In this document: piece by piece, positions 1 through 59,556 of the stretch
Position numbering within the stretch: the stretch's first letter is position 1
How the letters are laid out: every line of letters starts with the position of its first letter
NCBI GenBank assembly: GCA_030645475.1
Contig: JAUSMA010000054.1
Span: 1 to 59,556 of the forward strand
Length of the DNA stretch: 59,556 nt
Direction of reading: 5' to 3'
DNA from: Nitrospirota bacterium
GTDB lineage: Bacteria > Nitrospirota > Nitrospiria > Nitrospirales > Nitrospiraceae
Notes under the pieces: generated by a model
What the model saw: the letters and a program-made list of their open reading frames with translations, nothing else
The model's database searches: none
Told to the model about the DNA's origin: nothing
Made by a program: the position numbers and the translations under genes

Positions 1-172
1 GTTCTCGCATCGTTCAGACCCTCAACGGGGACCCGGCCGCCTCACCACTCGGCGGCGCGCACAGACGTGGTGCTCCTTACTCGTCGCACCGTGCGCCCCA
101 GAGGGTACGCCTCGGCCCTTCACTCGCTGCGGCCTTGCTGGACGACCTGTTTGAGCATCCTGCAGGGCAAAC
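1..172 (-). repeat. R125 repeat, long form, cut by window edge
   Basis: Reverse-oriented copy of the R125 family. It has the GCGGCCTTGCTGGACGACC arm and ends in GAGCATCCTG at 163-172. The loop carries an insert of about 80 bp, with GTGCGCCCC and GGTGCTCCTTACTCGTCGC on the plus strand, nearly identical to the insert in the copy at 22246-22437. The window starts inside the other arm. It occupies most of the upstream region of sthA. Confidence 0.85.
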
Positions 173-227
173 ATAGGCCAAGCTCTCGTCCTAAATCTCA
201 GCCTCACCCGTTGCAGACAGGATCCTG

Positions 228-1631
228 ATGGCGCAATACGACATGCTGGTGATTGGGACCGGGCCGGCCGGCCAGAAGGCGGCGGTCCAGGCCGCCAAGC
301 TGGGCAAAAAAGTCGGCATCATCGAACGCAAAGAGGTCCTCGGCGGCGTCTGCACGAACACCGGCACCATCCCCAGCAAATCCCTCCGCGAAGCAGTCCT
401 CTATCTCTCGGGGTTCCGCCAGCGCACCCTCTACGGAGCCGGCTATCGCCTGAAAGAGACGATCACGATCGAAGATCTCGCCTTTCGCGCGAACCACGTC
501 ATCAAGAACGAAATCGAGATCGTGCGGAACCAGATGGCCCGCAACCATATTGATCTCATCTACGGAGAGGCCCGCTTCCTCGATCCCCATCGGCTCCTCA
601 TTCAACAAGCAGGCACGTCGACGGAACATCGGGCGCATGTCATCGTCATCGCAGTGGGAACAGAGCCAGCCAGGCCGCAGGCCATTCCCTTCGATGACCA
701 CACGATCATCGATACCGACGGTCTCCTCACGCTCACACACCTTCCAACCTCGATGGTCATTGTCGGAGGCGGCGTGATCGGGACGGAGTATGCCTCGATC
801 TTAGCGGCGCTCGGCGTGCCGGTCACCCTGATCGACAAGAGGCCGCGCTTGCTGGAATTTGTCGACGCGCAGATCATCGAGGCCTTGCAGCGGCAGATGA
901 CGAACCTCGGCGTCACACTCTGTCACGAAGAAGAAGTGGTCTCCATCCGGAAAGACTCGGATGGACAGATCACGGTCTCCCTGACGCACAGGCCGCCGCT
1001 CACCGCAGCGACGCTGATGTATGCCATCGGTCGCATCGGCGCCACGAAGTCCTTGAACCTGGATGCCGTCGGCATAACGCCTGATGCGCGAGGCCGTATT
1101 ACCGTCAACGAGCATTTCCAAACATCCGTCTCCCACATCTACGCTGCAGGCGACGTCATCGGCTTTCCCGCCCTGGCCTCCACCTCCATGCAGCAAGGAC
1201 GCCATGCCGCCTGCCATGCCTTCGGGCACCCCGATCACACCGACACAGACCTCCTGCCCTACGGCATCTATGCCATTCCTGAAATCTCCATGGTGGGACA
1301 GAACGAGGACGATCTGGTCAGGGCAGGGACTCCCTACGCGGCCGGCATTGCGCATTATCGCGAAATTGCACGGGGACAGCTCATCGGCGATGACACCGGC
1401 ATGCTGAAGCTGCTCTTTCACCGCGAGACCCATGCGCTCCTGGGCGTCCATGCCATCGGAGAAGGAGCCACAGAGCTCATTCACATCGGCCAGGCCGTCA
1501 TGGCCTACCGCGGCAAGATCGATTACTTCATCGACACGGTCTTCAACTACCCGACCCTGGCGGAATGTTATAAAGTCGCCGCGCTGGACGGCATCAATCG
1601 ATTGCCGAGACCCTGGCCGCCGCACGGGTGA
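228..1631 (+). CDS. sthA: Si-specific NAD(P)+ transhydrogenase
   Basis: A 467-aa flavoprotein of the pyridine nucleotide-disulfide oxidoreductase family. Soluble transhydrogenase transfers hydride between NADPH and NAD+ in the cytoplasm. The N-terminal FAD-binding motif GTGPAGQKAA is at residues 10-19. The usual redox CxxxxC pair is replaced by GGVCTNTGTIPSKSLRE (residues 39-55), where the second Cys is Thr, as is typical of SthA rather than lipoamide dehydrogenase. The NAD-binding GGGVIGTEYA is at about 180 and the FAD motif YAAGDVIG at about 305. The length matches the family. The start has AGGA at 219-222. The stop TGA falls in a GTGAAACG-type short repeat. Only R125 sequence is visible upstream. 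Confidence 0.93.
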   Translation: MAQYDMLVIGTGPAGQKAAVQAAKLGKKVGIIERKEVLGGVCTNTGTIPSKSLREAVLYLSGFRQRTLYGAGYRLKETITIEDLAFRANHVIKNEIEIVRNQMARNHIDLIYGEARFLDPHRLLIQQAGTSTEHRAHVIVIAVGTEPARPQAIPFDDHTIIDTDGLLTLTHLPTSMVIVGGGVIGTEYASILAALGVPVTLIDKRPRLLEFVDAQIIEALQRQMTNLGVTLCHEEEVVSIRKDSDGQITVSLTHRPPLTAATLMYAIGRIGATKSLNLDAVGITPDARGRITVNEHFQTSVSHIYAAGDVIGFPALASTSMQQGRHAACHAFGHPDHTDTDLLPYGIYAIPEISMVGQNEDDLVRAGTPYAAGIAHYREIARGQLIGDDTGMLKLLFHRETHALLGVHAIGEGATELIHIGQAVMAYRGKIDYFIDTVFNYPTLAECYKVAALDGINRLPRPWPPHG

Positions 1632-1711
1632 AACTCGTGAAGCGTGAAACGCAGATGGCATTAACTTCCTCTCTATTTCTTTCTCGCGAGATACGAGATA
1701 CGCTTCACGAA
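1628..1711. repeat. Short GTGAAACG / TCTCGCGAGATACG repeats
   Basis: After the sthA stop the sequence reads GTGAAACTCGTGAAGCGTGAAACGC, and then, after about 35 bp, TCTCGCGAGATACGAGATACGCTTCACGAAC. The same words recur at 18681-18720, 20252-20283, 31066-31097 and 42536-42600. The sthA stop codon is the first TGA of the repeat. Confidence 0.6.
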
Positions 1712-1738
1712 CAACGTCCTGTATAGAAAGAGGCCACG

Positions 1739-2407
1739 ATGTCATTCTCCGACCATCTGCGCATGCTGGCTCAACCGATCTGGGACGCACAGCTCACCCA
1801 TCCATTCGTCGTCGCCTTGGGCAAGGGGACCTTGCCCGAGCGCACATTCAAGTACTACATCCTGCAAGACGCCAGGTTTCTCGGCGACCTGGCCCGCGTG
1901 TTTTCTGCCGGAGCGATGAGAGCGCCGGATTCAGAAACGGCGCTGCGGCTCACGAAGCTCGCAGAAGAAACCATCGTCGTCGAACGGAGCCTCCACGAAG
2001 GATATGGGTCGCGCTGGAAAATGACCGCAAAGGACATGTCGTCCGTGCCTCTGGCACCGACGAACTATGCCTACACCAGGCACATGCTGACCGTTGCACA
2101 TACAGGCTCGGTAGCGGAAATCACCGTCGTCGCCCTTCCCTGCGCCTGGATCTACTGCGCCGTCGGACAGCATTTATTGAAGAACGGACCTCCGTCTAAA
2201 AATCATCCCTATCGCGACTGGCTCATGCTCTACGCCTCGCCGGAGTTTGCAGAAGTGCAGCAATGGATGCGCAAAAAAGTGGACCAGTGGGCCAAGACCG
2301 CAGGGAAGGAAGAAAAACGGCGCATGGAAGAAGCGTTCGTCATCAGCTCGCGGTATGAGTGGATGTTCTGGGAGATGGCGTGGAACGAGGAGAAGTGGCC
2401 GGTGTAA
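1739..2407 (+). CDS. TenA/PqqC-like (thiaminase II-type) protein
   Basis: A 222-aa all-helical protein of the TenA/PqqC (haem-oxygenase-like) superfamily. TenA hydrolyses aminopyrimidine products of thiamine breakdown for salvage. Visible family signatures are FKYYILQDARFL (residues 37-48), the Cys-bearing PCAWIYCAVG near 137, and the C-terminal YEWMFWEMAWNEEKWPV, where the Glu of YEW corresponds to the TenA active-site acid. The RBS AAAGAGG lies 6 bp before ATG. thiD is 2 kb downstream, which fits a thiamine-salvage role, but no TPP riboswitch was seen. An uncharacterised TenA-fold oxygenase is the alternative. Confidence 0.82.
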   Translation: MSFSDHLRMLAQPIWDAQLTHPFVVALGKGTLPERTFKYYILQDARFLGDLARVFSAGAMRAPDSETALRLTKLAEETIVVERSLHEGYGSRWKMTAKDMSSVPLAPTNYAYTRHMLTVAHTGSVAEITVVALPCAWIYCAVGQHLLKNGPPSKNHPYRDWLMLYASPEFAEVQQWMRKKVDQWAKTAGKEEKRRMEEAFVISSRYEWMFWEMAWNEEKWPV

Positions 2408-3105
2408 GAGGCGGGCGGGCCAGAGTTGGGCGGCTCTCTTCGCTTGAACGATATAAAGCACGCCGTTTTAGCATTGACGAGTATTACCGCATTATCTCTG
2501 CTGTAAAGCCACAAATCGAAACCCTTACGAATATGCGGTGGGACATCCCTACTCCCCCGGACTTCTCAAAATTGATGGCGCAGCGCATACCTTTCCTCAT
2601 CGGCGGGTTGCCCGGCTATGAGTATATGGTCCACCTCCGTCATCATGGATTCCCCTCTCCACTACTCGACTGGACCCGCTCGCCCTATGTAGCGGCTTTC
2701 TTCGCATTTGATGGTGCTAAAGATCACACTAAAACAGTCTCGATTTTTGCGTACCAGGAATATGCGGGAATGGGAAAGAGTGGTTCTAGTGGAGAATCTG
2801 CCATATCGAGCTTAGGCCCGTATATCAGAAGTCATCGGCGACATTATCTTCAACAGAGTGAATACACAGTCTGTACTGTCAAGAAAGAAGACGTCGGTTA
2901 CTACGAATGTCACGAATCGGCATTCGGGGGAAGTGTTACTGTTCAGGACCTGCTTTGGAAGTTCAACCTACCAGCCAGTGAGAGAGCAAAAGTCCTCAGG
3001 GCACTTGACGCCCACAACCTCAACGCATTTTCTCTGTTTGGCTCTACAGAAAGCCTCATGAAAACATTAGCTCTTAGAGAGATCGATTTTTCGACCGAAG
3101 AATGA
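2359..3105 (+). CDS. FRG-domain protein, probably 5'-eroded
   Basis: The reading frame encodes up to 248 aa with an FRG domain. LSSLERY (about 26-32) and HLRHHGFPSPLLDWTRSPYVAAFF (in pieces, about 92-115) match the conserved core, including the LLDW motif. The eponymous FRGQ...W stretch that should precede SLERY is not readable, and the frame instead runs back into the 3' end of the TenA-like gene. The start is therefore uncertain: GTG at 2359, 2380 or 2395, or ATG at 2533. From about 2450 the DNA is visibly more AT-rich than its neighbours, which suggests transfer. FRG proteins are of unknown activity and are often found in defence or mobile contexts. Confidence 0.6.
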   Translation: MDVLGDGVERGEVAGVRGGRARVGRLSSLERYKARRFSIDEYYRIISAVKPQIETLTNMRWDIPTPPDFSKLMAQRIPFLIGGLPGYEYMVHLRHHGFPSPLLDWTRSPYVAAFFAFDGAKDHTKTVSIFAYQEYAGMGKSGSSGESAISSLGPYIRSHRRHYLQQSEYTVCTVKKEDVGYYECHESAFGGSVTVQDLLWKFNLPASERAKVLRALDAHNLNAFSLFGSTESLMKTLALREIDFSTEE

Positions 3106-3130
3106 CAACAAATTTCCCTGCAAGGGCACG

Positions 3131-3340
3131 ATGACCAATCGTCACATCTGGCTAAATCTTGGCGGGCAAGGGCTATTAGTTGGACTGCTAAGGCTTATCT
3201 ATTGGCTGAATACCGGTGCGCGGGCGGTGCCTGGGTTGATTGATGATTTGCAGAGCGGGGATCTGCAGGCGCAGATGTTGGCGGCGAAGGGGTTGAAGCG
3301 GATCGGCTCGAACGCGCGGTCGACAATGCTGGGTTCGTGA
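3131..3340 (+). CDS. Small HEAT-repeat-like ORF, possibly a remnant
   Basis: A 69-aa frame beginning ATG with AAGGG 8 bp upstream. It starts with a hydrophobic stretch (GLLVGLLRLIYWL) and continues with AVPGLIDDLQSGDLQAQMLA, which resembles one PBS-lyase/HEAT repeat, then stops. The length is far below a working HEAT protein, so this may be the 5' stub of a longer gene truncated by the repeat remnant that follows at about 3344. Confidence 0.35.
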   Translation: MTNRHIWLNLGGQGLLVGLLRLIYWLNTGARAVPGLIDDLQSGDLQAQMLAAKGLKRIGSNARSTMLGS

Positions 3341-3343
3341 GGA

Positions 3344-3371
3344 GGATGCTAAAAAGCCCGCTAGACAGGCC
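3344..3371 (+). repeat. Possible R125 end remnant
   Basis: GGATGCTAAAAAGCCCGCTAG resembles the left R125 terminus (GGATGCTCAAAAAGGCCG...). No second arm is present. It may be a decayed fragment that now contributes the -35 hexamer of the next promoter. Confidence 0.3.
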
Positions 3372-3389
3372 CTGCCTGCTGAGTATAAT
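3362..3389 (+). promoter_or_regulatory. Sigma70-type promoter for the FlgO/CsgG-like gene
   Basis: TAGACA at 3362-3367, a 16-bp spacer, and a perfect TATAAT at 3384-3389, followed by a ~45-nt leader to the ATG at 3440. Confidence 0.5.
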
Positions 3390-3439
3390 GTGCGCTAACG
3401 TTGACGTGATTCCCGATCTCACAGGATGACTTTCCCGGT

Positions 3440-4420
3440 ATGAATCGCCTCCTCCTTACGATCCTCCTGGCCATCTCCACCTGCTGGACGGTTCCTGCTC
3501 ACGCAGCCTCGCCGTACGAGGACAGTCTGAGACTGCTGGCGGAGGGAGTGATCGCCGATGTCGCAAAGGCGAAGAGGGGACGCCTGGCGGTGATGGACTT
3601 TACGGATGCAAAAGGCATCGTCACACCGATCGGACAGTTTGTCGCAGAGGAACTGAGCACGCAGATCTTAGTCACCGGCGAGTTCAAAGTCGTCGACCGC
3701 GCCCTCATGATTTCGACGTTGAAAAAGTTCCATGTCACGAAGCTCGAACCGGCTCAGGCGAAAGCCGTGACGCGAGCGGCCAAAGCGGTACGGGCCGATG
3801 TATTTCTCACTGGGTCCTATCTCGAATCGGCTGGAGAGGTCCGGGTCACCGTGAAGCTACTCAACCCCAGCACCGTCCAATCACTAGGCGCCACACGCGG
3901 CACCCTTCCCAAAGCCGGCCCGCTAGGGGATCTGATCAAGGAAGTGAACAAACCGCCGGTCGTCATCGTCGATCCGTCCGCCAAGGCGCCTCCACCCCCC
4001 GGTCTCGGCTTCCACCGTAATGAGCAGTATCAGCTGGTCGTGACCGCGCTGCACCAGCGGGACAATCGGGTCACCGCCGATCTGACCGTCGAGAATACCT
4101 CGTCGCGTGACCTGAAAGTCCTCTGTCTGCTGCAAAACACCCTGCTGGAAGACAACCATGGCGCGCTATGGAAATTGGATGCGCAAGACAATCGTGAAGG
4201 ACTCTGTGCACGTGGGCTCGAACTCTCGCCACGCGAAAAAGACCGAGCCGTACTGACCTTCTCGGCTCCGGCCAGCGCACAGGCAAGCCACTTTACTTTG
4301 CGTTATCACGAGAGAATGCCACGCCAGGATGCCCGGTTCTCCATTGAAGGCCTCACAGCCGAACCGGCTGGAGCCTCTCCAGCAGTCACAGATACGCCAA
4401 CACCACCTTCCACCAATTGA
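3440..4420 (+). CDS. Exported FlgO/CsgG-like protein
   Basis: A 326-aa protein with a clear signal peptide (MNRLLLTILLAISTCW...AHA). Residues ~45-175 resemble the CsgG/FlgO-type domain: LAVMDFTDAKG, then IGQFVAEELSTQIL, FKVVDRALM and ADVFLTGSYLE. Such proteins sit in the outer membrane or periplasm. Residues ~180-310 form a separate region (VVTALHQRDNRVTADLTVEN) that looks like a beta-sandwich. No lipobox Cys follows the signal peptide, so it is probably soluble or periplasmic. A TATAAT promoter lies 50 bp upstream. The stop is 7 bp before thiD, suggesting co-transcription. The precise function is unknown. Confidence 0.7.
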   Translation: MNRLLLTILLAISTCWTVPAHAASPYEDSLRLLAEGVIADVAKAKRGRLAVMDFTDAKGIVTPIGQFVAEELSTQILVTGEFKVVDRALMISTLKKFHVTKLEPAQAKAVTRAAKAVRADVFLTGSYLESAGEVRVTVKLLNPSTVQSLGATRGTLPKAGPLGDLIKEVNKPPVVIVDPSAKAPPPPGLGFHRNEQYQLVVTALHQRDNRVTADLTVENTSSRDLKVLCLLQNTLLEDNHGALWKLDAQDNREGLCARGLELSPREKDRAVLTFSAPASAQASHFTLRYHERMPRQDARFSIEGLTAEPAGASPAVTDTPTPPSTN

Positions 4421-4427
4421 AATTCAC

Positions 4428-5231
4428 ATGAACACATCACTCATCAAACAGGTTTTAACGATTGCCGGATCCGATTCGGGCGGTGGTGCAGGCATCCAAG
4501 CCGACATCAAAGCCATGTCGGCCAACGGGGTCTATGCCATGTCGGTCATTACGGCGATCACGGCACAAAATACGGAAGAGGTCACCGAGGTCTTCGAATT
4601 ACCGACCTCCATCGTCGCGGCGCAAATCGATGCGGTGTTCGACGACTTCGACGTCGCGGCGGTCAAGACCGGGATGTTGTCCTCGATGGCCATCGTCGAA
4701 GTCGTCGCCAAGCTCCTGAAACCTCAAAATGTCACGAATCTCGTGGTGGATCCGGTCATGATTTCGAAGACGGGCAAGACACTGCTGAAGCCCGAGGCCA
4801 TCGAGGCCGTGAAGACGCAACTCTTCCCTTTGGCACTGCTCGTCACACCGAATATCCACGAGGCCCAGCAACTGTCCGGCATCGAGATCAAAACCCTCGC
4901 GGACGCTCGCCGCGCCGCCAAAGTGATTCATGCATTCGGCTGCAAGTATGTGCTGATCAAGGGTGGTCACTTGCTGGCAGAACGAGGCACCGACCTGCTC
5001 TATGACGGCCGATTCTTCAATGTGTTCAAGGGGGAGTTCATCGACACCCCCCACACGCATGGCACAGGCTGCACGCTCGCCTCGGCCATCGCGGCCCATC
5101 TCGCACGGGGTAAATCCATGAACGACGCCGTTCAGACGGCCAAGGCCTACCTCACCGAGGCCATTCGCCATAGTCTGGCGATCGGCCACGGAGCGGGACC
5201 GACGAATCACTTCTATTTTCTTCAATCCTAG
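4428..5231 (+). CDS. thiD: Hydroxymethylpyrimidine/phosphomethylpyrimidine kinase
   Basis: A 267-aa ribokinase-fold enzyme that phosphorylates HMP and HMP-P in thiamine biosynthesis. Signatures are TIAGSDSGGGAGIQADIK (residues 9-26), VVDPVMISKTG (about 105-115), VTPNIHEAQQLSG, VLIKGGHL, and the C-terminal TPHTHGTGCTLASAIAA containing the GTGC anion hole. I chose the ATG at 4428 because it matches the family N-terminus; the frame stays open upstream into the previous gene. The stop TAG overlaps the RBS (TAGGAG) of the next gene, so the two are coupled. Confidence 0.93.
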   Translation: MNTSLIKQVLTIAGSDSGGGAGIQADIKAMSANGVYAMSVITAITAQNTEEVTEVFELPTSIVAAQIDAVFDDFDVAAVKTGMLSSMAIVEVVAKLLKPQNVTNLVVDPVMISKTGKTLLKPEAIEAVKTQLFPLALLVTPNIHEAQQLSGIEIKTLADARRAAKVIHAFGCKYVLIKGGHLLAERGTDLLYDGRFFNVFKGEFIDTPHTHGTGCTLASAIAAHLARGKSMNDAVQTAKAYLTEAIRHSLAIGHGAGPTNHFYFLQS

Positions 5232-5242
5232 GAGACTGACGC

Positions 5243-6523
5243 ATGGGTCGTTTGACCGCCCGCCCACTAACGTTTCTGATCACTGGGTTCGGCTGGCTCC
5301 TCCTGTCTTCCCTGCTGGGATTAGCCATCCTCATTGGATTGATCCATGGCACGCCGCTGCCCTCATGGTTACGGCTGGTCCATGTGCATGCCATCCTCAT
5401 CGGCGGCATCCTGCAACTCATGATCGGGGGACTCTGTGCGTCCCCGTCACACAGCTCCCAGGGCGACGGAGCTCCCTCGAAATCTCATCTAGGGCTGTTC
5501 GTCATCCTCAATGCCGCCACGGTCGGTTTGCTCGTGGGATTCGGTCTCGGAGACATGAGGATCGTCGGCGCAGCTGGAGTGGTGATACTGGGAGCAGTCG
5601 CCTCTCTCGCCCCGGCAGCCTGGCAATATTCTCGACAAAGCCCGGCTCAACCAGCCAATCCCTCGTGGCTCTATCGATTCTCACTCATCGCCTTGCTCGG
5701 AGGATTAGCCATCGGCATCGCGATGGCCTTCCGAATCATGCCGGAGCTCTATGCCCATGCGCGACTCCTTCACCTCCATCTGATTCTGATGGGTTTCGTG
5801 ACGTTAGCCATGATCGGTGCCACGCAGCGCCTCCTGCCGATCATCTTGCACACCGAACTCTATAGTCCCAGGCTCGCTCGGCTTGTATCGATATTGCTTC
5901 CTGCAGGCTTCGCCATCCTCATCGGGGGATTCATCACCTCCTCCCTCAGACTGGAACTCGCGATCGGAGGACTGCTCGTCCTCAGCATCGGCCTCTACGC
6001 CTATAATCTCCTTCGTACATGGACCCGCTCAGGCCGGCCAGGGAACGCCGCTTCCGATCATCTCCTGGTCGCCACGTTCTTCCTGGTCCTCATGATGATT
6101 ATGGGCGTCCTCGTCGGGGCCAACTTCCTTCCGCAACTCCCCGTATTGCCGTTTGGATCGTTGCACCTCGCAGCCTATACTCACATGGCCTTGATCGGAT
6201 TTATCCTGCAGACGGTCGTTGGAGTCTTGTCCTTTGGCATTCCTGAACTACTGGCGACCAGCCGAGTCGCAAGCCGGAAAAAACAGGGCCCCTATCGAGA
6301 GCAACTCGCAGCTATCATGGACCGGTGGCGAGCCGTTCAGCTGGCAGGATTGAGCTTGGGAACCATGAGCTTCGGCGTACTCGCAGCGATGACCTGGAAC
6401 TTCCCGCTCAATTCACTCCCCATGCAGATCGCCACCTGGGTCACTGTCGGCCTGCTCCTGAGCAGCCTGGCCCTCTTTACCGCCAAACTCGCCTGGGCCT
6501 TCGGGGTTCGTCCTCCCGAATAA
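5243..6523 (+). CDS. 12-TM CcoN/NnrS-like haem-copper-type membrane protein
   Basis: A 426-aa polytopic protein with about 12 hydrophobic helices. Histidines sit at helix positions typical of cytochrome oxidase subunit I-like or NnrS-like proteins: LVHVHAILIGG (about 47-57), HARLLHLHLILMGF (about 171-184) and LAAYTHMALIGF (about 311-322). It is shorter than true CcoN, and the full set of Cu and haem ligands cannot be assigned by eye, so a catalytic oxidase role is not claimed. Family members often bind haem or act in NO metabolism. It follows thiD by 11 bp with a strong RBS and precedes a hydrolase by 39 bp. Confidence 0.65.
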   Translation: MGRLTARPLTFLITGFGWLLLSSLLGLAILIGLIHGTPLPSWLRLVHVHAILIGGILQLMIGGLCASPSHSSQGDGAPSKSHLGLFVILNAATVGLLVGFGLGDMRIVGAAGVVILGAVASLAPAAWQYSRQSPAQPANPSWLYRFSLIALLGGLAIGIAMAFRIMPELYAHARLLHLHLILMGFVTLAMIGATQRLLPIILHTELYSPRLARLVSILLPAGFAILIGGFITSSLRLELAIGGLLVLSIGLYAYNLLRTWTRSGRPGNAASDHLLVATFFLVLMMIMGVLVGANFLPQLPVLPFGSLHLAAYTHMALIGFILQTVVGVLSFGIPELLATSRVASRKKQGPYREQLAAIMDRWRAVQLAGLSLGTMSFGVLAAMTWNFPLNSLPMQIATWVTVGLLLSSLALFTAKLAWAFGVRPPE

Positions 6524-6562
6524 TAATTGCCTCTCCCCCCACTTTGATCGAGAGACTATCCA

Positions 6563-7345
6563 ATGGAAGAAACCCTAACCTTTCATGATCGCCATGGTCA
6601 CGGCATTTCCGCGATCTTGAGCAGGCCGGACAGACCAACGACAGGTCTCGCGGTGCTCTGCCACGGGTTTCTCTCCGGCAAGAACAGCACAACCAATAAA
6701 ACCTTGACCCGCCTCCTCAATGAGCAGAGCCTGGCGACCTTCCGATTCGATTTTTTCGGCCAAGGAGAGAGCGACGGACCGTTCGAAGACATCACCACCA
6801 CGCTGGCGATCGCACAAACTGAAGCCGCACTGAATCTGGTAGCCGCCAAGGGATACGACCGAATCGGGCTCGTCGGCTCAAGCTTCGGAGGGCTCGTAGC
6901 CATTCTGACGACAGCCCGGCGGCAGGGAATCACCTGCGTAGCCCTGAAATGTCCAGTGGTGGACTTTGCGGAAGAGCTTCGCTTAACATTCGGGCCTGAA
7001 GAATTGGCTCGCTGGCAAGCCACGGACACGATTCCGAACATCATGGGCGGACCGAACCGGGTCCGTTTGCGATATGGCTTTTACGAAGACTGCCTCGGAC
7101 AGATTGCTTATGGGCCGGCTGAACGAATCACGGCACCGACGCTGATTGTGCAGGGCGACCATGATGAATGTGTCCCCCTCCATCAAAGCCAACGATTGCA
7201 CGAGGCGCTGGGAGGTCCGAAGCGGCTCGATCTCCTGCCGGGCGCCGATCACCAGTTCACGCGAGGGGCAGATTTTCTCCAGATGACCACCTCGATTAGC
7301 GAGTGGCTCGTTAGGCATCTCATGACTGAGGACAAGATCGTTTAG
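6563..7345 (+). CDS. Alpha/beta hydrolase
   Basis: A 260-aa serine hydrolase fold. HGFLSGKNS (about 33-41) gives the oxyanion region, GLVGSSFGGLVA (about 98-109) carries the nucleophile elbow G-S-S-F-G-G, APTLIVQGDHDECVP (about 190-204) the acid, and GADHQFTRG (about 229-237) the catalytic His. This combination fits the esterase/acylaminopeptidase-like group; the substrate is unknown. There is no signal peptide, so it is cytoplasmic. The R125 copy at 7402 follows. Confidence 0.8.
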   Translation: MEETLTFHDRHGHGISAILSRPDRPTTGLAVLCHGFLSGKNSTTNKTLTRLLNEQSLATFRFDFFGQGESDGPFEDITTTLAIAQTEAALNLVAAKGYDRIGLVGSSFGGLVAILTTARRQGITCVALKCPVVDFAEELRLTFGPEELARWQATDTIPNIMGGPNRVRLRYGFYEDCLGQIAYGPAERITAPTLIVQGDHDECVPLHQSQRLHEALGGPKRLDLLPGADHQFTRGADFLQMTTSISEWLVRHLMTEDKIV

Positions 7346-7401
7346 TCTGACTAGAGTCGTGCGCAACATATCGCACTGCTCCATCACAAAGGATCCTCCC
7401 A

Positions 7402-7527
7402 CAGGATGCTCAAAAAGGCCGTCCAGCAAGGCCGCAGCCGATGAACGCACCGGAGGCGTACCCTCAGGGGTACGTTGAGGATGCGTTCAAGCCGAGAACG
7501 CAGCTGGCGGGATTTTTCAGCATCCTG
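7402..7527 (+). repeat. R125 repeat, complete
   Basis: Runs from CAGGATGCTCAAAAAGGCCG to GGATTTTTCAGCATCCTG. Nested pairings are CCAGC/GCTGG, GAACGCA/TGCGTTC and a CGTACCC/GGGTACG hairpin. The TTAGG just beyond its right end serves as the likely RBS of the gene starting at 7539. Confidence 0.9.
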
Positions 7528-7538
7528 TTAGGTCATAC

Positions 7539-7991
7539 ATGATTACCGAAGGCACCCAACAGGTCTTGACGGTTCTCTATCCCCTCTACAAAGAGGAGGT
7601 CTACCGGCGACGCGAACAGATGATGCGACTCACGGCCTTCGGTTCACTGGGCCTGATTGCCATGCTGTTTGCGCTCCTCCTGAGCCCACAGAAGGATTGG
7701 CTCACAGGCTTCGATACGCTGGTCATGGGCGTTGCCAGTCTCATCTGGTGCGGGCTGTTCTGCGCGTTGATCCTCCAGCAACAGTCCCGACATCGACTGG
7801 CCAAACAAGTCCTGATTCAGCTCGAACAAGCGTTGGGGTTTTACGAAGACGGCCTCTTTGTCGAGAACCATTCTCTCTATCCTGAAGGATGGAAGACCGC
7901 CTGGCTTGGTGATCGGACCGCGACACTCTACTTTGCGTCGCTCTGGTCATTGACGGGATTGTTCCTTCTCTCGCTGCTCTTCTCCTCATAA
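7539..7991 (+). CDS. Membrane protein, unknown function
   Basis: A 150-aa protein not assigned to a family. A hydrophilic N-terminal segment with a run of basic residues (EEVYRRREQMMR) is followed by two adjacent transmembrane helices (about 33-52 and 60-80), a central cytoplasmic segment (about 85-125), and a third C-terminal helix (LYFASLWSLTGLFLLSLLF). The ATG lies only 12 bp after an R125 repeat. Confidence 0.6.
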   Translation: MITEGTQQVLTVLYPLYKEEVYRRREQMMRLTAFGSLGLIAMLFALLLSPQKDWLTGFDTLVMGVASLIWCGLFCALILQQQSRHRLAKQVLIQLEQALGFYEDGLFVENHSLYPEGWKTAWLGDRTATLYFASLWSLTGLFLLSLLFSS

Positions 7992-8249
7992 CGGTCGGTC
8001 ACAGCCCTCACAACATTCAGACCTCCAACGCTGCGCCCTTTCTTGCCGTCTCTAGGAAGTTTCTTCCAGCCTCTGCCTCTTCTCTCTACAGACATACGGA
8101 TACATCGCCATCGCAAACTGACAATTTCCTCGCCAATTGAACGCTTTTCACGAAAAATGCGGATGTATTCCCCTGCATGTACGGGGCATACGCTTTGCGT
8201 AGCTATCACCATCTGTTCCAACACCGTTTTGACTGTAAGGGAAGGTACC

Positions 8250-9197
8250 GTGACACCGGTCCTCACATCGTACCCTGTCAAATATATCTTTCTCACTACC
8301 ACCCTGTTCGCAGGCCTCACTGCCTCGACGGTGATCGCTGCTGAACAAGGTAGGGAAGGCCCTCATAGCCTGATTCACCGGCCACAGGCAGAGCGCCCTG
8401 CTCTACTCGTGCCGACCCAAGAGACCAGGGTCAGACCTCTCAACGATCAACCTCCTCGCCTCACACCCCAAACCAAACTGCCCAAGACCCCAGCACCGCT
8501 AACAAGCGCACCAGTGAAACATCATCGAAAACTCGCCACACGCCCGGCTAATGTATCGACCACTATTCCAGCCGGAGAAACATCGATCGCCGCAGCCGGG
8601 AAAGTGACACGAACGACGGTCGATTCCACCAAGGCTACTGCGCCTCCGGCAACGGCGCCAATAACACAATCGACGGCAAGCCTCTTCGCAGGAGCCACCT
8701 CGACTGCTGCCGCGACAGCAAGCCCGAGATCTTCCACACCCTCTCCCTTCGCCAACGCGGCAACCGCCAGCCCTGTAGCCTCGACTGGAGGCGGTTCCGC
8801 TCCTTCGCCCGGTGGTTCGAGATCGGCAGTGAATTTGCTCAGGACTTCCGCAATTGCGAGCTTGCTCCAAGCTCCTACGCCTGTGGTCGTCGCACCTCCG
8901 TCACCCCCGCCACCTTCGACACCTCCCTCAACGCCTCCTCCCGGCCCATCGACTGGAAGCGTGACACTCTCATGGGCGGCAAATGGGGAACCAGACCTGG
9001 CAGGTTATAAAGTCTACGTCGGCACGGCATCCGGCAGATACGATTTCCCTGGTTCGCCTTTCATGACAGGGCTCGTCACGAGCTACACGATATCCAATCT
9101 TCCAAAGCCCCAAACCTACTTCTTCGCCTTGTCCGCCTCCGACAATGCCGGGAACGAGAGTTCACTCTCGGCGGAAATCAGCAACAGCCTCTATTAG
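8250..9197 (+). CDS. Exported protein with Ala/Thr/Pro-rich linker and fibronectin type III domain
   Basis: A 315-aa protein. GTG at 8250 was chosen because TAAGGGAAGG lies 5-14 bp upstream and it opens directly onto a signal peptide (YIFLTTTLFAGLTASTVIAAEQ); the frame extends further upstream without a better start. Residues ~30-225 are low-complexity (Ala, Thr, Ser, Pro, ending in a PPSPPPPSTPPSTPPPGP run). The last ~85 residues form a fibronectin-III-like domain: VTLSWAANGEPDLAGYKVYV, then TSYTISNLPKPQTYFFALSA. It is probably extracellular or surface-exposed. The stop TAG runs into an R125-type repeat. Confidence 0.7.
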   Translation: MTPVLTSYPVKYIFLTTTLFAGLTASTVIAAEQGREGPHSLIHRPQAERPALLVPTQETRVRPLNDQPPRLTPQTKLPKTPAPLTSAPVKHHRKLATRPANVSTTIPAGETSIAAAGKVTRTTVDSTKATAPPATAPITQSTASLFAGATSTAAATASPRSSTPSPFANAATASPVASTGGGSAPSPGGSRSAVNLLRTSAIASLLQAPTPVVVAPPSPPPPSTPPSTPPPGPSTGSVTLSWAANGEPDLAGYKVYVGTASGRYDFPGSPFMTGLVTSYTISNLPKPQTYFFALSASDNAGNESSLSAEISNSLY

Positions 9198-9321
9198 CGA
9201 CCGCTGAAAATCGCTGCCAACTGCGTTCTCGGCTCCCCAAAATCCTCAACGTACCGCAAGGGTACGCTTCCGCGTTTTAGTTCGCCTGCGGCCTTGCTGG
9301 ACAGCGATTTTGAGCGGTCGC
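9197..9321 (-). repeat. R125 repeat with altered termini
   Basis: Core words are inverted (GCGTTCTCGG, CAACGTACC...GGGTACG, GCGGCCTTGCTGG). The ends are GCGACCGCTGAAAATCGCTG and CAGCGATTTTGAGCGGTCGC, which are perfect reverse complements of each other yet differ from the usual CAGGATGCT ends. It begins at the last base of the preceding stop codon. Confidence 0.85.
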
Positions 9322-9360
9322 AATATTCCAACTCATAGAATCTTCGGCAAGCTGCTACGG

Positions 9361-9597
9361 TCTCGTCGGATGACCGTTTTGAGCAGCCTATTTTCAGTGG
9401 AGATGCGAAGGAGCGTACTCTCTGCAGGATGCTCAAATAGACGATCCAACTAGGCCGCAGGGAGTCCGGCGACTGAGTCGCACGTTTCTCTCCCGCCCAC
9501 CCCGAGGTGCCGAGACCACTCTTTCACCGGTGGGTACGTCGCAAGGAGACGGACGACCGAGAACGACGTTGGAAGACGGTTTGAGCCACCGCTGAGA
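9361..9597 (+). repeat. Degenerate R125 copy and fragments
   Basis: Starts with an isolated end-like piece (GGATGACCGTTTTGAGCAGCC at 9369-9389, slightly shorter than a full arm). A copy from CAGGATGCTCAAAT (9425) to GGTTTGAGCCACC follows, with a diverged, longer central loop. Outer pairing is largely lost. This is the only R125 copy here that looks clearly decayed. Confidence 0.55.
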
Positions 9598-9639
9598 TGA
9601 AGATAGTTGTGGCGTTCATTTGGCTATAGAAATCTCGGC

Positions 9640-9764
9640 AGGATGATCAAAACGGTCATCCAGCGAGGCCGCAGCCGACGAACGCACCGGAGGCGTACCC
9701 TCAGGGGTACGTTGAGGATGCGTTCAAGGCGAGAACGAAGCTGGGGACCGTTTTCATCAGCCTG
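9640..9764 (+). repeat. R125 repeat, complete
   Basis: CAGGATGATCAAAACGGTC pairs with GACCGTTTTCATCAGCCTG. The inner pair is GAACGCA/TGCGTTC. Its right end directly abuts the TAA stop of the minus-strand gene ending at 9765. Confidence 0.9.
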
Positions 9765-10559
9765 TTAGGATTTGGCGCAGCGGAAGCCCGTATAACTATT
9801 GCGTGTCTCAGGCGCGAGCTTGAACCGTCCATATGTCAGAAGATACTTCGGTGCGTCGGACCAGGATCCGCCGCGGAGCACTTTAAATTGACCTGACTCA
9901 GGTCCTTGCGGGTTTTGTTCCGGAGAGTTCTCGTAGTAGTTCACACCGTACCAATCCTCGACCCATTCCCCGGCGTTCCCGGCCAGTTGGTAGAGCCCGT
10001 ATGGACTCTTACCCTGGTCATAGGACTGCACGGGCATCAAGACCTGGCTATAGCTGAACCGCGCACCCAATGCGTAATTCGCCAGTTCCTTGTTCGGCAC
10101 CTGATTACCCCAGGGGTACAATCGTCCATCCGTTCCTCTGGCCGACTTTTCCCATTCCGCTTCGGTCGGTAGCCGCTTCCTCTTCCACCGGCAATAGACA
10201 TCCGCATCAGACCAGTCCACGCCGATCACCGGCCGATCGCCATGCTGCGACAGATCGACCATATTCCATTGCCACGGTGCAGGTCGATTCGTCTCAGAAA
10301 GAAAAACTGCGTACTGCGCCGCCGTCACTTCGTGAACGTCGATGAAGAACCTGGATAATACAACGTGATGCTTGGGACGCTCATCTTCAAGCGCCTGCAT
10401 CCCGTCGACACCCATCGTAAACGGCCCTTCGGAAACCTCGACCATCGGAGTTTCGGCAGGGGGCTGCAGCTCCAAAGCCTTCGATCTTCTCAGCCGATCA
10501 AGTTGAGCCTGTGCATTCATATCAAGCGTGAAAAAGAGAAGGATGGTCAAAACGGTCAT
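9765..10559 (-). CDS. Exported formylglycine-generating-enzyme (SUMF1) family protein
   Basis: A 264-aa protein with the FGE-sulfatase fold. Signatures are FTMGVDG (about 44-50), FFIDVHEVTAAQYAVFL (about 69-85), RLPTEAEWEKSARG (about 128-141), LAGNAGEWVEDWY (about 192-204), LRGGSWSD and the final YTGFRCAKS. Known members oxidise sulfatase Cys or act as C-type-lectin-like exported modules; no sulfatase is nearby. The start at 10559 (MTVLTILLFFTLDMNAQA) gives a short signal peptide whose ATG and first codons lie inside an R125 repeat. A start further upstream would read through the repeat and is less likely. Confidence 0.75.
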   Translation of the reverse strand: MTVLTILLFFTLDMNAQAQLDRLRRSKALELQPPAETPMVEVSEGPFTMGVDGMQALEDERPKHHVVLSRFFIDVHEVTAAQYAVFLSETNRPAPWQWNMVDLSQHGDRPVIGVDWSDADVYCRWKRKRLPTEAEWEKSARGTDGRLYPWGNQVPNKELANYALGARFSYSQVLMPVQSYDQGKSPYGLYQLAGNAGEWVEDWYGVNYYENSPEQNPQGPESGQFKVLRGGSWSDAPKYLLTYGRFKLAPETRNSYTGFRCAKS

Positions 10560-10664
10560 CCAGCAAGGCCGCAGCCGGCGGCCACACCGCAGGCGTACCC
10601 TCAGGGGTACGTTGAGGATGTGGCCGAGGCGAGAACGAAGTTGGGGACTGTTTTCACCATCCTG
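10540..10664 (+). repeat. R125 repeat overlapping a gene start
   Basis: AGGATGGTCAAAACGGTCATCC pairs with GGGGACTGTTTTCACCATCCT, and the inner stem GGCCACA/TGTGGCC differs from other copies but is fully paired. Read on the minus strand, its end supplies ATG ACC GTT TTG ACC of the downstream gene. The other end lies 4 bp from the stop of the methyltransferase gene. Confidence 0.9.
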
Positions 10665-10668
10665 AGGA

Positions 10669-11328
10669 TTAATGGATAAGCCCTCCCACGACCCAATGCC
10701 GATCATCCGGTACATCGATGATCAAGCGCGTCAAATTCATTTGCGCCAATTGTGCGCTGATTTCATCTTCGGTGAACGCCGCCAGCAACGAGTTGTAGAA
10801 ATCTCTCCTGAGAATGTCCGGAGCCCCTGAGGCATACCGGTCGACGATCGCCTGCGCCTCTCCCGGCGATTCAGGCCGCAAGAGGTCCATCACGAGCACA
10901 GGCGAACCAGGCTTCACAGCCACACGTATTTTGTGCCAGAACTGCAGCGGGTTCGGCACATGGTGTAACAGGCTATTGGACATGGCGGCATCGGCCATAT
11001 TGGCCCCGGCAAGGTCCTGAAATCGTTCACAGCGGAAGGTGATACGATCGGACAGCCCCGCTTGCCGCACCCTGTCCTCGGCCAACCGTATCATCGGGGA
11101 AGACGCGTCGACCGCAGTAATCCGACAGCCTGGTACTGCGCGGGCCAAACGAATGGGAATATCGCCAGGGCCACAACCCAGGTCGAGCACATGGCCCCCG
11201 GAGAACTCTGGAAAGTATTCACGGAATAGATCGACGAAGCCCTGGTTCTCCTGCGAAAAGTCCGCCGCCGCATAGGCCTGGACCTGCGCGTCGTCCTCCA
11301 TCAGTTCCGGTTCGAGTGTTCGATTCAT
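10669..11328 (-). CDS. Class I SAM-dependent methyltransferase
   Basis: A 219-aa Rossmann-fold methyltransferase. Motif I is HVLDLGCGPGDIPIRLAR (about 47-64), the acidic motif is ITAVDASSPMI, and LLHHVPNP and VLVMDLLRPESP follow as in ubiquinone/menaquinone-type methyltransferases. The substrate is unknown. The start at 11328 has an AGGGGGGGG ribosome site 5 bp upstream; an alternative ATG lies at 11364. The gene downstream starts inside the intervening R125 copy. Confidence 0.82.
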   Translation of the reverse strand: MNRTLEPELMEDDAQVQAYAAADFSQENQGFVDLFREYFPEFSGGHVLDLGCGPGDIPIRLARAVPGCRITAVDASSPMIRLAEDRVRQAGLSDRITFRCERFQDLAGANMADAAMSNSLLHHVPNPLQFWHKIRVAVKPGSPVLVMDLLRPESPGEAQAIVDRYASGAPDILRRDFYNSLLAAFTEDEISAQLAQMNLTRLIIDVPDDRHWVVGGLIH

Positions 11329-11405
11329 CGCCCCCCCCTGTCGCAAAAGCTTATGGCTATTCACGCTTCTTCACAATCGCTCAGCAATAGCCCCTACTCC
11401 CTTGC

Positions 11406-11434
11406 TTGACCATGCTCCAACCGCTTGCTATAAA
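11406..11434 (+). promoter_or_regulatory. Sigma70 promoter of the HU gene
   Basis: TTGACC at 11406-11411, exactly 17 bp, then TATAAA at 11429-11434, 53 bp before the GTG start. This is the best housekeeping promoter in the window. Confidence 0.75.
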
Positions 11435-11487
11435 GACCCGCGCAGGATCTTCCTGCATATTCGTGCCAACACCGAAAGGGGAATCTC

Positions 11488-11760
11488 GTGAATAAATCTG
11501 AGCTCATTGAAGCCATTGCCAAACATGCCGACCTGTCAAAGGCCTCAGCAGGCAGAGCGCTGGAAGGAGCCTTGTCTGCGATCAAAGGCAGCCTCAAGAA
11601 AAAGCAAAGCGTGTCCCTGGTCGGATTTGGCACCTTCAAAGTCAGCAACCGCGCCGCTCGCACCGGACGTAATCCTCGCACCGGCAAAGCGTTGAAGATT
11701 AAAGCAGCCAAAGTTCCGAAGTTCAAACCAGGCAAAGCGCTGAAAGATTTCGTCAACTAA
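11488..11760 (+). CDS. HU-family DNA-binding protein
   Basis: A 90-aa histone-like protein of usual length. The N-terminus is [20 protein letters not shown], the core is [11 protein letters not shown], and the DNA-binding beta-arm [17 protein letters not shown] is followed by [16 protein letters not shown]. It bends and compacts DNA as a dimer. GTG start with AAAGGGGA 5 bp upstream. It has its own promoter and a convergent hairpin terminator downstream, so it is monocistronic. Whether it is HU alpha- or beta-like cannot be told. Confidence 0.93.
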
Positions 11761-11838
11761 ACTAGCACTTGCCCTATCCCTCTCTGAAGCACCGGGCGTT
11801 CCTGCATGGGCAACAAGCGCCCCGGCAATTGAAGTGCG

Positions 11839-11874
11839 GGCTAAGGTCTGGGACCATCAAACCAGACCTTAGCC
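11839..11874. terminator. Bidirectional hairpin between HU and MOSC genes
   Basis: A perfect 13-bp stem, GGCTAAGGTCTGG / CCAGACCTTAGCC, with a 10-nt loop. It lies between convergent genes and its right arm ends on the first base of the MOSC stop codon. No long T-run is present on either side. Confidence 0.7.
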
Positions 11875-12362
11875 TATGCCTTCATCACCGTCACTGCATC
11901 GCCCGATCTCACAAGCCCTTCACGCAGCACCTTGGCATAGACCCGGCTCCAGCCTGGATGCTTTTTCTGGGAGATGCGCTGATAGTCCCCGTCCTGAAAC
12001 CATGGCGCGTTGTGACTGCAGGGAACCGTGTAGCTCATCACTTCCAGCTGAACAGCCGGGCCAACGGCCAATCGCACACCTGGCTGAATGATCTCCCATT
12101 CCACTCCCGCAAGCGTCAGGTTTTCCCCCGACGACCCCGCGTGAATCGGGTGACCTTCGCCCTGAAGCCTCTCAAGCAATTCGAGCGAGTAGAGACAGAC
12201 GGCCCGATCAGGCCCACCATGCACTTTTAGATTTCGTTGCCGATCGCCCTCTACACCCCGCTCCATCACCGTCGCTTCACGAATCGGCTTCTTCGGGACA
12301 CCGCCGTCAGAGACGTTGATCTGATGCACATGAGGATAGGACGGTCGTCCTGGTGCGGTCAT
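11874..12362 (-). CDS. MOSC-domain protein
   Basis: A 162-aa protein made almost wholly of a MOSC domain (MOCO sulfurase C-terminal): ATVMERGVEGDRQ (about 30-42), HGGPDRAVCLYSLELLERL (about 48-66), SSGENLTLAGVEW (about 77-89) and the invariant Cys in YTVPCSHNAPWFQDG (about 115-129). MOSC proteins handle sulfur or molybdenum-cofactor chemistry, as in YiiM. It overlaps the preceding prmA gene by 4 bp (ATGA), so the two are translationally coupled. Confidence 0.85.
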   Translation of the reverse strand: MTAPGRPSYPHVHQINVSDGGVPKKPIREATVMERGVEGDRQRNLKVHGGPDRAVCLYSLELLERLQGEGHPIHAGSSGENLTLAGVEWEIIQPGVRLAVGPAVQLEVMSYTVPCSHNAPWFQDGDYQRISQKKHPGWSRVYAKVLREGLVRSGDAVTVMKA

Positions 12363-13228
12363 CGGCTAGCTCCTTCGCAGGATTCCCCCATCAATAATTC
12401 CAATGCCACCCAGCCCTCTTGCTCTCGCCGCTGGGAGAACAGCGCGCCAACCTTGGAAAAGGCTTCGAGAATCTCCTGCTCTTGATCGAACAGAATGCCG
12501 GACAGCAAGAGCCGCGCACCATGAGTCGCGTATTCCGCCAGTTCATCGCACAGCAGCAAAAGCGTCTGACGGTCGAGGTTCGCCAGCACGAGATGAGGCC
12601 GAGATGATCCGGCGACATCGCTGAGCGTCCCACAGACTAACTGCAGCTCACTTCCAAACCCGTTCTCTCTTGCATAGTCTCGTGCGCAGTCCACCGCAAC
12701 AGCATCGCATTCGACTCCAAGGGCCGAGGTCGCCCCCAGCCTCAGTGCGACCATCGCCAGAATCCCGCTGCCTGACCCCACATCCAGCACGGACTCGCCG
12801 CCGTGCACGACATCCTCCAGCCATTCGAGTAACATCCGCGTCGTCGCATGGTGTCCGGTCCCAAACGCCTGCTTGGGGTCGAGCACAATCTCAATATCTT
12901 GTGGCTGCAGCACCGCCTGCTCCCAGCTCGGCCGGATGACGATCCGCCGACCGATCCTGATCGGCCTAACCGACTGAGCCCATTGCCGATTCCAATCCTG
13001 ATTCGGTATCGATTGCACCAGCACTTCGGCATCGGCCCCACCGAACTGTTGCAAGACCGCTCGAAGCGCCGCCACATGATCGGCACTCCACCGGTCGCTC
13101 GGCCAATAGAGATGCATCGTAGGACCATCCTGCCAGGCCCCCTGTACGAAGGGATCTGACAGCGCGCCCAGGAGTTCTCCCGCGTCGATGTCGGCGTGAA
13201 TCGTAACGTCTATCCAATCCTGTGCCAT
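12359..13228 (-). CDS. prmA: Ribosomal protein L11 methyltransferase
   Basis: A 289-aa SAM-dependent methyltransferase. Signatures are LDPKQAFGTGHHATTRM (about 117-133), the SAM motif VLDVGSGSGILAMVALRLGA (about 145-164), VDCARDYARENG, and VLANLDRQTLL in place of the common NI(L)A. The N-terminal ~90 residues form the L11-recognition domain. It trimethylates L11 in E. coli. ATG at 13228; the divergent MutS-like gene starts 57 bp away. Confidence 0.88.
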   Translation of the reverse strand: MAQDWIDVTIHADIDAGELLGALSDPFVQGAWQDGPTMHLYWPSDRWSADHVAALRAVLQQFGGADAEVLVQSIPNQDWNRQWAQSVRPIRIGRRIVIRPSWEQAVLQPQDIEIVLDPKQAFGTGHHATTRMLLEWLEDVVHGGESVLDVGSGSGILAMVALRLGATSALGVECDAVAVDCARDYARENGFGSELQLVCGTLSDVAGSSRPHLVLANLDRQTLLLLCDELAEYATHGARLLLSGILFDQEQEILEAFSKVGALFSQRREQEGWVALELLMGESCEGASR

Positions 13229-13284
13229 TGAATCCTATCCCGTTATTGACGGAGCCTGGCCCATCCAGTAAGGTCGAAGCGACC

Positions 13285-15159
13285 ATGCAACAGAATCAGC
13301 ACCACGCACAAGCGCCAGTACGAGAGCAGACGTTGCAGCGGCTGCTTCGACGAACCGATCGGTTGCTCCAGACAGGACTCCGAACCAGTGCCACCTTTAC
13401 CCGCTGGCGTGTCGTCCTGTTCGTCACGGCGCTGCTCTGCACGATTACGCTCTACAGACTCGGTTGGTACCAGGCCGGCAATGGTTCGCTTGCCGGTTTT
13501 CTCATCCTGTTTCTGATCGTCGCGAGCTATCATACCAGGCTGGAACAGCGGATTCATCGGCTCCGGGAATGGCAACAGATCAAGCAGACGCATGCCGCTC
13601 GCCTCCGCCTCGATTGGGACAGAATCCCTGCACAGACCTTCGCCGGGCCGGCCCATCATCTCTACGCGAACGATCTCGATCTCGTCGGCCCCCATTCGTT
13701 GTTTCAATTGCTCGACACCACCGTCTCCTCGCACGGCCGCGAGCGATTGGCTGCATGGCTCCTCTCACAGCCGCCTGGCGCTGACGCCTGGGTGCAACGC
13801 CAAGCCTTGGTCCGCGAGCTCACGGCACGGCCATTGTTTCGAGACCGATTGGCGCTTGAAGCCCGCTTGCTCGGTGAGCAGGAGATCGACGGCCATCGCC
13901 TGGCTGCCGTACTGCAACATCGCCTGGACATTCCCCGACTGCACCTCATCCTGCCGATCCAGGCCCTCCTCGCCGCGACCACCGCAGGGCTCGGACTCGC
14001 TGCGCTGCTGAATCTGCTGCCAGGATACTGGATGTTCTCCTTCGGCCTCTACGCGCTCGTCTATTTTTTCACGGACCAGGGAGAGGAATTGCTCGAACAT
14101 GCGGTCGGCCTCCACCATGAAGTCGAGAAACTCGGAACGGTATTCGGGCACATCGACCGTCATGCGAGACGCTCTCGCTCCGTCCTCTCGCGCACTTGGG
14201 CCCCGCTCACGAACAACGCCACGTCCCCTCTTCGTCTGATCCGACAGGCCGCACAGGTCCTCCATGGCATCAGCATCAAAGCCCATCCGGTCGTCCACCT
14301 TGCCGTGAATGCCCTCTGCCCCTGGGACCTCTGGTTCGCCAGAAGGTTGGGCCAGATCCAGGATCAGATCCGCGATCATCTCCCTCTGTGGCTGGATCGA
14401 CTGGCGGAAATTGAAGCGGCTTCGGCATTGGCCACTTTCGCCTACCTGCACCCCGGCTACATCTGGCCCTCATCGCTTCAAACCGACGGCCAACAGAATG
14501 GGGCAGCCCCGCGCTGTTCCGCTCGCAATCTCGGTCATCCGCTGATTCCCCATGCGATGCGCGTGGCCAACGACTTCTCCCTTCAGGGCCTCGGACAGGT
14601 GCTGCTCGTGACCGGATCCAACATGTCTGGGAAAAGTACCTTCCTCCGGACTGTGGGAATCAATATCTGCCTCGCACAAGCTGGCGCACCGGTCTGCGCC
14701 AGTCATTTCGAGTGGACCTGGGTGCGCGTGGTCTGCTGTATCCGGGTAGACGACTCGCTCGACGAGGGGCTGTCATTTTTCTATGCGGAAGTGAAACGGC
14801 TGAAGACCCTGCTCGACGCGACGATGGATCGATCCCACGCCCCGGTGCTCTTCTTGATCGACGAAATTTTCAAGGGCACCAACAACCGCGAGCGATTGAT
14901 CGGGAGCCGCTCCTTCATCACCGGCCTCTCGCAAGGCCATGGGTTCGGCATGGTCACGACCCACGACCTCGAATTGACCGATCTCGACAAGACAGTGCCG
15001 GGATTACGCAACGCCCACTTTCAGGAAACGGTGGAAGCCGGCGCACTCCAATTCGACTACCAGCTCCGTTCAGGCCCCTGCCCCACCACCAACGCCTTGC
15101 GGATCATGGAATTGGAAGGGTTGCCGGTCCCTCGCCAGACGGACGCTCATCACTCTTAG
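13285..15159 (+). CDS. Membrane-anchored MutS-like ATPase
   Basis: A 624-aa protein with two N-terminal transmembrane helices (about 35-75), a MutS core-like helical region with a further hydrophobic pair (about 215-260), and a C-terminal MutS ATPase domain. Walker A is GSNMSGKSTFLRTVG (about 445-459), Walker B FLIDEIFKGTNNRERL (about 525-540), and the His motif TTHDLELTDL. It lacks the mismatch-recognition and connector domains, so classical mismatch repair is unlikely. This architecture is known as the MutS-like/DNA mismatch repair ATPase family of unknown role. The start at 13285 has AAGG 10 bp upstream. Confidence 0.8.
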   Translation: MQQNQHHAQAPVREQTLQRLLRRTDRLLQTGLRTSATFTRWRVVLFVTALLCTITLYRLGWYQAGNGSLAGFLILFLIVASYHTRLEQRIHRLREWQQIKQTHAARLRLDWDRIPAQTFAGPAHHLYANDLDLVGPHSLFQLLDTTVSSHGRERLAAWLLSQPPGADAWVQRQALVRELTARPLFRDRLALEARLLGEQEIDGHRLAAVLQHRLDIPRLHLILPIQALLAATTAGLGLAALLNLLPGYWMFSFGLYALVYFFTDQGEELLEHAVGLHHEVEKLGTVFGHIDRHARRSRSVLSRTWAPLTNNATSPLRLIRQAAQVLHGISIKAHPVVHLAVNALCPWDLWFARRLGQIQDQIRDHLPLWLDRLAEIEAASALATFAYLHPGYIWPSSLQTDGQQNGAAPRCSARNLGHPLIPHAMRVANDFSLQGLGQVLLVTGSNMSGKSTFLRTVGINICLAQAGAPVCASHFEWTWVRVVCCIRVDDSLDEGLSFFYAEVKRLKTLLDATMDRSHAPVLFLIDEIFKGTNNRERLIGSRSFITGLSQGHGFGMVTTHDLELTDLDKTVPGLRNAHFQETVEAGALQFDYQLRSGPCPTTNALRIMELEGLPVPRQTDAHHS

Positions 15160-15200
15160 CAGGCTGTTAAGCAAGGCCGCATCAACAGCTTGCTAGTTTT
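15160..15200 (-). repeat. R125 remnant directly after a stop codon
   Basis: CAGGCTGTTAAGCAAGGCCGC begins immediately after TAG at 15157-15159. It keeps the terminal word and the AAGGCCGC arm word with the middle deleted. Confidence 0.45.
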
Positions 15201-15268
15201 CTTTGACCTTTGTTCTTGGTTCCTCCATATTTACAGCATCATCCACGAGACATGTGCTCACGCACCGC

Positions 15269-18200
15269 ATGACCCAGGACGAGAAGCATCCCCTCCGCGG
15301 CCTCCTCATCGCGCAATTCTGCGGCGCGTTCAACGACAACGCCTGGAAACTGATGGTCGCCTTGCTGGCGATCAGGCAGGCAACCGCACAAATGGCTCCC
15401 GGCCCCGAGCTGGAGACTGCGGCACAGACACAAACGGCGCTCACCTTCATCATCTTCACCTTGCCCCTCGTGCTGCTGTCATTGGTCGGCGGCACCTTGG
15501 CCGATCGTCTGAGCAAACGCACCGTCATCATCGCGATCAAGATCGTCGAGGTCTTCCTCATGAGCGCGGGCACCGCTGCGCTCTGGCTAAACCCTACGGG
15601 CGGCATCTTGCCCCTGATCGTCTTGTGCGGAATGGGCGTGCACAGTGCGCTCTTCAGCCCGTCGAAATACGGCGTCCTCCCCGAATTGATTCCGCATGAA
15701 CGGCTCGCGGCCGGCAACGGCCTCCTGGAGATGTGGACCTTTGCCGCCATCTTGATGGGCACGGCAGCCGGAGGGTTTCTCTTGCAAGCAGCCGGCGATC
15801 GACTCTGGCTCGCGCCACTCGCCTTGGCCGCCCTGTCGCTCGTCGGCCTGGTCGCAGCCTTTGCCATTCCCCACGTCTCCCCTGCACGTGCAACCGGCGG
15901 CGTCGGCTCGACGATCCGCGGCGCCTGGGCCGCGATCCAATCGGAGCGGATGCTGCGTCTGGCCATCCCTGGGGAAATCTTCTTCTGGACGATCGCAAGC
16001 CTCTTCGCCCAGAACGTGCTCGTCTATGCCAAAGCCGTCCTCCATCTCTCCGATGCCCTCTCGGGACTCCCGCTCACGGTCTTGTCCGTCGGTATCGGGC
16101 TCGGCGCCATGCTGGTCGGTCGGCTCTCTCAAAACCGGGTGGAGTACGGGCTGATTCCCTTGGGAGCGACGGGGGTGTTTCTCGCACTCGCGCTGCTTGG
16201 ACTATTGACGCCGTTACTGCTCGACACATTTCTGGTGATGGGACTCCTCGGAGTCTCCAGCGCCTTCGTCTTTGTGCCGCTGAACGCCATTCTTCAATGG
16301 AAATCGCCACCCGATCGGCGCGGCGCCGTCATCTCGTTCTCCAACACCTGCGTCTTCACCGGTATTCTGCTGGGCTCCCTCGCCGGCGGCTCCCTGGCCA
16401 ATGCGGGACTCTCGACGAGCAGTATTTTTCTCGCCACCGCCTGCTTCACCATCGGAGGCACGGCCTGGGCCCTCTGGCTTTTGCCCGATGCGTTTCTGCG
16501 GCTGGTGCTCGTGATCTTCACGAATACCTTCTATCGCCTCCGCCTCGTCGGCCAGGACCATGTTCCCCAATCGGGAGGGGCATTGCTCGTCCCGAACCAT
16601 ATGTCGTTCGTTGATGGATTCTTGCTCATGGCCGCCGTCGATCGGCCCATCCGGTTCGTTGTGGATGCCGCCTATGCGACACACCCGATCTTGAAACGAC
16701 TGATGACCGCCATGAACGTCATCCCGATCTCGTCGGCAGGCGGCCCCCGCGTGATCCTCCAAGCATTGCGTAGCGCGGGGCAGGCGCTCGACGACGGCGA
16801 AATCGTCTGCATCTTTCCCGAAGGCCAGATCACCAGGACCGGAACACTCTTGCCGTTCCGACGGGGCTTCGAACGCATCGTCAAGGGACGAACCGTCCCT
16901 GTCATTCCGGTCCACCTCGACCGGATCTGGGGCAGCATCTTCAGTTTCACGAACGGACGGTTCGTCGGCAAATGGCCGGAGCGAGTCCCCTATCCCGTCA
17001 CCGTGTCGTTCGGAGCGCCGCAACCCTCCTCGACCCCGGCCTATGAACTCCGCCGCCTCGTCCGTGAGCTGGGGGAAACTGCCTGGCATCTGCGCAAAGC
17101 CGATCAGGAAACCCTGCATCGTCCTATCGTGAGAGCCTGGCGGCGGCATCCCTTTACCTTTGCCCTGGCCGATAGTTCACGCCCGCACGTGTCCGCACTG
17201 CAGGCGTTGATCGGCACCATCGTACTCGCCAGAATACTCAGACCCCATTGGGAAGGACAGCAGCATGTCGGCTTACTCCTGCCACCCAGCGTCGCCGGTG
17301 CCTTGATCAATATCGCCGCCGCACTGTCAGGCAAGACCAGCGTCAACCTGAACTACACGGTTGGAAAGGCCGGCCTGGAATCGGCCATCGCACAGGCCTC
17401 GATCAAGACGGTGCTCACCAGCCGCCAATTTATCGAGAAAGCGAAGCTCGACATCCCGCAGGGCACCACCATCCTCTGGCTCGAAGACCTCGCCAAAACA
17501 ATCAGCGGCGGCAAGAAATTCGTCGCGATGCTGTTGGCCCTGTTCGCCCCAATACGAGTGGTAGAACGGGCCTGCGGCCAGATGCGTAAGACCAGCATGG
17601 ATGACCTCGCCACCATCATCTTCAGCAGCGGCAGCACAGGCGAACCGAAGGGCGTGATGCTCTCCCACTTCAGCATCAATTCCAACGTCGAAGGAGCCTC
17701 CCAGGTCATCCATATCAGCAACACCGATCGCGCCCTCGGCATCCTCCCCTTCTTCCATTCCTTCGGCTACATGCTCCTGTGGTTCTACTTGCGACATAAC
17801 ACCGGGGTCGTCTTTCATCCCTCGCCGCTCGACGTAGGCGCGATCGGAGAACTCTGCAGCCGGTATCGCATCTCGCTCCTGGTCGCCACGCCGACCTTTC
17901 TCCAGCTCTATCAGCGGCGCTGCACGCCGGAACAATTCAGCACCCTGCGCGTGATCATCACGGGAGCCGAAAAGCTGCCGATGCGGCTGATGCAGTCGTT
18001 CCAGGAACGTTTCGGCGTGACCCCCGTCGAGGGTTATGGGGTCACCGAATGTGCGCCTGTCATTGCGGCAAACTGCCCGGACTTCCGCGCCTCGGGATTC
18101 TTTCAAGTGGCCTCGCGGCGAGGAACCGTGGGGCAGCCGCTGCCCGGCGTGTCCGTACGCATCGTCGACCCCGACAGCTATGAGATCCTTGCGCCAGGCA

Positions 18201-18700
18201 ACCCCGGCATGTTGCTCGTGAAGGGCCCCAACTTGATGAACGGCTATCTGGGCCGGAAAGATCTCACCGACAAAGCCATGAAGGATGGCTGGTACATCAC
18301 CGGTGATATCGCCACCCTGGATGAAGACGGCTTCCTCTCGATCACCGACCGGCTCTCGCGCTTCTCGAAGATCGGCGGGGAAATGGTCCCGCATGGCCGC
18401 GTCGAAGAAGCCCTGCAGCAGGCGGCAGGCGGCGACATGCAAGTCTTCGCCGTCACCGGCATTCCCGATGAGAAGAAAGGTGAACAGCTTGCCGTCCTCC
18501 ACACCCTCGATGAAGCGCAGATTCCCGGCATCGTGGCCAAGCTCGCAGCAAACGGCCTCCCGAACTTGTTTATTCCATCACGCGCAAACTTCATCAAAGT
18601 CGAGGCACTACCAGTATTGGGCACTGGCAAGATGGACCTGCGCGGTCTCAAGCGTATCGCGATGGAACGGCTATCGGGAGACGTGAAACGTCTTTCGTGA
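15269..18700 (+). CDS. MFS / acyltransferase / acyl-ACP synthetase fusion (Aas-like)
   Basis: A 1143-aa three-part protein. Residues ~1-405 form a 12-helix MFS transporter (LplT-like; QFCGAFNDNAWK near 14). About 425-610 is a PlsC-type acyltransferase with NHMSFVDGF and FPEGQITRTG. About 630-1140 is an AMP-forming acyl synthetase with IIFSSGSTGEPKGVMLSH, YGVTECAPV and YITGDIATLDEDGF. Known fusions import lysophospholipid and reacylate it at the inner membrane. ATG at 15269 begins just before the conserved GLLIAQFCGAFND; the frame is open from 15203. The last codons (GDVKRLS) lie in a GTGAAACG-type repeat that provides the stop. The next gene starts 27 bp on. Confidence 0.87.
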   Translation: MTQDEKHPLRGLLIAQFCGAFNDNAWKLMVALLAIRQATAQMAPGPELETAAQTQTALTFIIFTLPLVLLSLVGGTLADRLSKRTVIIAIKIVEVFLMSAGTAALWLNPTGGILPLIVLCGMGVHSALFSPSKYGVLPELIPHERLAAGNGLLEMWTFAAILMGTAAGGFLLQAAGDRLWLAPLALAALSLVGLVAAFAIPHVSPARATGGVGSTIRGAWAAIQSERMLRLAIPGEIFFWTIASLFAQNVLVYAKAVLHLSDALSGLPLTVLSVGIGLGAMLVGRLSQNRVEYGLIPLGATGVFLALALLGLLTPLLLDTFLVMGLLGVSSAFVFVPLNAILQWKSPPDRRGAVISFSNTCVFTGILLGSLAGGSLANAGLSTSSIFLATACFTIGGTAWALWLLPDAFLRLVLVIFTNTFYRLRLVGQDHVPQSGGALLVPNHMSFVDGFLLMAAVDRPIRFVVDAAYATHPILKRLMTAMNVIPISSAGGPRVILQALRSAGQALDDGEIVCIFPEGQITRTGTLLPFRRGFERIVKGRTVPVIPVHLDRIWGSIFSFTNGRFVGKWPERVPYPVTVSFGAPQPSSTPAYELRRLVRELGETAWHLRKADQETLHRPIVRAWRRHPFTFALADSSRPHVSALQALIGTIVLARILRPHWEGQQHVGLLLPPSVAGALINIAAALSGKTSVNLNYTVGKAGLESAIAQASIKTVLTSRQFIEKAKLDIPQGTTILWLEDLAKTISGGKKFVAMLLALFAPIRVVERACGQMRKTSMDDLATIIFSSGSTGEPKGVMLSHFSINSNVEGASQVIHISNTDRALGILPFFHSFGYMLLWFYLRHNTGVVFHPSPLDVGAIGELCSRYRISLLVATPTFLQLYQRRCTPEQFSTLRVIITGAEKLPMRLMQSFQERFGVTPVEGYGVTECAPVIAANCPDFRASGFFQVASRRGTVGQPLPGVSVRIVDPDSYEILAPGNPGMLLVKGPNLMNGYLGRKDLTDKAMKDGWYITGDIATLDEDGFLSITDRLSRFSKIGGEMVPHGRVEEALQQAAGGDMQVFAVTGIPDEKKGEQLAVLHTLDEAQIPGIVAKLAANGLPNLFIPSRANFIKVEALPVLGTGKMDLRGLKRIAMERLSGDVKRLS

Positions 18701-18720
18701 GTCGTATCTCGCGAGATACG
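18681..18720. repeat. Short repeat with 18-bp palindrome
   Basis: ACGTGAAACGTCTTTCGTGA followed by the perfect palindrome CGTATCTCGCGAGATACG (18703-18720). It overlaps the 3' end of the fusion gene and the leader of the next one. Confidence 0.6.
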
Positions 18721-18727
18721 AAGTAGT

Positions 18728-19723
18728 ATGACAATGCCACCTGCCACAAAATCGCTGATCGACTGTCATGTCCATCTGGCTGCGTTGCCCGATGGCGACA
18801 ACGGCTGCTACATCTCGCCCAAGATGTTGAAGAGTCCGCTGTTTCGGTTCTTGTTCTGGAAACACGGACTTTCTGTCGATCGCCCTCGCGAGGCCAATCA
18901 GAAATATCTCGACGACCTCCTGGTCGAACTCCGCGCCTCCCGCCATGTGCAGAAAGCCGTACTCCTCGGCATGGACGGCGTCTACGATCACAACGGATTG
19001 CTCAGCCGAGAACACACGGATTTCCTCATCAGCAACGACTATGTGCTGAAGACGGCGCAGGCCCACCCGCATGAATTACTCGCAGGGGTCTCGATCAATC
19101 CCCAGCGGCGCGACGCCATCGATGAAGTCCATCGCTGCGCCGATGCCGGCGCGGTCCTGGTAAAAGTGCTGCCGAACGCGAAACAATTCGACCCGGCCAA
19201 TCCGAAGTACAAACCCTTCTACCGGGCACTAGCCGAACGGAATTTGCCGTTCCTCAGTCACGTCGGCTACGAGTTCAGCTTGATCGGCAAGGATCAATCG
19301 GTCGGCGACCCGGAGCGGCTTCGCATGCCGCTCGACGAAGGCGCCACCGTTATCGCCGCCCATGCCTGCAGCTACGGCCTGATCCTCTATGAAAAGTTTC
19401 TGCCCACGTTGCGGGACCTCGTGCAGCGCTACCCGAACTTCTATTCGGACATCTCTGCTCTCACATTGCCCAACCGGTTCCGAATGCTCCTGCATCTTCG
19501 CAAGTATCCTGAGGTGCATGAACGCCTGCTCTTCGGCACCGACTATCCCCTGTCCGTGTTCCACGTCGCCGCCTGGGGTCGCGTCGCCTTCGGGACGCTG
19601 CGTAAGATGATGCAGACCAAAAACCGCTTCGACCGGCAAGTCGAGGTCTGCAATGGGCTGAAATTAGGCTTCCGCTCGCTGGGAGACCTGCTTCCCCATA
19701 CAGCGGCGAAAACGACCAGCTAG
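18728..19723 (+). CDS. Amidohydrolase-family metal-dependent hydrolase
   Basis: A 331-aa TIM-barrel protein of the amidohydrolase-2 type. The metal-binding DCHVHLAAL is at residues 13-21, a SHVGYEF and AAHACSYG provide further His ligands (about 178 and 215), and LFGTDYPLSVF (about 272-282) carries the conserved Asp. The length is usual. The substrate is unknown; relatives include decarboxylases and lactonases. It is followed at 6 bp by an ECF sigma gene, so the two are very likely in one operon. Confidence 0.78.
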   Translation: MTMPPATKSLIDCHVHLAALPDGDNGCYISPKMLKSPLFRFLFWKHGLSVDRPREANQKYLDDLLVELRASRHVQKAVLLGMDGVYDHNGLLSREHTDFLISNDYVLKTAQAHPHELLAGVSINPQRRDAIDEVHRCADAGAVLVKVLPNAKQFDPANPKYKPFYRALAERNLPFLSHVGYEFSLIGKDQSVGDPERLRMPLDEGATVIAAHACSYGLILYEKFLPTLRDLVQRYPNFYSDISALTLPNRFRMLLHLRKYPEVHERLLFGTDYPLSVFHVAAWGRVAFGTLRKMMQTKNRFDRQVEVCNGLKLGFRSLGDLLPHTAAKTTS

Positions 19724-19729
19724 CGCGAC

Positions 19730-20233
19730 ATGTCTATGGATCGCGAGGAGATACTTGCCAGCCTGCGCGAAAGGATTCTGGCCTTCGCGACATTACGAGT
19801 ATCGAGGGATCGCGCCGAGGACCTTGTCCAAGACGTGCTCTCGGTCCTTCACAACAAATATGCGCGCGTCACGGAACTGACCGAGCTGGTTCCGCTCGCT
19901 TTTCAGATCCTCCGGTTCAAAATGCTGGATGCCCATCGCAAGTCACTCCGGCGAGGCGAGTATCAGCAGGAATCGGTCGACGACCTTCCGCTCGCCGATC
20001 CCGGCGACGATCCAGCCATGGCGCTGGATCAGAAACAGCGCGTCGATCGACTCTTGATCGCGCTGGCCCAACTCGGCGAACGCTGCCGCGAACTCTTCAA
20101 GTGGAAACTGGAAGGCAACAGCTTTCCTGAAATCCAGAAGCTGATGGGCCAGAATTCGATCAACACCATTTACACGTGGGATCTGCGCTGCAGAAAACAG
20201 TTACTAACTCTCATGGGCGGAAGTTGGGAATGA
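19730..20233 (+). CDS. ECF-type RNA polymerase sigma factor
   Basis: A 167-aa sigma-70-family protein. Region 2 is RAEDLVQDVLSVLHNKYARV and AFQILRFKMLDAHRKSLRRG (about 25-82); region 4 is LAQLGERCRELFKWKLEGNSFPEI (in pieces) and NSINTIYTWDLRCRKQLL (about 118-162). Its sequence is clearly different from the second sigma factor at 49890. The next gene encodes a single-helix membrane protein that is the probable anti-sigma factor. Confidence 0.82.
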   Translation: MSMDREEILASLRERILAFATLRVSRDRAEDLVQDVLSVLHNKYARVTELTELVPLAFQILRFKMLDAHRKSLRRGEYQQESVDDLPLADPGDDPAMALDQKQRVDRLLIALAQLGERCRELFKWKLEGNSFPEIQKLMGQNSINTIYTWDLRCRKQLLTLMGGSWE

Positions 20234-20244
20234 CGGGGGAAGTG

Positions 20245-20283
20245 CTGAGTCCTGAGCGAGATACGCTTCACGTTTCACGAATG
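20245..20283. repeat. Short TGCTGAGTCCTGAG / TTCACG repeats
   Basis: GTGCTGAGTCCTGAGCGAGATACGCTTCACGTTTCACG (20242-20279 region) combines two words seen elsewhere: TGCTGAGTCCTGAG is also at 31892 inside the helicase gene, and GAGATACGCTTCACG is also at 1693. It fills the gap between the sigma gene and its partner. Confidence 0.55.
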
Positions 20284-20317
20284 ACGGTTAAGAATGTCTG
20301 AGCCGGACCTCGAATAA

Positions 20318-21673
20318 TTGCTGGGCGGATTTGCAGCCGATACACTCACTCAGGAGGAGCGTCAAAAGCTGTTCACCGCTGCACTGCACGACCAGCAGCT
20401 CTTCAATACGCTAGCCGATGAACAGGCGCTGAAAGAGTTGCTGGCCAACCCTGTCGTACGCCGCAAACTCCTCGCGTCACTGGGACAGAAGAGCGCCTCA
20501 GGCGCAGGAGGATCCTTCTCGTGGCTAGACTGGTTCAGGCGACCGGCCGGGCTGGCATTCGCCGGAGGCCTGACCGCAGCGGCCCTCGCAGTCGTATTAG
20601 GCATCAGGATTTATCAGGACAGTCTGAAACAGGCGGCGCAATCGATCGTCACTGAAGAGGCAATGCCCGCAGCAGCGCCGACAACAACTGCTCCAGCCTC
20701 TCAGCCTGCGAAGCCTTACGTCACGGAGCCCCAGGCGAAGACCAAGGAGCGCCTCGAATCGACAATTCCCTCTTCAAAGAAAGACACCCTTGCCGACAAG
20801 ATGGCAAAGAGAGAACAGACTGAGCCGCCTTCACAGCCAGAACAGAGGGCATCGGATCTCGCGCGGGACAGGCGGCAACAGGGGAACGAACAAGACCCAG
20901 GACAAAAACAAGCCGAAGCTCCTGTCGCCGCACTTGGCAAGACATCGCAGGAATTAGGCTCCTCTGAGGATCAGAAACTTGCAGCGAGCGCCGCACCACC
21001 TACAGTCCCCGTGCCTGCCCCCATGCGAGCACCGGCAGTCAGTGCACGAACGCTCTTTTACGGCGAGGACGCGGCAAGGGCCGATAGTCCCGGAATGGCT
21101 CAAGAACAAGAGCGACTCAGCAAACCGCTTGCTGAGTCGGCGCCCCAATCGAACCGGCCTGAGCGGAAACTGGATCGATTCGCGCTGGCAGGAAAAGCAG
21201 TGGAAGCAGCCGCCCAACTCAAACCATTAGGACTCCGCTATAGCTTTGTCGTTTCTGGAACAGATGGGCAGGATCGGGAAGTGGATGCGGCGACGGCCGT
21301 GAAAAATACCGCGCCTGCACGTCTCGCCCTGGAGGCCAATCAAGCCTCCTATCTACAAATCTGGATGACGGTCGGCTCCTCACCCACGCAATTGCTCTTG
21401 CCTGATAAAAAAACCGGACAAATCTCCCTGAAGATTACCGCGGGCCAGCGACAACAGATTCCCTTGCCAAAGAAAAACGGTCCCGTCACCCTCACGGTCC
21501 GCCTCTCCCAAGTCCCCTTTGGACCGATCACGAGGCAGGAAGCCGCCCTGTTCGACCGGCTCTCTCCCGACCAACTCCAAGAAACAGTCCCGCAGGAACA
21601 AGCCACTTATGTCATCAACCAAGACCCAGCCTCTACGGCACAGCTCTCCGTCGAGATTCCGCTCGGTCGCTAG
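20318..21673 (+). CDS. Probable membrane anti-sigma/DUF4384-like protein, with early in-frame stop
   Basis: A 451-aa protein. An N-terminal cytoplasmic helical segment (TLTQEERQKLFTAALHDQ) is followed by one transmembrane helix (PAGLAFAGGLTAAALAVVLGI, about 74-94), a ~170-residue Ala/Gln/Pro-rich linker, and a C-terminal ~150-residue domain (LRYSFVVSGTDGQDREVD) resembling DUF4384. The natural start appears to be ATG at 20294 (MSEPDLE), but codon 8 is TAA at 20315-20317; translation can only begin at the TTG directly after it. A CAA-to-TAA change would explain this. The function is inferred from position after the sigma gene. Confidence 0.65.
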   Translation: MLGGFAADTLTQEERQKLFTAALHDQQLFNTLADEQALKELLANPVVRRKLLASLGQKSASGAGGSFSWLDWFRRPAGLAFAGGLTAAALAVVLGIRIYQDSLKQAAQSIVTEEAMPAAAPTTTAPASQPAKPYVTEPQAKTKERLESTIPSSKKDTLADKMAKREQTEPPSQPEQRASDLARDRRQQGNEQDPGQKQAEAPVAALGKTSQELGSSEDQKLAASAAPPTVPVPAPMRAPAVSARTLFYGEDAARADSPGMAQEQERLSKPLAESAPQSNRPERKLDRFALAGKAVEAAAQLKPLGLRYSFVVSGTDGQDREVDAATAVKNTAPARLALEANQASYLQIWMTVGSSPTQLLLPDKKTGQISLKITAGQRQQIPLPKKNGPVTLTVRLSQVPFGPITRQEAALFDRLSPDQLQETVPQEQATYVINQDPASTAQLSVEIPLGR

Positions 21674-21699
21674 CGCGAGAAACTTCCTGAACCTCCTCG

Positions 21700-21822
21700 C
21701 AGGATGCTCAAAACGTTCGTCCAGCAAGGCCGCAGGCGAATCGAAACCGGAGGCGTACCCCTGGGGTACGTTGAGGATTTCAATGAGCCGAGAACGAAGC
21801 TGGCGGACGTTTTCAGCATCCT
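21700..21822 (+). repeat. R125 repeat, complete
   Basis: CAGGATGCTCAAAACGTTCG pairs with GGACGTTTTCAGCATCCT. The inner stem uses GAAA/TTTC. It lies between convergent genes, and its right end overlaps the TAG stop of the minus-strand gene ending at 21821. Confidence 0.9.
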
Positions 21823-22180
21823 ACAAGAAGTTGATCACCACCAGCCCGACAATCGCGGCTACTCCACCGATGCAGCAGAGCAGAAACCCGGCGGCTCCAG
21901 CCACAAACCAGGGCTTTACTCGCCGGAACTCTTGCGGCGTCAGCAACGGATGGAGCTCGACGGGAGCCCTCCACCAACGAGGCGGGAGCGTCGTGCGTGG
22001 CCTGAGCTGTCGGTAGAGAACGACGTGATACCACAGGCCCGTCGGGATCCCGACGAGGAGGCCTGCAACCAAGACCCAGAGCCCCAACTCGATCATGATC
22101 TGCGGCGTGACGACGAGCGTGATGAGCGCGATCACGCAAAATCCCACCAGGCTCGCGAGGACCAGCAGCAGTTCAAGCAT
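21821..22180 (-). CDS. Small integral membrane protein, unknown function
   Basis: A 119-aa protein with three predicted transmembrane helices: about 2-22 (ELLLVLASLVGFCVIALITL), 29-50 (IELGLWVLVAGLLVGIPTGL) and 92-118. A basic loop lies between (RQLRPRTTLPPRWWRAPVE). No family is recognised. The ATG at 22180 is preceded by TATAAT with only 7 bp between, suggesting a leaderless transcript; a TTG at 22228 would add 16 residues. R125 copies lie on both sides of the gene. Confidence 0.55.
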   Translation of the reverse strand: MLELLLVLASLVGFCVIALITLVVTPQIMIELGLWVLVAGLLVGIPTGLWYHVVLYRQLRPRTTLPPRWWRAPVELHPLLTPQEFRRVKPWFVAGAAGFLLCCIGGVAAIVGLVVINFL

Positions 22181-22245
22181 GAGAGGGATTATACCGGAAT
22201 CTTCTTGTAGGCGGAGGCGGTTCGTCAAAAATCAGAACAGCCTCG

Positions 22246-22437
22246 CAGGATGCTCAAAACGTTCGTCCAGCAAGGCCGCAGGGGAATCGAAACCGGAGGC
22301 GTACCCCTGGGGGCGCACGGTGCGACGAATAAGGAGCACCATGTCTGTGCGCGCCGCCAAGTCGGTGAGGCGGCCGGGTCTCCGTTGAGGATTTCGATGA
22401 GCCGAGAACGAAGCTGGCGAACGTTTTCAGCATCCTG
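22246..22437 (+). repeat. R125 repeat, long form with loop insert
   Basis: The outer arms AAACGTTCG/CGAACGTTT pair perfectly. The central CGTACCC hairpin loop is replaced by ~80 bp (from GGGGGCGCACGGTGCGACG to GGCGGCCGGGTC), matching the insert in the copy at 1-172. Confidence 0.88.
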
Positions 22438-22448
22438 CTAGACAGGAA

Positions 22449-23225
22449 TCATGGTTGGATACGCCCAACATAGCGCCCAAGCTGCGTGACGAACGGAAAC
22501 CGCAGCATCATGAACAGGTTCAAACAGACCGGGGGACCCAGATGTTCGAGGCCGATCTTCATCCCCAGTTGTCCCAGGGCCGGTTCCGCGCAGTAGGTTC
22601 CGAATAACCGATCCCACCAGGGCACATTGAAACCATAGTTGCTATTGGTTTCGCGCACGTCCACTGAATGGTGGATGCGGTGCATGTCCGGCGTCACAAC
22701 GAACCACCGAAGTATGCGATCGAGACTCACCGGCATCTGCACATTGCTGTGATTGAACAGGGCCGTGCTGTTGAGCACAATCTCGAAGGCGACCACCGCG
22801 AAAGGGGCCACTCCCAACGCCAGTACCGCTGCGGCCTTCACCATCGTTGAGATCACGATTTCGACCGGATGAAAACGCACCCCGCTGGACACATCCAGAT
22901 CCAGGTCGGAGTGATGCATCATGTGGAACCGCCAGAGGATCGGAACCAGGTGGAACACTTGATGCTGGCAGTAGATAATGAAGTCGAGCGCCACCACCGC
23001 CAGCCCGAATTCGAGCCAGACCGGCCCCTCGATCCAGTTCAACAGACCCCACCCACGTTCCTCCGCCATGGCGGCAACTGCCACCACACCGCCCATGAAA
23101 AACAACCGGGCGATCACCGTATTCAGGATCACGATCGTGAGATTGCCGCCCCATCGGCAGAGCTTCGAAGCCGTCAGCCTTCGTCGCGGCGCCACCAGTT
23201 CCCATGTGGCCATGATACCCAGCAC
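22449..23225 (-). CDS. Sterol desaturase / fatty acid hydroxylase family protein
   Basis: A 258-aa integral membrane di-iron protein. Histidine clusters: HQVFH (about 97-101), FHMMHH (about 109-114), HRIHH (about 190-194), plus ALFNHSN (about 164-170), the usual ERG3-type arrangement. It hydroxylates or desaturates a lipid substrate at the membrane. The only start is GTG at 23225, and the first helix is short: the frame opens with LGIMATWELVAPRRR, whereas relatives usually have a longer hydrophobic lead. A TGA lies 7 codons upstream, so slight N-terminal loss is possible. Confidence 0.8.
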   Translation of the reverse strand: MLGIMATWELVAPRRRLTASKLCRWGGNLTIVILNTVIARLFFMGGVVAVAAMAEERGWGLLNWIEGPVWLEFGLAVVALDFIIYCQHQVFHLVPILWRFHMMHHSDLDLDVSSGVRFHPVEIVISTMVKAAAVLALGVAPFAVVAFEIVLNSTALFNHSNVQMPVSLDRILRWFVVTPDMHRIHHSVDVRETNSNYGFNVPWWDRLFGTYCAEPALGQLGMKIGLEHLGPPVCLNLFMMLRFPFVTQLGRYVGRIQP

Positions 23226-23425
23226 GGAAAGGTACGAACCTACTCAAATGAGGTCGTCAGAGCCCATACCACCCCCTGCTCATGCTGACTCCCGCTCAAT
23301 CCAATGTTCACGGATCAATGACCCCTGGAGCCTTACTACGCTCACGCATCACGACTGACCTGTAAAAAGGACCAGGGCCGGACCATGAAACCGGATGATA
23401 CGCCGAACCGATCGACCTCGTGCAG

Positions 23426-23896
23426 CTAGAGGCCCAGGTCTGAGAGCCCTTGATGGTCATCCGGGCGACGCCCCAGCGGCCAGTGATACTTGCGCTCCGC
23501 CTCGCTGATCGGCAGGTCGTTGATGCTGGCGATACGGCGACGCATGTACCCCTGCTCGTCGAATTCCCAGTTTTCATTGCCGTAGGACCGGAACCACCTG
23601 CCGGCATCATCATGCCATTCATAGGCAAACCTCACCGCAATACGATTCTCGGAGAACGCCCATAACTCCTTGATGAGCCGATAGTCCAACTCCTTGCTCC
23701 ATTTTCGAGTCAAAAACTGCGCGATGGCGTCACGTCCAGCCAGGAACTCCGCGCGATTTCGCCAGACACTGTCTTGCGTGTACGCCATGGCAACCCGCTG
23801 CGGGTCGCGGGTATTCCAGGCATCTTCGGCCATGCGAACTTTTTGAGCGGCAGTGTTCGCGTCGAATGGCGGCAATGGTGGTCTCGGGGATTCAAT
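23426..23896 (-). CDS. DUF1348 / NTF2-like protein, probable ATT start
   Basis: About 156 aa, cystatin-like NTF2 fold. Recognisable DUF1348 sequence: [52 protein letters not shown] and IASINDLPI. The family N-terminus (RPPLPPF) is readable only if translation begins upstream of the TTG at 23875. The codon correctly placed after the strong TAAGGAG is ATT at 23896, giving [11 protein letters not shown]. No ATG or GTG exists in this frame. Either a rare ATT start is used or ATG was mutated. Confidence 0.72.
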
Positions 23897-24024
23897 ATCT
23901 CTCCTTACGTGAAAGATTGAGTTCGCCTATCGACTACTGAGAAAAGATATAAGACTCTGGAGCAATTGCTCGTTCGTTCTATGTACACCATCATTGATGA
24001 AAACAGCCATGATCGAGAGGGGCA

Positions 24025-24432
24025 TCAATGGCTTCTGGGACACCTTTCAGTCCCCGCCTTCTCATATTGCGGCCTGCTGTACCAATAGGCCCAGGCGATC
24101 AATATGCCTTGAAGGGACAGTCGGAGCCACAACCCAAGCGGCGAAGCCCAGGGATACAGTTCAGGGTGCAATGCCATATGCACATTCGCAGGAAAGACCG
24201 CGATCAACAAGGCGATCAATCCCCAGGCCGCCAACCGGGACCACCGCTCGAACAGCAGAAGACCTCCCAACCCGATCTCCGCAACGCCGCTGAGGTACAC
24301 CAGCGCCACAGGCCAGGGCAGATAGGGCGGCATGATGCTCAGATAAAACGGCATGTTTAGGAAATGGTTCACTCCGGCCGCCATAAAGAACAGGCCGTAC
24401 AGCCAACGCGAGATGTGTTTGATTCGATTCAT
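24025..24432 (-). CDS. DoxX-family membrane protein
   Basis: A 135-aa protein with four hydrophobic helices. RWLYGLFFMAAGVNHFLNMPFYLSIMPPYLP (in pieces, residues 9-39) is the DoxX signature, followed by LSGVAEIGLGGLLL, ALLIAVFPANVHMAL and GILIAWAYWYS. The roles of such proteins are poorly defined (redox or quinone-linked). ATG at 24432. Neighbouring small genes on the same strand (DUF1348, DUF1272) make a loose cluster without obvious pathway. Confidence 0.78.
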   Translation of the reverse strand: MNRIKHISRWLYGLFFMAAGVNHFLNMPFYLSIMPPYLPWPVALVYLSGVAEIGLGGLLLFERWSRLAAWGLIALLIAVFPANVHMALHPELYPWASPLGLWLRLSLQGILIAWAYWYSRPQYEKAGTERCPRSH

Positions 24433-24478
24433 CGCTCAAGCTGAATGGGCGAGACTCTCACCATGGAAAATTAACCCT

Positions 24479-24787
24479 CTAGCGCTTGTCCGGCGGGATC
24501 GTTTTGAGCTTGGCCAAGAACTGGCGATGCGCCGCCGCATCGACCGGTCGATGTTTCACCTTCGTGCCAGCCGGATCGTTCCCGAGGAAGTTGTCGCCGT
24601 TCCAATTCGTCGCAGATCTGATTGGCCTCTGGACGAACCCACCGCCGCAGTTGGGACAGACATTACCCAGAACCTGCTCAACGCACGTCACACAGAAGGT
24701 GCACTCATACGAGCAGATCCGCGCCTCAAGCGACTCAGGCGGCAGAGCCTTGTTGCAGTGCTCGCAGGTCGGTCTGAGTTCAAGCAT
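24479..24787 (-). CDS. DUF1272 cysteine-rich protein
   Basis: A 102-aa protein whose first ~60 residues hold paired cysteines: CEHC, ICSYECTFCVTC and NVCPNCGGGF, a probable zinc ribbon. PIRSATNW and the start MLELRPTCEHC match DUF1272. The C-terminal 40 residues are basic. The function is unknown. The ATG at 24787 lies 31 bp from the left copy of a 22-bp direct repeat, so its upstream region may have been split by an insertion. Confidence 0.8.
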   Translation of the reverse strand: MLELRPTCEHCNKALPPESLEARICSYECTFCVTCVEQVLGNVCPNCGGGFVQRPIRSATNWNGDNFLGNDPAGTKVKHRPVDAAAHRQFLAKLKTIPPDKR

Positions 24788-24817
24788 GGTGTTCTCGATG
24801 TGAAGCTACCTAAAACC

Positions 24818-24839
24818 GGCAATCAATGGTTCCTGGAAC
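24818..24839. repeat. 22-bp direct repeat, left copy
   Basis: From GGCAATCA to CCTGGAAC, identical to 25433-25454. It contains the dyad GGTTCCTGGAAC. Similarity continues weakly beyond (TGCTCCC versus AGCTCCC). Confidence 0.85.
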
Positions 24840-24873
24840 ATTTTCCTGCTCCCCTGGAATGAATGGGTATGTG

Positions 24874-25413
24874 TCAACGCATGAGAATCTTGGCGGTGAT
24901 GATGGCTGGGTCGTTCTCGTACCCACGTTCCGCAAGTACGGTGACTTTGTGTTTTATGTCTTCGGGTGACCAAAAAATCCATTTATTCTGCTCCATGAAC
25001 TGACGGAGTGGCCCGCTTTGCCCTTGGTAGACCTTGCCAGCAGCGAGACCGAGGGAAATCTTCGTATCTGGCCTCGCCATGCCGCAGGCAACGAGGTCTT
25101 GCAACAACCTTGAGAAAACGATTGAGCGATAGCGCTTTGAGGTGAAAAGCTTGTAGCGCCCCTTTGGCACATCGTGCTCTTCTTGCAGTTGTGCGAGTTT
25201 GACACCCGGAGAATCGAGGAAAGACTTTGCCTCAAGGGCAAGCACTTCGTTTCTAGCGAAATGAAGCGCTAGCAAGTCGATCTCCTGACGCGGACTGGAG
25301 TGCTTTCCGACTTGTCGCTTTTCTTCTTTTGTCACGTTGACCTTGAAAGATCTACGTACCCAATAGCCATCCGCTTCAAGCAGTGTAGCGATGATGCTCT
25401 CAAAATGATCCAT
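24874..25413 (-). CDS. PD-(D/E)XK-like putative nuclease
   Basis: A 179-aa protein. EIDLLALHFARNEVLALEAKSF (in pieces, about 47-67) fits the active-site pattern of PD-(D/E)XK nucleases, Asp then Glu-x-Lys, after a short N-terminal helix (FESIIATLLEADGYWV). No DNA-binding or methylase partner is adjacent. The ATG at 25413 was preferred over 25437 because GGTGAG sits upstream. The gene lies between 22-bp direct repeats and is more AT-rich than the flanks, consistent with a small acquired cassette. It could be an orphan restriction or defence nuclease. Confidence 0.6.
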   Translation of the reverse strand: MDHFESIIATLLEADGYWVRRSFKVNVTKEEKRQVGKHSSPRQEIDLLALHFARNEVLALEAKSFLDSPGVKLAQLQEEHDVPKGRYKLFTSKRYRSIVFSRLLQDLVACGMARPDTKISLGLAAGKVYQGQSGPLRQFMEQNKWIFWSPEDIKHKVTVLAERGYENDPAIITAKILMR

Positions 25414-25432
25414 CAGTGACTCACCGACACAT

Positions 25433-25454
25433 GGCAATCAATGGTTCCTGGAAC
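25433..25454. repeat. 22-bp direct repeat, right copy
   Basis: Identical to 24818-24839; the two copies enclose only the nuclease-like gene, 615 bp apart start to start. Confidence 0.85.
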
Positions 25455-25531
25455 CTTACCCAGCTCCCGAGAAACGCACGGTCGCCTACAGAAATTCAGA
25501 ATGTCCCCGTTTCCTGCTCCAGTCTTTCTCA

Positions 25532-26233
25532 TCACCTTCTTTTTCTCGCTTTAGCTTTATCGCTCAGCTTCTGAATCTCCTGTGTGAGACGGGAATCATC
25601 CACCTCATCTAACTCAGAGAACTTTTCAAGGGCATATGCTCGCATACCGCGTTGCGTGGGGATGCGACAAAACTCTGAGTCGTCCAAAAGACTCCGGGTC
25701 TTGGCAAGCACGCGCTCCTCCTGCTTCAACCTCTGTGCATCCATCTTCTCGCGAATCGCCTCCCGGTCTTCAGCAACCTTCTCGATAGCCTTTTGTTGTT
25801 GCCCCTCAAATGAATCCCACCAAGCCTCAGATAAAGAAAAGCTCAGTGCAGCCAACTGACCCTTTGCGATCAATAGAAACTGACACTCCTCTCCGATATA
25901 CTTCCTAAAGTCTGCCAATGACGGCAATGCAACCGTCAAATCAAAACTCTCTGCATCTCCCGCAGACTCATCCGAACTCAATACTTCCTCCTCGAAGTCT
26001 TCACCACCATCCTTGACGTCGTAATCCAAATCATAATTAAAATCTTCTTCGCCGAGCTTCGAGACGAAGAAAAAAATCACCGTCACCCCCAACGCCTTTG
26101 CCGCCTCAAAAAACTCCTCCAACGAGCCGGAGAACATAAAATCCGTCGGCTCATCACGGGTAGCGCCTCCCTCAACAGGGATGGGATAGAAACCTGCCGA
26201 CTTGATGCGTTGCATTAGTTCCGAGGTGATCAT
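25532..26233 (-). CDS. Hypothetical acidic coiled-coil protein
   Basis: A 233-aa protein without recognised family. Residues ~1-60 look globular (FYPIPVEGGATRDEPTDFMF, then LGVTVIFFFVSKL). About 60-95 is extremely acidic (EEDFNYDLDYDVKDGGEDFE). About 95-130 is a second globular piece. About 135-190 is a probable coiled coil (AIEKVAEDREAIREKMDAQR), and the C-terminus is basic (KAKARKRR). ATG at 26233. The region is AT-rich and sits next to the nuclease cassette and a toxin-antitoxin module, so it is likely accessory. Confidence 0.55.
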   Translation of the reverse strand: MITSELMQRIKSAGFYPIPVEGGATRDEPTDFMFSGSLEEFFEAAKALGVTVIFFFVSKLGEEDFNYDLDYDVKDGGEDFEEEVLSSDESAGDAESFDLTVALPSLADFRKYIGEECQFLLIAKGQLAALSFSLSEAWWDSFEGQQQKAIEKVAEDREAIREKMDAQRLKQEERVLAKTRSLLDDSEFCRIPTQRGMRAYALEKFSELDEVDDSRLTQEIQKLSDKAKARKRR

Positions 26234-26387
26234 AATAAACCTATTTATTGCAGGTATTGAGCGGAAATAGTACGCCCCGACGGTCTACAACTTTGTGCGT
26301 GATTCTTGCGCGTGTTCACTTACTTGTCAACGTTCATTCCAAGCTTGCGCGTCCTCGCTTCAAGAGAGTGGCCTGCATAGTCTCCCA

Positions 26388-26620
26388 CTGCGCGCGTCCA
26401 ACGAAAATTGTTCACCTGGTCTATCTCGTCTATCTGGTTTGTCTGGTTGGTCGGACTGGAAATTCATCCAGAAGAACCAGACAGACGAGCCTCCGCGCGT
26501 TGCGCGAGCACAGGAGATCACCTAGCCTGCCCTCTCTCCCCCTTCGGAGGGCGCGCGTTCCGCGAGCAAAGAGACTACGCCAGCCGCCTCGCCCTCCTTC
26601 CCTTGCGCCCACAGACCATT
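26388..26620. repeat. Composite repeat block left of MntA/HepT
   Basis: This fills most of the 405-bp gap 26234-26638, which has no convincing gene. It holds CTGCGCGCGTCCAACGA (26388), a run of CTATCTGGTTTGTCTGGTTGG words facing the inverted CCAGAAGAACCAGACAGACG, and CGCGCGTTGCGCGAGCA (26494) with a diverged second copy (26551). The same words recur at 27728-28048. Confidence 0.6.
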
Positions 26621-26638
26621 CGTGATAACTGAAGAGAT

Positions 26639-27127
26639 ATGAGCGACACCGGCCACATGACTTCTGAGGGAAGCGCCAGGGTTCAGGCTGCAATAAGACA
26701 AGTCTTGGCTTGCCATCCATCTATCGCCGTGGCGATCCTCTTCGGCTCGCTCGCGGCCGGACGCGAACGAGCCGATAGCGACCTGGATCTTGCCGTGGCT
26801 TCGACCGCGCCGCTCAGTCCGCAGACCCGACTTCAGCTCATCGAAGAACTGGCGGTCGCGATGGGTCGGCCAATCGACCTGATCGATCTCTCACAGACTC
26901 ACGGACCACTCTTGCAACAGATTCTGACGAAGGGGTGTTTGATTTTCTGTACCGACCGGACACGCTATGCCGACCTGCTCCTGCGAGTGGTCTATGAAGA
27001 GGCCGACGTGATGCCCTATTATCGCCGCATCCTCGCGGAAAGAAGGCAGGCATGGATCGGAACACAGCCCGCATTACCCACGGAAGCTTCTACTACAACC
27101 GCCGATACGTCGCTACGACACGCCTGA
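26639..27127 (+). CDS. mntA: MntA-type minimal nucleotidyltransferase antitoxin
   Basis: A 162-aa protein. AILFGSLAAGRERADSDLDLAV (in pieces, about 29-50) is the GSxxxGR...SDxDL active site of MNT-domain nucleotidyltransferases, followed by LIEELAVAMGRPIDLIDLS with the third acidic residue. In MntA/HepT modules MntA adenylylates and neutralises the HEPN toxin. The HEPN gene follows 123 bp downstream but is frameshifted. The C-terminal ~20 residues (TEASTTTADTSLRHA) look like unconserved read-on sequence. ATG start; no strong RBS. Confidence 0.8.
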   Translation: MSDTGHMTSEGSARVQAAIRQVLACHPSIAVAILFGSLAAGRERADSDLDLAVASTAPLSPQTRLQLIEELAVAMGRPIDLIDLSQTHGPLLQQILTKGCLIFCTDRTRYADLLLRVVYEEADVMPYYRRILAERRQAWIGTQPALPTEASTTTADTSLRHA

Positions 27128-27250
27128 CGGCGGGCGGGCTCGCCGCTCACTCGGTCAACATACTGTGTTAAGTATGCCTCCCTCATTCACGACTCCGCGC
27201 GCCCGTCTCGCTTGACGTCTCAACGGTTCCGTCACGAACCCTCGTGAATA

Positions 27251-27665
27251 ATGCGGGCTAGTCGAAGCCAAGCTCGAATCCCTCCGCCGCTGCGTCGAGC
27301 GAATCGCGACAAAGACGCCGTCGTCTTCCGATCAACTGGCACAGAACCCCGACCTGCAAGACATCATCGCCCTAAATCTCCAACGTGCCGTGCAATTATC
27401 CGTGGATCTTGCCTCCCACCTGATTGCCGAAACCGACGCCCGTCCGCCTGCCACCATGGCGGAGAACTTCGACGCGCTCAAGAACCTTCAGATCATCACC
27501 CCTGCCCTGGCTGACCGTATGACAAAAGCGGTCGGATTCAGAAACATTGCGGTTCATAGCTATCACACCATCGATTGGAACATCGTCTATCAGATCTGCA
27601 GCCGTCACCTCGACGATTTTCGGCAGTTCGCCCAAGCGGTTGCCCAACGACTCAACGCCCGCTAA
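27251..27665 (+). pseudogene. hepT: HepT-type HEPN toxin, frameshifted at codon 2-3
   Basis: From 27258 to the TAA at 27663-27665 one frame reads a complete HepT: VEAKLESLRRCVERI, DIIALNLQRAVQLSVDLASH, GFRNIAVHSYHTIDW and RQFAQAVAQRL. The RxxxxH RNase motif (RNIAVH) is intact. This frame has a TAA at 27249 and no ATG, GTG or TTG before 27390, which would remove the first half. ATG at 27251 is one base out of frame; loss of one G from GGG (27255-27257) would restore ATG-CGG-CTA-GTC-GAA. Either a real inactivating frameshift or a base-calling error. Confidence 0.7.
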
Positions 27666-27727
27666 ACATATTAACTGGCCAGACCCCTTCGCCTCCATCT
27701 CAAATGGGGGAGGCCTGCTCGATCTCC

Positions 27728-28048
27728 TACTGCGCACGTCCAACGAGGGCCTTCTCAGGCCGCGCGTTGCGCGAGCACCGGAGATCAGCAGCGAACCTAG
27801 TCTTCCAGTTCACTCCCTCATCGTTTAAATAGGGGAGTAGCCAGATCGTCCTTTACTGCGCGCATTGAGGGAGCACATTCTGATCGTGCGGCCTCAGCGA
27901 GCAAGAAGGGCGGTCTGGCTACTCCCCGCCTGTCCGCCTAAGAAGACCGTTGTTTGGTTTGTCTGGTCTATCTGGTTTTGTTGGTTGAACGAAACTAACC
28001 GGATGAACCAAATCAACCAGATGGAGCAGATAGACCAGGCTTCCCCTA
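27728..28048. repeat. Composite repeat block right of MntA/HepT
   Basis: The 525-bp gap 27666-28190 has no gene I can support. It holds CTGCGCACGTCCAACGA (27730), CGCGCGTTGCGCGAGCA (27761), and GGTTTGTCTGGTCTATCTGG (27956) facing the inverted CAGATGGAGCAGATAGACCAG, a long imperfect hairpin. The words match the block at 26388-26620. Confidence 0.6.
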
Positions 28049-28118
28049 GACGTACAGGCAATCGAAGCCCTGTTATACCGAGATGAGTTTCCTGCAGCCT
28101 GCTAGCACTGAAACGACA

Positions 28119-28151
28119 ACGGCGAGATGTGGGAGTCCCACACCTCGCCGT
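28119..28151 (-). terminator. Hairpin terminator after the 28191 gene
   Basis: A near-perfect 33-bp dyad, from ACGGCGAGATGTGGGA to its complement CCCACACCTCGCCGT, 40 bp beyond the stop of the minus-strand gene. No clear T-run follows. Confidence 0.65.
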
Positions 28152-28190
28152 GTCTTGCTTGACGCCAACCCGAAAGCTGACGCTGTTGCC

Positions 28191-29240
28191 CTACGTTCTC
28201 ACTGAAAGAGAGAACGTCGTCTGTCGTGTTGACTGGTAGGCCAGATAGACCGAGCTCCCCGCCTGTTCGGGAGCCGTAGGAGCCGGATTCGTCTGAGCCC
28301 CTTCAGCCTGCTGCGTTTCGCCTGCCTTCTCATTCTGCGATGTCTTCCCGAAGTTCTTCAGGAATTGCGAAAAATATTTGCCGAGCTTGTCCGTCTCGAT
28401 CCGTGCGCTTTTCGTCGCATCCAACACTTGCTGCACGATCGACGAGGTCTGGCTTGGCACAGCCGCAGGCGCCGCACCCTGGGTTGGCACCGTGATACCA
28501 GTCGACGGAGACGGGATCGCCGCTGCCGTCGTCGGCGCCTCACCTTGGGTCACGGCTTCAGTGGTTGGAGCCGGAGGTGGAATCGCAGGGACTGTGGTAT
28601 CGGAAGACGGAGCAGGGATCGCCTCCTCCGTCGTGGGTGCCGGACCAAAGGTGACGGCCTGAGGTGTTGGGGCAGACGGAATGGTCGGAGGAGTCGACGT
28701 GTCGGGCTGGCTCGCCGTCTCACCGGTCAATGCCGCAGCAAAGCGCGTCACCGTCCGTTCGAAGTCGACGCTCAGGTCCAAACCGGACAGGGAGGAGTAG
28801 TCGCCAAAACTCTCGCTCAGCTTTGAAGACTTAGCCAGGGCCGCATCATCCTGTCCGCTCAAGACTTTCTTGAAGATGTTCGCGACTTTCCGAAACAGTT
28901 TGGAAAGGTCCTTCACCTCTTGGTCGTTCAGATCGCCTTCGACCGTCACCCCGAATTCTTGTTTGAGCGAGTACTCGGCATACTTCGCCTCAATATCCGT
29001 CGTCGTACCGTTGCCGGCGGCATGGGACGTATAGTTCACCGCGCGGAAATCGGATTCAATATCCGCTGAGAGGGTAATCTTGTCGCCTTCCGCCGTCGTC
29101 ACACTGAGGCGACCGGAGAAGTCGGTGGAGACCGCAACCCCGCCGACCTTCGTATCCAATCGCTGAGCGCCCGTATTGTTCGAAGACGACAGGTTGAAGA
29201 ACTGGTTCGGATCGACTTGGGTCAGCGCTTGAACGGACAT
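28191..29240 (-). CDS. Hypothetical protein with Pro/Thr-rich central linker
   Basis: A 349-aa protein without recognised family. Residues ~1-165 are globular (LDTKVGGVAVSTDFSGRLSV, then VEGDLNDQEVKDLSKLFRKV and LSGLDLSVDFERTVTRFAAA). About 170-265 is a Pro/Thr/Ala linker with imperfect repeats around PAPTTEE and VPAIPPPAPTTEA. About 265-349 includes a helix (SIVQQVLDATKSARIETDKL) and ends in TFSLSVRT. There is no signal peptide, and the N-terminus resembles flagellar-type or cytoplasmic secreted substrates only vaguely. ATG at 29240. It has its own downstream hairpin. Confidence 0.6.
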   Translation of the reverse strand: MSVQALTQVDPNQFFNLSSSNNTGAQRLDTKVGGVAVSTDFSGRLSVTTAEGDKITLSADIESDFRAVNYTSHAAGNGTTTDIEAKYAEYSLKQEFGVTVEGDLNDQEVKDLSKLFRKVANIFKKVLSGQDDAALAKSSKLSESFGDYSSLSGLDLSVDFERTVTRFAAALTGETASQPDTSTPPTIPSAPTPQAVTFGPAPTTEEAIPAPSSDTTVPAIPPPAPTTEAVTQGEAPTTAAAIPSPSTGITVPTQGAAPAAVPSQTSSIVQQVLDATKSARIETDKLGKYFSQFLKNFGKTSQNEKAGETQQAEGAQTNPAPTAPEQAGSSVYLAYQSTRQTTFSLSVRT

Positions 29241-29404
29241 GATGCCACTCCTCGATTTGACAGGCTCAGTACGACTTGCCGCGTACTTCTCCTATCGGCG
29301 CCCACTAGGTTGAACTTTAGTACGCCAGCGCTCTTGTGCTATATATAACGAATACGATCTGCGATAAGACCTTCGACTCCATGCCCCACAGAGGAGGGAC
29401 CGTG

Positions 29405-29785
29405 ATGAAACAACATGCTGTTTTGGCCCTATTTCCAGCGCTTCTGCTGTTGGCATCCGGCTGCACACTCAAAGCCACAGTTAAGGAAACGACCGATACC
29501 ACCTCCAATGTGACAGGCACGACGTCCGGCCGCACCTGGTGGAATGAAGACGGGCTCCTGCATCCCGAACATAAGCTCACGGCCTTTTTGGCCCTGAACG
29601 AGGCCAATGTGGAGCAGGATCTGGCACGAGGGCGTGGGGAATACGTGACATCGCTTGGCACTCTTCTAGGATTACCGGACGACCAGCAGACCGCCTTTCA
29701 CAGCAAGGCCCAGGCGAACTTCGAAGCGCTCACCACATCCGATCGAGACACCCAGGTCCAACAGGTGCGGACGCTGGCTCGCTAA
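29405..29785 (+). CDS. Small lipoprotein, DUF3015-like
   Basis: A 126-aa protein. A signal peptide with lipobox (LLLLASGC, Cys at about 20) predicts a lipid-anchored envelope protein. The mature part has FLALNEANVEQDLARGRGEYVTSLGTLLGL (in pieces), reminiscent of DUF3015 proteins, which carry a similar DxARGxGEYL segment. GGAGGGACC precedes GTG 29402 and ATG 29405; ATG is preferred. The universal stress protein gene begins 25 bp downstream and is probably co-transcribed. Confidence 0.65.
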   Translation: MKQHAVLALFPALLLLASGCTLKATVKETTDTTSNVTGTTSGRTWWNEDGLLHPEHKLTAFLALNEANVEQDLARGRGEYVTSLGTLLGLPDDQQTAFHSKAQANFEALTTSDRDTQVQQVRTLAR

Positions 29786-29810
29786 ACATTGAATAAGGAA
29801 TACTCGACCG

Positions 29811-30638
29811 ATGCTCCCATTTCGACGAATTTTTAATCCCACGGATTTCTCAACCGAAGACTCCGCGGCATTCGCCCATGCCCTCAAACTCACCTGCCTT
29901 GTACAGGGCGAGCTGACGATGATGCATGTCGACCCCGCCATCGGGCGCAAAGACTTCGAAGACTTCCCTCGCATCCGGCCGCTCCTCGCTCGATGGGGCG
30001 TCTTGCCGGAAGGCAGCTCGAAAGACGATGTCGTGAAATTGGGGATCCAGATCAAACGAGTCCGCGCCATCGCAGATCATGCCACAGACGCCATCCTCCA
30101 GCAGTTGATCGCCCACCCCTCAGACCTGTTAGTGCTGTCGACGCACCAGCGCGAAGGCTTCGCTCGACTCACGCACAAGGCCGTGGCCGAGCCCTTATCG
30201 CGCAAGACTCACACCAAAACGCTCTTTGTCCCAACCGGCGTCGAGGGGTTCGTCTCAACGGAAACAGGCAAGATCAACCTCACCCGCGTGTTGATCCCCA
30301 TCGTCCATACGCCGCACCCGCAACCGGCCATCGATCTTGCAGCAGAACTGGCGAGTGCGTTGGGCAGCGAGAATGTCTTATTCGAACTGGTGCATCTTGG
30401 GAAAGAAGCCGATCTCCCGAAATTCACCAAGCCCGAGCGCCCAGGCTGGTCGTGGGAGACCCTCGCCGCCAAGGGCGATCCGGTCGAGTGGATACTGGCG
30501 GCTGGAGCGGAGTTCGACGTGGACCTGATCGTGATGATGACGGATGGGCACAACAGCCTGTTCGACCTGCTTCGCGGCAGCACCACCGAACGGGTGGTCC
30601 GTGGGGCACGCTGCCCTCTGCTCGCTATTCCAGCCTGA
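29811..30638 (+). CDS. Universal stress protein, two tandem Usp domains
   Basis: A 275-aa protein. Domain 1 (about 1-145) starts RRIFNPTDFSTEDSAAFAHA and ends SRKTHTKTLFVPTG; domain 2 (about 155-275) starts NLTRVLIPIVHTPHPQPAID and ends with the typical GSTTERVVRGARCPLLAIPA. The second domain has the G-x-x-T-E-R-V-V-R nucleotide-binding tail, so ATP binding is plausible. RBS AAGGA lies 12 bp upstream. Its last 14 bp overlap the end of the convergent helicase gene. Confidence 0.82.
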   Translation: MLPFRRIFNPTDFSTEDSAAFAHALKLTCLVQGELTMMHVDPAIGRKDFEDFPRIRPLLARWGVLPEGSSKDDVVKLGIQIKRVRAIADHATDAILQQLIAHPSDLLVLSTHQREGFARLTHKAVAEPLSRKTHTKTLFVPTGVEGFVSTETGKINLTRVLIPIVHTPHPQPAIDLAAELASALGSENVLFELVHLGKEADLPKFTKPERPGWSWETLAAKGDPVEWILAAGAEFDVDLIVMMTDGHNSLFDLLRGSTTERVVRGARCPLLAIPA

Positions 30639-33600
30639 GTTGATGGTTCGGTCTGCTCCCCTCAAGCTGCTCGTTCGGTCTGTCCGCAGCGCCCCGACCC
30701 AGCACAGTTCGCACCACCACCCCGTCACGAAGCACCAACATGTTCGTCGGGACAGCCGGTATCCGCGGTCCCGGGAGAATCACACCGGCCAGATTCAGCG
30801 GGTCGCAGGCGGACAGCTTGACCTCCTGAGCCAGACCGAAGCCGGTCTGGCGTAACGCCCGCATCGACTGGACCGCCTCCGGCAATGCAAATTGCTCCCC
30901 GACAAATCCCGAGACGAAACGTCCCCCTCGGATCTCGCCTTGCAGCTCCATGCGCCGATATTGCACCAGCAAATCGCGCCAGGACTGGACCAACGATTCA
31001 CGGGCCAGCAAATCGCGAAACACCACGCCATAACGACGAAGGAGTTGGCGCGCAACGGGCTCAACCGAGCGTGAAACGTCAGACGTAAGGCGTGAGGCGA
31101 CTAACCGCGAGGGCTCAGGACTGATAGCTGATGGCTGATGGCTGAAAGCGCTTCGGAGCAGCGACCACCGCCCGGCTGAATGACGGGGCCGGCGAGACCG
31201 CCCTCGTCCTTCTGCTCGACGGCGACGCGGATCCATGAGCGCGCGAAGATTATCGAAGCCATCGGCCGTGACCAGGCCTGTGGCCACGAGTTCCCAGAGC
31301 CCTTCTTCCACTTCACTCGGAAGATGGTTGGTCATTCGCACGAGATCGGCAAAGAAGCTTGCCCCTCGCTCAGACAAAGTCCGACGAAGATCTTGCGCCA
31401 CGGCACTCAACTGGACAAAGGGGTCAGGCCCGGCCGATGCGGCGTCAGCGTGGAAGACATCCATTAACCACTCGCTCTCCTCACGTGGAAAGAGACCGAT
31501 CGGCGCCACACTCGTCGGGACGATCCGACGTCGGTCAAGATCGCTGCCCTGTGCCAACCGCGGATGAGGAGACAACCGGCCCCAACTGACGGCCCCGCTC
31601 AGACAGAGCCGGTCCAGATACTCCGGCTCATATTTCGCCAACCGCGCCCGTAACAGCTGTGGCTCCCAGGCCGAGGCGGCCGCTTCGAAACCGGCCAACT
31701 GGGCGATCACGTCAGCCAGCCCCGCCTCTCCATGCAAACGTGCCCCAGGCGCCACATGTTGCCACCGCAAGAGAAAGGACATGAACTCAGCCGCCGTGAC
31801 CGGCTCGATTTCCTTTCTCAGCCTGCCAATGGTCAATCGATGGATGCGGGCCAGCAACCGGCGATGGCACCACTCGGGCGCGCCCGACAATGCTGAGTCC
31901 TGAGTGCTGATTGCTGAGCGCGGCCGGAACTGGCCGCGGAGGACTTGACCGGACGCTTCGAGGCGAAGCAGAGAATGAGAGACCGTTTCAACCGGAAGGT
32001 GCAATCGCGCTCCAAGTTCACTATCCATCGTCGGCCCAATGCTTTCCATCCAGCCGAGCACGATAGCGTCGAGCGTCGTCTCATCGCCTCCCACCAATGC
32101 CGTTTCGACCTGGGACTGATGTTCTTTCGCCACCCAGCCTCTTGCCTCTCGCCCCTCGTCCCGAGCCACCAACTCAATTGCCCGCCCTTCCTCTATCAAT
32201 CGTGGCAGGTGCATCGCCCAGTCCTTGAGTTCCTCGACCGGCAACCAAACCAACGTGAGCAAGGCATCGTGCAATTCATCCGGATCGCGCACGACGGGCC
32301 AGGATTCGCGCTGCACTTCCTCAATGGCTGCAGGGTCTAACGCCCCGACCTCGTCGGCCAACTGAGCCGGCAACGTGCGCCGCATCTCCACCGCCCGCGC
32401 ACGCCGCTCTTCCAACGGTGCATCGTCGAGAAACGCATAGGGGTTGGCATTCAAGATCTCGTGCGAGAACGGCGAGGGGATCGGCGTATCGACCGCCACA
32501 CAACGAATGGCCCCTGCTTCAATCTGCTTGAGGATTGCCGTCAACCCGTCGAGATCCATCGCCTCCGTGAAACAATCCCGCAGGGTCTCGTTCACGAGCG
32601 GATGATCAGGAATCTGGCGGGTTCGCTCCCCGACAATATTGTCCTGACAGGCGATGGCATCGGGGAAGACGGCGCCGAGCAGATCCTCCGCCTTCATCCG
32701 TTGAATCTGCGGGGGAACTTTTTTGCCATGGGAAAAACGCAGCAACAGCAACGCACGGCTCACATTCCAGCGCCAGCGAGTCATAAACATCGGGGCCTGA
32801 AGCACGGCGGGCAGCAAGACCTCGCGAAGCGTCTGGCTATGCAGGAAGCCGAACACCGAATCGAGCGGGAAACTGTGCTTCTCGCCGAGTGAGATCACAA
32901 TCCCATTGTCGGTCGCCGCCGCTTGCAGTTCGAAATCGAACGTCACGCAAAATCGCTTCCGCAAGGCGAGGCCCCAAGCCCGGTTGATCCGCCCTCCGAA
33001 TGGCGTGTGCAAGACGAGCTGCATCCCGCCGCTTTCATCGAAGAACCGTTCCGCCACGATCGTCTGTTGGGTCGGCACCGTTCCGAGCACCGCGATTCCA
33101 GCGGCGATGTAGGCGACAGCTTGCTCCGCACCACGTTGGTCAAGCGCACATTCACTCTTTATCCAGCTGATGGCTGATCGCTGATGGCTGATAGCCGGAT
33201 CGGAAGAAGACAATCGCTCTGCAATCGCCTGGCGAAGAGATGCCACTTCGGCAGAAAGCTCTGCCGTGCGCGACGGCGCTTCGCCTCGCCAGAAGGGAAT
33301 GTTGGGCGGGGCTCCGTGAGCATCCTCCACACGCACCTTGCCCCTCTCGATGCCCTTGATGCGCCAGGACGTGTTGCCCAGCAACATGATATCGCCGGCC
33401 AGACTCTCCACAGCGAAGTCTTCATCGACCGATCCCACGACCGTACCGTCAGGTTCCGCAACCACGGCATAGTTCGCCGTGTCAGGGATGGCCCCGCCGG
33501 AGGTGATCGCCGCAAGCCTTGCCCCTCGTCGGCCCTTAATGCGACGATTGATCCGATCGTGGAATAGATAGGCCAGCCCCCGCCCGCGATTGGTCGCAAT

Positions 33601-35004
33601 CCCGTCCGCCAACATCCGCAACACCTGGTCGAACTCCGAACGGTCCAAGGCTCGATAGGGATCGGCCCGCCGGCAGAGATTGAACAGATCGTCCTCTTCC
33701 CATGTCTGTGTCGCTGCGGCTGCCACTATCTGCTGCGCCAAAATATCGAGCGGAGCCGGCGGTACGGCAATGCGATCCAGGACTCCTGTCCGAATCGCTC
33801 GCATCAGCGCCGCACATTCGAGCAAGTCGTCCCTCGTCATTGCAAACAGACGGCCCTTGGGAATGGCCTTGATCCAGTGACCGGCCCGGCCGACCCGCTG
33901 CAGACAGGTGGCAATCGCACGGGGCGAACCGATCTGACAGACAAGATCCACGGCCCCGATATCGATGCCGAGTTCCAGGGAAGCCGTGGCGACGACAACG
34001 CGCGTCTTGCCGCTCTTCAGCCGCTCTTCAGCCGACAAGCGAATCTGGCGCGAAAGGCTGCCATGGTGCGCCGCCACGGCATCGGCGCCTAAATCTCGCA
34101 GCCGTTCCTCCAGGAAATGCGAGACTCGTTCAGCCAGGCGTCTCGTATTGACGAAAACCAGGGTCGAGCGGTGCTGCCGGACCAGTTCGGCGACGCGATC
34201 ATAGATATCGGCCCAGATCGCATTCGTGGCCACAGCGCTCAATTCGTCCTTCGGCACCTCCACAGCCAGATCCATCTCGCGCTTATGCCCCACGTCGATG
34301 ATGGTGCAGGGAGCCGTGCGGGACGAAGGGGTACAGGCTGAAGGTTCACGATTGCCGACCAGGAACTGCGCCACGGCTTCAATCGGCCGTTGTGTGGCAG
34401 AGAGCCCGATCCGTTGAGGCTTCGTGAGCGTCAGCGCTTCTAATCGCTCCAGCGACAAAGCCAAGTGGGCGCCTCGTTTATTCGGCGCCACAGCGTGGAT
34501 TTCATCGACGATGACGGTCCGGACCGTCTGCAAAAGTCGGCGGCTCTTCTCCGCCGTCAATAAAATATAGAGCGACTCCGGGGTCGTGACGAGAATATGG
34601 GGCGGCCGCTTGAGCATCTGCTGGCGATCAGCCATCGGCGTATCGCCGGTGCGGACCAACACACGAAGTTCCGGCATCAAGAGCCCCGCAGACAAGGCTG
34701 CGTTTCCTATTTCAGCAAGCGGCTGTTGAAGATTTTTCTGAATGTCGTTGCTGAGCGCTTTCAGCGGCGAGACATAGAGCACCTGCGTATAGTCGTCGAG
34801 TTCACGCGCCAGGGCCTGTTTGAAGAGGTGATCGATGCAGGAGAGAAAGGCGGCAAATGTTTTACCGGAGCCGGTCGGCGCGGCGATCAACACATCGCCA
34901 CCGGACTGAATGGCAGGCCAAGCCTGAACCTGAACATCGGTGGGAACACCGACGCTCGAACGAAACCAGTCAGCAATGAGAGGGTGGAATCGGGAGAGCG
35001 GCAT
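30625..35004 (-). CDS. lhr: Lhr-type ATP-dependent helicase
   Basis: A 1459-aa protein, the largest in the window. The N-terminal superfamily-2 helicase core has Walker A APTGSGKTFAAF (about 41-52), motif II VDEIHAVAPNK (about 147-157), motif III LSATQRP (about 182-188), and a helicase C domain with VATASLELGIDIG and QRVGRAGH. The Lhr winged-helix/DUF4145-like body and a long C-terminal domain follow, as in Lhr-extended bacterial proteins of about 1500 aa. It acts in DNA repair as a 3'-5' helicase. Three in-frame short-repeat insertions lie in linkers: SSSDPAISHQRSAIS (DNA 33165-33205), PRSAISTQDSALSG (31887-31924), and SHQPSAISPEPSR with VASRLTSDVSR (31069-31152). Upstream at 35004 is the start; no other gene shares the operon. 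Confidence 0.88.
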   Translation of the reverse strand: MPLSRFHPLIADWFRSSVGVPTDVQVQAWPAIQSGGDVLIAAPTGSGKTFAAFLSCIDHLFKQALARELDDYTQVLYVSPLKALSNDIQKNLQQPLAEIGNAALSAGLLMPELRVLVRTGDTPMADRQQMLKRPPHILVTTPESLYILLTAEKSRRLLQTVRTVIVDEIHAVAPNKRGAHLALSLERLEALTLTKPQRIGLSATQRPIEAVAQFLVGNREPSACTPSSRTAPCTIIDVGHKREMDLAVEVPKDELSAVATNAIWADIYDRVAELVRQHRSTLVFVNTRRLAERVSHFLEERLRDLGADAVAAHHGSLSRQIRLSAEERLKSGKTRVVVATASLELGIDIGAVDLVCQIGSPRAIATCLQRVGRAGHWIKAIPKGRLFAMTRDDLLECAALMRAIRTGVLDRIAVPPAPLDILAQQIVAAAATQTWEEDDLFNLCRRADPYRALDRSEFDQVLRMLADGIATNRGRGLAYLFHDRINRRIKGRRGARLAAITSGGAIPDTANYAVVAEPDGTVVGSVDEDFAVESLAGDIMLLGNTSWRIKGIERGKVRVEDAHGAPPNIPFWRGEAPSRTAELSAEVASLRQAIAERLSSSDPAISHQRSAISWIKSECALDQRGAEQAVAYIAAGIAVLGTVPTQQTIVAERFFDESGGMQLVLHTPFGGRINRAWGLALRKRFCVTFDFELQAAATDNGIVISLGEKHSFPLDSVFGFLHSQTLREVLLPAVLQAPMFMTRWRWNVSRALLLLRFSHGKKVPPQIQRMKAEDLLGAVFPDAIACQDNIVGERTRQIPDHPLVNETLRDCFTEAMDLDGLTAILKQIEAGAIRCVAVDTPIPSPFSHEILNANPYAFLDDAPLEERRARAVEMRRTLPAQLADEVGALDPAAIEEVQRESWPVVRDPDELHDALLTLVWLPVEELKDWAMHLPRLIEEGRAIELVARDEGREARGWVAKEHQSQVETALVGGDETTLDAIVLGWMESIGPTMDSELGARLHLPVETVSHSLLRLEASGQVLRGQFRPRSAISTQDSALSGAPEWCHRRLLARIHRLTIGRLRKEIEPVTAAEFMSFLLRWQHVAPGARLHGEAGLADVIAQLAGFEAAASAWEPQLLRARLAKYEPEYLDRLCLSGAVSWGRLSPHPRLAQGSDLDRRRIVPTSVAPIGLFPREESEWLMDVFHADAASAGPDPFVQLSAVAQDLRRTLSERGASFFADLVRMTNHLPSEVEEGLWELVATGLVTADGFDNLRALMDPRRRRAEGRGRSRRPRHSAGRWSLLRSAFSHQPSAISPEPSRLVASRLTSDVSRSVEPVARQLLRRYGVVFRDLLARESLVQSWRDLLVQYRRMELQGEIRGGRFVSGFVGEQFALPEAVQSMRALRQTGFGLAQEVKLSACDPLNLAGVILPGPRIPAVPTNMLVLRDGVVVRTVLGRGAADRPNEQLEGSRPNHQLRLE
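31069..31152. repeat. Short repeats inside the lhr gene (C-terminal site)
   Basis: GTGAAACGTCAGACGTAAGG is followed by GATAGCTGATGGCTGATGGCTGA-type words; both belong to short families seen in intergenic regions. The reading frame stays open through them. Confidence 0.6.
31887..31924. repeat. Short repeat inside the lhr gene (middle site)
   Basis: GACAATGCTGAGTCCTGAG followed by TGCTGATTGCTGAG. The word TGCTGAGTCCTGAG is also intergenic at about 20243. Encodes SAISTQDSALSG on the minus strand. Confidence 0.55.
33166..33205. repeat. Short repeat inside the lhr gene (N-terminal side site)
   Basis: AGCTGATGGCTGATCGCTGA then TGGCTGATAGCC. Encodes AISHQRSAIS on the minus strand, immediately after a Ser-rich stretch. 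Confidence 0.6.
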
Positions 35005-35046
35005 GGTACGAAGATCGTACCATGCCGCAACATGAAGCTCTATCGG

Positions 35047-36624
35047 CTAGGGTGTCGCGCGGACATACGTGTGCTGACCGCCACCAGTGCCCAGATTGCT
35101 CGCCAGCGAGGCGAACGCAACAAATCCTCCGCTCCCATTCATGGCAGGGATATCGCTTGCGGCATCACCCGCGACGACACTTCCGCTCGTATTGTCTCGA
35201 GACACCAGGCTCGTTGTCGGCCCAGTACGGTCATGGAGATATACTTGTTGTCCACTGATCAGAGCGATCAGATTGGTTGAGGCCGACACAAAAGCGACGT
35301 AACGTCCGTCGGCGCTGATGGACGGTGTATTGCTATTTTGGTTCCCGGCATTAGGGGTCCCACTATTGTCTCGCGAAATGAGACTATTGGTGCCGTTCGC
35401 GCCCGTATTCCGGTCGTGGATATACACCTGCTGCCCACTGAACCCGGCCACAATATTGGTGGCCCCTGAAACAAAGGCCACATAGCGGCCATCGCCGCTG
35501 ATCGATGGGACACTGCTGTTCCCGTTGCCGGCCGTGCCTGCACTATCTTTCGAAACCAGGCTGGTCGTACCGTTGGGCCCATTCAAGCGATCGTGAACAT
35601 AGATCTGCCGGTTGCCCCCGGCGGCGCCGAGGTTGGTCGACAACGAAGCAAAGGCCACAAACTGGCCGTCTGAACTTATCGTCGGGGTAGAACTACTGTC
35701 ATTGCCAGGTATGGGAGTCAGGTTGTTGTCCTTCGAAACCAGCGTCGTCTGCCCCGTTTGCCGATCATGCACATAGACCTGTGCCCCGCTGACACCCGAT
35801 ACTAAATTCGTCGACGCCGAGACAAAGGCAATATAGCGCCCGTCTGCGCTGATCGCCGGCGCACTGCTGATACCAGTACCGACCACGCCTGCACTGCTTT
35901 TCGAGATGACGGAGGTCTGGCCGGTCTGACGATTGCGCACGTAAATCTGTTGGCCGCTGACTCCGGTCACGAGGTTCGTAGCCAGCGAGACAAACGCCAC
36001 GAGGCTCCCATCGCTACTGATTGAAGGCGCGCTACTCCCACCGTTTCCCGAGATGACAATCGTTGCGGTGCTATCGCGTGAAACCACTTCAATTTGATTC
36101 GTTTGCCGACTGTGCAGATAGATCTGCGAGCCGCTGACACCGGTGACGAAATTTGCCGCTTGAGAGGTAAAGGCCACGAGGCTTCCGTCACTGTTGATGG
36201 AAGGAGCCGAACTGGCACCGCTACCTGCCACACCGGTACCATCGACTGATACGCGATCTGTCCTTGGATGCACCGCAAACAATACCGAACCGGTCGCAGC
36301 CTTGCCTGTGCCGTCCCTCACAGTGAACACCGCGGTCGGATTTCCCTCTGCCGTCGGGGTGCCGCTCACGACACCCGTTCCTGCATTGAGGGTGAGGCCT
36401 GTCGGCAGGGTACCGCCAGACAAGGTCCAGGTGAACGGAGCCGTGCCCCCTGTGGCAGCCAATGTCGAGGAATAGGCATTCCCGACTACGCCATACGTTG
36501 CCGAGGTCGTCGATACCGCAAAGACCTGAGTAGTGCCTCCTCCCGCACCACTCCCGCCACCTGAACAGCTGAGGAGACTGAACCCGAGGATCATGACCGA
36601 CAATATTGAGGCGATATGTTTCAT
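35047..36624 (-). CDS. Lipoprotein with Ig-like domain and seven-bladed propeller (PD40-like)
   Basis: A 525-aa protein. Signal peptide with lipobox FSLLSC (Cys at about 20), then a Gly/Ser tether. About 38-115 is a putative He_PIG-type Ig domain (GTAPFTWTLSGGTLPTGLTL, VVSGTPTAEGNP). About 125-525 holds seven TolB/PD40-like repeats of ~55 aa, each with S-x-DG-x-x-V-A-F-x-S and Q-(I/V)-Y-(L/V)-H-D-R, for example SADGRYVAFVSASTNL. Seven units predict one closed propeller. It is probably anchored at the outer membrane or surface; the ligand is unknown. Confidence 0.78.
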   Translation of the reverse strand: MKHIASILSVMILGFSLLSCSGGGSGAGGGTTQVFAVSTTSATYGVVGNAYSSTLAATGGTAPFTWTLSGGTLPTGLTLNAGTGVVSGTPTAEGNPTAVFTVRDGTGKAATGSVLFAVHPRTDRVSVDGTGVAGSGASSAPSINSDGSLVAFTSQAANFVTGVSGSQIYLHSRQTNQIEVVSRDSTATIVISGNGGSSAPSISSDGSLVAFVSLATNLVTGVSGQQIYVRNRQTGQTSVISKSSAGVVGTGISSAPAISADGRYIAFVSASTNLVSGVSGAQVYVHDRQTGQTTLVSKDNNLTPIPGNDSSSTPTISSDGQFVAFASLSTNLGAAGGNRQIYVHDRLNGPNGTTSLVSKDSAGTAGNGNSSVPSISGDGRYVAFVSGATNIVAGFSGQQVYIHDRNTGANGTNSLISRDNSGTPNAGNQNSNTPSISADGRYVAFVSASTNLIALISGQQVYLHDRTGPTTSLVSRDNTSGSVVAGDAASDIPAMNGSGGFVAFASLASNLGTGGGQHTYVRATP

Positions 36625-36721
36625 ATCCGGAATTCTCCTACGAATTCTTCTTCGAGCAACAGTTGTGCCATCTTACTCGACTATGAAAAGATGAACCAAC
36701 CTTACGGATGGGGGGTATTGA

Positions 36722-37516
36722 GTGAGCCAACCTTCGACTTCGCCACTCGTGCTGCTGGGCTCCGGCTATACGGGGCATGTGTTGTACACCATGGAAGCCG
36801 CTCAAGGACGGACGATCCTGGCCACGAGCAGAAATCCTCTTTGCCATCTCGCGGAGATGCCCTCGGAACAACGTGTGATATTCGACCTGGAACAGCCCTC
36901 GACCTGGATGAATATCCCTATAGGCGCCGATCTCGTCTGGTGCTTTCCGGCAACTCCGCTTCATCAGGTAGAAGCCTTCGCGGGCTGGCTCAACGCCTCA
37001 GCCAGACGCCTGGTGGTACTCGGCAGCACCTCTGCCTATGAAGTCGGCGAATCTCAGGACTACCCGCCGCAATGGATCGATGAAACCGCGCCAATCGATC
37101 TGACCAAACCCCGCGTTCAGGGTGAGGAGTTCTTACGACACACATATGGAGCGATCGTCTTACGCGTCGCGGGCATCTATGGGCCCGGGAGAAATCCGTT
37201 GAATTGGATCAGGCAAGGCCGCGTCGGCCCATCACGGAAATATGTGAACTTGATCCACGTCGAAGACCTGGCTGCCATCTGCCTCGCCGCCATCGAAAAA
37301 GGAACCCCTGGCGAGGTCTACAATGTCAGCGACGGCCAACCTCACACATGGAGCGAAATCTGCGCCACCGCGCAACAGCGATGGAACGTGACAGCGACAG
37401 CCGCAAAAGAAGACTCTTCATCGGGAAAACGAATCAGCACCGCCAAAGTTCGCGTTCAGCTAGGCTACGACCTGAAGCACCCGGACTTATACGAAGCCCT
37501 GCAAACACTGACATAG
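36722..37516 (+). CDS. NAD-dependent epimerase/dehydratase-like protein
   Basis: A 264-aa extended-SDR-like protein. N-terminal nucleotide-binding motif LLGSGYTGHVL (about 11-21), VVLGSTSAYEVGE (about 98-110), ILRVAGIYGPGRNPLNWI-type segment (actual VLRVAGIYGPGRNPLNWIRQ), HVEDLAAICLAAIE and VYNVSDGQPHTW. Relatives include YeeZ-like NAD(P)-binding proteins. The catalytic YxxxK pair is not evident, so the reaction is unknown. GTG start with a GGGGGG tract 6 bp upstream. Divergent from the propeller lipoprotein, 97 bp between starts. Confidence 0.75.
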   Translation: MSQPSTSPLVLLGSGYTGHVLYTMEAAQGRTILATSRNPLCHLAEMPSEQRVIFDLEQPSTWMNIPIGADLVWCFPATPLHQVEAFAGWLNASARRLVVLGSTSAYEVGESQDYPPQWIDETAPIDLTKPRVQGEEFLRHTYGAIVLRVAGIYGPGRNPLNWIRQGRVGPSRKYVNLIHVEDLAAICLAAIEKGTPGEVYNVSDGQPHTWSEICATAQQRWNVTATAAKEDSSSGKRISTAKVRVQLGYDLKHPDLYEALQTLT

Positions 37517-37539
37517 AAACTTCACATATTGTGGCTCTT

Positions 37540-37663
37540 GCGGACGATCAAACTGGCTCTCCAACTAGGCCGCAGACGAAGCCCAACCGGAGGCGTACCC
37601 GTAGGGTACGTTGAGGATTGGGTTGAGTTGAGAACGACGTTGGAAGCCAGTTTGATCGCCCGC
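37540..37663 (+). repeat. R125 repeat with altered termini
   Basis: Ends are GCGGACGATCAAACTGGCT and AGCCAGTTTGATCGCCCGC. Inner pairs CCAAC/GTTGG and CCCAA/TTGGG both differ from other copies and remain complementary. Its last base is the first base of the TAG stop complement of the CPBP gene. It lies between convergent genes. Confidence 0.88.
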
Positions 37664-39165
37664 TACCGTAACAACGCCATCACGGCCAGACAAACGAGCA
37701 AATTATTGATGGCATGCGCCAACATCCCAGGCAAAAGACTCCCGGTTTTTTCATACATCCAGGCCCAGAGCAGACCACTCCAGAGCACACTGATGAAACC
37801 GACCAATCCATAACCATGGGCAATGGCAAAGATGCTCGCACTGATCAGCGCGGCAGGCAGGAAGCGGAACCTCCGGCGTAGAATCGCGAACAGGAGCCCG
37901 CGAAATGCGAGTTCTTCAAACACGGGCGCAAAGATCACATACTCGACCAAGCTGATCGCCGTCAGCATCGGTGAGGCCCAGACAAGATCTGCGTCGAACC
38001 ATTCAGCCCAATGACTCGTCAGATGAAGCGGCTCCGACAGCCAATCCATCACCCACTCGCCCCACAACCCGGCAGCCACCACCGCCAAGACCGCGGTCGC
38101 CAAACGTCCGGCACGGGCCCATCCGATCTCCAGCCCAAAGCCTTCGTCAAACGTCATCCCGGCCGGCCGGAAGAGGTGGCGATGGGCTAAAAAGAGTAAC
38201 GGCAGATTCGTCATCGGAATGGCCAATGCCCGAAGCGACGCATTGTCGGGCGGCGCATAAATCAAAAATAGCGCAGTACCCATCGCACCGATCGCGCCGC
38301 CGCGCAGCAAGACTGCCGCACCGATTCCGCCTGGCCAGGGCGGCGGCACGCCCGGTTCATGGAGCCTGACGAAGCTGGACGGCTCCTTCCGCCTCAGCCA
38401 GATGAGTACTAAGCCCACCGTCCCAAGGACCAGCGCGCTGAGCTCGACAAGCGTGACGCGCTGCGACCGGACAAATTGACGGTCGACGCGGACCGCAGCC
38501 TGTTCCTGAATCCTAACCACGAGTGCGTGATCCTTGGCACGGCGGGCCAACCCTTCAGCCAGGCGATCGTAAAACCAGCCGGCAGGCAACAGCTCTGCCA
38601 GCTCGGCTTGCCACAAGACATACCGGTCCGCATCCTGAGCCGGTCCTTCGCCATAGGCGGCCATCACCAGATCGGCAAACTGAGGCAGCGGATCGTCCGC
38701 TTCGGCCCAGTCGTGCGCGGAGAGGAGCGCCTGCGACACATGGCCGGCCTCAGCTTGAAGAATCGCTAACTGAAGCGGCACGACAGGATCGGCAGAGACC
38801 CTGGCCAATTCTCGATACCATTCAATCGCATGAGCCTGTTCAGCCTCGCGATCGCCGGAGGCCCAGGTAAAGAGCCATTGCTCCCATGGTCTCGCACGCT
38901 TGAGACCTTCATGAACATCCATCGTCCGACTGACCATCAGACTGAGCGCTTGCTCAGGTGCCTCGATCCGCTCCAGCTTAGATGACGATGCGGACAGCCA
39001 CACCACCATGGCCAAGGCCCCCACGAGAAATATGGCTGCCAAGAGCGTGATCTTGGGCGAAAATCGTCCGGGATAGATTCCGACCGGGGGCGGCGCGTCC
39101 GTGGCTCGCCACCAGGATTGTGGCGGCGGCGACTCGTTGAAGGGCACAGTCTCTCTCTCCATCAT
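37663..39165 (-). CDS. CPBP-family intramembrane glutamic endopeptidase
   Basis: A 500-aa multi-pass membrane protein. N-terminal cytoplasmic tail, a first transmembrane helix (KITLLAAIFLVGALAMVVWL, about 40-60), a ~200-residue extracytoplasmic helical region rich in TPR-like pairs (LQLAILQAEAGHVSQALLSA), then about eight helices with the CPBP motifs EELAFRGLLFAILRRR (about 425-440), AHGYGLVGF and HAINNL. Known members include Rce1-like proteases and bacteriocin immunity proteins. ATG ATG at 39165/39162; a 14-bp palindrome overlaps the start. The long N-terminal region is unusual for CPBP proteins. Confidence 0.8.
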   Translation of the reverse strand: MMERETVPFNESPPPQSWWRATDAPPPVGIYPGRFSPKITLLAAIFLVGALAMVVWLSASSSKLERIEAPEQALSLMVSRTMDVHEGLKRARPWEQWLFTWASGDREAEQAHAIEWYRELARVSADPVVPLQLAILQAEAGHVSQALLSAHDWAEADDPLPQFADLVMAAYGEGPAQDADRYVLWQAELAELLPAGWFYDRLAEGLARRAKDHALVVRIQEQAAVRVDRQFVRSQRVTLVELSALVLGTVGLVLIWLRRKEPSSFVRLHEPGVPPPWPGGIGAAVLLRGGAIGAMGTALFLIYAPPDNASLRALAIPMTNLPLLFLAHRHLFRPAGMTFDEGFGLEIGWARAGRLATAVLAVVAAGLWGEWVMDWLSEPLHLTSHWAEWFDADLVWASPMLTAISLVEYVIFAPVFEELAFRGLLFAILRRRFRFLPAALISASIFAIAHGYGLVGFISVLWSGLLWAWMYEKTGSLLPGMLAHAINNLLVCLAVMALLR

Positions 39166-39177
39166 AGTTCGAACTAT
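39164..39177. promoter_or_regulatory. Palindrome at the CPBP gene start
   Basis: ATAGTTCGAACTAT is a perfect 14-bp dyad ending at the start codon. It could be an operator; no regulator gene is adjacent. Confidence 0.3.
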
Positions 39178-39371
39178 AACATGCTGATTTTCCGACTCGA
39201 AACCCCTCAAAGTGACTAGACCACGCAAAAGACCCATCAGAATACCCGTGGCCGAAGGCAACTGAACTCCGCTATACTGAGCCGTTTTCTTTTCCGCCTG
39301 GGGGAAAACCAAACTAGGCAACATGATCATGCGCTGGTTCATCCGTCTGGAGCGACAGGAGTAGCCCCCTA

Positions 39372-39494
39372 CAGGATGCTCAAAAAGGTCGTCCAGCAAG
39401 GCCGCAGCGAGTGAAGACCCGAGGCGTACCCGGAGGGTACGTTGAGGGTCTGAACGATGCGAGAACGCTGCTGGCGGACTTTTTCAGCATCCTG
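39372..39494 (+). repeat. R125 repeat, complete
   Basis: CAGGATGCTCAAAAAGGTCG to GGACTTTTTCAGCATCCTG, inner stem AGACCC/GGGTCT. It occupies much of the 345-bp gap between divergent genes (39166-39510) and ends 16 bp before the aminotransferase start. Confidence 0.9.
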
Positions 39495-39510
39495 TGAGAT
39501 TCGGAGTGTG

Positions 39511-40698
39511 ATGCCCTTTCCAAACTTCATCCCGCCACGCCGGCTGCTCCTTGGCCCAGGACCCAGCATGGTGCATCCGCGAGTCCTCCGCGCACTCTCG
39601 ACTCCTCTGGTCGGCCATCTGGACCAGGCCTTTCTCGGGATCATGAACGATATCCAAACCCTGTTGCGCGGCGTCTTTCAGACCAAGAACCGGTTCACTA
39701 TCGCAATCTCCGGCACCGGCTCAGCCGGGATGGAAGCATCGATGGTGAATATCGTTGAGCCGGGCGATACCGTGATCGTCGGGGTCAATGGTGTGTTTGG
39801 CACAAGATGGGCCACCATCGTCGAGCGGTGCGGTGGCAAGGCCATCCGCGTAGAGGCCCCCTGGGGGCAAATCATAGAACCAGAGGCCATCGAACAGGCA
39901 CTGCGCCAATCCGGCCCGGTGAAGGCGGTGGCCATCGTCCATGCGGAAACATCGACCGGCGTCTGGCAGCCGCTGGAGCCCATCGCCCGCCTCTGCCGCG
40001 AGCATGACAGCCTGTTTCTCGTCGATGCTGTGACCTCGTTGGGGGGCGCCCCGGTCGAGGTCGATCGTTGGGGCATCGACGTCTGTTATAGCGGCACACA
40101 GAAATGTCTGAGTTGTCCACCCGGCCTGTCTCCCTTCACCCTCAGCGAACGCGCATTGGATGCGATCAAAGCCAGGCGAACGCCCTGCCAGAGTTGGTAC
40201 TTGGATCTGTCGTTGATCGCGGACTACTGGGCTGAAGGCAAGAGGGCCTACCATCACACGGCCCCGATCTCCATGCTCTATGCGCTACGGGAAGCGTTGC
40301 GCCTCGTCGACGAAGAAGGATTGCCGGCTCGCTTCGCGCGCCATCAACTCAATAGCGACGCCTTGACCGCGGGCTTGATCGAACTTGGACTTCAGCCTCT
40401 TCCCCCCACAGGATATCGACTCCCGATGTTGACCTGTGTCACAGTCCCCTCCCATATTCCTGAGGCCGAGATACGGACGAAGCTACTCTCGATCTATGGC
40501 ATTGAAATCGGCGGCGGGCTCGGCCCCCTCACAGGAAAGGTCTGGCGTATCGGCTTCATGGGCGAATCATCGACCGAAGCACACGTCTTAACCCTGCTCA
40601 ATGCGTTGGAAGAACTCGGTATTCGCGGCGGGTGGTTGTCCACTCCCGGAGTCGGACTCCAAGCCGCAGCACGGATCTATAACCGCAAGGCGTCTTAA
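39511..40698 (+). CDS. Class V aminotransferase (alanine-glyoxylate / serine-pyruvate type)
   Basis: A 395-aa PLP enzyme. N-terminal LLLGPGPSMVHPRVLRAL (about 12-29) is the typical opening of alanine-glyoxylate or serine-pyruvate transaminases. AISGTGSAGMEASMVNIVEP (about 68-87) contacts PLP phosphate, VDAVTSLGGAPVEVDRWGID (about 171-190) carries the Asp, and YSGTQKCLSCPPGLSPF (about 194-210) the PLP-binding Lys. Likely in glycine/serine or glyoxylate metabolism. ATG at 39511 with CGGAG 7 bp upstream. The haem-protein gene follows at 20 bp. Confidence 0.88.
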   Translation: MPFPNFIPPRRLLLGPGPSMVHPRVLRALSTPLVGHLDQAFLGIMNDIQTLLRGVFQTKNRFTIAISGTGSAGMEASMVNIVEPGDTVIVGVNGVFGTRWATIVERCGGKAIRVEAPWGQIIEPEAIEQALRQSGPVKAVAIVHAETSTGVWQPLEPIARLCREHDSLFLVDAVTSLGGAPVEVDRWGIDVCYSGTQKCLSCPPGLSPFTLSERALDAIKARRTPCQSWYLDLSLIADYWAEGKRAYHHTAPISMLYALREALRLVDEEGLPARFARHQLNSDALTAGLIELGLQPLPPTGYRLPMLTCVTVPSHIPEAEIRTKLLSIYGIEIGGGLGPLTGKVWRIGFMGESSTEAHVLTLLNALEELGIRGGWLSTPGVGLQAAARIYNRKAS

Positions 40699-40718
40699 CG
40701 GCAAAGGACATCACTCTC

Positions 40719-41321
40719 ATGGATAACAAACCATTACTCTGGGTACTCGGTGGCGGGTCCTTTGCTTTTGTCGCCGTCATCACCTACTGGATCTTTGCCC
40801 TGACATTGGCCAATCAGATGAAGGCTGATCTCGTTCCGCCGGAAAAGGCCGCGTCGTATATCCACGCCTTGATCGAAGCCAACCGAAAAAACTACACGGA
40901 AAACGTCGTGGATAAACTCCGCAAGGCAGGACTCGCGGTCGCGATCGAACATTGGCGAGACGAAAAAGGCGTACCCCTGCCTGCACAATTTCTCTTGGAG
41001 TCCGGGCGGCTGGTCGCACAAAAGGATCTCAAGTTCACCTTCCGGCTCGCCAGCATGACGCCGATCTATGTCTGGAACGGTGCGACGACAGACTTCGAAC
41101 GAAAAGGGCTCGACACCGTCACCAAAGATCCCTCAAAACCCTTCGGGGGGTTCGTCAGACTCGACGGTGGCCGCTACTATCAAACGATTTATCCGGATCT
41201 CGCGGTCGCCCAATCCTGCGTGACCTGTCACAACGAACATCCCAACAGCCCGCGCCGCGACTACAAAGTCGGCGATGTGATGGGCGGCATTATCATCACC
41301 ATCCCCATCGATATACCATGA
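40719..41321 (+). CDS. Membrane-anchored mono-haem DUF3365 (Tll0287-like) protein
   Basis: A 200-aa protein. One N-terminal transmembrane helix (LLWVLGGGSFAFVAVITYWI, about 5-24), then an extracytoplasmic PAS-like Tll0287 domain with RLASMTPIYVWNGATTDFE, and a single c-type haem motif SCVTCHNEHPNSP near residue 166. Such domains are redox or small-ligand sensors or electron carriers. Its stop overlaps the start of the downstream amidohydrolase (ATGA), so the two are translationally coupled, an unexpected pairing. Confidence 0.82.
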   Translation: MDNKPLLWVLGGGSFAFVAVITYWIFALTLANQMKADLVPPEKAASYIHALIEANRKNYTENVVDKLRKAGLAVAIEHWRDEKGVPLPAQFLLESGRLVAQKDLKFTFRLASMTPIYVWNGATTDFERKGLDTVTKDPSKPFGGFVRLDGGRYYQTIYPDLAVAQSCVTCHNEHPNSPRRDYKVGDVMGGIIITIPIDIP

Positions 41322-42532
41322 TGAAATCCTTTGCCATTCGCTCAGTGCGCGTCATCGACGGGACCGGTCGGACGATCGAACGGGCCACGGTGATTATTCG
41401 AGGGAAGACCATTGCCGCCGTCGGACCGGATCGAGAGCTCTCTATCCCACATGGCGCGACCAAGATCGATGGCCGGGGACTGACCCTGCTGCCGGGATTG
41501 ATCGACTGTCACGTGCACTTCTGCCTCGGAGCCGAGCCGGATGTCGTCGAGGCGATCGCGAACGAGACGCCCGCACTGACATTGCTCAAGTCCAGCCGGG
41601 CGGCGCACCAGACCTTGGAGGCAGGCGTGACCACCGTACGCGACGTCGGGTCGCGAGACCATGCCATCTTCACGTTGAAGCAGGCCATCGATACGGGCCT
41701 CGTGCCAGGCCCTCGCATCGTCGGAGCAGGCCTGGCGATTTGCATGATCGGCGGCCATGCCCGGTTTATCGGTCAGGAAGTGGAAGGGGTCGAACAAGTC
41801 CGTGCTGTCGTACGCGCACAAATCGCCGCTGGAGCCGGCGTCATTAAAGTCATTGCCTCTGGCGGTGTCCTCACGCCAGGCACCTCGCCCGACCAGGCCC
41901 AAATGACGGTGGAAGAACTCAGGGCCGCCGTGGAAGAAGCCGGGCAAGCGGGGAGGAAAGTCGCCGCCCATGCCCATGGATCATCGGGGATGAAAAATGC
42001 CGTCCGCGCCGGAGTCCATTCGATCGAGCATGCCACGCTCATGGACGAAGAAGCCGCAACCATGATGCGTGGACAGGGTGTCTTCATGGTCCCGACCCTC
42101 TCCGCGCTGGCCACTACGGCCGCCTGCCGCCTCGGGTGCGGGGTGCCTGACAGTGCTCGCGACAAGGCCAAATCGATGACGAAACGTCATGCCGTCAGCT
42201 TCAAGAACGCCCTGCGTGACGGCATCCAGATTGCGATGGGCACCGACGCGGGGACGCCCTTTAACTTTCATGGCGAAAACGCCCAGGAGCTCGAACGGAT
42301 GGTCGCCTTCGGCATGAGCCCGATGCAGGCCATTCTCGCCTCGACCTCCGCTGCCGCACGTTTAATCGGTATTCAGGACCTGGTGGGAACCATCGAGAAG
42401 GGGAAAGTGGCAGATCTTCTACTGATCGAAGGCAATCCGATCCGCCACATCGACCTGCTCCGCGACCGCAGCCGGATTGTCGGGGTCATGCAGGCAGGCA
42501 CGTGGGCGGCGGGACCTCTTTCGAAGACGTGA
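41318..42532 (+). CDS. Amidohydrolase (imidazolonepropionase/prolidase-like)
   Basis: A 404-aa metal-dependent hydrolase. N-terminal beta-sandwich (SVRVIDGTGRTIERATVIIR), metal motif LLPGLIDCHVHFCLG (about 57-71), a carbamylated-Lys candidate GVIKVIASGGVLTPG (about 173-187), HAHGSSGMKNAV, SIEHATLMDEE and MGTDAGTPFNFHGEN (about 307-321), then VADLLLIEGNPI. This matches the broad imidazolonepropionase-related dipeptidase group. Start ATG 41318 or 41321. The last codons and TGA lie in a GACGTGA short repeat. Confidence 0.82.
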   Translation: MMKSFAIRSVRVIDGTGRTIERATVIIRGKTIAAVGPDRELSIPHGATKIDGRGLTLLPGLIDCHVHFCLGAEPDVVEAIANETPALTLLKSSRAAHQTLEAGVTTVRDVGSRDHAIFTLKQAIDTGLVPGPRIVGAGLAICMIGGHARFIGQEVEGVEQVRAVVRAQIAAGAGVIKVIASGGVLTPGTSPDQAQMTVEELRAAVEEAGQAGRKVAAHAHGSSGMKNAVRAGVHSIEHATLMDEEAATMMRGQGVFMVPTLSALATTAACRLGCGVPDSARDKAKSMTKRHAVSFKNALRDGIQIAMGTDAGTPFNFHGENAQELERMVAFGMSPMQAILASTSAAARLIGIQDLVGTIEKGKVADLLLIEGNPIRHIDLLRDRSRIVGVMQAGTWAAGPLSKT

Positions 42533-42538
42533 ACCGCG

Positions 42539-42597
42539 AGACGTGAAAGGTGAAACGTAAAACGAGAAGAACCTCCTTCGTTTCACCTTTCACGTCT
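42539..42597. terminator. 19-bp-stem hairpin between convergent genes, built from short repeats
   Basis: AGACGTGAAAGGTGAAACG (42539-42557) pairs perfectly with CGTTTCACCTTTCACGTCT (42579-42597) across a 21-nt loop. It begins 7 bp after the amidohydrolase stop and ends inside the stop codon of the J-domain gene. Confidence 0.75.
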
Positions 42598-43237
42598 AAC
42601 GTCTTTCGTAGAACAATTCCAGTGCGCTGGCAAAACCCTTGATGCGTCCTTTGCGGAAGACGTCCTCGAGCTGTCCGCGCAACGATCTCACGCCTCCCTC
42701 GTCGCCACGATTTGCCACCCCTTGGGACAACAACATCTCCGTGGCCACTTCGACGAGCCGCTGCTTGCGCCCCTCCATCTCAACCGTGACGAGCTCCTCC
42801 ATAACCTCCGAGGCCCGTTCCCGAATAATGGCTTCCTTGAACGTGTCATATCCTTGATCCGCCACCGTCCGCTCGCGAATCACGGCGAGTTCCGCTTTGA
42901 TCCGCTTCACGTCTTTCATCAACAGGGCGAAAACTTCCTTGCGCCCTTCATCGAAGAGCTTCAGCTCCATCTCGTCGAGAATAACGGCTGGATCGATCGC
43001 TTCATCCCGGGTGGTTTCATCCCCCCAATTGAGCCGATCGTAGTTCCGCCGCTTCTCCGGGTCACCAATGATTTCATACGCCGCATTGAGCTCACGGATC
43101 TTGGATTCCGCCTGTGTGCTCTCGGGGTGGCGATCAGGATGGTGCTGAAAGACCAGCTTCCGGTACGCCTTCTTGATCGCGTCGTCGGACGCGTCGCGCG
43201 AGACCCCCAGCACCCGATAGTAGTCGATTCGTGCCAT
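42596..43237 (-). CDS. J-domain (DnaJ-like) co-chaperone
   Basis: A 213-aa protein. Residues 1-70 are a J domain: [34 protein letters not shown] with the essential HPD, and [20 protein letters not shown]. There is no G/F or zinc-finger region, so this is a class III J protein that would stimulate a DnaK ATPase for a special client. The C-terminal ~140 residues are charged and helical, without recognised family. The last codons (YERR-stop) coincide with the short-repeat hairpin. Confidence 0.83.
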
Positions 43238-43373
43238 GGCGGCGACTATAGCATGGGACTTCGCCTGGCTACACCTTGCCCCACGCATTGCACAACTCTA
43301 GCCTGGCGCAACTCCCAACGGCATGCGGCATGCGAAATAACCGCTTCAAATTTAGCCTGAATCGTGCGACCCC

Positions 43374-43401
43374 TTGACATCCCCTTAAAGCGGCTTATGG
43401 T
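43374..43401 (+). promoter_or_regulatory. Sigma70 promoter, likely leaderless transcript
   Basis: TTGACA at 43374-43379, 16 bp, TATGGT at 43396-43401. The expected start of transcription, about 7 bp on, coincides with the ATG at 43408. Confidence 0.55.
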
Positions 43402-43407
43402 GTAAAT

Positions 43408-44079
43408 ATGACTAACACACCGCCACCCAAAGCCCTGACCCACGACGAGAAGAAAGCTGCGGATGCGGCCTTTGCCGGTCGCCCCTTCGATGAGTCCTGG
43501 TCTGCTGCCGCCCGAGCCGTGTACGACGGTATTGTGAAGGCCTTGCCTCCCACAGACGCCGTGAGCTCTGCTCCCTCCACCGTAGAAGAATCCGCGGAGG
43601 CTCCGTCCGCGCAACATGAACCGCACGAGGCTCAAGAGCCTCTCTCGCTCGAGCCGGTCGATGGACAAGAGTTGGTAGAGGGGACAGTCCTGCCTCCGGC
43701 CATTCGCGACCGAGACGCGGCTATTCAAGCCGGAACCTTGATCGACGTGACGCCAACTGCCCTGCAACTGGGTATCACCTTCCCGGTCACGATCACCCGA
43801 CCGCTCTGGGAAGTGGGCATTGTCACAACCCACGCACTCCCTGAAGCAGATCAAACGAACCGGTTACGCGACATTCTCATGGCTTTTCGCCTGCGCCTGG
43901 CCAGTCTGACAACCGTATCGCCCCTGCTCGACTTTCCAGTTCTGCTGGCCTTACCGCCGAGCACGGTGCCACAACCAGTGCCCCTGTTTGCGCTCATTCA
44001 GCCGGATCCCACGCACCAGGCGAATGTGACGCTACTGTTGCCGAACGAAGTGTCCCTCTCCATCACCTCGCTGAATTAA
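43408..44079 (+). CDS. Hypothetical protein, unknown function
   Basis: A 223-aa soluble protein without recognised family. Residues 1-50 are Ala-rich and helical (DEKKAADAAFAGRPFDESWS), about 50-90 a Glu/Pro/Ala linker, and about 95-223 a globular Leu/Pro-rich domain (LQLGITFPVTITRPLWEVGI, VSPLLDFPVLLALPPSTVPQ). There is no signal peptide or SD sequence; a TTGACA promoter ends at the ATG. The TAA stop is immediately followed by an R125 repeat. Confidence 0.6.
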   Translation: MTNTPPPKALTHDEKKAADAAFAGRPFDESWSAAARAVYDGIVKALPPTDAVSSAPSTVEESAEAPSAQHEPHEAQEPLSLEPVDGQELVEGTVLPPAIRDRDAAIQAGTLIDVTPTALQLGITFPVTITRPLWEVGIVTTHALPEADQTNRLRDILMAFRLRLASLTTVSPLLDFPVLLALPPSTVPQPVPLFALIQPDPTHQANVTLLLPNEVSLSITSLN

Positions 44080-44203
44080 CAGGCTGTTGAAAAAGACCGT
44101 CAGCGGCGTTCTCGGCTCGCAAGAATCCTCAACGTACCCCGAGGGTACGCCTCCGGTTCTTGCTCCGCCTGCGGCCTTGCTGGCGGTCTTTTTGAACAGC
44201 CTG
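44080..44203 (-). repeat. R125 repeat with altered termini
   Basis: CAGGCTGTTGAAAAAGACCG pairs with CGGTCTTTTTGAACAGCCTG perfectly; inner stem AAGAA/TTCTT. It begins on the base after the TAA of the preceding gene and lies between convergent genes. Confidence 0.92.
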
Positions 44204-44271
44204 CTGGCTCATCGGCCATCATCGAAAACGTCCCATTCGCCGAACCCTACCAGGGCAGAAACAGTTCCCCT

Positions 44272-45573
44272 TCAAGCGACTAAGCCAAATCGCTTCTGAA
44301 TAAAAGCACGCTCCTCCGCCTCCGTTGTGATCGTTCCATCGATGCGTGCATCTAACAATTTCCCCAAGATGGTCCCGTACTGCGGTCCTGGCTGCAGCCC
44401 CATGGACTGAAGATCTCGTCCCGTGAGTGCCGTCTTGCTCGTTCGATTCTTCATATAGGCCACAAGTTGCCCCTTCAGGCCGCTCAATATCGCCGCTTGC
44501 TGCAGACTCATCTGCTTTGCAAGAGCCAGGACGAGCGTCTCATCCGGAAGGTCTACCAAGAGGCGATAGACCTGCGACTGGCGTACGATTCCCTCATCGG
44601 CCAGTCTCTTCAGGACACGATCGACCAACGTTCCGCCGGCACTCACCTTCCTGGCTTGTTCCCGTGACAGTGCGAGCCGCCTGATCATCGTCGCCATCAC
44701 AGCCGGGCTCGACTCGCTCGAGAGAGCCATGAAATAGACGATTGGCTTGTCGATCTCACGATCCGGGAATCGACGCGTCCACCAGGTAAGCGCCTTGGGA
44801 ACGGCCGTCACCACTCGCTTCACGTTCGTCGTGTAGGTCAAACGGCGATGAAGGAACCGGAGCAACCTCAACTGCGACAACCGCGCCATCACCCGCACCG
44901 GATTGCGCTCGCCGAGCAGCAACAGGATTTCGTTCTGCAATCGAGGACCGGAGAGTTGCTGGATCAGACTCGTGGAGGCCGCTTGTGCGAGCAGGCGACT
45001 CGTCTTGCGCTCAAGGCGGAACTTGAGCCGTTGTTCGAACCGGACCGCTCTGAAGATGCGCGTGGGATCGTCCTGAAAGCTGCCTGCATGCAGCACGCGG
45101 ATCGTACGCGCACAAAGGTCGCGCTGCCCTCCATAGGCGTCGAGCAGCTGTCCGAACTGTCCGGGATTCAGTTGCAGCGCGATGGCATTGATGGTGAAGT
45201 CCCGCCGGTAGAGATCCTCTTCGATCGACGCAGGCTGAACCGTCGGCAGGACACCTGGCAAGGCATAGGACTCTCGCCTGGTCGTCGCGATATCCATCTT
45301 GAGCCCGTCAGGAAAGACCAGTCGCGCCGTCGCAAACCGTTCGAATACCGCAAGCCCAGCGCGATAGCGGTCGGCAACCAGTCGAGCGAAAGCAACACCA
45401 TCTCCTTCAACCGTCAGATCGAGATCCAGGGTCGCATGCCCCAGCAGCAGATCCCGAACCACACCGCCGACGAGATACAGGGACACGCCCCGTTCATCCG
45501 CGAGAGCTCCAAGCTCACGAAGAAGAGACCGACGCTCTTGAGGGAGGCGATCCAACAGATTGCGACTAGTCAT
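44272..45573 (-). CDS. CCA-adding enzyme / poly(A) polymerase family protein
   Basis: A 433-aa class II nucleotidyltransferase. VSLYLVGGVVRDLLLGHATL (about 29-48) with the GG...RD motif, then DLDLTVEGDG with the catalytic DxD, YRRDFTINAIALQLNPGQFG (about 132-151), and RTIRVLHAGSFQDDPTRIFR. The C-terminal ~200 residues are helical and end in a KR-rich segment, consistent with tRNA binding. Whether it adds CCA, CC, A or poly(A) cannot be decided by eye. ATG at 45573 has AAAGG 5 bp upstream; 45585 is an alternative. Confidence 0.85.
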   Translation of the reverse strand: MTSRNLLDRLPQERRSLLRELGALADERGVSLYLVGGVVRDLLLGHATLDLDLTVEGDGVAFARLVADRYRAGLAVFERFATARLVFPDGLKMDIATTRRESYALPGVLPTVQPASIEEDLYRRDFTINAIALQLNPGQFGQLLDAYGGQRDLCARTIRVLHAGSFQDDPTRIFRAVRFEQRLKFRLERKTSRLLAQAASTSLIQQLSGPRLQNEILLLLGERNPVRVMARLSQLRLLRFLHRRLTYTTNVKRVVTAVPKALTWWTRRFPDREIDKPIVYFMALSSESSPAVMATMIRRLALSREQARKVSAGGTLVDRVLKRLADEGIVRQSQVYRLLVDLPDETLVLALAKQMSLQQAAILSGLKGQLVAYMKNRTSKTALTGRDLQSMGLQPGPQYGTILGKLLDARIDGTITTEAEERAFIQKRFGLVA

Positions 45574-45759
45574 CCGACCTTTCATGGGACGTCATTGTAG
45601 CAACCCCGCTTCATATTCGAAACAGAGCGAGGAAACAGCCTCTCGCAGAAAGCCCATCCACGTTTATACAAAGACATGGGCTCGCGGGTGGCGACAAGGA
45701 GGCAGTACCGCTGAAAGACGTGTCCGTATGGGGAGTACGAGCGAGAACGAGATCCGCTT

Positions 45760-46191
45760 TCACCCTGGCGAGACAGTTCTCGTAATCATCGGCAACCGCA
45801 AGGCCAACTCAGCAGCACTGGCCTTGACTCCCTGCTGCACCAAGGCCAGGACCTCGAGAAGATTGAATGGCTTGAGGAGATAGGCCACAGCCCCCAACCG
45901 CATGGCCTCTTCAGCAGATTCGAGACTTCCCCTCCCAGTCACCACGATGACTTTGACGGCTTGGCCACTTGCCCTCACCCGTCGAAGCAACTCCATTCCA
46001 CTGATATCAGGAAGGCCGACATCCATGATGACTAGGTCCATGGGACCTTCACCAATAATTTTCAGCGCGGCAGAAGCCGTCTCCGCCGTATAGACCCGAT
46101 AGAACGAACTGAGAATCATACAGAGGGCCTTTCGAGGCCCCTCTTGATCCTCAACGATCAAAACGTTTGGCTGAGAAGCGCCTATCGCCAT
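45760..46191 (-). CDS. Stand-alone response-regulator receiver protein
   Basis: A 143-aa CheY-like protein with no output domain. VLIVEDQEGPRKALCMIL gives the acidic pocket, VIMDVGLPDISGMELLRRV the phospho-accepting Asp (about residue 59), VIVVTGRGS the Thr, and VAYLLKPFN the Lys. It is a close paralogue of 56531-56926 (same SSFYR(V/I)YTAETASAALKII stretch). ATG at 46191 was chosen by alignment with that paralogue; upstream starts at 46209 and 46269 exist. No kinase is adjacent. Confidence 0.82.
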   Translation of the reverse strand: MAIGASQPNVLIVEDQEGPRKALCMILSSFYRVYTAETASAALKIIGEGPMDLVIMDVGLPDISGMELLRRVRASGQAVKVIVVTGRGSLESAEEAMRLGAVAYLLKPFNLLEVLALVQQGVKASAAELALRLPMITRTVSPG

Positions 46192-46637
46192 CACATGCTC
46201 CGCACACATTCGCTGATCCGACGCCTCATCATACCTGCACATCACATGTCCCACTAGGTGCATTGGCACTCTAAGTCCATTTAACCACGTAACGATAAAA
46301 CACTATATCTCCGGAGAGGCATCCACGGAGAGAATGACTCTACCGACGGATTTGTCCTACAGCGCCGCCAGGCCGAAGTCGACCGTAACACCTCAATACA
46401 TTGAGGCATTGGGCAGGAAGCCTGCTCAGCTGAACGGGCTGACATCCTTTCTTTGTCGCACGCATTGTAGGAATCGCCCTACAGCCGACATAGACTCAGG
46501 CGTAGTGACAACTCATCAGTATCGGTGCGAATCCAGCCATGCACGCCGGCGTCCTGCTATAACCATCGCCCTGCGCCTCAAAGAGCCAGTCGCCCTCCCA
46601 CGGCTGACTCGTTTTTTCCTGGCATTGCATGCACAGC
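46192..46637. other. Long intergenic region, no gene supported
   Basis: About 450 bp before the ECF site. The only structure seen is a small hairpin TGTAGG-AATCGC-CCTACA at 46467-46484 and a repeated CCTACAGC word (46357 and 46479). No open frame has a convincing start or protein-like composition. Confidence 0.4.
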
Positions 46638-46666
46638 GTTTACCTTTTCCTACTCCCGCCGTCTTA
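46638..46666 (+). promoter_or_regulatory. ECF-type promoter, site 4 (RD-repeat gene)
   Basis: GTTTACC at 46638-46644, exactly 15 bp, CGTCTTA at 46660-46666. It matches the three minus-strand sites at 50530, 52091 and 53511 in both boxes, the TT after the -35 box, and spacer length. It lies 117 bp before the ATG. Confidence 0.75.
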
Positions 46667-46783
46667 CTGAGTGACAGGTTGATTGGTGGGGGCCTCCGGA
46701 TGAGAGAGCCGGTTCCATCCCATCCAAGAACAGCCGCGACTCATACGTATCATCCACTCTCTTGCACAGAAGGAGCGCACATC

Positions 46784-47098
46784 ATGAAGAACAGTCTATT
46801 GAAAGTCGGAACGATTGCCAGCTTGGTCATGGCCATGGCAGCCCCCGCCATTCTGCCGAATATCGTCTTCGCGCAGGCGGATGTTCGCCAGGAAGATCGG
46901 CGGGCGGATCGGCAACAGGATCGCCAAGCGGATCGGCGGGAAGATCGTCAGGCCGATCGCCAGCAAGACCGACAGGCTGACCGGCAACAGGATCGCCAGA
47001 TGGACCGTCAGGCGGATCGGCAGATGGATCGCCAGGCAGATCGGCAGCAAGATCGGCAAGCGGATCGGCGTGCCGATCGTGGTGGACGCGGCCGGTAA
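46784..47098 (+). CDS. Secreted Arg/Asp/Gln tetrad-repeat protein
   Basis: A 104-aa protein. Signal peptide at 1-31 (VGTIASLVMAMAAPAILPNI then VFAQA). The mature part is almost entirely tetrads of the form DRQx: ADRQQDRQADRREDRQADRQ and so on, ending GGRGR. Alternating opposite charges with period 4 suggest a charged single helix or a disordered polyampholyte. No family is recognised. GAAGGAG 8 bp before ATG at 46784. Driven by the ECF-type site at 46638 and followed by a strong terminator. Related tails occur in the genes at 51619 and 52214. Confidence 0.75.
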   Translation: MKNSLLKVGTIASLVMAMAAPAILPNIVFAQADVRQEDRRADRQQDRQADRREDRQADRQQDRQADRQQDRQMDRQADRQMDRQADRQQDRQADRRADRGGRGR

Positions 47099-47117
47099 GT
47101 TTGTTCACACGAACGAC

Positions 47118-47159
47118 AAGAGGGGCTCACGACAGATGTCGTGAGCCCCTCTTATTTTT
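47118..47159 (+). terminator. Strong rho-independent terminator
   Basis: AAGAGGGGCTCACGAC pairs with GTCGTGAGCCCCTCTT, loop AGAT, followed by ATTTTT at 47154-47159. Confidence 0.92.
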
Positions 47160-47179
47160 CACCTCAGCCCCCCGAGGAT

Positions 47180-47503
47180 CTACTGATGCCGCTTACCTTG
47201 GCGGTCGTGCTTTTCACAGGCAATGTGGCGCGAGGCACGATCCTGCGCATGGTCGATTCTAGCCCGCTCTCTCTTGGTGACCGTCCCATCTGACTTCGCC
47301 TTATCTTCCATCTTATTGATGTGTTCCTGCTGCTTGTTCAAGCGATTGGCTTCACGCTCATTCAGCTGGCCACTGGCAATCCCCTGATCGATCCGCTTCT
47401 CCTGATTGGCTTGCCGCTGATCGATCACGGGCCCGTCTGCCTGTGCGTAGGCCAGCCCCATGGTCAAGATGACTGCGCTGATGGCGAGCAACATCTGCTT
47501 CAT
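47180..47503 (-). CDS. Small exported charged protein
   Basis: A 107-aa protein. Signal peptide MKQMLLAISAVILTMGLAYA. The mature region has RQANQEKRIDQGIASGQLNE, LNKQQEHINKMEDKAKSDG and RERARIDHAQDRASRHI, a pattern seen in small periplasmic proteins of unknown function; Gly-Gln-Leu-x-x-x-Glu and Asp-Gly-x-(V/L)-T-x-x-E-(R) give a loose EF-hand-like or helix-turn repeat. It is rich in Arg, Gln and Asp like its neighbours, but I found no ECF-type site before it. RBS GAGGAGG 7 bp upstream. Confidence 0.7.
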   Translation of the reverse strand: MKQMLLAISAVILTMGLAYAQADGPVIDQRQANQEKRIDQGIASGQLNEREANRLNKQQEHINKMEDKAKSDGTVTKRERARIDHAQDRASRHIACEKHDRQGKRHQ

Positions 47504-47660
47504 GATTTCCTCCTCAATTAGGTAACGTGTGAGCCCCTGCCTGCAACAACGCGCACACCAACTGTGTGTTGACCACAGAATTCAACCACTTGCCAGCAGC
47601 ACCCCTTCTGCCAAGACTCATTGGTTTCGTCCAAGGGTTTGTCCTTTTATTCAATGGAAA

Positions 47661-47688
47661 AGGGCTGCCCTCTCACGAAGGCAGCCCT
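47661..47688 (-). terminator. Terminator of the CBM48/RD-repeat operon
   Basis: AGGGCTGCC / GGCAGCCCT 9-bp stem; on the minus strand it is followed by TTTTCC. It lies 24 bp after the stop at 47713. Confidence 0.75.
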
Positions 47689-47712
47689 GAGAATAACTCC
47701 AAATCACACATT

Positions 47713-48582
47713 TTAGTGGTCTCTTCCTCCGTGACCACTCCCTCCGCCTCGATCAGGTCGGCTGCCACGATCGGAACCTCCGCTGCGGTCACCGCCACTG
47801 CCACCCCGATCCGAGCTGCCGCTTCGATCGGAGCTCCCACCATGATCGCCACGGTCGCCGCTGCCGGATCCGCTGCGATCTTCCCGAAACAACCGGTCTC
47901 CTCGCTCTCCCCGGCTCACCTGTTCGCGAAGGGTCTGCAGACTCGCACGGCCATCATGGAACTCAGCTCCACGGCGCTTTACTTCCCGGCTGAGATCGAG
48001 CAATTCGGACGATCGATACCCTTGGCGAAGGCCTTCGCCCACCAGCGCAGTCCCATCCTTTGACGAAATTCGGCCCTCTTTCATCACCGCCAGGCTCTTG
48101 GCCCCGGCGGCCAAGGTCTCCTGCGTGACCTTCTGTTTTCCATCCTGAGAGACACGGGCAAGTTCCCGCACTTCCTCCGAAGAGGCGCCACGGGACAACG
48201 CATCGGCCATCATCTCGATAGCCCGCTGACGATTGCCTTCCGCCACACCGCGCGTCCCGACTTCTCGAAGAACTTCTTGCGCCGACTCAAAATGGGTCAC
48301 GAGCTGGCGTAGGACCGGATCGATCCGCTTCGGCTCCACGCCCTTCGCCAACCCTTCTTTCACTTTGTTGGCCAAGGGTTCCGTCGGCAGACCCTTTTCT
48401 CCCGCTTTCGCCACATGGTCCAGCAACTGATTGACCTCTTCGGCCGAATAGCCTTGGGCCGAACGAAGCCGGTTGATCTCCTCGCGATCTTGGACCGACA
48501 GCGTCTCCGCCTGAACGGCCGCGACCGGCAGCCAGAGCGCTACGATGATCAACCCCATGTGTATATTTGTTTGTATACGCAT
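47713..48582 (-). CDS. Exported helical protein with Arg/Asp/Gly/Ser-rich tail
   Basis: A 289-aa protein. Signal peptide MRIQTNIHMGLIIVALWLPV then AAVQA. Residues ~25-220 are helical repeats (EEVNQLLDHVAKAGEKGLPT, LANKVKEGLAKGVEPKRIDP, EGNRQRAIEMMADALSRGAS) with a repeating x-x-L-x-x-G-x-x pattern. The last ~70 residues are low-complexity DRGG/SDRSG repeats. ATG at 48582 has TAAGG 5 bp upstream and starts 4 bp after the previous stop. Last gene of the sigma operon; its function is unknown. Confidence 0.72.
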   Translation of the reverse strand: MRIQTNIHMGLIIVALWLPVAAVQAETLSVQDREEINRLRSAQGYSAEEVNQLLDHVAKAGEKGLPTEPLANKVKEGLAKGVEPKRIDPVLRQLVTHFESAQEVLREVGTRGVAEGNRQRAIEMMADALSRGASSEEVRELARVSQDGKQKVTQETLAAGAKSLAVMKEGRISSKDGTALVGEGLRQGYRSSELLDLSREVKRRGAEFHDGRASLQTLREQVSRGERGDRLFREDRSGSGSGDRGDHGGSSDRSGSSDRGGSGGDRSGGSDRGSRPDRGGGSGHGGRDH

Positions 48583-48586
48583 CGCC

Positions 48587-48946
48587 TTACCGCACCACGA
48601 CCACACCGTTCGTGTGCCCAAACCCATCGGTCACAAAATCTTCTGCCATCGGCGGCGTCACCCATCGAGTGCCGTTCACGAGATAGATGAAGGTATATTC
48701 CCCTTCATTCAAGGGCACCTCGGCCGACCAGAGGCCGTTGCGGTCAATCGCCTTCATCGGCGTGGCCCCCTTGCTCCAGCTGTTGAACGATCCCATCACG
48801 AATACCTCTGTGGCATCCGGTGCCAAAAGCGTAAATCGTACGCCCCCTGACACCCGCTTCGGCAACTCGGGCTTCATCGTCTGTGCGCAGGCCGACAGAC
48901 CGATGAACAACAGCACGATCACGAATCTCGGCACCATCTTGCTCAT
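48587..48946 (-). CDS. Lipoprotein with CBM48/AMPK-type glycogen-binding domain
   Basis: A 119-aa protein. Signal peptide with lipobox FIGLSAC (Cys at about 20). The rest is one CBM48-like module: VRFTLLAPDATEVFVMGSFN, SWSKGATPM, LWSAEVPLNEGEYTFIYLVN and GTRWVTPPMAEDFVTDGFGH. The conserved F-N-x-W and the aromatic positions for glucan contact are present. It closely parallels the C-terminal domain of the upstream anti-sigma candidate. ATG at 48946. It lies between an R125 repeat and the RD-tail gene, tightly coupled to the latter. Confidence 0.8.
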   Translation of the reverse strand: MSKMVPRFVIVLLFIGLSACAQTMKPELPKRVSGGVRFTLLAPDATEVFVMGSFNSWSKGATPMKAIDRNGLWSAEVPLNEGEYTFIYLVNGTRWVTPPMAEDFVTDGFGHTNGVVVVR

Positions 48947-49079
48947 GCGCGTGAGCGTACCCAACTGCGCGACTCGATGCAAGGAAGTCGATATGAGGAT
49001 TCGCAGGCTGTAAAAAAATCGAAACTCCCAATTCGCAATGCGGTCTCCGCACATTTATCATCGTATCTGAACAGGCCAC

Positions 49080-49200
49080 GGGATGCTCAAAAAGGCCGTC
49101 CTGCAAGGCCGCAGCAAACGAAGAGGCGAGGCGTACGCGTCGGTACGTTGAGCCTCTGAGCGCGGCGAGAACGCCGCTGGCGGACTTTTTCAGCATCCTG
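49080..49200 (+). repeat. R125 repeat inside the sigma operon
   Basis: GGATGCTCAAAAAGGCCGTCC to GGACTTTTTCAGCATCCTG (quoted in part), inner stem GAGGC/GCCTC unlike other copies. It directly abuts the TAA of the anti-sigma candidate and separates it from the lipoprotein gene, so it may act as an attenuator or terminator. Confidence 0.9.
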
Positions 49201-49887
49201 TTAGATACTGACATCGAGCACCGCATTCTGCGCTCCAAACCCATCGCCTGCCCCCTCTGCTGCCAGTGGGTCGGCAATCCATTGTTTGCCATCGATCACA
49301 AACATATATTGATAACGTCCCGGCTTCAGTGGAATCGTCGCCGTCCACAGGCCACCTTCGGATCGTTCCAACTGCGTCTGCCCTGGATTCCAGCCGTTAA
49401 AATCTCCCGCGACCGAGACCGACTTGGCACCAGGCTGAAGCAACACGAGCCGCACAAACACGGTAGTCTCTTGCCCAGGTGCGAATGACGCCTGCTGCGC
49501 CTGCCCCCCGGCAACCGGCACAGGCACTTCCACAATCCGTTCAGGCCCAACACGCAGCAGACCCACAACAGCGACCACCACCACACAAGCCGCAGCCATC
49601 GCGCCGGCCAGATTCCACTCCAACGTCCGCGGCAACGTCATGGCTGCGCGGAGTCGATCCCAGAGGCTGATGGACTCCGGCGCAAGCTTGGCCTGCACCT
49701 GCGCCATAAATCGCGCCGACGGCGCGACACGAGGCAACTGCGCTGCTTGGCTCACCACGAGTTCAAGGTTCAGCCAGCGCCGCCGCAACGACTGATCGGT
49801 ATCCATCGCCTGAAGAAACGTCACCCGCTCCTCCGGCGTCAGATCGTCATCGAGAAAGCGTTGGATCAGCAGCTCTTGTTCTCGCAT
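49201..49887 (-). CDS. Membrane anti-sigma factor candidate with CBM48 sensor domain
   Basis: A 228-aa protein. The N-terminal ~75 residues (ELLIQRFLDDDLTPEERVTF) match the zinc-less anti-sigma layout seen after ECF sigma genes. One transmembrane helix is at about 92-112 (LAGAMAAACVVVVAVVGLL). The extracytoplasmic C-terminus (about 145-228) is a CBM48/AMPK-type domain: FVRLVLLQPGAKSVSVAGDF, NGWNPGQTQL, LWTATIPLKPGRYQYMFVID. It starts 3 bp after the sigma stop. Fusion of an anti-sigma layout to a glucan-binding fold is unusual and suggests carbohydrate or envelope sensing. The role is inferred from position and topology. Confidence 0.72.
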   Translation of the reverse strand: MREQELLIQRFLDDDLTPEERVTFLQAMDTDQSLRRRWLNLELVVSQAAQLPRVAPSARFMAQVQAKLAPESISLWDRLRAAMTLPRTLEWNLAGAMAAACVVVVAVVGLLRVGPERIVEVPVPVAGGQAQQASFAPGQETTVFVRLVLLQPGAKSVSVAGDFNGWNPGQTQLERSEGGLWTATIPLKPGRYQYMFVIDGKQWIADPLAAEGAGDGFGAQNAVLDVSI

Positions 49888-49889
49888 CG

Positions 49890-50474
49890 CTACGCCTCTT
49901 TCAATTCTGCCAACTCACGACTCAACTGCACCCGTCCCTTATACACCCGCATTTTCAACGTATCGCCATTTACCCCGAGAATCTCCTGCATCTCTTCGTA
50001 ACTCAACCCTTCGACATGCTTCAAGACAAAGGCTTCTCGGTAGAGGGGCGGCAGCCGCTGGATCGCCCGATCCAATTCAGCAGCAACTTGCTGCTGCGAC
50101 AAGAGCCGTTCCGGGGTCCGCGCCTCCACCACTCGATCGTCGAGCACGTCTTCGATCTCGACATCTTGGAGCCCCTGCCCTGGCCGTTTGACTCTAAGCC
50201 AATCCTTGCACTTGTTGGCTGCGATCCGGTAGAGCCAGGTGGAAAACTTCGACTCGGCCCTGAACGTCGGCAGCGCTTTGAACGCCGCCACAAACGTCTC
50301 TTGGGCCAGATCCTCCGCCTCCGTCCGATCCCCCACCATGCGGTAAGCCAAGTTCACAATCACCGTCGCATATCGTTCGACTAACTGGCCGAATGCATCC
50401 TGGTCCTGCTTGAGGCAGCGAGCAACCAACTTGGCCTCGTCTGCCGCTCCTCGTGGGTCTAGCAGTATCGCCAT
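49890..50474 (-). CDS. ECF RNA polymerase sigma factor (RpoE-like)
   Basis: A 194-aa sigma factor. Region 2: DAFGQLVERYATVIVNLAYR, MVGDRTEAEDLAQETFVAAF and STWLYRIAANKCKDWLRVKR (about 27-105). Region 4: IQRLPPLYREAFVLKHVEGL and SYEEMQEILGVNGDTLKMRV (about 137-180). It is preceded by an ECF-type site with -10 box 56 bp upstream of the ATG, so it probably activates itself. First gene of an operon with the CBM48 anti-sigma candidate. Three more copies of the same promoter lie within 7 kb. Confidence 0.88.
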   Translation of the reverse strand: MAILLDPRGAADEAKLVARCLKQDQDAFGQLVERYATVIVNLAYRMVGDRTEAEDLAQETFVAAFKALPTFRAESKFSTWLYRIAANKCKDWLRVKRPGQGLQDVEIEDVLDDRVVEARTPERLLSQQQVAAELDRAIQRLPPLYREAFVLKHVEGLSYEEMQEILGVNGDTLKMRVYKGRVQLSRELAELKEA

Positions 50475-50529
50475 GCTCGTTCACCCTGCATGGCCGCTGC
50501 CGAATATCCCATTCTGCTTCCCTGATCTA

Positions 50530-50558
50530 TTAGACGAGTCATCACGGTGAAGGTAAAC
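50530..50558 (-). promoter_or_regulatory. ECF-type promoter, site 1 (sigma operon)
   Basis: On the minus strand GTTTACC (50558-50552), 15 bp, CGTCTAA (50536-50530), giving a leader of about 50 nt to the sigma start at 50474. Confidence 0.78.
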
Positions 50559-50571
50559 GCCTACAAAATGA

Positions 50572-51504
50572 TTAGAATCGGTAACTGGCCCCGACCGAGA
50601 ATGCTTGATCCGGAGCCCCATTGGATACGCCTAGCGTCACACCGGCATTCAATCTCCAGGCCGCCGAAGCCGTATAGTTCACCGCGAAGAAAACATCACG
50701 GGCATTTACAAACCCCGGGACAATGGCTCGGTACTCTTCGAAATAGACGCTCGCCAAGAGATCTTTCGTCACGTAGTAACCGGCCCCGACGTCATACCAA
50801 TATTGATTCTGGAAGTTCAGCCCATCGGGATCCCCGATGATGTTGTAGCCCCCATCCAAAAATGCAATCCAACTATTGCCCAACATTTTGGACATTTCGA
50901 TGCCTGCCCCATAGTCCCATTCGCCGGTTCCAAGGCCCTGGCTGGCACTCGCCGTCGGCATCTTCACCCGTCCCGTTACCGCGATAAGCGGGAGATAGTC
51001 ATTTTCTTCCACTACATAGTAGCGCCCTCTCAGAATAATATCGCCGAGACCCGACGTCGTTACTTTTTGTCCGGCTGTTCTGGTTGTAGTTCCGCACGTG
51101 CGGTTCTTCCCGCTCACGTTAGAATTCTTCCCGCTACAGCCTCCATCGTCAGGAGTGCCTCCCCCTCCACCGCCCGATCCACTATTCGTGTTATCGTCGA
51201 CTCGTGTAGCCGTACCGCCGACAAGAGTGGTCCGTCCATCGCTAGTCGCGGTCACAAATGGGATAACCAGGGTCACATCGCCATCTTTAAACATTCTCCG
51301 AATCGATAGGGGCGCATAAAAAAATGTGCTGGTCGTGCCAGTCCCGAAGTTGCCACTGCTATAGCTGGGGGTAAACCCGAGCTGCCAATTGCGATCAGGG
51401 GAAGGTGGACCTTGATCGGTCTTATCCGCCGCATTGCCCACCATAACCCAGAGCCCCAAACACATAACGACACCGATCAGCACTCTTGTCCATTTCAACA
51501 TCAT
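50572..51504 (-). CDS. Outer-membrane beta-barrel protein (MetA-phenol-degradation-like)
   Basis: A 310-aa protein. Signal peptide (VLIGVVMCLGLWVMVGNAA). Alternating amphipathic strands (WQLGFTPSYSSGNFGTGTTS, DIILRGRYYVV, WDYGAGIEMSKMLGNSWIAF) and a C-terminal SVGASYRF ending in Phe indicate an outer-membrane barrel. A Gly/Ser/Cys-rich insert at about 105-140 (NTNSGSGGGGGGTPDDGGCS) is a probable long loop. It lies 114 bp downstream of the RD-repeat gene at 51619 with a hairpin between, so it may be the second, attenuated gene of that ECF-driven unit. Confidence 0.72.
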   Translation of the reverse strand: MMLKWTRVLIGVVMCLGLWVMVGNAADKTDQGPPSPDRNWQLGFTPSYSSGNFGTGTTSTFFYAPLSIRRMFKDGDVTLVIPFVTATSDGRTTLVGGTATRVDDNTNSGSGGGGGGTPDDGGCSGKNSNVSGKNRTCGTTTRTAGQKVTTSGLGDIILRGRYYVVEENDYLPLIAVTGRVKMPTASASQGLGTGEWDYGAGIEMSKMLGNSWIAFLDGGYNIIGDPDGLNFQNQYWYDVGAGYYVTKDLLASVYFEEYRAIVPGFVNARDVFFAVNYTASAAWRLNAGVTLGVSNGAPDQAFSVGASYRF

Positions 51505-51559
51505 GACTCCTTCAATCTTTCTATCTCTGATTCACACCATCGATAGCGCTCATAACACA

Positions 51560-51588
51560 GCGGCGTCGGGCAAGTCTCCCGACGCCGC
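51560..51588 (-). terminator. Hairpin (attenuator-like) between RD-repeat and barrel genes
   Basis: GCGGCGTCGGG / CCCGACGCCGC, a perfect 11-bp GC stem with a 7-nt loop. No T-run follows, so it may be a partial terminator or an mRNA-stability element. Confidence 0.65.
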
Positions 51589-51618
51589 CATCTCGCCGTA
51601 ACCGACAGCGAGGTCGAT

Positions 51619-51987
51619 CTAGTTGCGCCCAGCTCGCTCCGGCTTTTCCGGCCGTTCCGGTCTCTGCGGTCGTTCGGGGCGTTCCGGACGCTGCGAGCGC
51701 TCAACCCGTTCGGGGCGATTTGAGCGATCCATCTGGACAGACCGTGCATTGTCTCGCCCTTCCCGCCCATGCTCGCCCGCCACTTGATCTGCCCGATCGA
51801 GTCCGCGCACCTCGCCGCCGGCACTGGAACGGCGATCCTCCCGTCGATCTTCCTGCTTCAATCCTCGATCCTCTTGCCGTAACCCTCGATCCTCCTGGCG
51901 AACGTCACCCACCTGAGCAAATAGTGCGGGTACACCCACACTGGATAAGAGAAGCGACAAGACTGTGATGTGAGTTAAACGATTCAT
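51619..51987 (-). CDS. Secreted Arg/Asp/Glu/Pro-repeat protein
   Basis: A 122-aa protein. Signal peptide MNRLTHITVLSLLLSSVGVP then ALFAQ. The mature region has two repeat blocks: DVRQEDRGLRQEDRGLKQED (period 7) and RPERVERSQRPERPERPQRP (period 3-4 with Arg-Pro-Glu). The opening DVRQEDR is shared with the 46784 protein. It is polyampholytic, likely disordered. ATG at 51987 with AGGAGGGT upstream; an ECF-type site is 104 bp upstream. Confidence 0.72.
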   Translation of the reverse strand: MNRLTHITVLSLLLSSVGVPALFAQVGDVRQEDRGLRQEDRGLKQEDRREDRRSSAGGEVRGLDRADQVAGEHGREGRDNARSVQMDRSNRPERVERSQRPERPERPQRPERPEKPERAGRN

Positions 51988-52090
51988 ACCCTCCTCCTTT
52001 TTCTATGCCACGTTGAACACGATAACCAGATCGCCACATTGCTGCAAGCTCACAGCGCCCCAGGCCTCACACGACCTTGACTCTACCTAG

Positions 52091-52119
52091 TAAGACGAGG
52101 GAACGATGCCAAGGTAAAC
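52091..52119 (-). promoter_or_regulatory. ECF-type promoter, site 2
   Basis: On the minus strand GTTTACC (52119-52113), 15 bp, CGTCTTA (52097-52091), upstream of the secreted repeat protein starting at 51987. Confidence 0.75.
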
Positions 52120-52213
52120 ACCCTCTCTCACGCTTGATACGTCACCCCAAAAACATGAGCGCCAAGTCACGCCTTCGCAACCACTCGCTCTGTCCACCTG
52201 ACCAAGATCGACC

Positions 52214-52984
52214 TTACCGACTACGGCTGGCTCGATCTGCTCGACGATCAAGCTGACGGTCCTCTCGGCGATCGGCCTGATGATCGAGTTGGCGATCCTC
52301 GCGGCGGTCTACCCGACGATCGTCGTTTACATGCCGGACATCGTCACGGCCACCATGGCCGGATCCACTATTGGCGGAACCAGGCCCACGATTATCGGAT
52401 CCATGCCCGCTATTCCCAGAGCCGGGACCGCTGTTATCACTTCCACCTCGTCCGCCTCGAATGTCGGCCTGATTGCCGCCACGATCATTCACCCCCTCCA
52501 GGCGAAGTCGATCGAACTGCGCGCGAAGGCTCTGCCGTTCGGCTTCCGTCAGTTGCGATTGATCGACACCTTCAATCCTGGCCCGCAACTGTCCTTCTTC
52601 CCGTCCGACCCTTACCCGAACGTCACCGCTACGAAAGGTGACATTCCGTTCTGCGCCGTTCGCCGACGGCACGACGCTCGACACCTGGCGAAGCAGATTC
52701 TTGTTGGGATCGCTGTTCAGGAAGAGCACCCGCTGCTCGGCCTCTGTCAACGACACATTACGGAACTGCACTTCCTGCACCCCTGGCCGTGCGAATTGCG
52801 TTTGAATCGTTTGCTTCAGCGCCTCGATATCCACCGAGCCAGAGCCAGTCCTCGGCAACGCCCCGCTGATCTCGACCTGCCCATTCTGAATCGGCGAAAC
52901 AGTTTGAGCCCAGACCGAACTCGTCACGAGGGCCAATCCACTCACAATCCATACTGTCAGCTGATTCACGCGAAACCCTTTCAT
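52214..52984 (-). CDS. Exported protein with Arg/Asp-repeat C-terminus
   Basis: A 256-aa protein. Signal peptide VNQLTVWIVSGLALVTSSVW then A. About 28-160 is a globular region (VDIEALKQTIQTQFARPGVQ, LTEAEQRVLFLNSDPNKNLL, VRVRVGREEGQLRARIEGVD). About 165-205 is Gly/Ser/Asn-rich, and the final ~40 residues are RD repeats (DRREDRQLDHQADRREDRQL). The Gly-rich block repeats GSGNSGHGSDN-like units. ATG at 52984 has GGAAGGAGGGG upstream. It follows the lipoprotein gene at 55 bp, in the same ECF-driven unit. Confidence 0.72.
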   Translation of the reverse strand: MKGFRVNQLTVWIVSGLALVTSSVWAQTVSPIQNGQVEISGALPRTGSGSVDIEALKQTIQTQFARPGVQEVQFRNVSLTEAEQRVLFLNSDPNKNLLRQVSSVVPSANGAERNVTFRSGDVRVRVGREEGQLRARIEGVDQSQLTEAERQSLRAQFDRLRLEGVNDRGGNQADIRGGRGGSDNSGPGSGNSGHGSDNRGPGSANSGSGHGGRDDVRHVNDDRRVDRREDRQLDHQADRREDRQLDRRADRASRSR

Positions 52985-53039
52985 GGTGCCCCTCCTTCCC
53001 CTGTTTGTTTCATAACGAAAACACTGACTGGCCTGCCGA

Positions 53040-53480
53040 CTACGATCTCGGTTTAGGCAGATCCCCATGAGACGATCCTGCCGGCCTCGGCATATCAGCC
53101 AACACATCCGCCGACCAGGCGACGTGCGCCGGGCACCATTGCCATACACCGAGGGTGATGATTCGAGTAAGACCGGCAGGAATACAGGCCGTCGTATTCA
53201 CCGACACCTTTCGATTGACGACACGCGTCGAAGCCCCACAACGATTCAAGTAGGGTTCGCTGGCCACTTTGTGCAGGTCGAAGTGAGGGACAAAGAAAGC
53301 GACCACCGGCACCGGCAGGACCGCTAACGAAGAGTTGTCCACCCATTCGCCTCCGGCGCAGTGGCCGTCCAACCCCGCGGTTCGTTTCACATCGTCTCGA
53401 ACCAATGTCGACGTGCAACCAGGCAGGAGCAGAAGAATTAAAAGAACGAGCACACTCGCTGTTGAATGGACCTGTCGCAT
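53040..53480 (-). CDS. Bor-like lipoprotein
   Basis: A 146-aa protein. Signal peptide with lipobox ILLLLPGC (Cys at about 22). The C-terminal half resembles Bor/Iss-type proteins loosely: RCGASTRVVNRKVSVNTTAC, then GLTRIITLGVWQWCPAHVAW, with Cys pairs and the I-T-L-G-(I/V) motif. The mature N-terminus is unassigned. It is the first gene after the ECF-type site at 53511, with a strong GGAGGAAGGAGGG leader. The repeat-tailed gene 52214 follows. Confidence 0.6.
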   Translation of the reverse strand: MRQVHSTASVLVLLILLLLPGCTSTLVRDDVKRTAGLDGHCAGGEWVDNSSLAVLPVPVVAFFVPHFDLHKVASEPYLNRCGASTRVVNRKVSVNTTACIPAGLTRIITLGVWQWCPAHVAWSADVLADMPRPAGSSHGDLPKPRS

Positions 53481-53510
53481 GAAGCCCTCCTTCCTCCTTC
53501 GCCTAATGGG

Positions 53511-53539
53511 TTAGACGAGGGAGGGGGAGAAAGGTAAAC
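53511..53539 (-). promoter_or_regulatory. ECF-type promoter, site 3
   Basis: On the minus strand GTTTACC (53539-53533), 15 bp, CGTCTAA (53517-53511). The predicted leader to the ATG at 53480 is only about 25 nt and contains the RBS. Confidence 0.78.
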
Positions 53540-53625
53540 CCTATGCCCAGGAACGGTTATCGGACGCCTTCGAAAAACCCGCAGAATTGTACCGACCGGC
53601 GGAACTGGAGGAGGATAGATAGAAG

Positions 53626-53763
53626 ATGCATCAAATGCCCATGTCAAAAACTTGCGCATCTGCGATGAAAAAAGAAGAAGAGCGAAGCGGAGGGACACCG
53701 GAATACGCGCTTCAAGAAAGGCAGGTCTCTAAGAGAGAATTGTGTCAACAACCTATACACTGA
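53626..53763 (+). CDS. Possible 45-aa small protein
   Basis: An ATG-started frame of 45 codons with GGAGGAGG about 10 bp upstream in the 380-bp gap 53481-53861. The peptide is hydrophilic and charged (MKKEEERSGG, QERQVSKREL). No homologue is recalled. It may be chance; the rest of the gap holds only the ECF site and a hairpin. Confidence 0.25.
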   Translation: MHQMPMSKTCASAMKKEEERSGGTPEYALQERQVSKRELCQQPIH

Positions 53764-53776
53764 ACGGAAACGCACA

Positions 53777-53816
53777 GGCGACAAGACCGACGTATCGCAC
53801 GGCAGATCTTGTCGCC
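53777..53816 (-). terminator. Terminator of the 14-blade lipoprotein gene
   Basis: GGCGACAAGA / TCTTGTCGCC 10-bp stem with a 20-nt loop, 45 bp after the stop. The same stem follows the paralogue at 57221-57259. Confidence 0.7.
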
Positions 53817-53861
53817 CCCACCCATTTCTAGATCTACGTTCAACCAATCCCCCTTATTGAA

Positions 53862-56060
53862 TTACTGCATCACGCCAGTGGTGACGATACTCACAGGACC
53901 ACTTGCCGGAGATACGCCCACGAAGGTGCCCGCCGGCGTCAGAACCCCGGTGTTGACATCAATCGTAAAGGCCGTCACGTCATTGGAACCTCGGTTCGCC
54001 ACATAGGCCCTCCGCCCACTCACGTCCACGGTGATGGAAGCCGGGTTCAGCCCTGCGACAACCGGAGCGCCCGCAGACGTTAGCGCCCCGGTAATCCCAT
54101 CGATCGCGAACATAGACACATTGTTGGAGCCGGTGTTCGCCACATACGCCCACCGTCCGCTCGGGTCCACCGTCACAGAGACGGGGTTTGCCCCCGTAGG
54201 AACCGAAGCGCCCACCGCCGTCAATGCTCCGGTCATGCTATTGATCCTGAATACCGACACATCGTTCGAGGTACCGTTGGCCACATAGGCAAACCGCCCG
54301 CTCAGGGCCACGGTGACGGAGACCGGATTCGTCCCGACGGCAAACGGACTACCCGCCACCGGCGTCAATGCCCCGTCGACTCGATTAATCGCATACGCTG
54401 ACACGCTATTGGAGCCATGATTCACCACATAGGCCCACTGCCCGCTCAGATCCACCGTCACGGCACGAGGGCTAGCTCCTGCAGCAACCGAACCCACAGC
54501 GGTCAACCCCCCGCTGAGCCCGTCGATCGTGAAGGCCGACACATCGTTGGAGCCTTGATTCGCCGTATAGGCAAACCGCCCGCTTGGGTCCACGCTGACG
54601 GCCATGGGAGCCGTCCCGGCAGCAACCGTCCCCACGGCGGTCAATTCTCCGTTCGTACTGTTGATCGCAAAGGCCGACACATCGTGAGAGCCTTGATTCG
54701 CCGTATAGGCAAACCGCCCGATCGAGTCCACGGCTACAGCATGGGGAAGCGTCCCTGTGGAAAATGGACCGCCCGCCGCTGCCGTTAGTGCCCCGGTCGT
54801 ACTGTTGATCGTGAACGCCGACAGGGTCTCGGACAATTGGTTCGCCACATAGGCAAACTTCGGCGTGAACTGCACTGGTGCCCTGCCACCGACAATAGTT
54901 AATGAACTCGGACCGGTGCGGGTGACAACGGTTCCGGACGTCGACAATGGTGTCAGCGCTCCGGTGACACCATTGATCGCAAAGGCCGACACGGTGTTGT
55001 CACCGAAGTTCGTCACATAGACGAATCGCTCGCTTGGGTCCACCGTGACATACATGGGGTTTATGCCTGTAGCAACCGGAGCTCCCACCGCCGTCAATGC
55101 GCCGGTCGTACTGTTGATCGTGAATGCCGACAGGCTGTTGTCACCAAAGTTCGCCACATAGGCCCACCGCCCGCTCGGGTCCAAGGTGATGGCACGAGGG
55201 TCAATCCCTGTTGGAACCGGAGCGCCAGCTGTCAAAGCGCCAGTCGTGCTGTTAATCGTGAAGACCGACACCGTGTTGTCACCGCGGTTCACCACATAGG
55301 CCCACCGCCCGCTCGGATCAACGACGACGGCGCGGGGGAGTGTCCCAGTGGAAAACGGACTGCCTACCACCGCGGTCAGCGCTCCAGTCGTATTATTGAT
55401 CGTGAAGGCCGACACGTTGTCGGAAAAAAGATTCACAACATAGGCAAACCGCCCGCTCGGGTCGACCGTGATATACATGGGAGCAGTCCCTGCGGCAAAC
55501 GGACTGCCCGCCACCGCACTCAACGCCCCCGTCGTGTTATTGATCGTGAAGGCCGACACGTCGTTGGACACACGGTTCGCCACATAGGCCCACCGCCCAC
55601 TCGAATCCACGGTGACAGAAAGGGGGTTTGTCCCTGCGGGCACCGATGGGCCTACCACCGTAAGCGTTCCGGTTGTGCTGTTGATTGCGAACGCCGATAC
55701 GCCACCGGTGATTTCGTTCGTTGCATACGCGAATCGACCGTTTGGGGACAAGGAAACGGAGCTGGGATTGAGCCCTCCCGTCGTGACGTACCCGAGCGGT
55801 CGCAACTGTCCGTTTGTCGGATTGACTGCATAGATAGAGAGCGAGTTCTCGTTCCCGTTCGTCACATAGGCAAACCGAGGCACACTAGCAACAACTGCTG
55901 CCGATGATGTTGGTGCGACCGCCCCGCTACTTCCGCCATCGCCGCCCCCGCCGCATCCCGCTAGAATGACACCCATAATGCCAAGTGTCGCAAGCGACAA
56001 CACCTGGGCCCCCTGCATGATCCCCCTGATCGAGCAAGAAAATCGTTCCATCGTGGTCAT
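53862..56060 (-). CDS. Lipoprotein with two seven-bladed YVTN-type propellers
   Basis: A 732-aa protein. Signal peptide and lipobox (GVILAGC, Cys at about 36), then a Gly/Ser tether. Two sets of seven ~42-residue YVTN/lactonase-like repeats follow, each of the form SVTVDPSGRWAYVAN, then NDVSAFTIN, then TTGALT. The sets are separated near residue 380 by a PSSLTIVGGRAPVQFTPK linker. Seven blades each predict two closed propellers in tandem. It is probably surface-exposed; substrate or ligand unknown. ATG at 56060 with GGAGGTAAGG immediately upstream. Blades are so alike at DNA level that recombination between them is likely. Confidence 0.82.
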   Translation of the reverse strand: MTTMERFSCSIRGIMQGAQVLSLATLGIMGVILAGCGGGGDGGSSGAVAPTSSAAVVASVPRFAYVTNGNENSLSIYAVNPTNGQLRPLGYVTTGGLNPSSVSLSPNGRFAYATNEITGGVSAFAINSTTGTLTVVGPSVPAGTNPLSVTVDSSGRWAYVANRVSNDVSAFTINNTTGALSAVAGSPFAAGTAPMYITVDPSGRFAYVVNLFSDNVSAFTINNTTGALTAVVGSPFSTGTLPRAVVVDPSGRWAYVVNRGDNTVSVFTINSTTGALTAGAPVPTGIDPRAITLDPSGRWAYVANFGDNSLSAFTINSTTGALTAVGAPVATGINPMYVTVDPSERFVYVTNFGDNTVSAFAINGVTGALTPLSTSGTVVTRTGPSSLTIVGGRAPVQFTPKFAYVANQLSETLSAFTINSTTGALTAAAGGPFSTGTLPHAVAVDSIGRFAYTANQGSHDVSAFAINSTNGELTAVGTVAAGTAPMAVSVDPSGRFAYTANQGSNDVSAFTIDGLSGGLTAVGSVAAGASPRAVTVDLSGQWAYVVNHGSNSVSAYAINRVDGALTPVAGSPFAVGTNPVSVTVALSGRFAYVANGTSNDVSVFRINSMTGALTAVGASVPTGANPVSVTVDPSGRWAYVANTGSNNVSMFAIDGITGALTSAGAPVVAGLNPASITVDVSGRRAYVANRGSNDVTAFTIDVNTGVLTPAGTFVGVSPASGPVSIVTTGVMQ

Positions 56061-56530
56061 CCTTACCTCCGAAATTCGTCGTTCACCCTACATCGTTCAA
56101 AAGCAAAATGCTGAATCGGCACTACAGCCCTCTTGCTTATATTTATAGCAGGCTCCGTAGGTAGGGACTATCCCTCAAGAGATGAGGGAGACCCCCTCCT
56201 TTCGAGGGCCCCTCTGGCCATTCCACCCAGCGGAGAATTCCAATATTGAAGAGTCCGAACCTTGAGGTTCAGACTCTTCCCGGTGATGAGAAATTCTATG
56301 GAGCGGTCGAGGAGAGCGTCGACACCGCAACAGGGTCATCAAAAAATGCACAGACACCCGCTGCCCTAACAACGGCCGTCCAGGAGAAGCACGCACTGGA
56401 TATCAGCAGCGAGGGGAGAGGCGCCGTCAGAAAGAAACGAGGGATACACCAATAGCAAGGAAACTAGGCAGAACAGACGAGAGAGGGAATCTGGTTAATT
56501 TTGTAAAACGAAGCCGATCCTCGCGGGTAC
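56061..56530. other. Intergenic region with hairpin and possible -10 element
   Basis: Upstream of the propeller gene, the minus strand has TGCTATAAATATAAG (56149-56135), a plausible extended -10 without a convincing -35. A dyad AAGAGTC...GAACC / GGTTCAGACTCTT at 56249-56278 may end the receiver transcript. No gene supported. Confidence 0.4.
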
Positions 56531-56926
56531 TCATTGTGCCAATTTCGTGTCCTTGACCTTCAACGCATCCTCAACCAGAGTAAGCACCTCTTGAAAATTG
56601 AACGGCTTGAGCAGATAGGCCACCGCTCCCAATCGTAACACTTCTTCAGCAGACTCGATGGAGGCCCCCCCGGTCATGACAATCACTTTGACCTCTTGCC
56701 CGCTAGCTCTGACCCGTCGAAGCAACTCGATACCGCTATAGTCGGGAAGACCGACATCCATAAGGATCAGGTCGATGGGGCATTCGACAATAATCTTTAG
56801 CGCAGCTGAGGCCGTCTCCGCCGTATAGATCCGATAGAACGAGCTGAGAATCATCATCAGGGCCCTACGCGGGCCCTCTTGATCCTCAACAACGAGAATA
56901 GTCTGCTCAGATGGGGTTGCTGCCAT
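56531..56926 (-). CDS. Stand-alone response-regulator receiver protein
   Basis: A 131-aa CheY-like receiver without output domain. ILVVEDQEGPRRALMMIL (about 10-27), LILMDVGLPDYSGIELLRRV (phospho-Asp about 58), VIVMTGGAS and VAYLLKPFNFQEVLTLVEDA. Paralogue of the protein at 45760, differing mainly in the C-terminal tail. It lies between the two propeller genes on the same strand, and no histidine kinase is present in the window. Confidence 0.85.
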   Translation of the reverse strand: MAATPSEQTILVVEDQEGPRRALMMILSSFYRIYTAETASAALKIIVECPIDLILMDVGLPDYSGIELLRRVRASGQEVKVIVMTGGASIESAEEVLRLGAVAYLLKPFNFQEVLTLVEDALKVKDTKLAQ

Positions 56927-57220
56927 ACGTACTCCGATTCAACATGATACTCCAAGTGGGCCATATATATCACAATTCTGATTCCTTCTGACCTTCAATT
57001 CCACGCTCACGGCCTAAAAATACGGCATTACCTCAAGCGCGGCAGCCCTAAACCGCAACACTTCGGCTCTAGCAAGCCTCAGTAAATTTATCCTGAGATC
57101 ATAGGTCAGTAGGGACAGATCGGCCACAACGGAGGAACTACCGGGATGAGTGTTTGACGGTCGACCCTGTCATCAAGTTAAAACTGACACAATAGTTTGC
57201 TACGTAACGAGAAGCAGACA
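56927..57220. other. Intergenic region, no gene supported
   Basis: About 300 bp between the receiver and the terminator of the second propeller gene. A few AT-rich words (ATATATATCAC at 56964) could be a promoter for the receiver gene, but no -35 partner is clear. Confidence 0.3.
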
Positions 57221-57259
57221 GGCGACAAGACCGACACGTGATGCGTCGATCTTGTCGCC
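57221..57259 (-). terminator. Terminator of the second 14-blade lipoprotein gene
   Basis: GGCGACAAGA / TCTTGTCGCC with an inner CGAC/GTCG pair, 50 bp beyond the stop at 57309. Same outer stem as 53777-53816. Confidence 0.72.
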
Positions 57260-57308
57260 CTCGCCTAAATCCTGCATTTCACAATCTGCTAACCGCGCCT
57301 CTACTCGA

Positions 57309-59522
57309 TTACTGTACCTGTCCACTCGTGATGACGCTTACAGGCCCACTAGCCGGAGCCGAACCCGCAAAGGTACCTGCTGCTGTCAGCGCCCCAGTGG
57401 CGTTATCAATCGTAAAGGCCGACACGTCATTAGAGCCTTGATTTGCCACATAGGCGCGCCGTCCGCTCGGATCCACCGTCACGGAAGCAGGATTCAGCCC
57501 TGCGGTAACCGTACCCACAGGCGTCAGCGCCCCGGTCAGGCTGTTAATGGTAAACGCCGACACATTATTTGCGGCACTTTGGTTCACCACATAGGCCCAC
57601 CGCCCACTCGGGTCCACCGTGAGAGAAACAGGATTCGTCCCTGCGGCAACTGAGGCCCCTACTGCAGTCAAAGCCCCGGTCGTGCTATTGATCGAAAATA
57701 CCGACACGTCGTTAGAGAGTTCATTCACCACATAGGCCCACTGCCCACTCGGATCCACCGTCACAGAGACAGGATTTGTCCCCGTGGCAAATGGACTGCC
57801 TGGCACCGCCAGCGCCAACAACTCGCCAGTCACGCGATTGATTTTAAACGCTGACACGCTGCTGGAACCTCGGTTGACCACATAGGCCCACTGCCCACTT
57901 GGATCCGCCGTCACAGAGACAGGATTTGTCCCCGCGGCAAACGGACTACCTGGCACCATCAACGCCGTCAACCCTCCAGTAACGCTATCAATCTGGAACG
58001 CCGACACATCGTTGGAGCCGAGGTTCGATACATAGGCAAACCGACCACTCGGGTCGACGGTCACGGACACAGGATTCGTTCCGGTGACAATCGGAACACC
58101 CACCGCCGTCAACGCCCCAGTGGCCGCATCAACCGTGAACGTCGACACAGTGTTGTCGCCAAAGTTCGCCACATAGGCCCATCGCCCGGCCGGATCCACC
58201 GTGACGGCACGAGGCGTCGTACCCACAGCAACTGGAAGGCCTACGGCCGCCAACGCTCCGTTCGTACTATTGATCGCAAACGCAGACACGTTATTGGACA
58301 GTTGGTTCGCCGTATAGGCAAATTTCGGCGTGAACTGCACCGGCGCAGTCCCGCGGACCAGAGCGAGAGAGCTAGGACTAGTGCGAGCTGCGACCGTCCC
58401 GGACGTGGCTAAGGGGGTCAGAGCCCCCGTCGTGCTGTTGATGGCAAAGGCCGACACGGTATTGCTGACTTCGTTCGTCGCATAAACAAACTGGCTATTG
58501 GGATCCACCATCACGGAGATCGGACCACTTCCCGCCGGACTGTCTGCTATCGGGCTCAAGGACCCGGTCGCACTGTTGACTGTGTACGCCGACACGCTAT
58601 TGGCTCCAAAATTTGCCACATAGACCCACCGCCCGCTCGGGTCCATCGTGATAGCCCTCGGGTCCACGCCTGTAGGAGTCTCGAAGCCCATCAACTTTGT
58701 CAGCGCCCCCGTCATACTGTCGATCGCGTACACCCAGATATTGCTGTCGTCGCGATTCGCCACATAGGCCCACCGTCCACTCGGGTCCACGACGACAGCA
58801 CGCGGGCTCGCCCCCGCGGCAAACGGGCTGCCAGGCACTGCCGTCAACGCCCCTGTGGTGCTATTAATCGCATAAGCCGACACGTTGTCGGTGGCGAGAT
58901 TCACCACATAGGCGAACCGCCCGCTCGGATCCACCGTCACCACCATAGGATTTGTCCCGGTAGCGACTGCGCCGACGATCGTCAGCGCCCCGGTTACGCT
59001 ATTGATCGTGTACGCCGACACGCTGGCGGCATTACGATTCACAACATAGGCAAACCGCCCGCTCGGATCCACCGTCACCGACGTGGGCAACGGACCGGCC
59101 GCGATCGGTGCGCCCACCGCCGTCAAAGCCCCCGTCGTACTATTGATCGTGTACGTCGACAGACTGTCGCTTTGGTTCGCGACATAGGCGAACCGCCCGC
59201 TCGGGGCCACCGTAATGGAGAAGGGCTGGAACGCGGAGATCATGTACCCGAGTGAGCGTAACTGACCACTGCTCGCGTTGACCGTGTACATCGAGATAGT
59301 GTTCTCGTCCGTATTCGTGACATAGGCAAACCGGGCCACAGCAGACGTTGCTGGGGCTACTGGTGACACTGGGGCTGGGGCTGCCCCACCTGCCCCACCT
59401 CCTCCGCCACTCCCGCAAGCTGCCAGGGTGACGCTCACGAGACTTATCGCCGTGATAGTCACCAGCCGTGCGGCCTGCCTTAGGATGCTAATCAAGTGAG
59501 GGAATCGTTCCATCGCTGTCAT
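57309..59522 (-). CDS. Lipoprotein with two seven-bladed YVTN-type propellers (paralogue)
   Basis: A 737-aa protein closely similar to the one at 53862. Signal peptide with lipobox SVTLAAC (Cys at about 36) and a Gly/Pro tether. Fourteen ~42-residue repeats occur in two sets of seven (for example SVTVDPSGRFAYVVN and NDVSAFQID), split near residue 385 by PSSLALVRGTAPVQFTPK. Start ATG at 59522 with AGGAGGTTAGG upstream. The leader GTGAACGACGAAT...GGAGGT, the ATG context and the downstream hairpin are all shared with the paralogue, so the whole transcription unit was duplicated. The gene is complete within the window. Confidence 0.82.
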   Translation of the reverse strand: MTAMERFPHLISILRQAARLVTITAISLVSVTLAACGSGGGGGAGGAAPAPVSPVAPATSAVARFAYVTNTDENTISMYTVNASSGQLRSLGYMISAFQPFSITVAPSGRFAYVANQSDSLSTYTINSTTGALTAVGAPIAAGPLPTSVTVDPSGRFAYVVNRNAASVSAYTINSVTGALTIVGAVATGTNPMVVTVDPSGRFAYVVNLATDNVSAYAINSTTGALTAVPGSPFAAGASPRAVVVDPSGRWAYVANRDDSNIWVYAIDSMTGALTKLMGFETPTGVDPRAITMDPSGRWVYVANFGANSVSAYTVNSATGSLSPIADSPAGSGPISVMVDPNSQFVYATNEVSNTVSAFAINSTTGALTPLATSGTVAARTSPSSLALVRGTAPVQFTPKFAYTANQLSNNVSAFAINSTNGALAAVGLPVAVGTTPRAVTVDPAGRWAYVANFGDNTVSTFTVDAATGALTAVGVPIVTGTNPVSVTVDPSGRFAYVSNLGSNDVSAFQIDSVTGGLTALMVPGSPFAAGTNPVSVTADPSGQWAYVVNRGSSSVSAFKINRVTGELLALAVPGSPFATGTNPVSVTVDPSGQWAYVVNELSNDVSVFSINSTTGALTAVGASVAAGTNPVSLTVDPSGRWAYVVNQSAANNVSAFTINSLTGALTPVGTVTAGLNPASVTVDPSGRRAYVANQGSNDVSAFTIDNATGALTAAGTFAGSAPASGPVSVITSGQVQ

Positions 59523-59556
59523 CCTAACCTCCTAGATTCGTCGTTCACCGAGTCTC

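Follow-up and report, generated by a model that had tools for sequence, protein, structure and literature searches.

Genes and repeated sites at the locus

The DNA analysed, referred to here as the window, is the 59,556-nucleotide contig JAUSMA010000054.1 of a Nitrospirota bacterium (Nitrospiraceae; assembly GCA_030645475.1). It carries a minus-strand operon that begins with the gene for an ECF sigma factor (49890–50474). Only the sigma2 and sigma4 domains of this protein scored above the Pfam cut-off (Sigma70_r2, PF04542, E = 2e-22; r4_2, PF08281, E = 1.7e-14), the domain content of a group IV sigma factor. Its closest solved structure is SigW, and the sigma4 recognition region reads DTLKMRVYKGR in those orthologs from which it was extracted. 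The gene for a putative membrane anti-sigma factor (49201–49887, minus strand) lies 2 bp away, and the gene order is the same in orthologs; the pair is predicted to be co-transcribed, as expected of an ECF sigma factor and its adjacent partner. In its predicted layout, the anti-sigma factor has a helical domain on the cytoplasmic side, a single membrane helix (residues ∼93–111) and a CBM48 domain in the periplasm. The latter was recognised by two Pfam families, both above cut-off (AMPK1_CBM, PF16561, 41.4 bits, E = 1.7e-10; CBM_48, PF02922, 41.3 bits, E = 2e-10), and a Foldseek search with the predicted model matched 1z0m (E = 7.8e-6). For the N-terminal part, Pfam gave no match and the NCBIfam antisigma match was weak (31 of 100 bits, far under cut-off); a model of moderate confidence places helices at residues 3–12, 18–30, 32–48 and 58–68, the class I anti-sigma domain (ASDI) being defined as a three-helix bundle plus a fourth helix.

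The operon continues on the same strand with a CBM48 lipoprotein (48587–48946; CBM_48, E = 1.2e-10), which is barely more than a CBM48 domain and whose lipobox cysteine and CBM tryptophans are invariant in the alignment. The last gene encodes an exported helical protein (47713–48582), whose place in the operon is backed by conserved gene order in nearly all of the sigma-positive loci inspected, and is followed by a likely intrinsic terminator (47661–47688, minus strand; 12-bp stem and T run). Upstream of the sigma gene, and adjoining it in nearly all orthologous loci, is an outer-membrane-type protein gene (50572–51504, minus strand; Phenol_MetA_deg, PF13557, E = 5.8e-9), probably in one unit with rd2 (51619–51987, minus strand), an open reading frame with orthologs that encodes a small exported charged protein with RQEDR repeats. 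Further upstream, a third minus-strand unit comprises lip (53040–53480), a small conserved lipoprotein with the lipobox LLPGC, and rd3 (52214–52984), which has orthologs, a start set by its ribosome-binding site, and an exported product with an Asp/Arg-rich repeat tail. The lipobox cysteine of Lip is invariant in the alignment; a Pfam search assigned it no family, no solved structural relative was found and its predicted model was poor (mean pLDDT 43). On the plus strand, rd1 (46784–47098) encodes a small exported Asp/Arg/Gln repeat protein with a signal-peptide-like start and a ribosome-binding site, and a strong terminator with a 16-bp stem follows (47118–47153, plus strand). Besides the sigma factor, each of the four units codes for exported or membrane proteins. 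The products of rd1, rd2 and rd3, which gave no Pfam family and no NCBIfam match near cut-off, share four-residue repeats of the DRQA/DRRE type in which neighbouring residues are oppositely charged throughout.

An initial annotation had reported four matching promoters at this locus, and all four were found at the positions and on the strands described: P1 (53511–53539, minus), P2 (52091–52119, minus), P3 (50530–50558, minus) and P4 (46638–46666, plus). Each is an exact match to GTTTACCTT-N13-CGTCTWA, ending in CGTCTAA at P1 and P3 and in CGTCTTA at P2 and P4. None is more than 7 kb from the sigma gene, and every one faces a gene start, in agreement with the earlier description of each as preceding a unit for the sigma factor or small exported proteins. 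The distance from the end of the -10 box to the ATG is 30 bp for the lipoprotein (P1), 103 bp for rd2 (P2), 55 bp for the sigma factor (P3) and 117 bp for rd1 (P4), and the spacers and flanks of the four copies are not alike. P3 is apparently autoregulatory: the sigma factor is predicted to activate its own gene through this motif, a property expected of ECF sigma factors.

Two details of the annotation required revision. The spacer had been given as exactly 15 bp, which is the distance from GTTTACC to CGTC; the strings that were quoted have 13 bp between them, in line with the N13 of the annotation's own search pattern, and 16 bp separate the conserved GTTTAC from CGTC. Of the ECF-type boxes, the CGTC -10 stands, and the AAC core claimed for the -35 does not, as this box reads GTTTAC and thus ends in TAC. 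We take RTTTAC-N16-CGTC to be the true promoter core.

Conservation of the motif with the sigma factor

The four matches in the window compare with none in 100 dinucleotide shuffles of it. A motif scan of the whole 3.75 Mb genome, proposed earlier as a check, returned those four sites and no fifth exact copy, and the looser TTTAC-N16-CGTCWNA again recovered only these (reversed control, three). Allowing up to three mismatches gave 25 matches in the genome versus 38 in the reversed control; therefore, the exact set alone stands out and further sites cannot be claimed. A variable-spacing match at C20 and a two-mismatch match at C17 were rejected because neither had a convincing gene start downstream.

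We then examined 175 genomes of the family, counting the sigma factor as present at E below 1e-50, which was the case in 61. The strict motif (A or G as first base) gave 64 matches in 46 of the 175 genomes and none in the reversed control. It occurred in 43 of the 61 sigma-positive genomes versus 3 of the 114 sigma-negative ones (Fisher P = 7.8e-23). By hand count, the core RTTTAC-N16-CGTCTWA had about 200 matches across the family versus 17 in the control, and was present in 59/61 sigma-positive and 22/114 sigma-negative genomes. In the three sigma-negative genomes with the strict motif (G120, G146 and G154), parts of the locus persist, including one or both of the outer promoters, and the sigma gene is missing. 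In G120 (L142, G120:C24), about 4.95 kb is absent relative to G121 (L134, G121:C50), from the interior of the lipoprotein gene to the interior of the anti-sigma gene, sigma included; the flanks are 97–98% identical and both outer promoters are intact. Either the segment was lost naturally and recently or the gap is an assembly artefact. A similar loss was seen in G146. A recurring GTTTACACTTTGGCTCATAACTCGTCTAA site in sigma-negative genomes lacked a convincing downstream gene start and, being probably unrelated, was not considered further.

The positions of the promoters are conserved as well. The annotation had suggested comparing the regions upstream of orthologous sigma genes, and RTTTAC-N16/17-CGTC was kept there in 30 of 33 orthologs, usually 55–57 bp 5′ of the start. 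GTTTAC..CGTCTAA is retained even at a locus (L046) whose sigma factor is only 51% identical. Across the sigma-gene promoters, positions 2–6 of GTTTAC and all of CGTC reach 2.0 bits, whereas the spacer is nearly random (mean below 0.5). The position of P1 is kept in most orthologs, with the box of the lipoprotein promoter starting 59 bp (16/24) or 54–62 bp 5′ of the gene start; P2 is conserved in G139 and G156, and P4 is kept with rd1 in relatives. Directly after GTTTAC, the triplet CTT is found in 19/26 lip, 11/13 rd1 and 3/3 rd2 distinct sequences versus 6/28 at the sigma promoter, and the spacer is 77–86% pyrimidine in the target promoters versus 56% in that of the sigma gene. The CTT and pyrimidine-rich spacer, absent from the sigma gene's own promoter in most relatives, suggest that the target promoters may be stronger and the autoregulatory promoter weaker.

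This promoter is also found in relatives before lipoprotein paralogs at other genomic locations, as well as before an outer-membrane beta-barrel protein (PF13505) and a YncE-like protein. An alginate-export-type porin (PF13372) is preceded by the promoter with one mismatch, and one further site lies 147 bp 5′ of a YhdP/AsmA-family gene. These additional targets are all envelope-like in appearance, which speaks for an envelope response and offers the chief hint at what the regulon does. In one relative, G069 (L183), the core precedes a protein with a YncE-like match; in the window, a large YncE-like beta-propeller repeat protein is encoded just upstream of P1 (53862–56060).

A proposed self-activating envelope regulon and its alternatives

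Since the motif is unique in the genome and recurs before the same genes across related Nitrospira, the four sites very probably serve as promoters in a cell-envelope response of small size. We propose that they belong to one small regulon and are recognised by the ECF sigma factor at 49890–50474. The anti-sigma factor would keep the sigma factor inactive through its cytoplasmic helical domain, while its CBM48 domain would sense a periplasmic signal, presumably a change in the envelope or in cell-surface carbohydrate. Freed sigma factor would then transcribe its own operon (sigma, anti-sigma, CBM48 lipoprotein and exported helical protein) and the three flanking units, which supply the lipoprotein, the outer-membrane-type protein and the small exported Asp/Arg-rich proteins. 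We assign a probability of roughly 0.86 to P1–P4 serving such an envelope regulon, which activates itself and pairs an ECF sigma factor with a CBM48 anti-sigma factor, anti-sigma restraint and periplasmic sensing included; direct transcription, sequestration and the signal are the parts that we infer. The annotation had likewise placed the regulon under this sigma factor, and its proposal is strengthened by the genome-wide uniqueness of the motif, its co-occurrence with the sigma gene in the 175 genomes and its orthologous positions, among them the promoter of the sigma gene itself.

The alternative that survives best, though we consider it improbable, is that the motif is a promoter element served by one or more other ECF sigma factors of this bacterium. 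At least three further ECF-like sigma factors are encoded in the genome (38, 30 and 26% identity), and by hand count about 8 of the 16 copies of the lipoprotein paralog lip2 in sigma-negative genomes retain the core. Either the box is not exclusive to this sigma factor in every species or these genomes are incomplete. The lip2 promoters (L169, L179, L206, L207) also contain an overlapping sigma-70-like TTGACG-N17-TAGCCT that is shifted against the GTTTAC and CGTC boxes, which suggests that lip2 may be under dual control. Against service by another sigma factor, all copies in this genome cluster around the sigma gene at 49890, motif and sigma factor co-occur strongly, and the core precedes the sigma gene in nearly all orthologs. 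Some of the sigma-negative genomes have a disrupted -35 (ATTTGC, GTTTCC or GTCTAC), as expected if constraint had been lost.

Two closely similar single-domain response regulators are encoded one on either side of the regulon (45760–46269 and 56531–56926), and response regulators can bind half sites at fixed spacing. It is nevertheless very unlikely that the repeats are binding sites of a DNA-binding regulator, for example one acting with these response regulators, in place of sigma promoters: they have the two-box ECF form, with a CGTC -10 and a 16-bp gap, and lie a short, constant distance from start codons, and the motif tracks the sigma gene and is present at loci without a detected close copy of those response regulators. 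That the four copies are functionless products of chance or local duplication is barely credible, given that spacers and flanks differ and the boxes alone are conserved over divergent genomes, even if all copies fall inside 7 kb and before the partly similar genes rd1, rd2 and rd3.

Relation to known systems

The proposed ECF sigma/CBM48 anti-sigma regulon resembles the ECF/ASDI systems SigW/RsiW and RpoE/RseA in its two-domain sigma factor and adjacent membrane anti-sigma factor with an N-terminal helical region (PMC7406223, PMC8103513), and in its apparent positive autoregulation, envelope-type targets and CGTC -10 with a 16-bp gap. Like RseA and RskA, the Nitrospira anti-sigma factor has no Hx3Cx2C zinc motif. 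The system differs from SigW/RsiW and RpoE/RseA in its GTTTAC -35 (TAC, not AAC), its DTLKMRVYKGR-type sigma4 region and the CBM48 sensor of its anti-sigma factor, and its regulon in this genome amounts to four promoters, all local. An AAC in the -35 with a CGT in the -10 was the historical hallmark of ECF promoters and has been dropped as a requirement in the updated definition (PMC8103513). The group of this sigma factor may already be numbered in the 157-group ECF classification.

We consider the CBM48 sensor, absent from the initial annotation, to be the more unusual part of the system. The domain has its family and fold in common with the glycogen-binding domain of AMPK beta (PF16561, PF02922), and two tryptophans and an asparagine, all of them invariant, align with the glucan-binding residues of that protein. 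In contrast to AMPK beta, the anti-sigma factor has a methionine aligned with the lysine of the binding site, and its domain belongs to a membrane regulator and is predicted to face the periplasm. Membrane anti-sigma factors with an extracellular carbohydrate-binding-type domain are also found in SigI/RsgI systems, although the likeness is only in how the system works: SigI is another kind of sigma factor than the ECF sigma at 49890, and we know of no CBM48 in SigI/RsgI systems. Cellulolytic clostridia use these systems to sense polysaccharides (PMC4711584, PMC6056542), and the Nitrospira regulon differs from them in having no glycoside hydrolase targets.

In the literature searched, we found no description of CBM48 or glycogen-binding anti-sigma factors, nor of an ECF regulon or ECF sigma factors in Nitrospira. 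Nitrospira, which are nitrite oxidisers and complete nitrifiers, are difficult to manipulate; here, promoter sequence, sigma factor and targets are open to prediction at single-base resolution. A more specific scheme, in which the CBM48 lipoprotein would act as co-receptor and the CBM48 domain of the anti-sigma factor as the direct receptor of a surface polysaccharide or alpha-glucan, in a class of carbohydrate-sensing ECF control common to Nitrospirota, Gemmatimonadota and Atribacterota, is a tentative idea that we hold to be rather doubtful. Outside the Nitrospirota, a CBM48-bearing partner directly follows an ECF sigma gene at one locus in Atribacterota and at seven in Gemmatimonadota. Of the latter, three share GTGACC..CGTCTTA before the sigma gene, which is weak evidence because the three are closely related. 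The presence of this anti-sigma layout beside ECF sigma genes in at least three phyla suggests that carbohydrate-related input may feed into ECF signalling.

Follow-up and report, generated by a model that had tools for sequence, protein, structure and literature searches.

Introduction

The AlgU-MucA-MucB and sigma-E-RseA-RseB systems are among the closest described counterparts of the locus studied here; they act on envelope target genes and carry the gene of a periplasmic partner in the operon. Nitrospira includes main nitrite oxidisers and comammox organisms, and no paper on an ECF envelope switch in Nitrospira was found in the literature searched. ECF envelope switches and carbohydrate-sensing anti-sigma factors are already known separately, the latter from the RsgI/sigma-I pairs of cellulolytic clostridia, in which a membrane anti-sigma factor carries extracytoplasmic CBM3 or other modules and the sigma factor is autoregulated (PMC6056542). 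In the glycogen-binding domain of AMPK, a member of the CBM48 family, sugar is contacted by W100, K126, W133, L146 and T148 (PMC2642990). The literature searched contained no case of an ECF anti-sigma factor with a CBM48 domain combined with a CBM48 lipoprotein, and unpublished annotations of this architecture may exist.

In this study, we analyzed a window of 59,556 nt from a Nitrospira genome of 3.75 Mb (99.9% complete), which, among named genomes, is closest to Nitrospira MAGs, N. moscoviensis and N. defluvii.

Candidate anti-sigma factor and cognate sigma factor

The gene at 49201..49887 (minus strand) starts with ATG and codes for a protein of 228 aa, which is probably an ECF anti-sigma factor. 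Its predicted parts are a sigma-binding domain (residues 1-72), a membrane helix (residues ~93-113) and a C-terminal CBM48 domain (residues 142-228). Relatives across the genus show 70-93% identity and the protein is conserved over the phylum too, so the open reading frame is not a chance one.

The original prediction had proposed a cytoplasmic anti-sigma-like N-terminus, a single membrane helix and a C-terminal CBM48/AMPK-type domain, and all three held. First, residues 7-72 matched the profile of RsiW (5wuq) with E=0.055, and residues 14-139 matched the NCBIfam model 'anti-sigma factor' (NF052375) with E=1.9e-7, under its curated cut-off. The structure predicted from an alignment of 15 close relatives had a mean pLDDT of 51 and is a weak pointer; in it, the top structural neighbour of the N-terminus was RsiW (Z 7.0, rmsd 7.7, 66 aligned), and MucA also led the list (Z 5.6, rmsd 2.5, 51 aligned). 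Because such Z values are only middling by the scale of the tool, the assignment draws on these several modest lines together with the adjacent ECF sigma gene. Second, residues ~93-113 form the sole strong hydrophobic segment. Third, residues 151-228 scored above both Pfam gathering cut-offs, with 41.4 bits for AMPK1_CBM (cut-off 26.8) and 41.3 bits for CBM_48 (cut-off 22.4), and the domain (49204..49464, minus strand) resembled solved CBM48s in sequence, including those of pullulanase (5ot1, E=2.9e-9), AMPK beta-2 (4y0g, E=6.3e-6) and branching enzymes. In the weak structural model, residues 142-217 had CBM48s and AMPK as neighbours at Z ~5.4, about equal in score to filamin rows; at such middling values, the CBM48 assignment is based on sequence.

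A zinc-binding motif of the HxxxCxxC type was also looked for in the window protein. Residues 1-90 contain neither Cys nor His, so the zinc site is absent, and the zinc anti-sigma (ZAS) class was rejected for the Nitrospira protein on account of the missing ligands.

The putative cognate ECF sigma factor is encoded at 49890..50474 (minus strand), separated from the anti-sigma gene by 2 nt in the window, and the two genes are adjacent across the family. It contains regions 2 and 4 only (Sigma70_r2, PF04542, and Sigma70_r4_2, PF08281, both above cut-off). Its nearest models are SigW and RpoE, the best NCBIfam score being that of a SigW model. This is the sigma factor that the anti-sigma protein would sequester.

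Conserved module across Nitrospirota and Elusimicrobia

The gene that follows in the operon had been predicted to encode a lipoprotein with the same domain, and this was confirmed after correction of its start. The listed open reading frame of 155 aa is too long at its N-terminal end; comparison with relatives favours a start at 48982, which gives a protein of 131 aa (48587..48982, minus strand) with the lipobox LSAC, whose Cys32 is invariant among relatives, and a CBM_48 score of 42 bits, above the gathering cut-off. A dispersed hairpin repeat of 121 bp (49080..49200, strand not assigned) is inserted between the anti-sigma and lipoprotein genes. It occurs in at least 40 copies among the matches listed (221 first-look candidates in the genome), has a folding z of -3.2 and is MITE/REP-like. 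A similar element lies between the barrel and sigma genes of another locus (L058), and no RNA family was found in the region with Rfam.

The next gene (47713..48582, minus strand) encodes a conserved periplasmic protein of helical repeats with a disordered Gly/Ser/Asp/Arg tail. Its core was modelled with a mean pLDDT of 90.7; it matched no known family, and structural comparison with the PDB gave no convincing match. A small secreted protein of 107 aa (47180..47503, minus strand) closes the series of conserved genes in many genomes. On the other side of the sigma gene, an outer-membrane barrel of the Phenol_MetA_deg family (50572..51504, minus strand) is kept as the upstream neighbour in Nitrospiraceae.

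We counted 67 Nitrospirota loci (the window, L049-L094 and L121-L140). Wherever the relevant flanking sequence was available, the CBM48 lipoprotein (64 of 64 loci) and the helical protein (65 of 65 loci) were present; every missing case fell at a contig end. The order in Nitrospiraceae is barrel, sigma, anti-sigma, CBM48 lipoprotein, helical protein and often the small secreted protein, while other Nitrospirota families have lipoprotein, sigma, anti-sigma and helical protein, followed mostly by a different (BBP2_2-like) barrel. Outside Nitrospirota, a single scan recovered the module in two Elusimicrobia (L095 and L096), where helical protein, sigma and CBM48 anti-sigma are followed by a giant surface-type protein of 2046 aa or 2656 aa, the first with CarboxypepD_reg domains. 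The anti-sigma protein of L096 contains HxxxCxxC and weakly matches zf-HC2 (E=0.053) and a ChrR-type anti-sigma (E=0.0034), and this speaks for an anti-sigma role of the family. By its conservation and gene order, the combination of sigma factor, predicted CBM48 anti-sigma factor, CBM48 lipoprotein and helical protein is one unit, real and old.

Two genomes, G117 and G300, are natural loss cases: their anti-sigma gene is broken (L151 and L152), and the lipoprotein, the helical protein and the small secreted protein remain.

CBM48 domains: ancestry and sugar site

In the window genome, CBM_48 was detected only in the anti-sigma protein, in the lipoprotein and in one protein of 833 aa with two CBM48s, which is probably a branching enzyme. 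In a tree of 65 domains, the CBM48s of anti-sigma proteins and lipoproteins grouped together in a clade (96/97) that excluded the stand-alone CBM48s of the phylum; the deep forks inside this clade had no resolution. The two groups are thus nearer to each other than to the stand-alone domains. A further set of CBM48s was seen at the C-terminus of proteins of 360-400 aa in other Nitrospirota (L141, L142 and L153). Those of L141 and L142 adjoin a MerR-type regulator and a protein beginning LGRGL..ISH, and the set is a different CBM48 system.

For the residue comparison, we used the AMPK reference letters, with N150 as an additional AMPK site. The equivalents of W100, W133 and N150 in the window protein are Trp166, Trp203 and Asn221. 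Among anti-sigma domains they are kept in 65/65, 65/65 and 63/65 cases, and among lipoprotein domains in 66/66, 64/66 and 65/66; the Trp pair and the Asn rank among the most conserved columns of the domain. At the K126 position, 61 of 65 anti-sigma domains have Met and most lipoproteins a hydrophobic residue; the L146 equivalent is mostly Phe, and that of T148 is not kept. With K126 changed and T148 not kept, ligand or affinity may differ from those of AMPK. The residue pattern favours a sugar platform that has been retained with altered specificity, on which a polysaccharide could bind.

The main alternative retains the pairing of the two proteins but dispenses with the sugar. The CBM48 folds would be protein-contact modules through which the anti-sigma factor and the lipoprotein (or the helical protein or the barrel) bind without sugar, and envelope damage would break this contact, as in RseA/RseB. 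The pair is never separated, the K126 and T148 equivalents are lost, E-set folds often act as contact modules and the genome search gave no RseB, all of which suit this explanation. However, a sugar site would be expected to drift in a pure protein interface, and the sugar-contact Trp pair and the Asn are kept over ~130 domains in two protein groups. We therefore regard pure protein contact as possible but rather doubtful.

Predicted promoter and target genes

A motif, GTTTAC-N16/17-CGTC, was found upstream of the sigma gene in Nitrospiraceae. It occurred within 250 nt upstream of 40/48 sigma genes versus 20/920 other open reading frames (150 aa or longer); of the eight sigma loci that lack it, several are one base off or have a mis-set start. 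When the window genome was searched with GTTTAC-N16-CGTCTAA, one mismatch being allowed, four sites appeared, all inside 7 kb of the window. The first predicted promoter (50530..50558, minus strand) lies upstream of the sigma gene and suggests autoregulation. Another (53511..53539, minus strand) is 30 nt upstream of a putative target lipoprotein of unassigned family (53040..53480, minus strand), and this site also accompanies relatives of the lipoprotein encoded elsewhere in other genomes; a secreted protein with an Asp/Arg-repeat tail (52214..52987, minus strand) is encoded downstream of it and is possibly co-transcribed. The remaining two precede predicted targets that are secreted repeat proteins: the site at 52091..52119 (minus strand) that of an RQEDR-repeat protein of 122 aa (51619..51987, minus strand), and the site at 46638..46666 (plus strand) that of a DRQ-repeat protein of 104 aa (46784..47098, plus strand).

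Two further pairs of genes were noticed in this region. Large paralogous lipoproteins with beta-propeller-like repeats (YVAN...VSAFTINSTTGALT) are encoded at 53862-56060 and 57309-59522 (minus strand), immediately upstream of the target cluster, and two very similar stand-alone receiver-domain-like proteins (45760-46269 and 56531-56926, minus strand) lie one on each side of the cluster.

A family-wide count over 117 genomes, with exact GTTTAC-N16-CGTCTWA and the reversed pattern as control, gave 104 sites versus 6 for the control; 72 of the exact sites lay within 15 kb of an anti-sigma gene. The site was present in 40/41 genomes with the anti-sigma gene (counting G117, whose frame is broken), one having no exact site, versus 9/76 without it (Fisher's P 2e-21, a statistic that ignores shared descent). 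Unlinked sites in relatives precede, at a distance of ~32-50 nt, genes of the same lipoprotein family or of an OmpA-like barrel; upstream of an AsmA-family gene the distance is 148 nt. The predicted target genes are an envelope-type set. It is strongly supported by this distribution that the sigma factor would drive its own operon and a few envelope genes via GTTTAC-N16-CGTCTWA.

The motif could instead be a general promoter of another sigma factor, clustered locally as a consequence of the neighbourhood and not controlled by the window sigma factor. Nine genomes without the system do carry sites, several of them being a different conserved promoter-like sequence, and some Nitrospiraceae without the system have one nearly identical site in common. 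Yet the sites track the system across the family, and unlinked ones precede the same lipoprotein family, so we consider control by another sigma factor unlikely. The nearly identical site, GTTTACACTTTGGCTCATAACTCGTCTAA, was seen at L204 and L205 (G318 and G143) and also in G233, G328, G330 and G333; no clear gene lies behind it in these genomes without the system, and it is perhaps the promoter of a related sigma factor.

The promoter motif with its targets, the helical partner at 47713-48582 and the phylum-wide distribution go beyond the original prediction.

Proposed mechanism

Our analyses suggest that the locus encodes a cell-envelope ECF sigma/anti-sigma switch with an outer CBM48 sensor, for which a polysaccharide is the probable ligand and the lipoprotein an RseB-like partner; we give this reading a probability of about 60%. 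The most economical model would be a switch of the MucA/RseA type with a CBM48 pair in place of the RseA-RseB pair, the signal being the state of an envelope polysaccharide. Residues 1-72 of the anti-sigma factor would hold the sigma factor at the inner membrane in an inactive state, in the manner of RsiW and MucA, and both CBM48s would bind the polysaccharide and/or each other in the periplasm, with an alpha-glucan-like polymer as a first guess. The state of the polymer would decide whether the anti-sigma factor is cleaved by a site-1 protease and then by an RseP-type M50 protease; M50 proteases are present in the window genome. The lipoprotein would take the role of RseB/MucB, and MucB_RseB (PF03888) had no match in the 99.9% complete genome. 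The freed sigma factor would then turn on secreted Asp/Arg-repeat proteins, lipoproteins and outer-membrane proteins, by which the envelope or matrix might be remodelled.

That the signal is carbohydrate or contact between the two CBM48 modules had been proposed from the outset. Universal linkage of the two genes, shared ancestry of their CBM48s, the kept Trp pair and the envelope-type motif now add to that proposal, while binding and contact themselves are what we infer from these patterns. In a more speculative version, which we hold to be rather improbable, the CBM48s of the inner-membrane anti-sigma factor and the outer-membrane lipoprotein share one periplasmic polysaccharide and the sigma factor reads its bridging of the two membranes; if true, this glycan gauge would define a new class of envelope sensors spread across Nitrospirota.

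A sensor for an external carbohydrate nutrient, comparable to the RsgI of cellulolytic clostridia that senses plant polysaccharides, would have a similar logic of extracytoplasmic carbohydrate-binding module and autoregulated sigma factor (PMC6056542), but is very unlikely given that a CBM48 on an inner-membrane protein faces the periplasm and that the predicted targets comprise secreted repeat proteins, lipoproteins, a barrel and AsmA, with no glycoside hydrolases or sugar transporters among them. Under the envelope-switch reading, Nitrospira may read a sugar polymer of its own envelope. For Nitrospira, the locus yields a named candidate sensor and a ligand class that can be tested, together with a promoter sequence and a short list of targets, and poses the question of which alpha-glucan-like polymer occurs in the Nitrospira periplasm. 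Carbohydrate-sensing anti-sigma factors, of which RsgI is the known example, would also be extended to ECF systems of Gram-negative bacteria, here paired with a CBM lipoprotein.

Comparison with known systems

The Nitrospira system shares with RsgI/sigma-I the extracytoplasmic carbohydrate-binding module and the operon pair, and autoregulation of the sigma factor, known for sigma-I, is predicted in Nitrospira (PMC6056542 for RsgI/sigma-I). However, sigma-I does not belong to the ECF factors, the modules of RsgI face the exterior of a Gram-positive cell and control glycoside hydrolases, and the text consulted mentions no CBM-bearing lipoprotein partner (PMC6056542). Membership in the RsgI family was rejected, the partner being an ECF sigma factor and no RsgI model appearing among the Pfam/NCBIfam matches.

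AlgU-MucA-MucB and sigma-E-RseA-RseB are alike in the ECF sigma factor and the single-pass anti-sigma factor, with a structurally similar cytoplasmic part in the case of MucA, as well as in the envelope target genes, which in Nitrospira are predicted, and in the partner gene within the operon. They differ in that the predicted Nitrospira sensor is a CBM48 and the partner a CBM48 lipoprotein, not RseB; membership in the RseA/MucA type with RseB/MucB was likewise rejected, the PF03888 partner being absent from the genome.

In SigW-RsiW, RsiW is the solved structure that the N-terminal domain matches best, and the sigma factor scores highest with a SigW model; the CGTC-type -10 of the motif also resembles the SigW class. 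Zinc ligands are absent from the Nitrospira protein, and RsiW is not known to carry a CBM48.

Finally, the glycogen-binding domain of the AMPK beta subunit belongs to the same Pfam family and both sugar-contact Trp are kept, whereas the Nitrospira domain is bacterial, predicted to be periplasmic and fused to a probable anti-sigma factor, with K126 replaced by Met and L146 by Phe.
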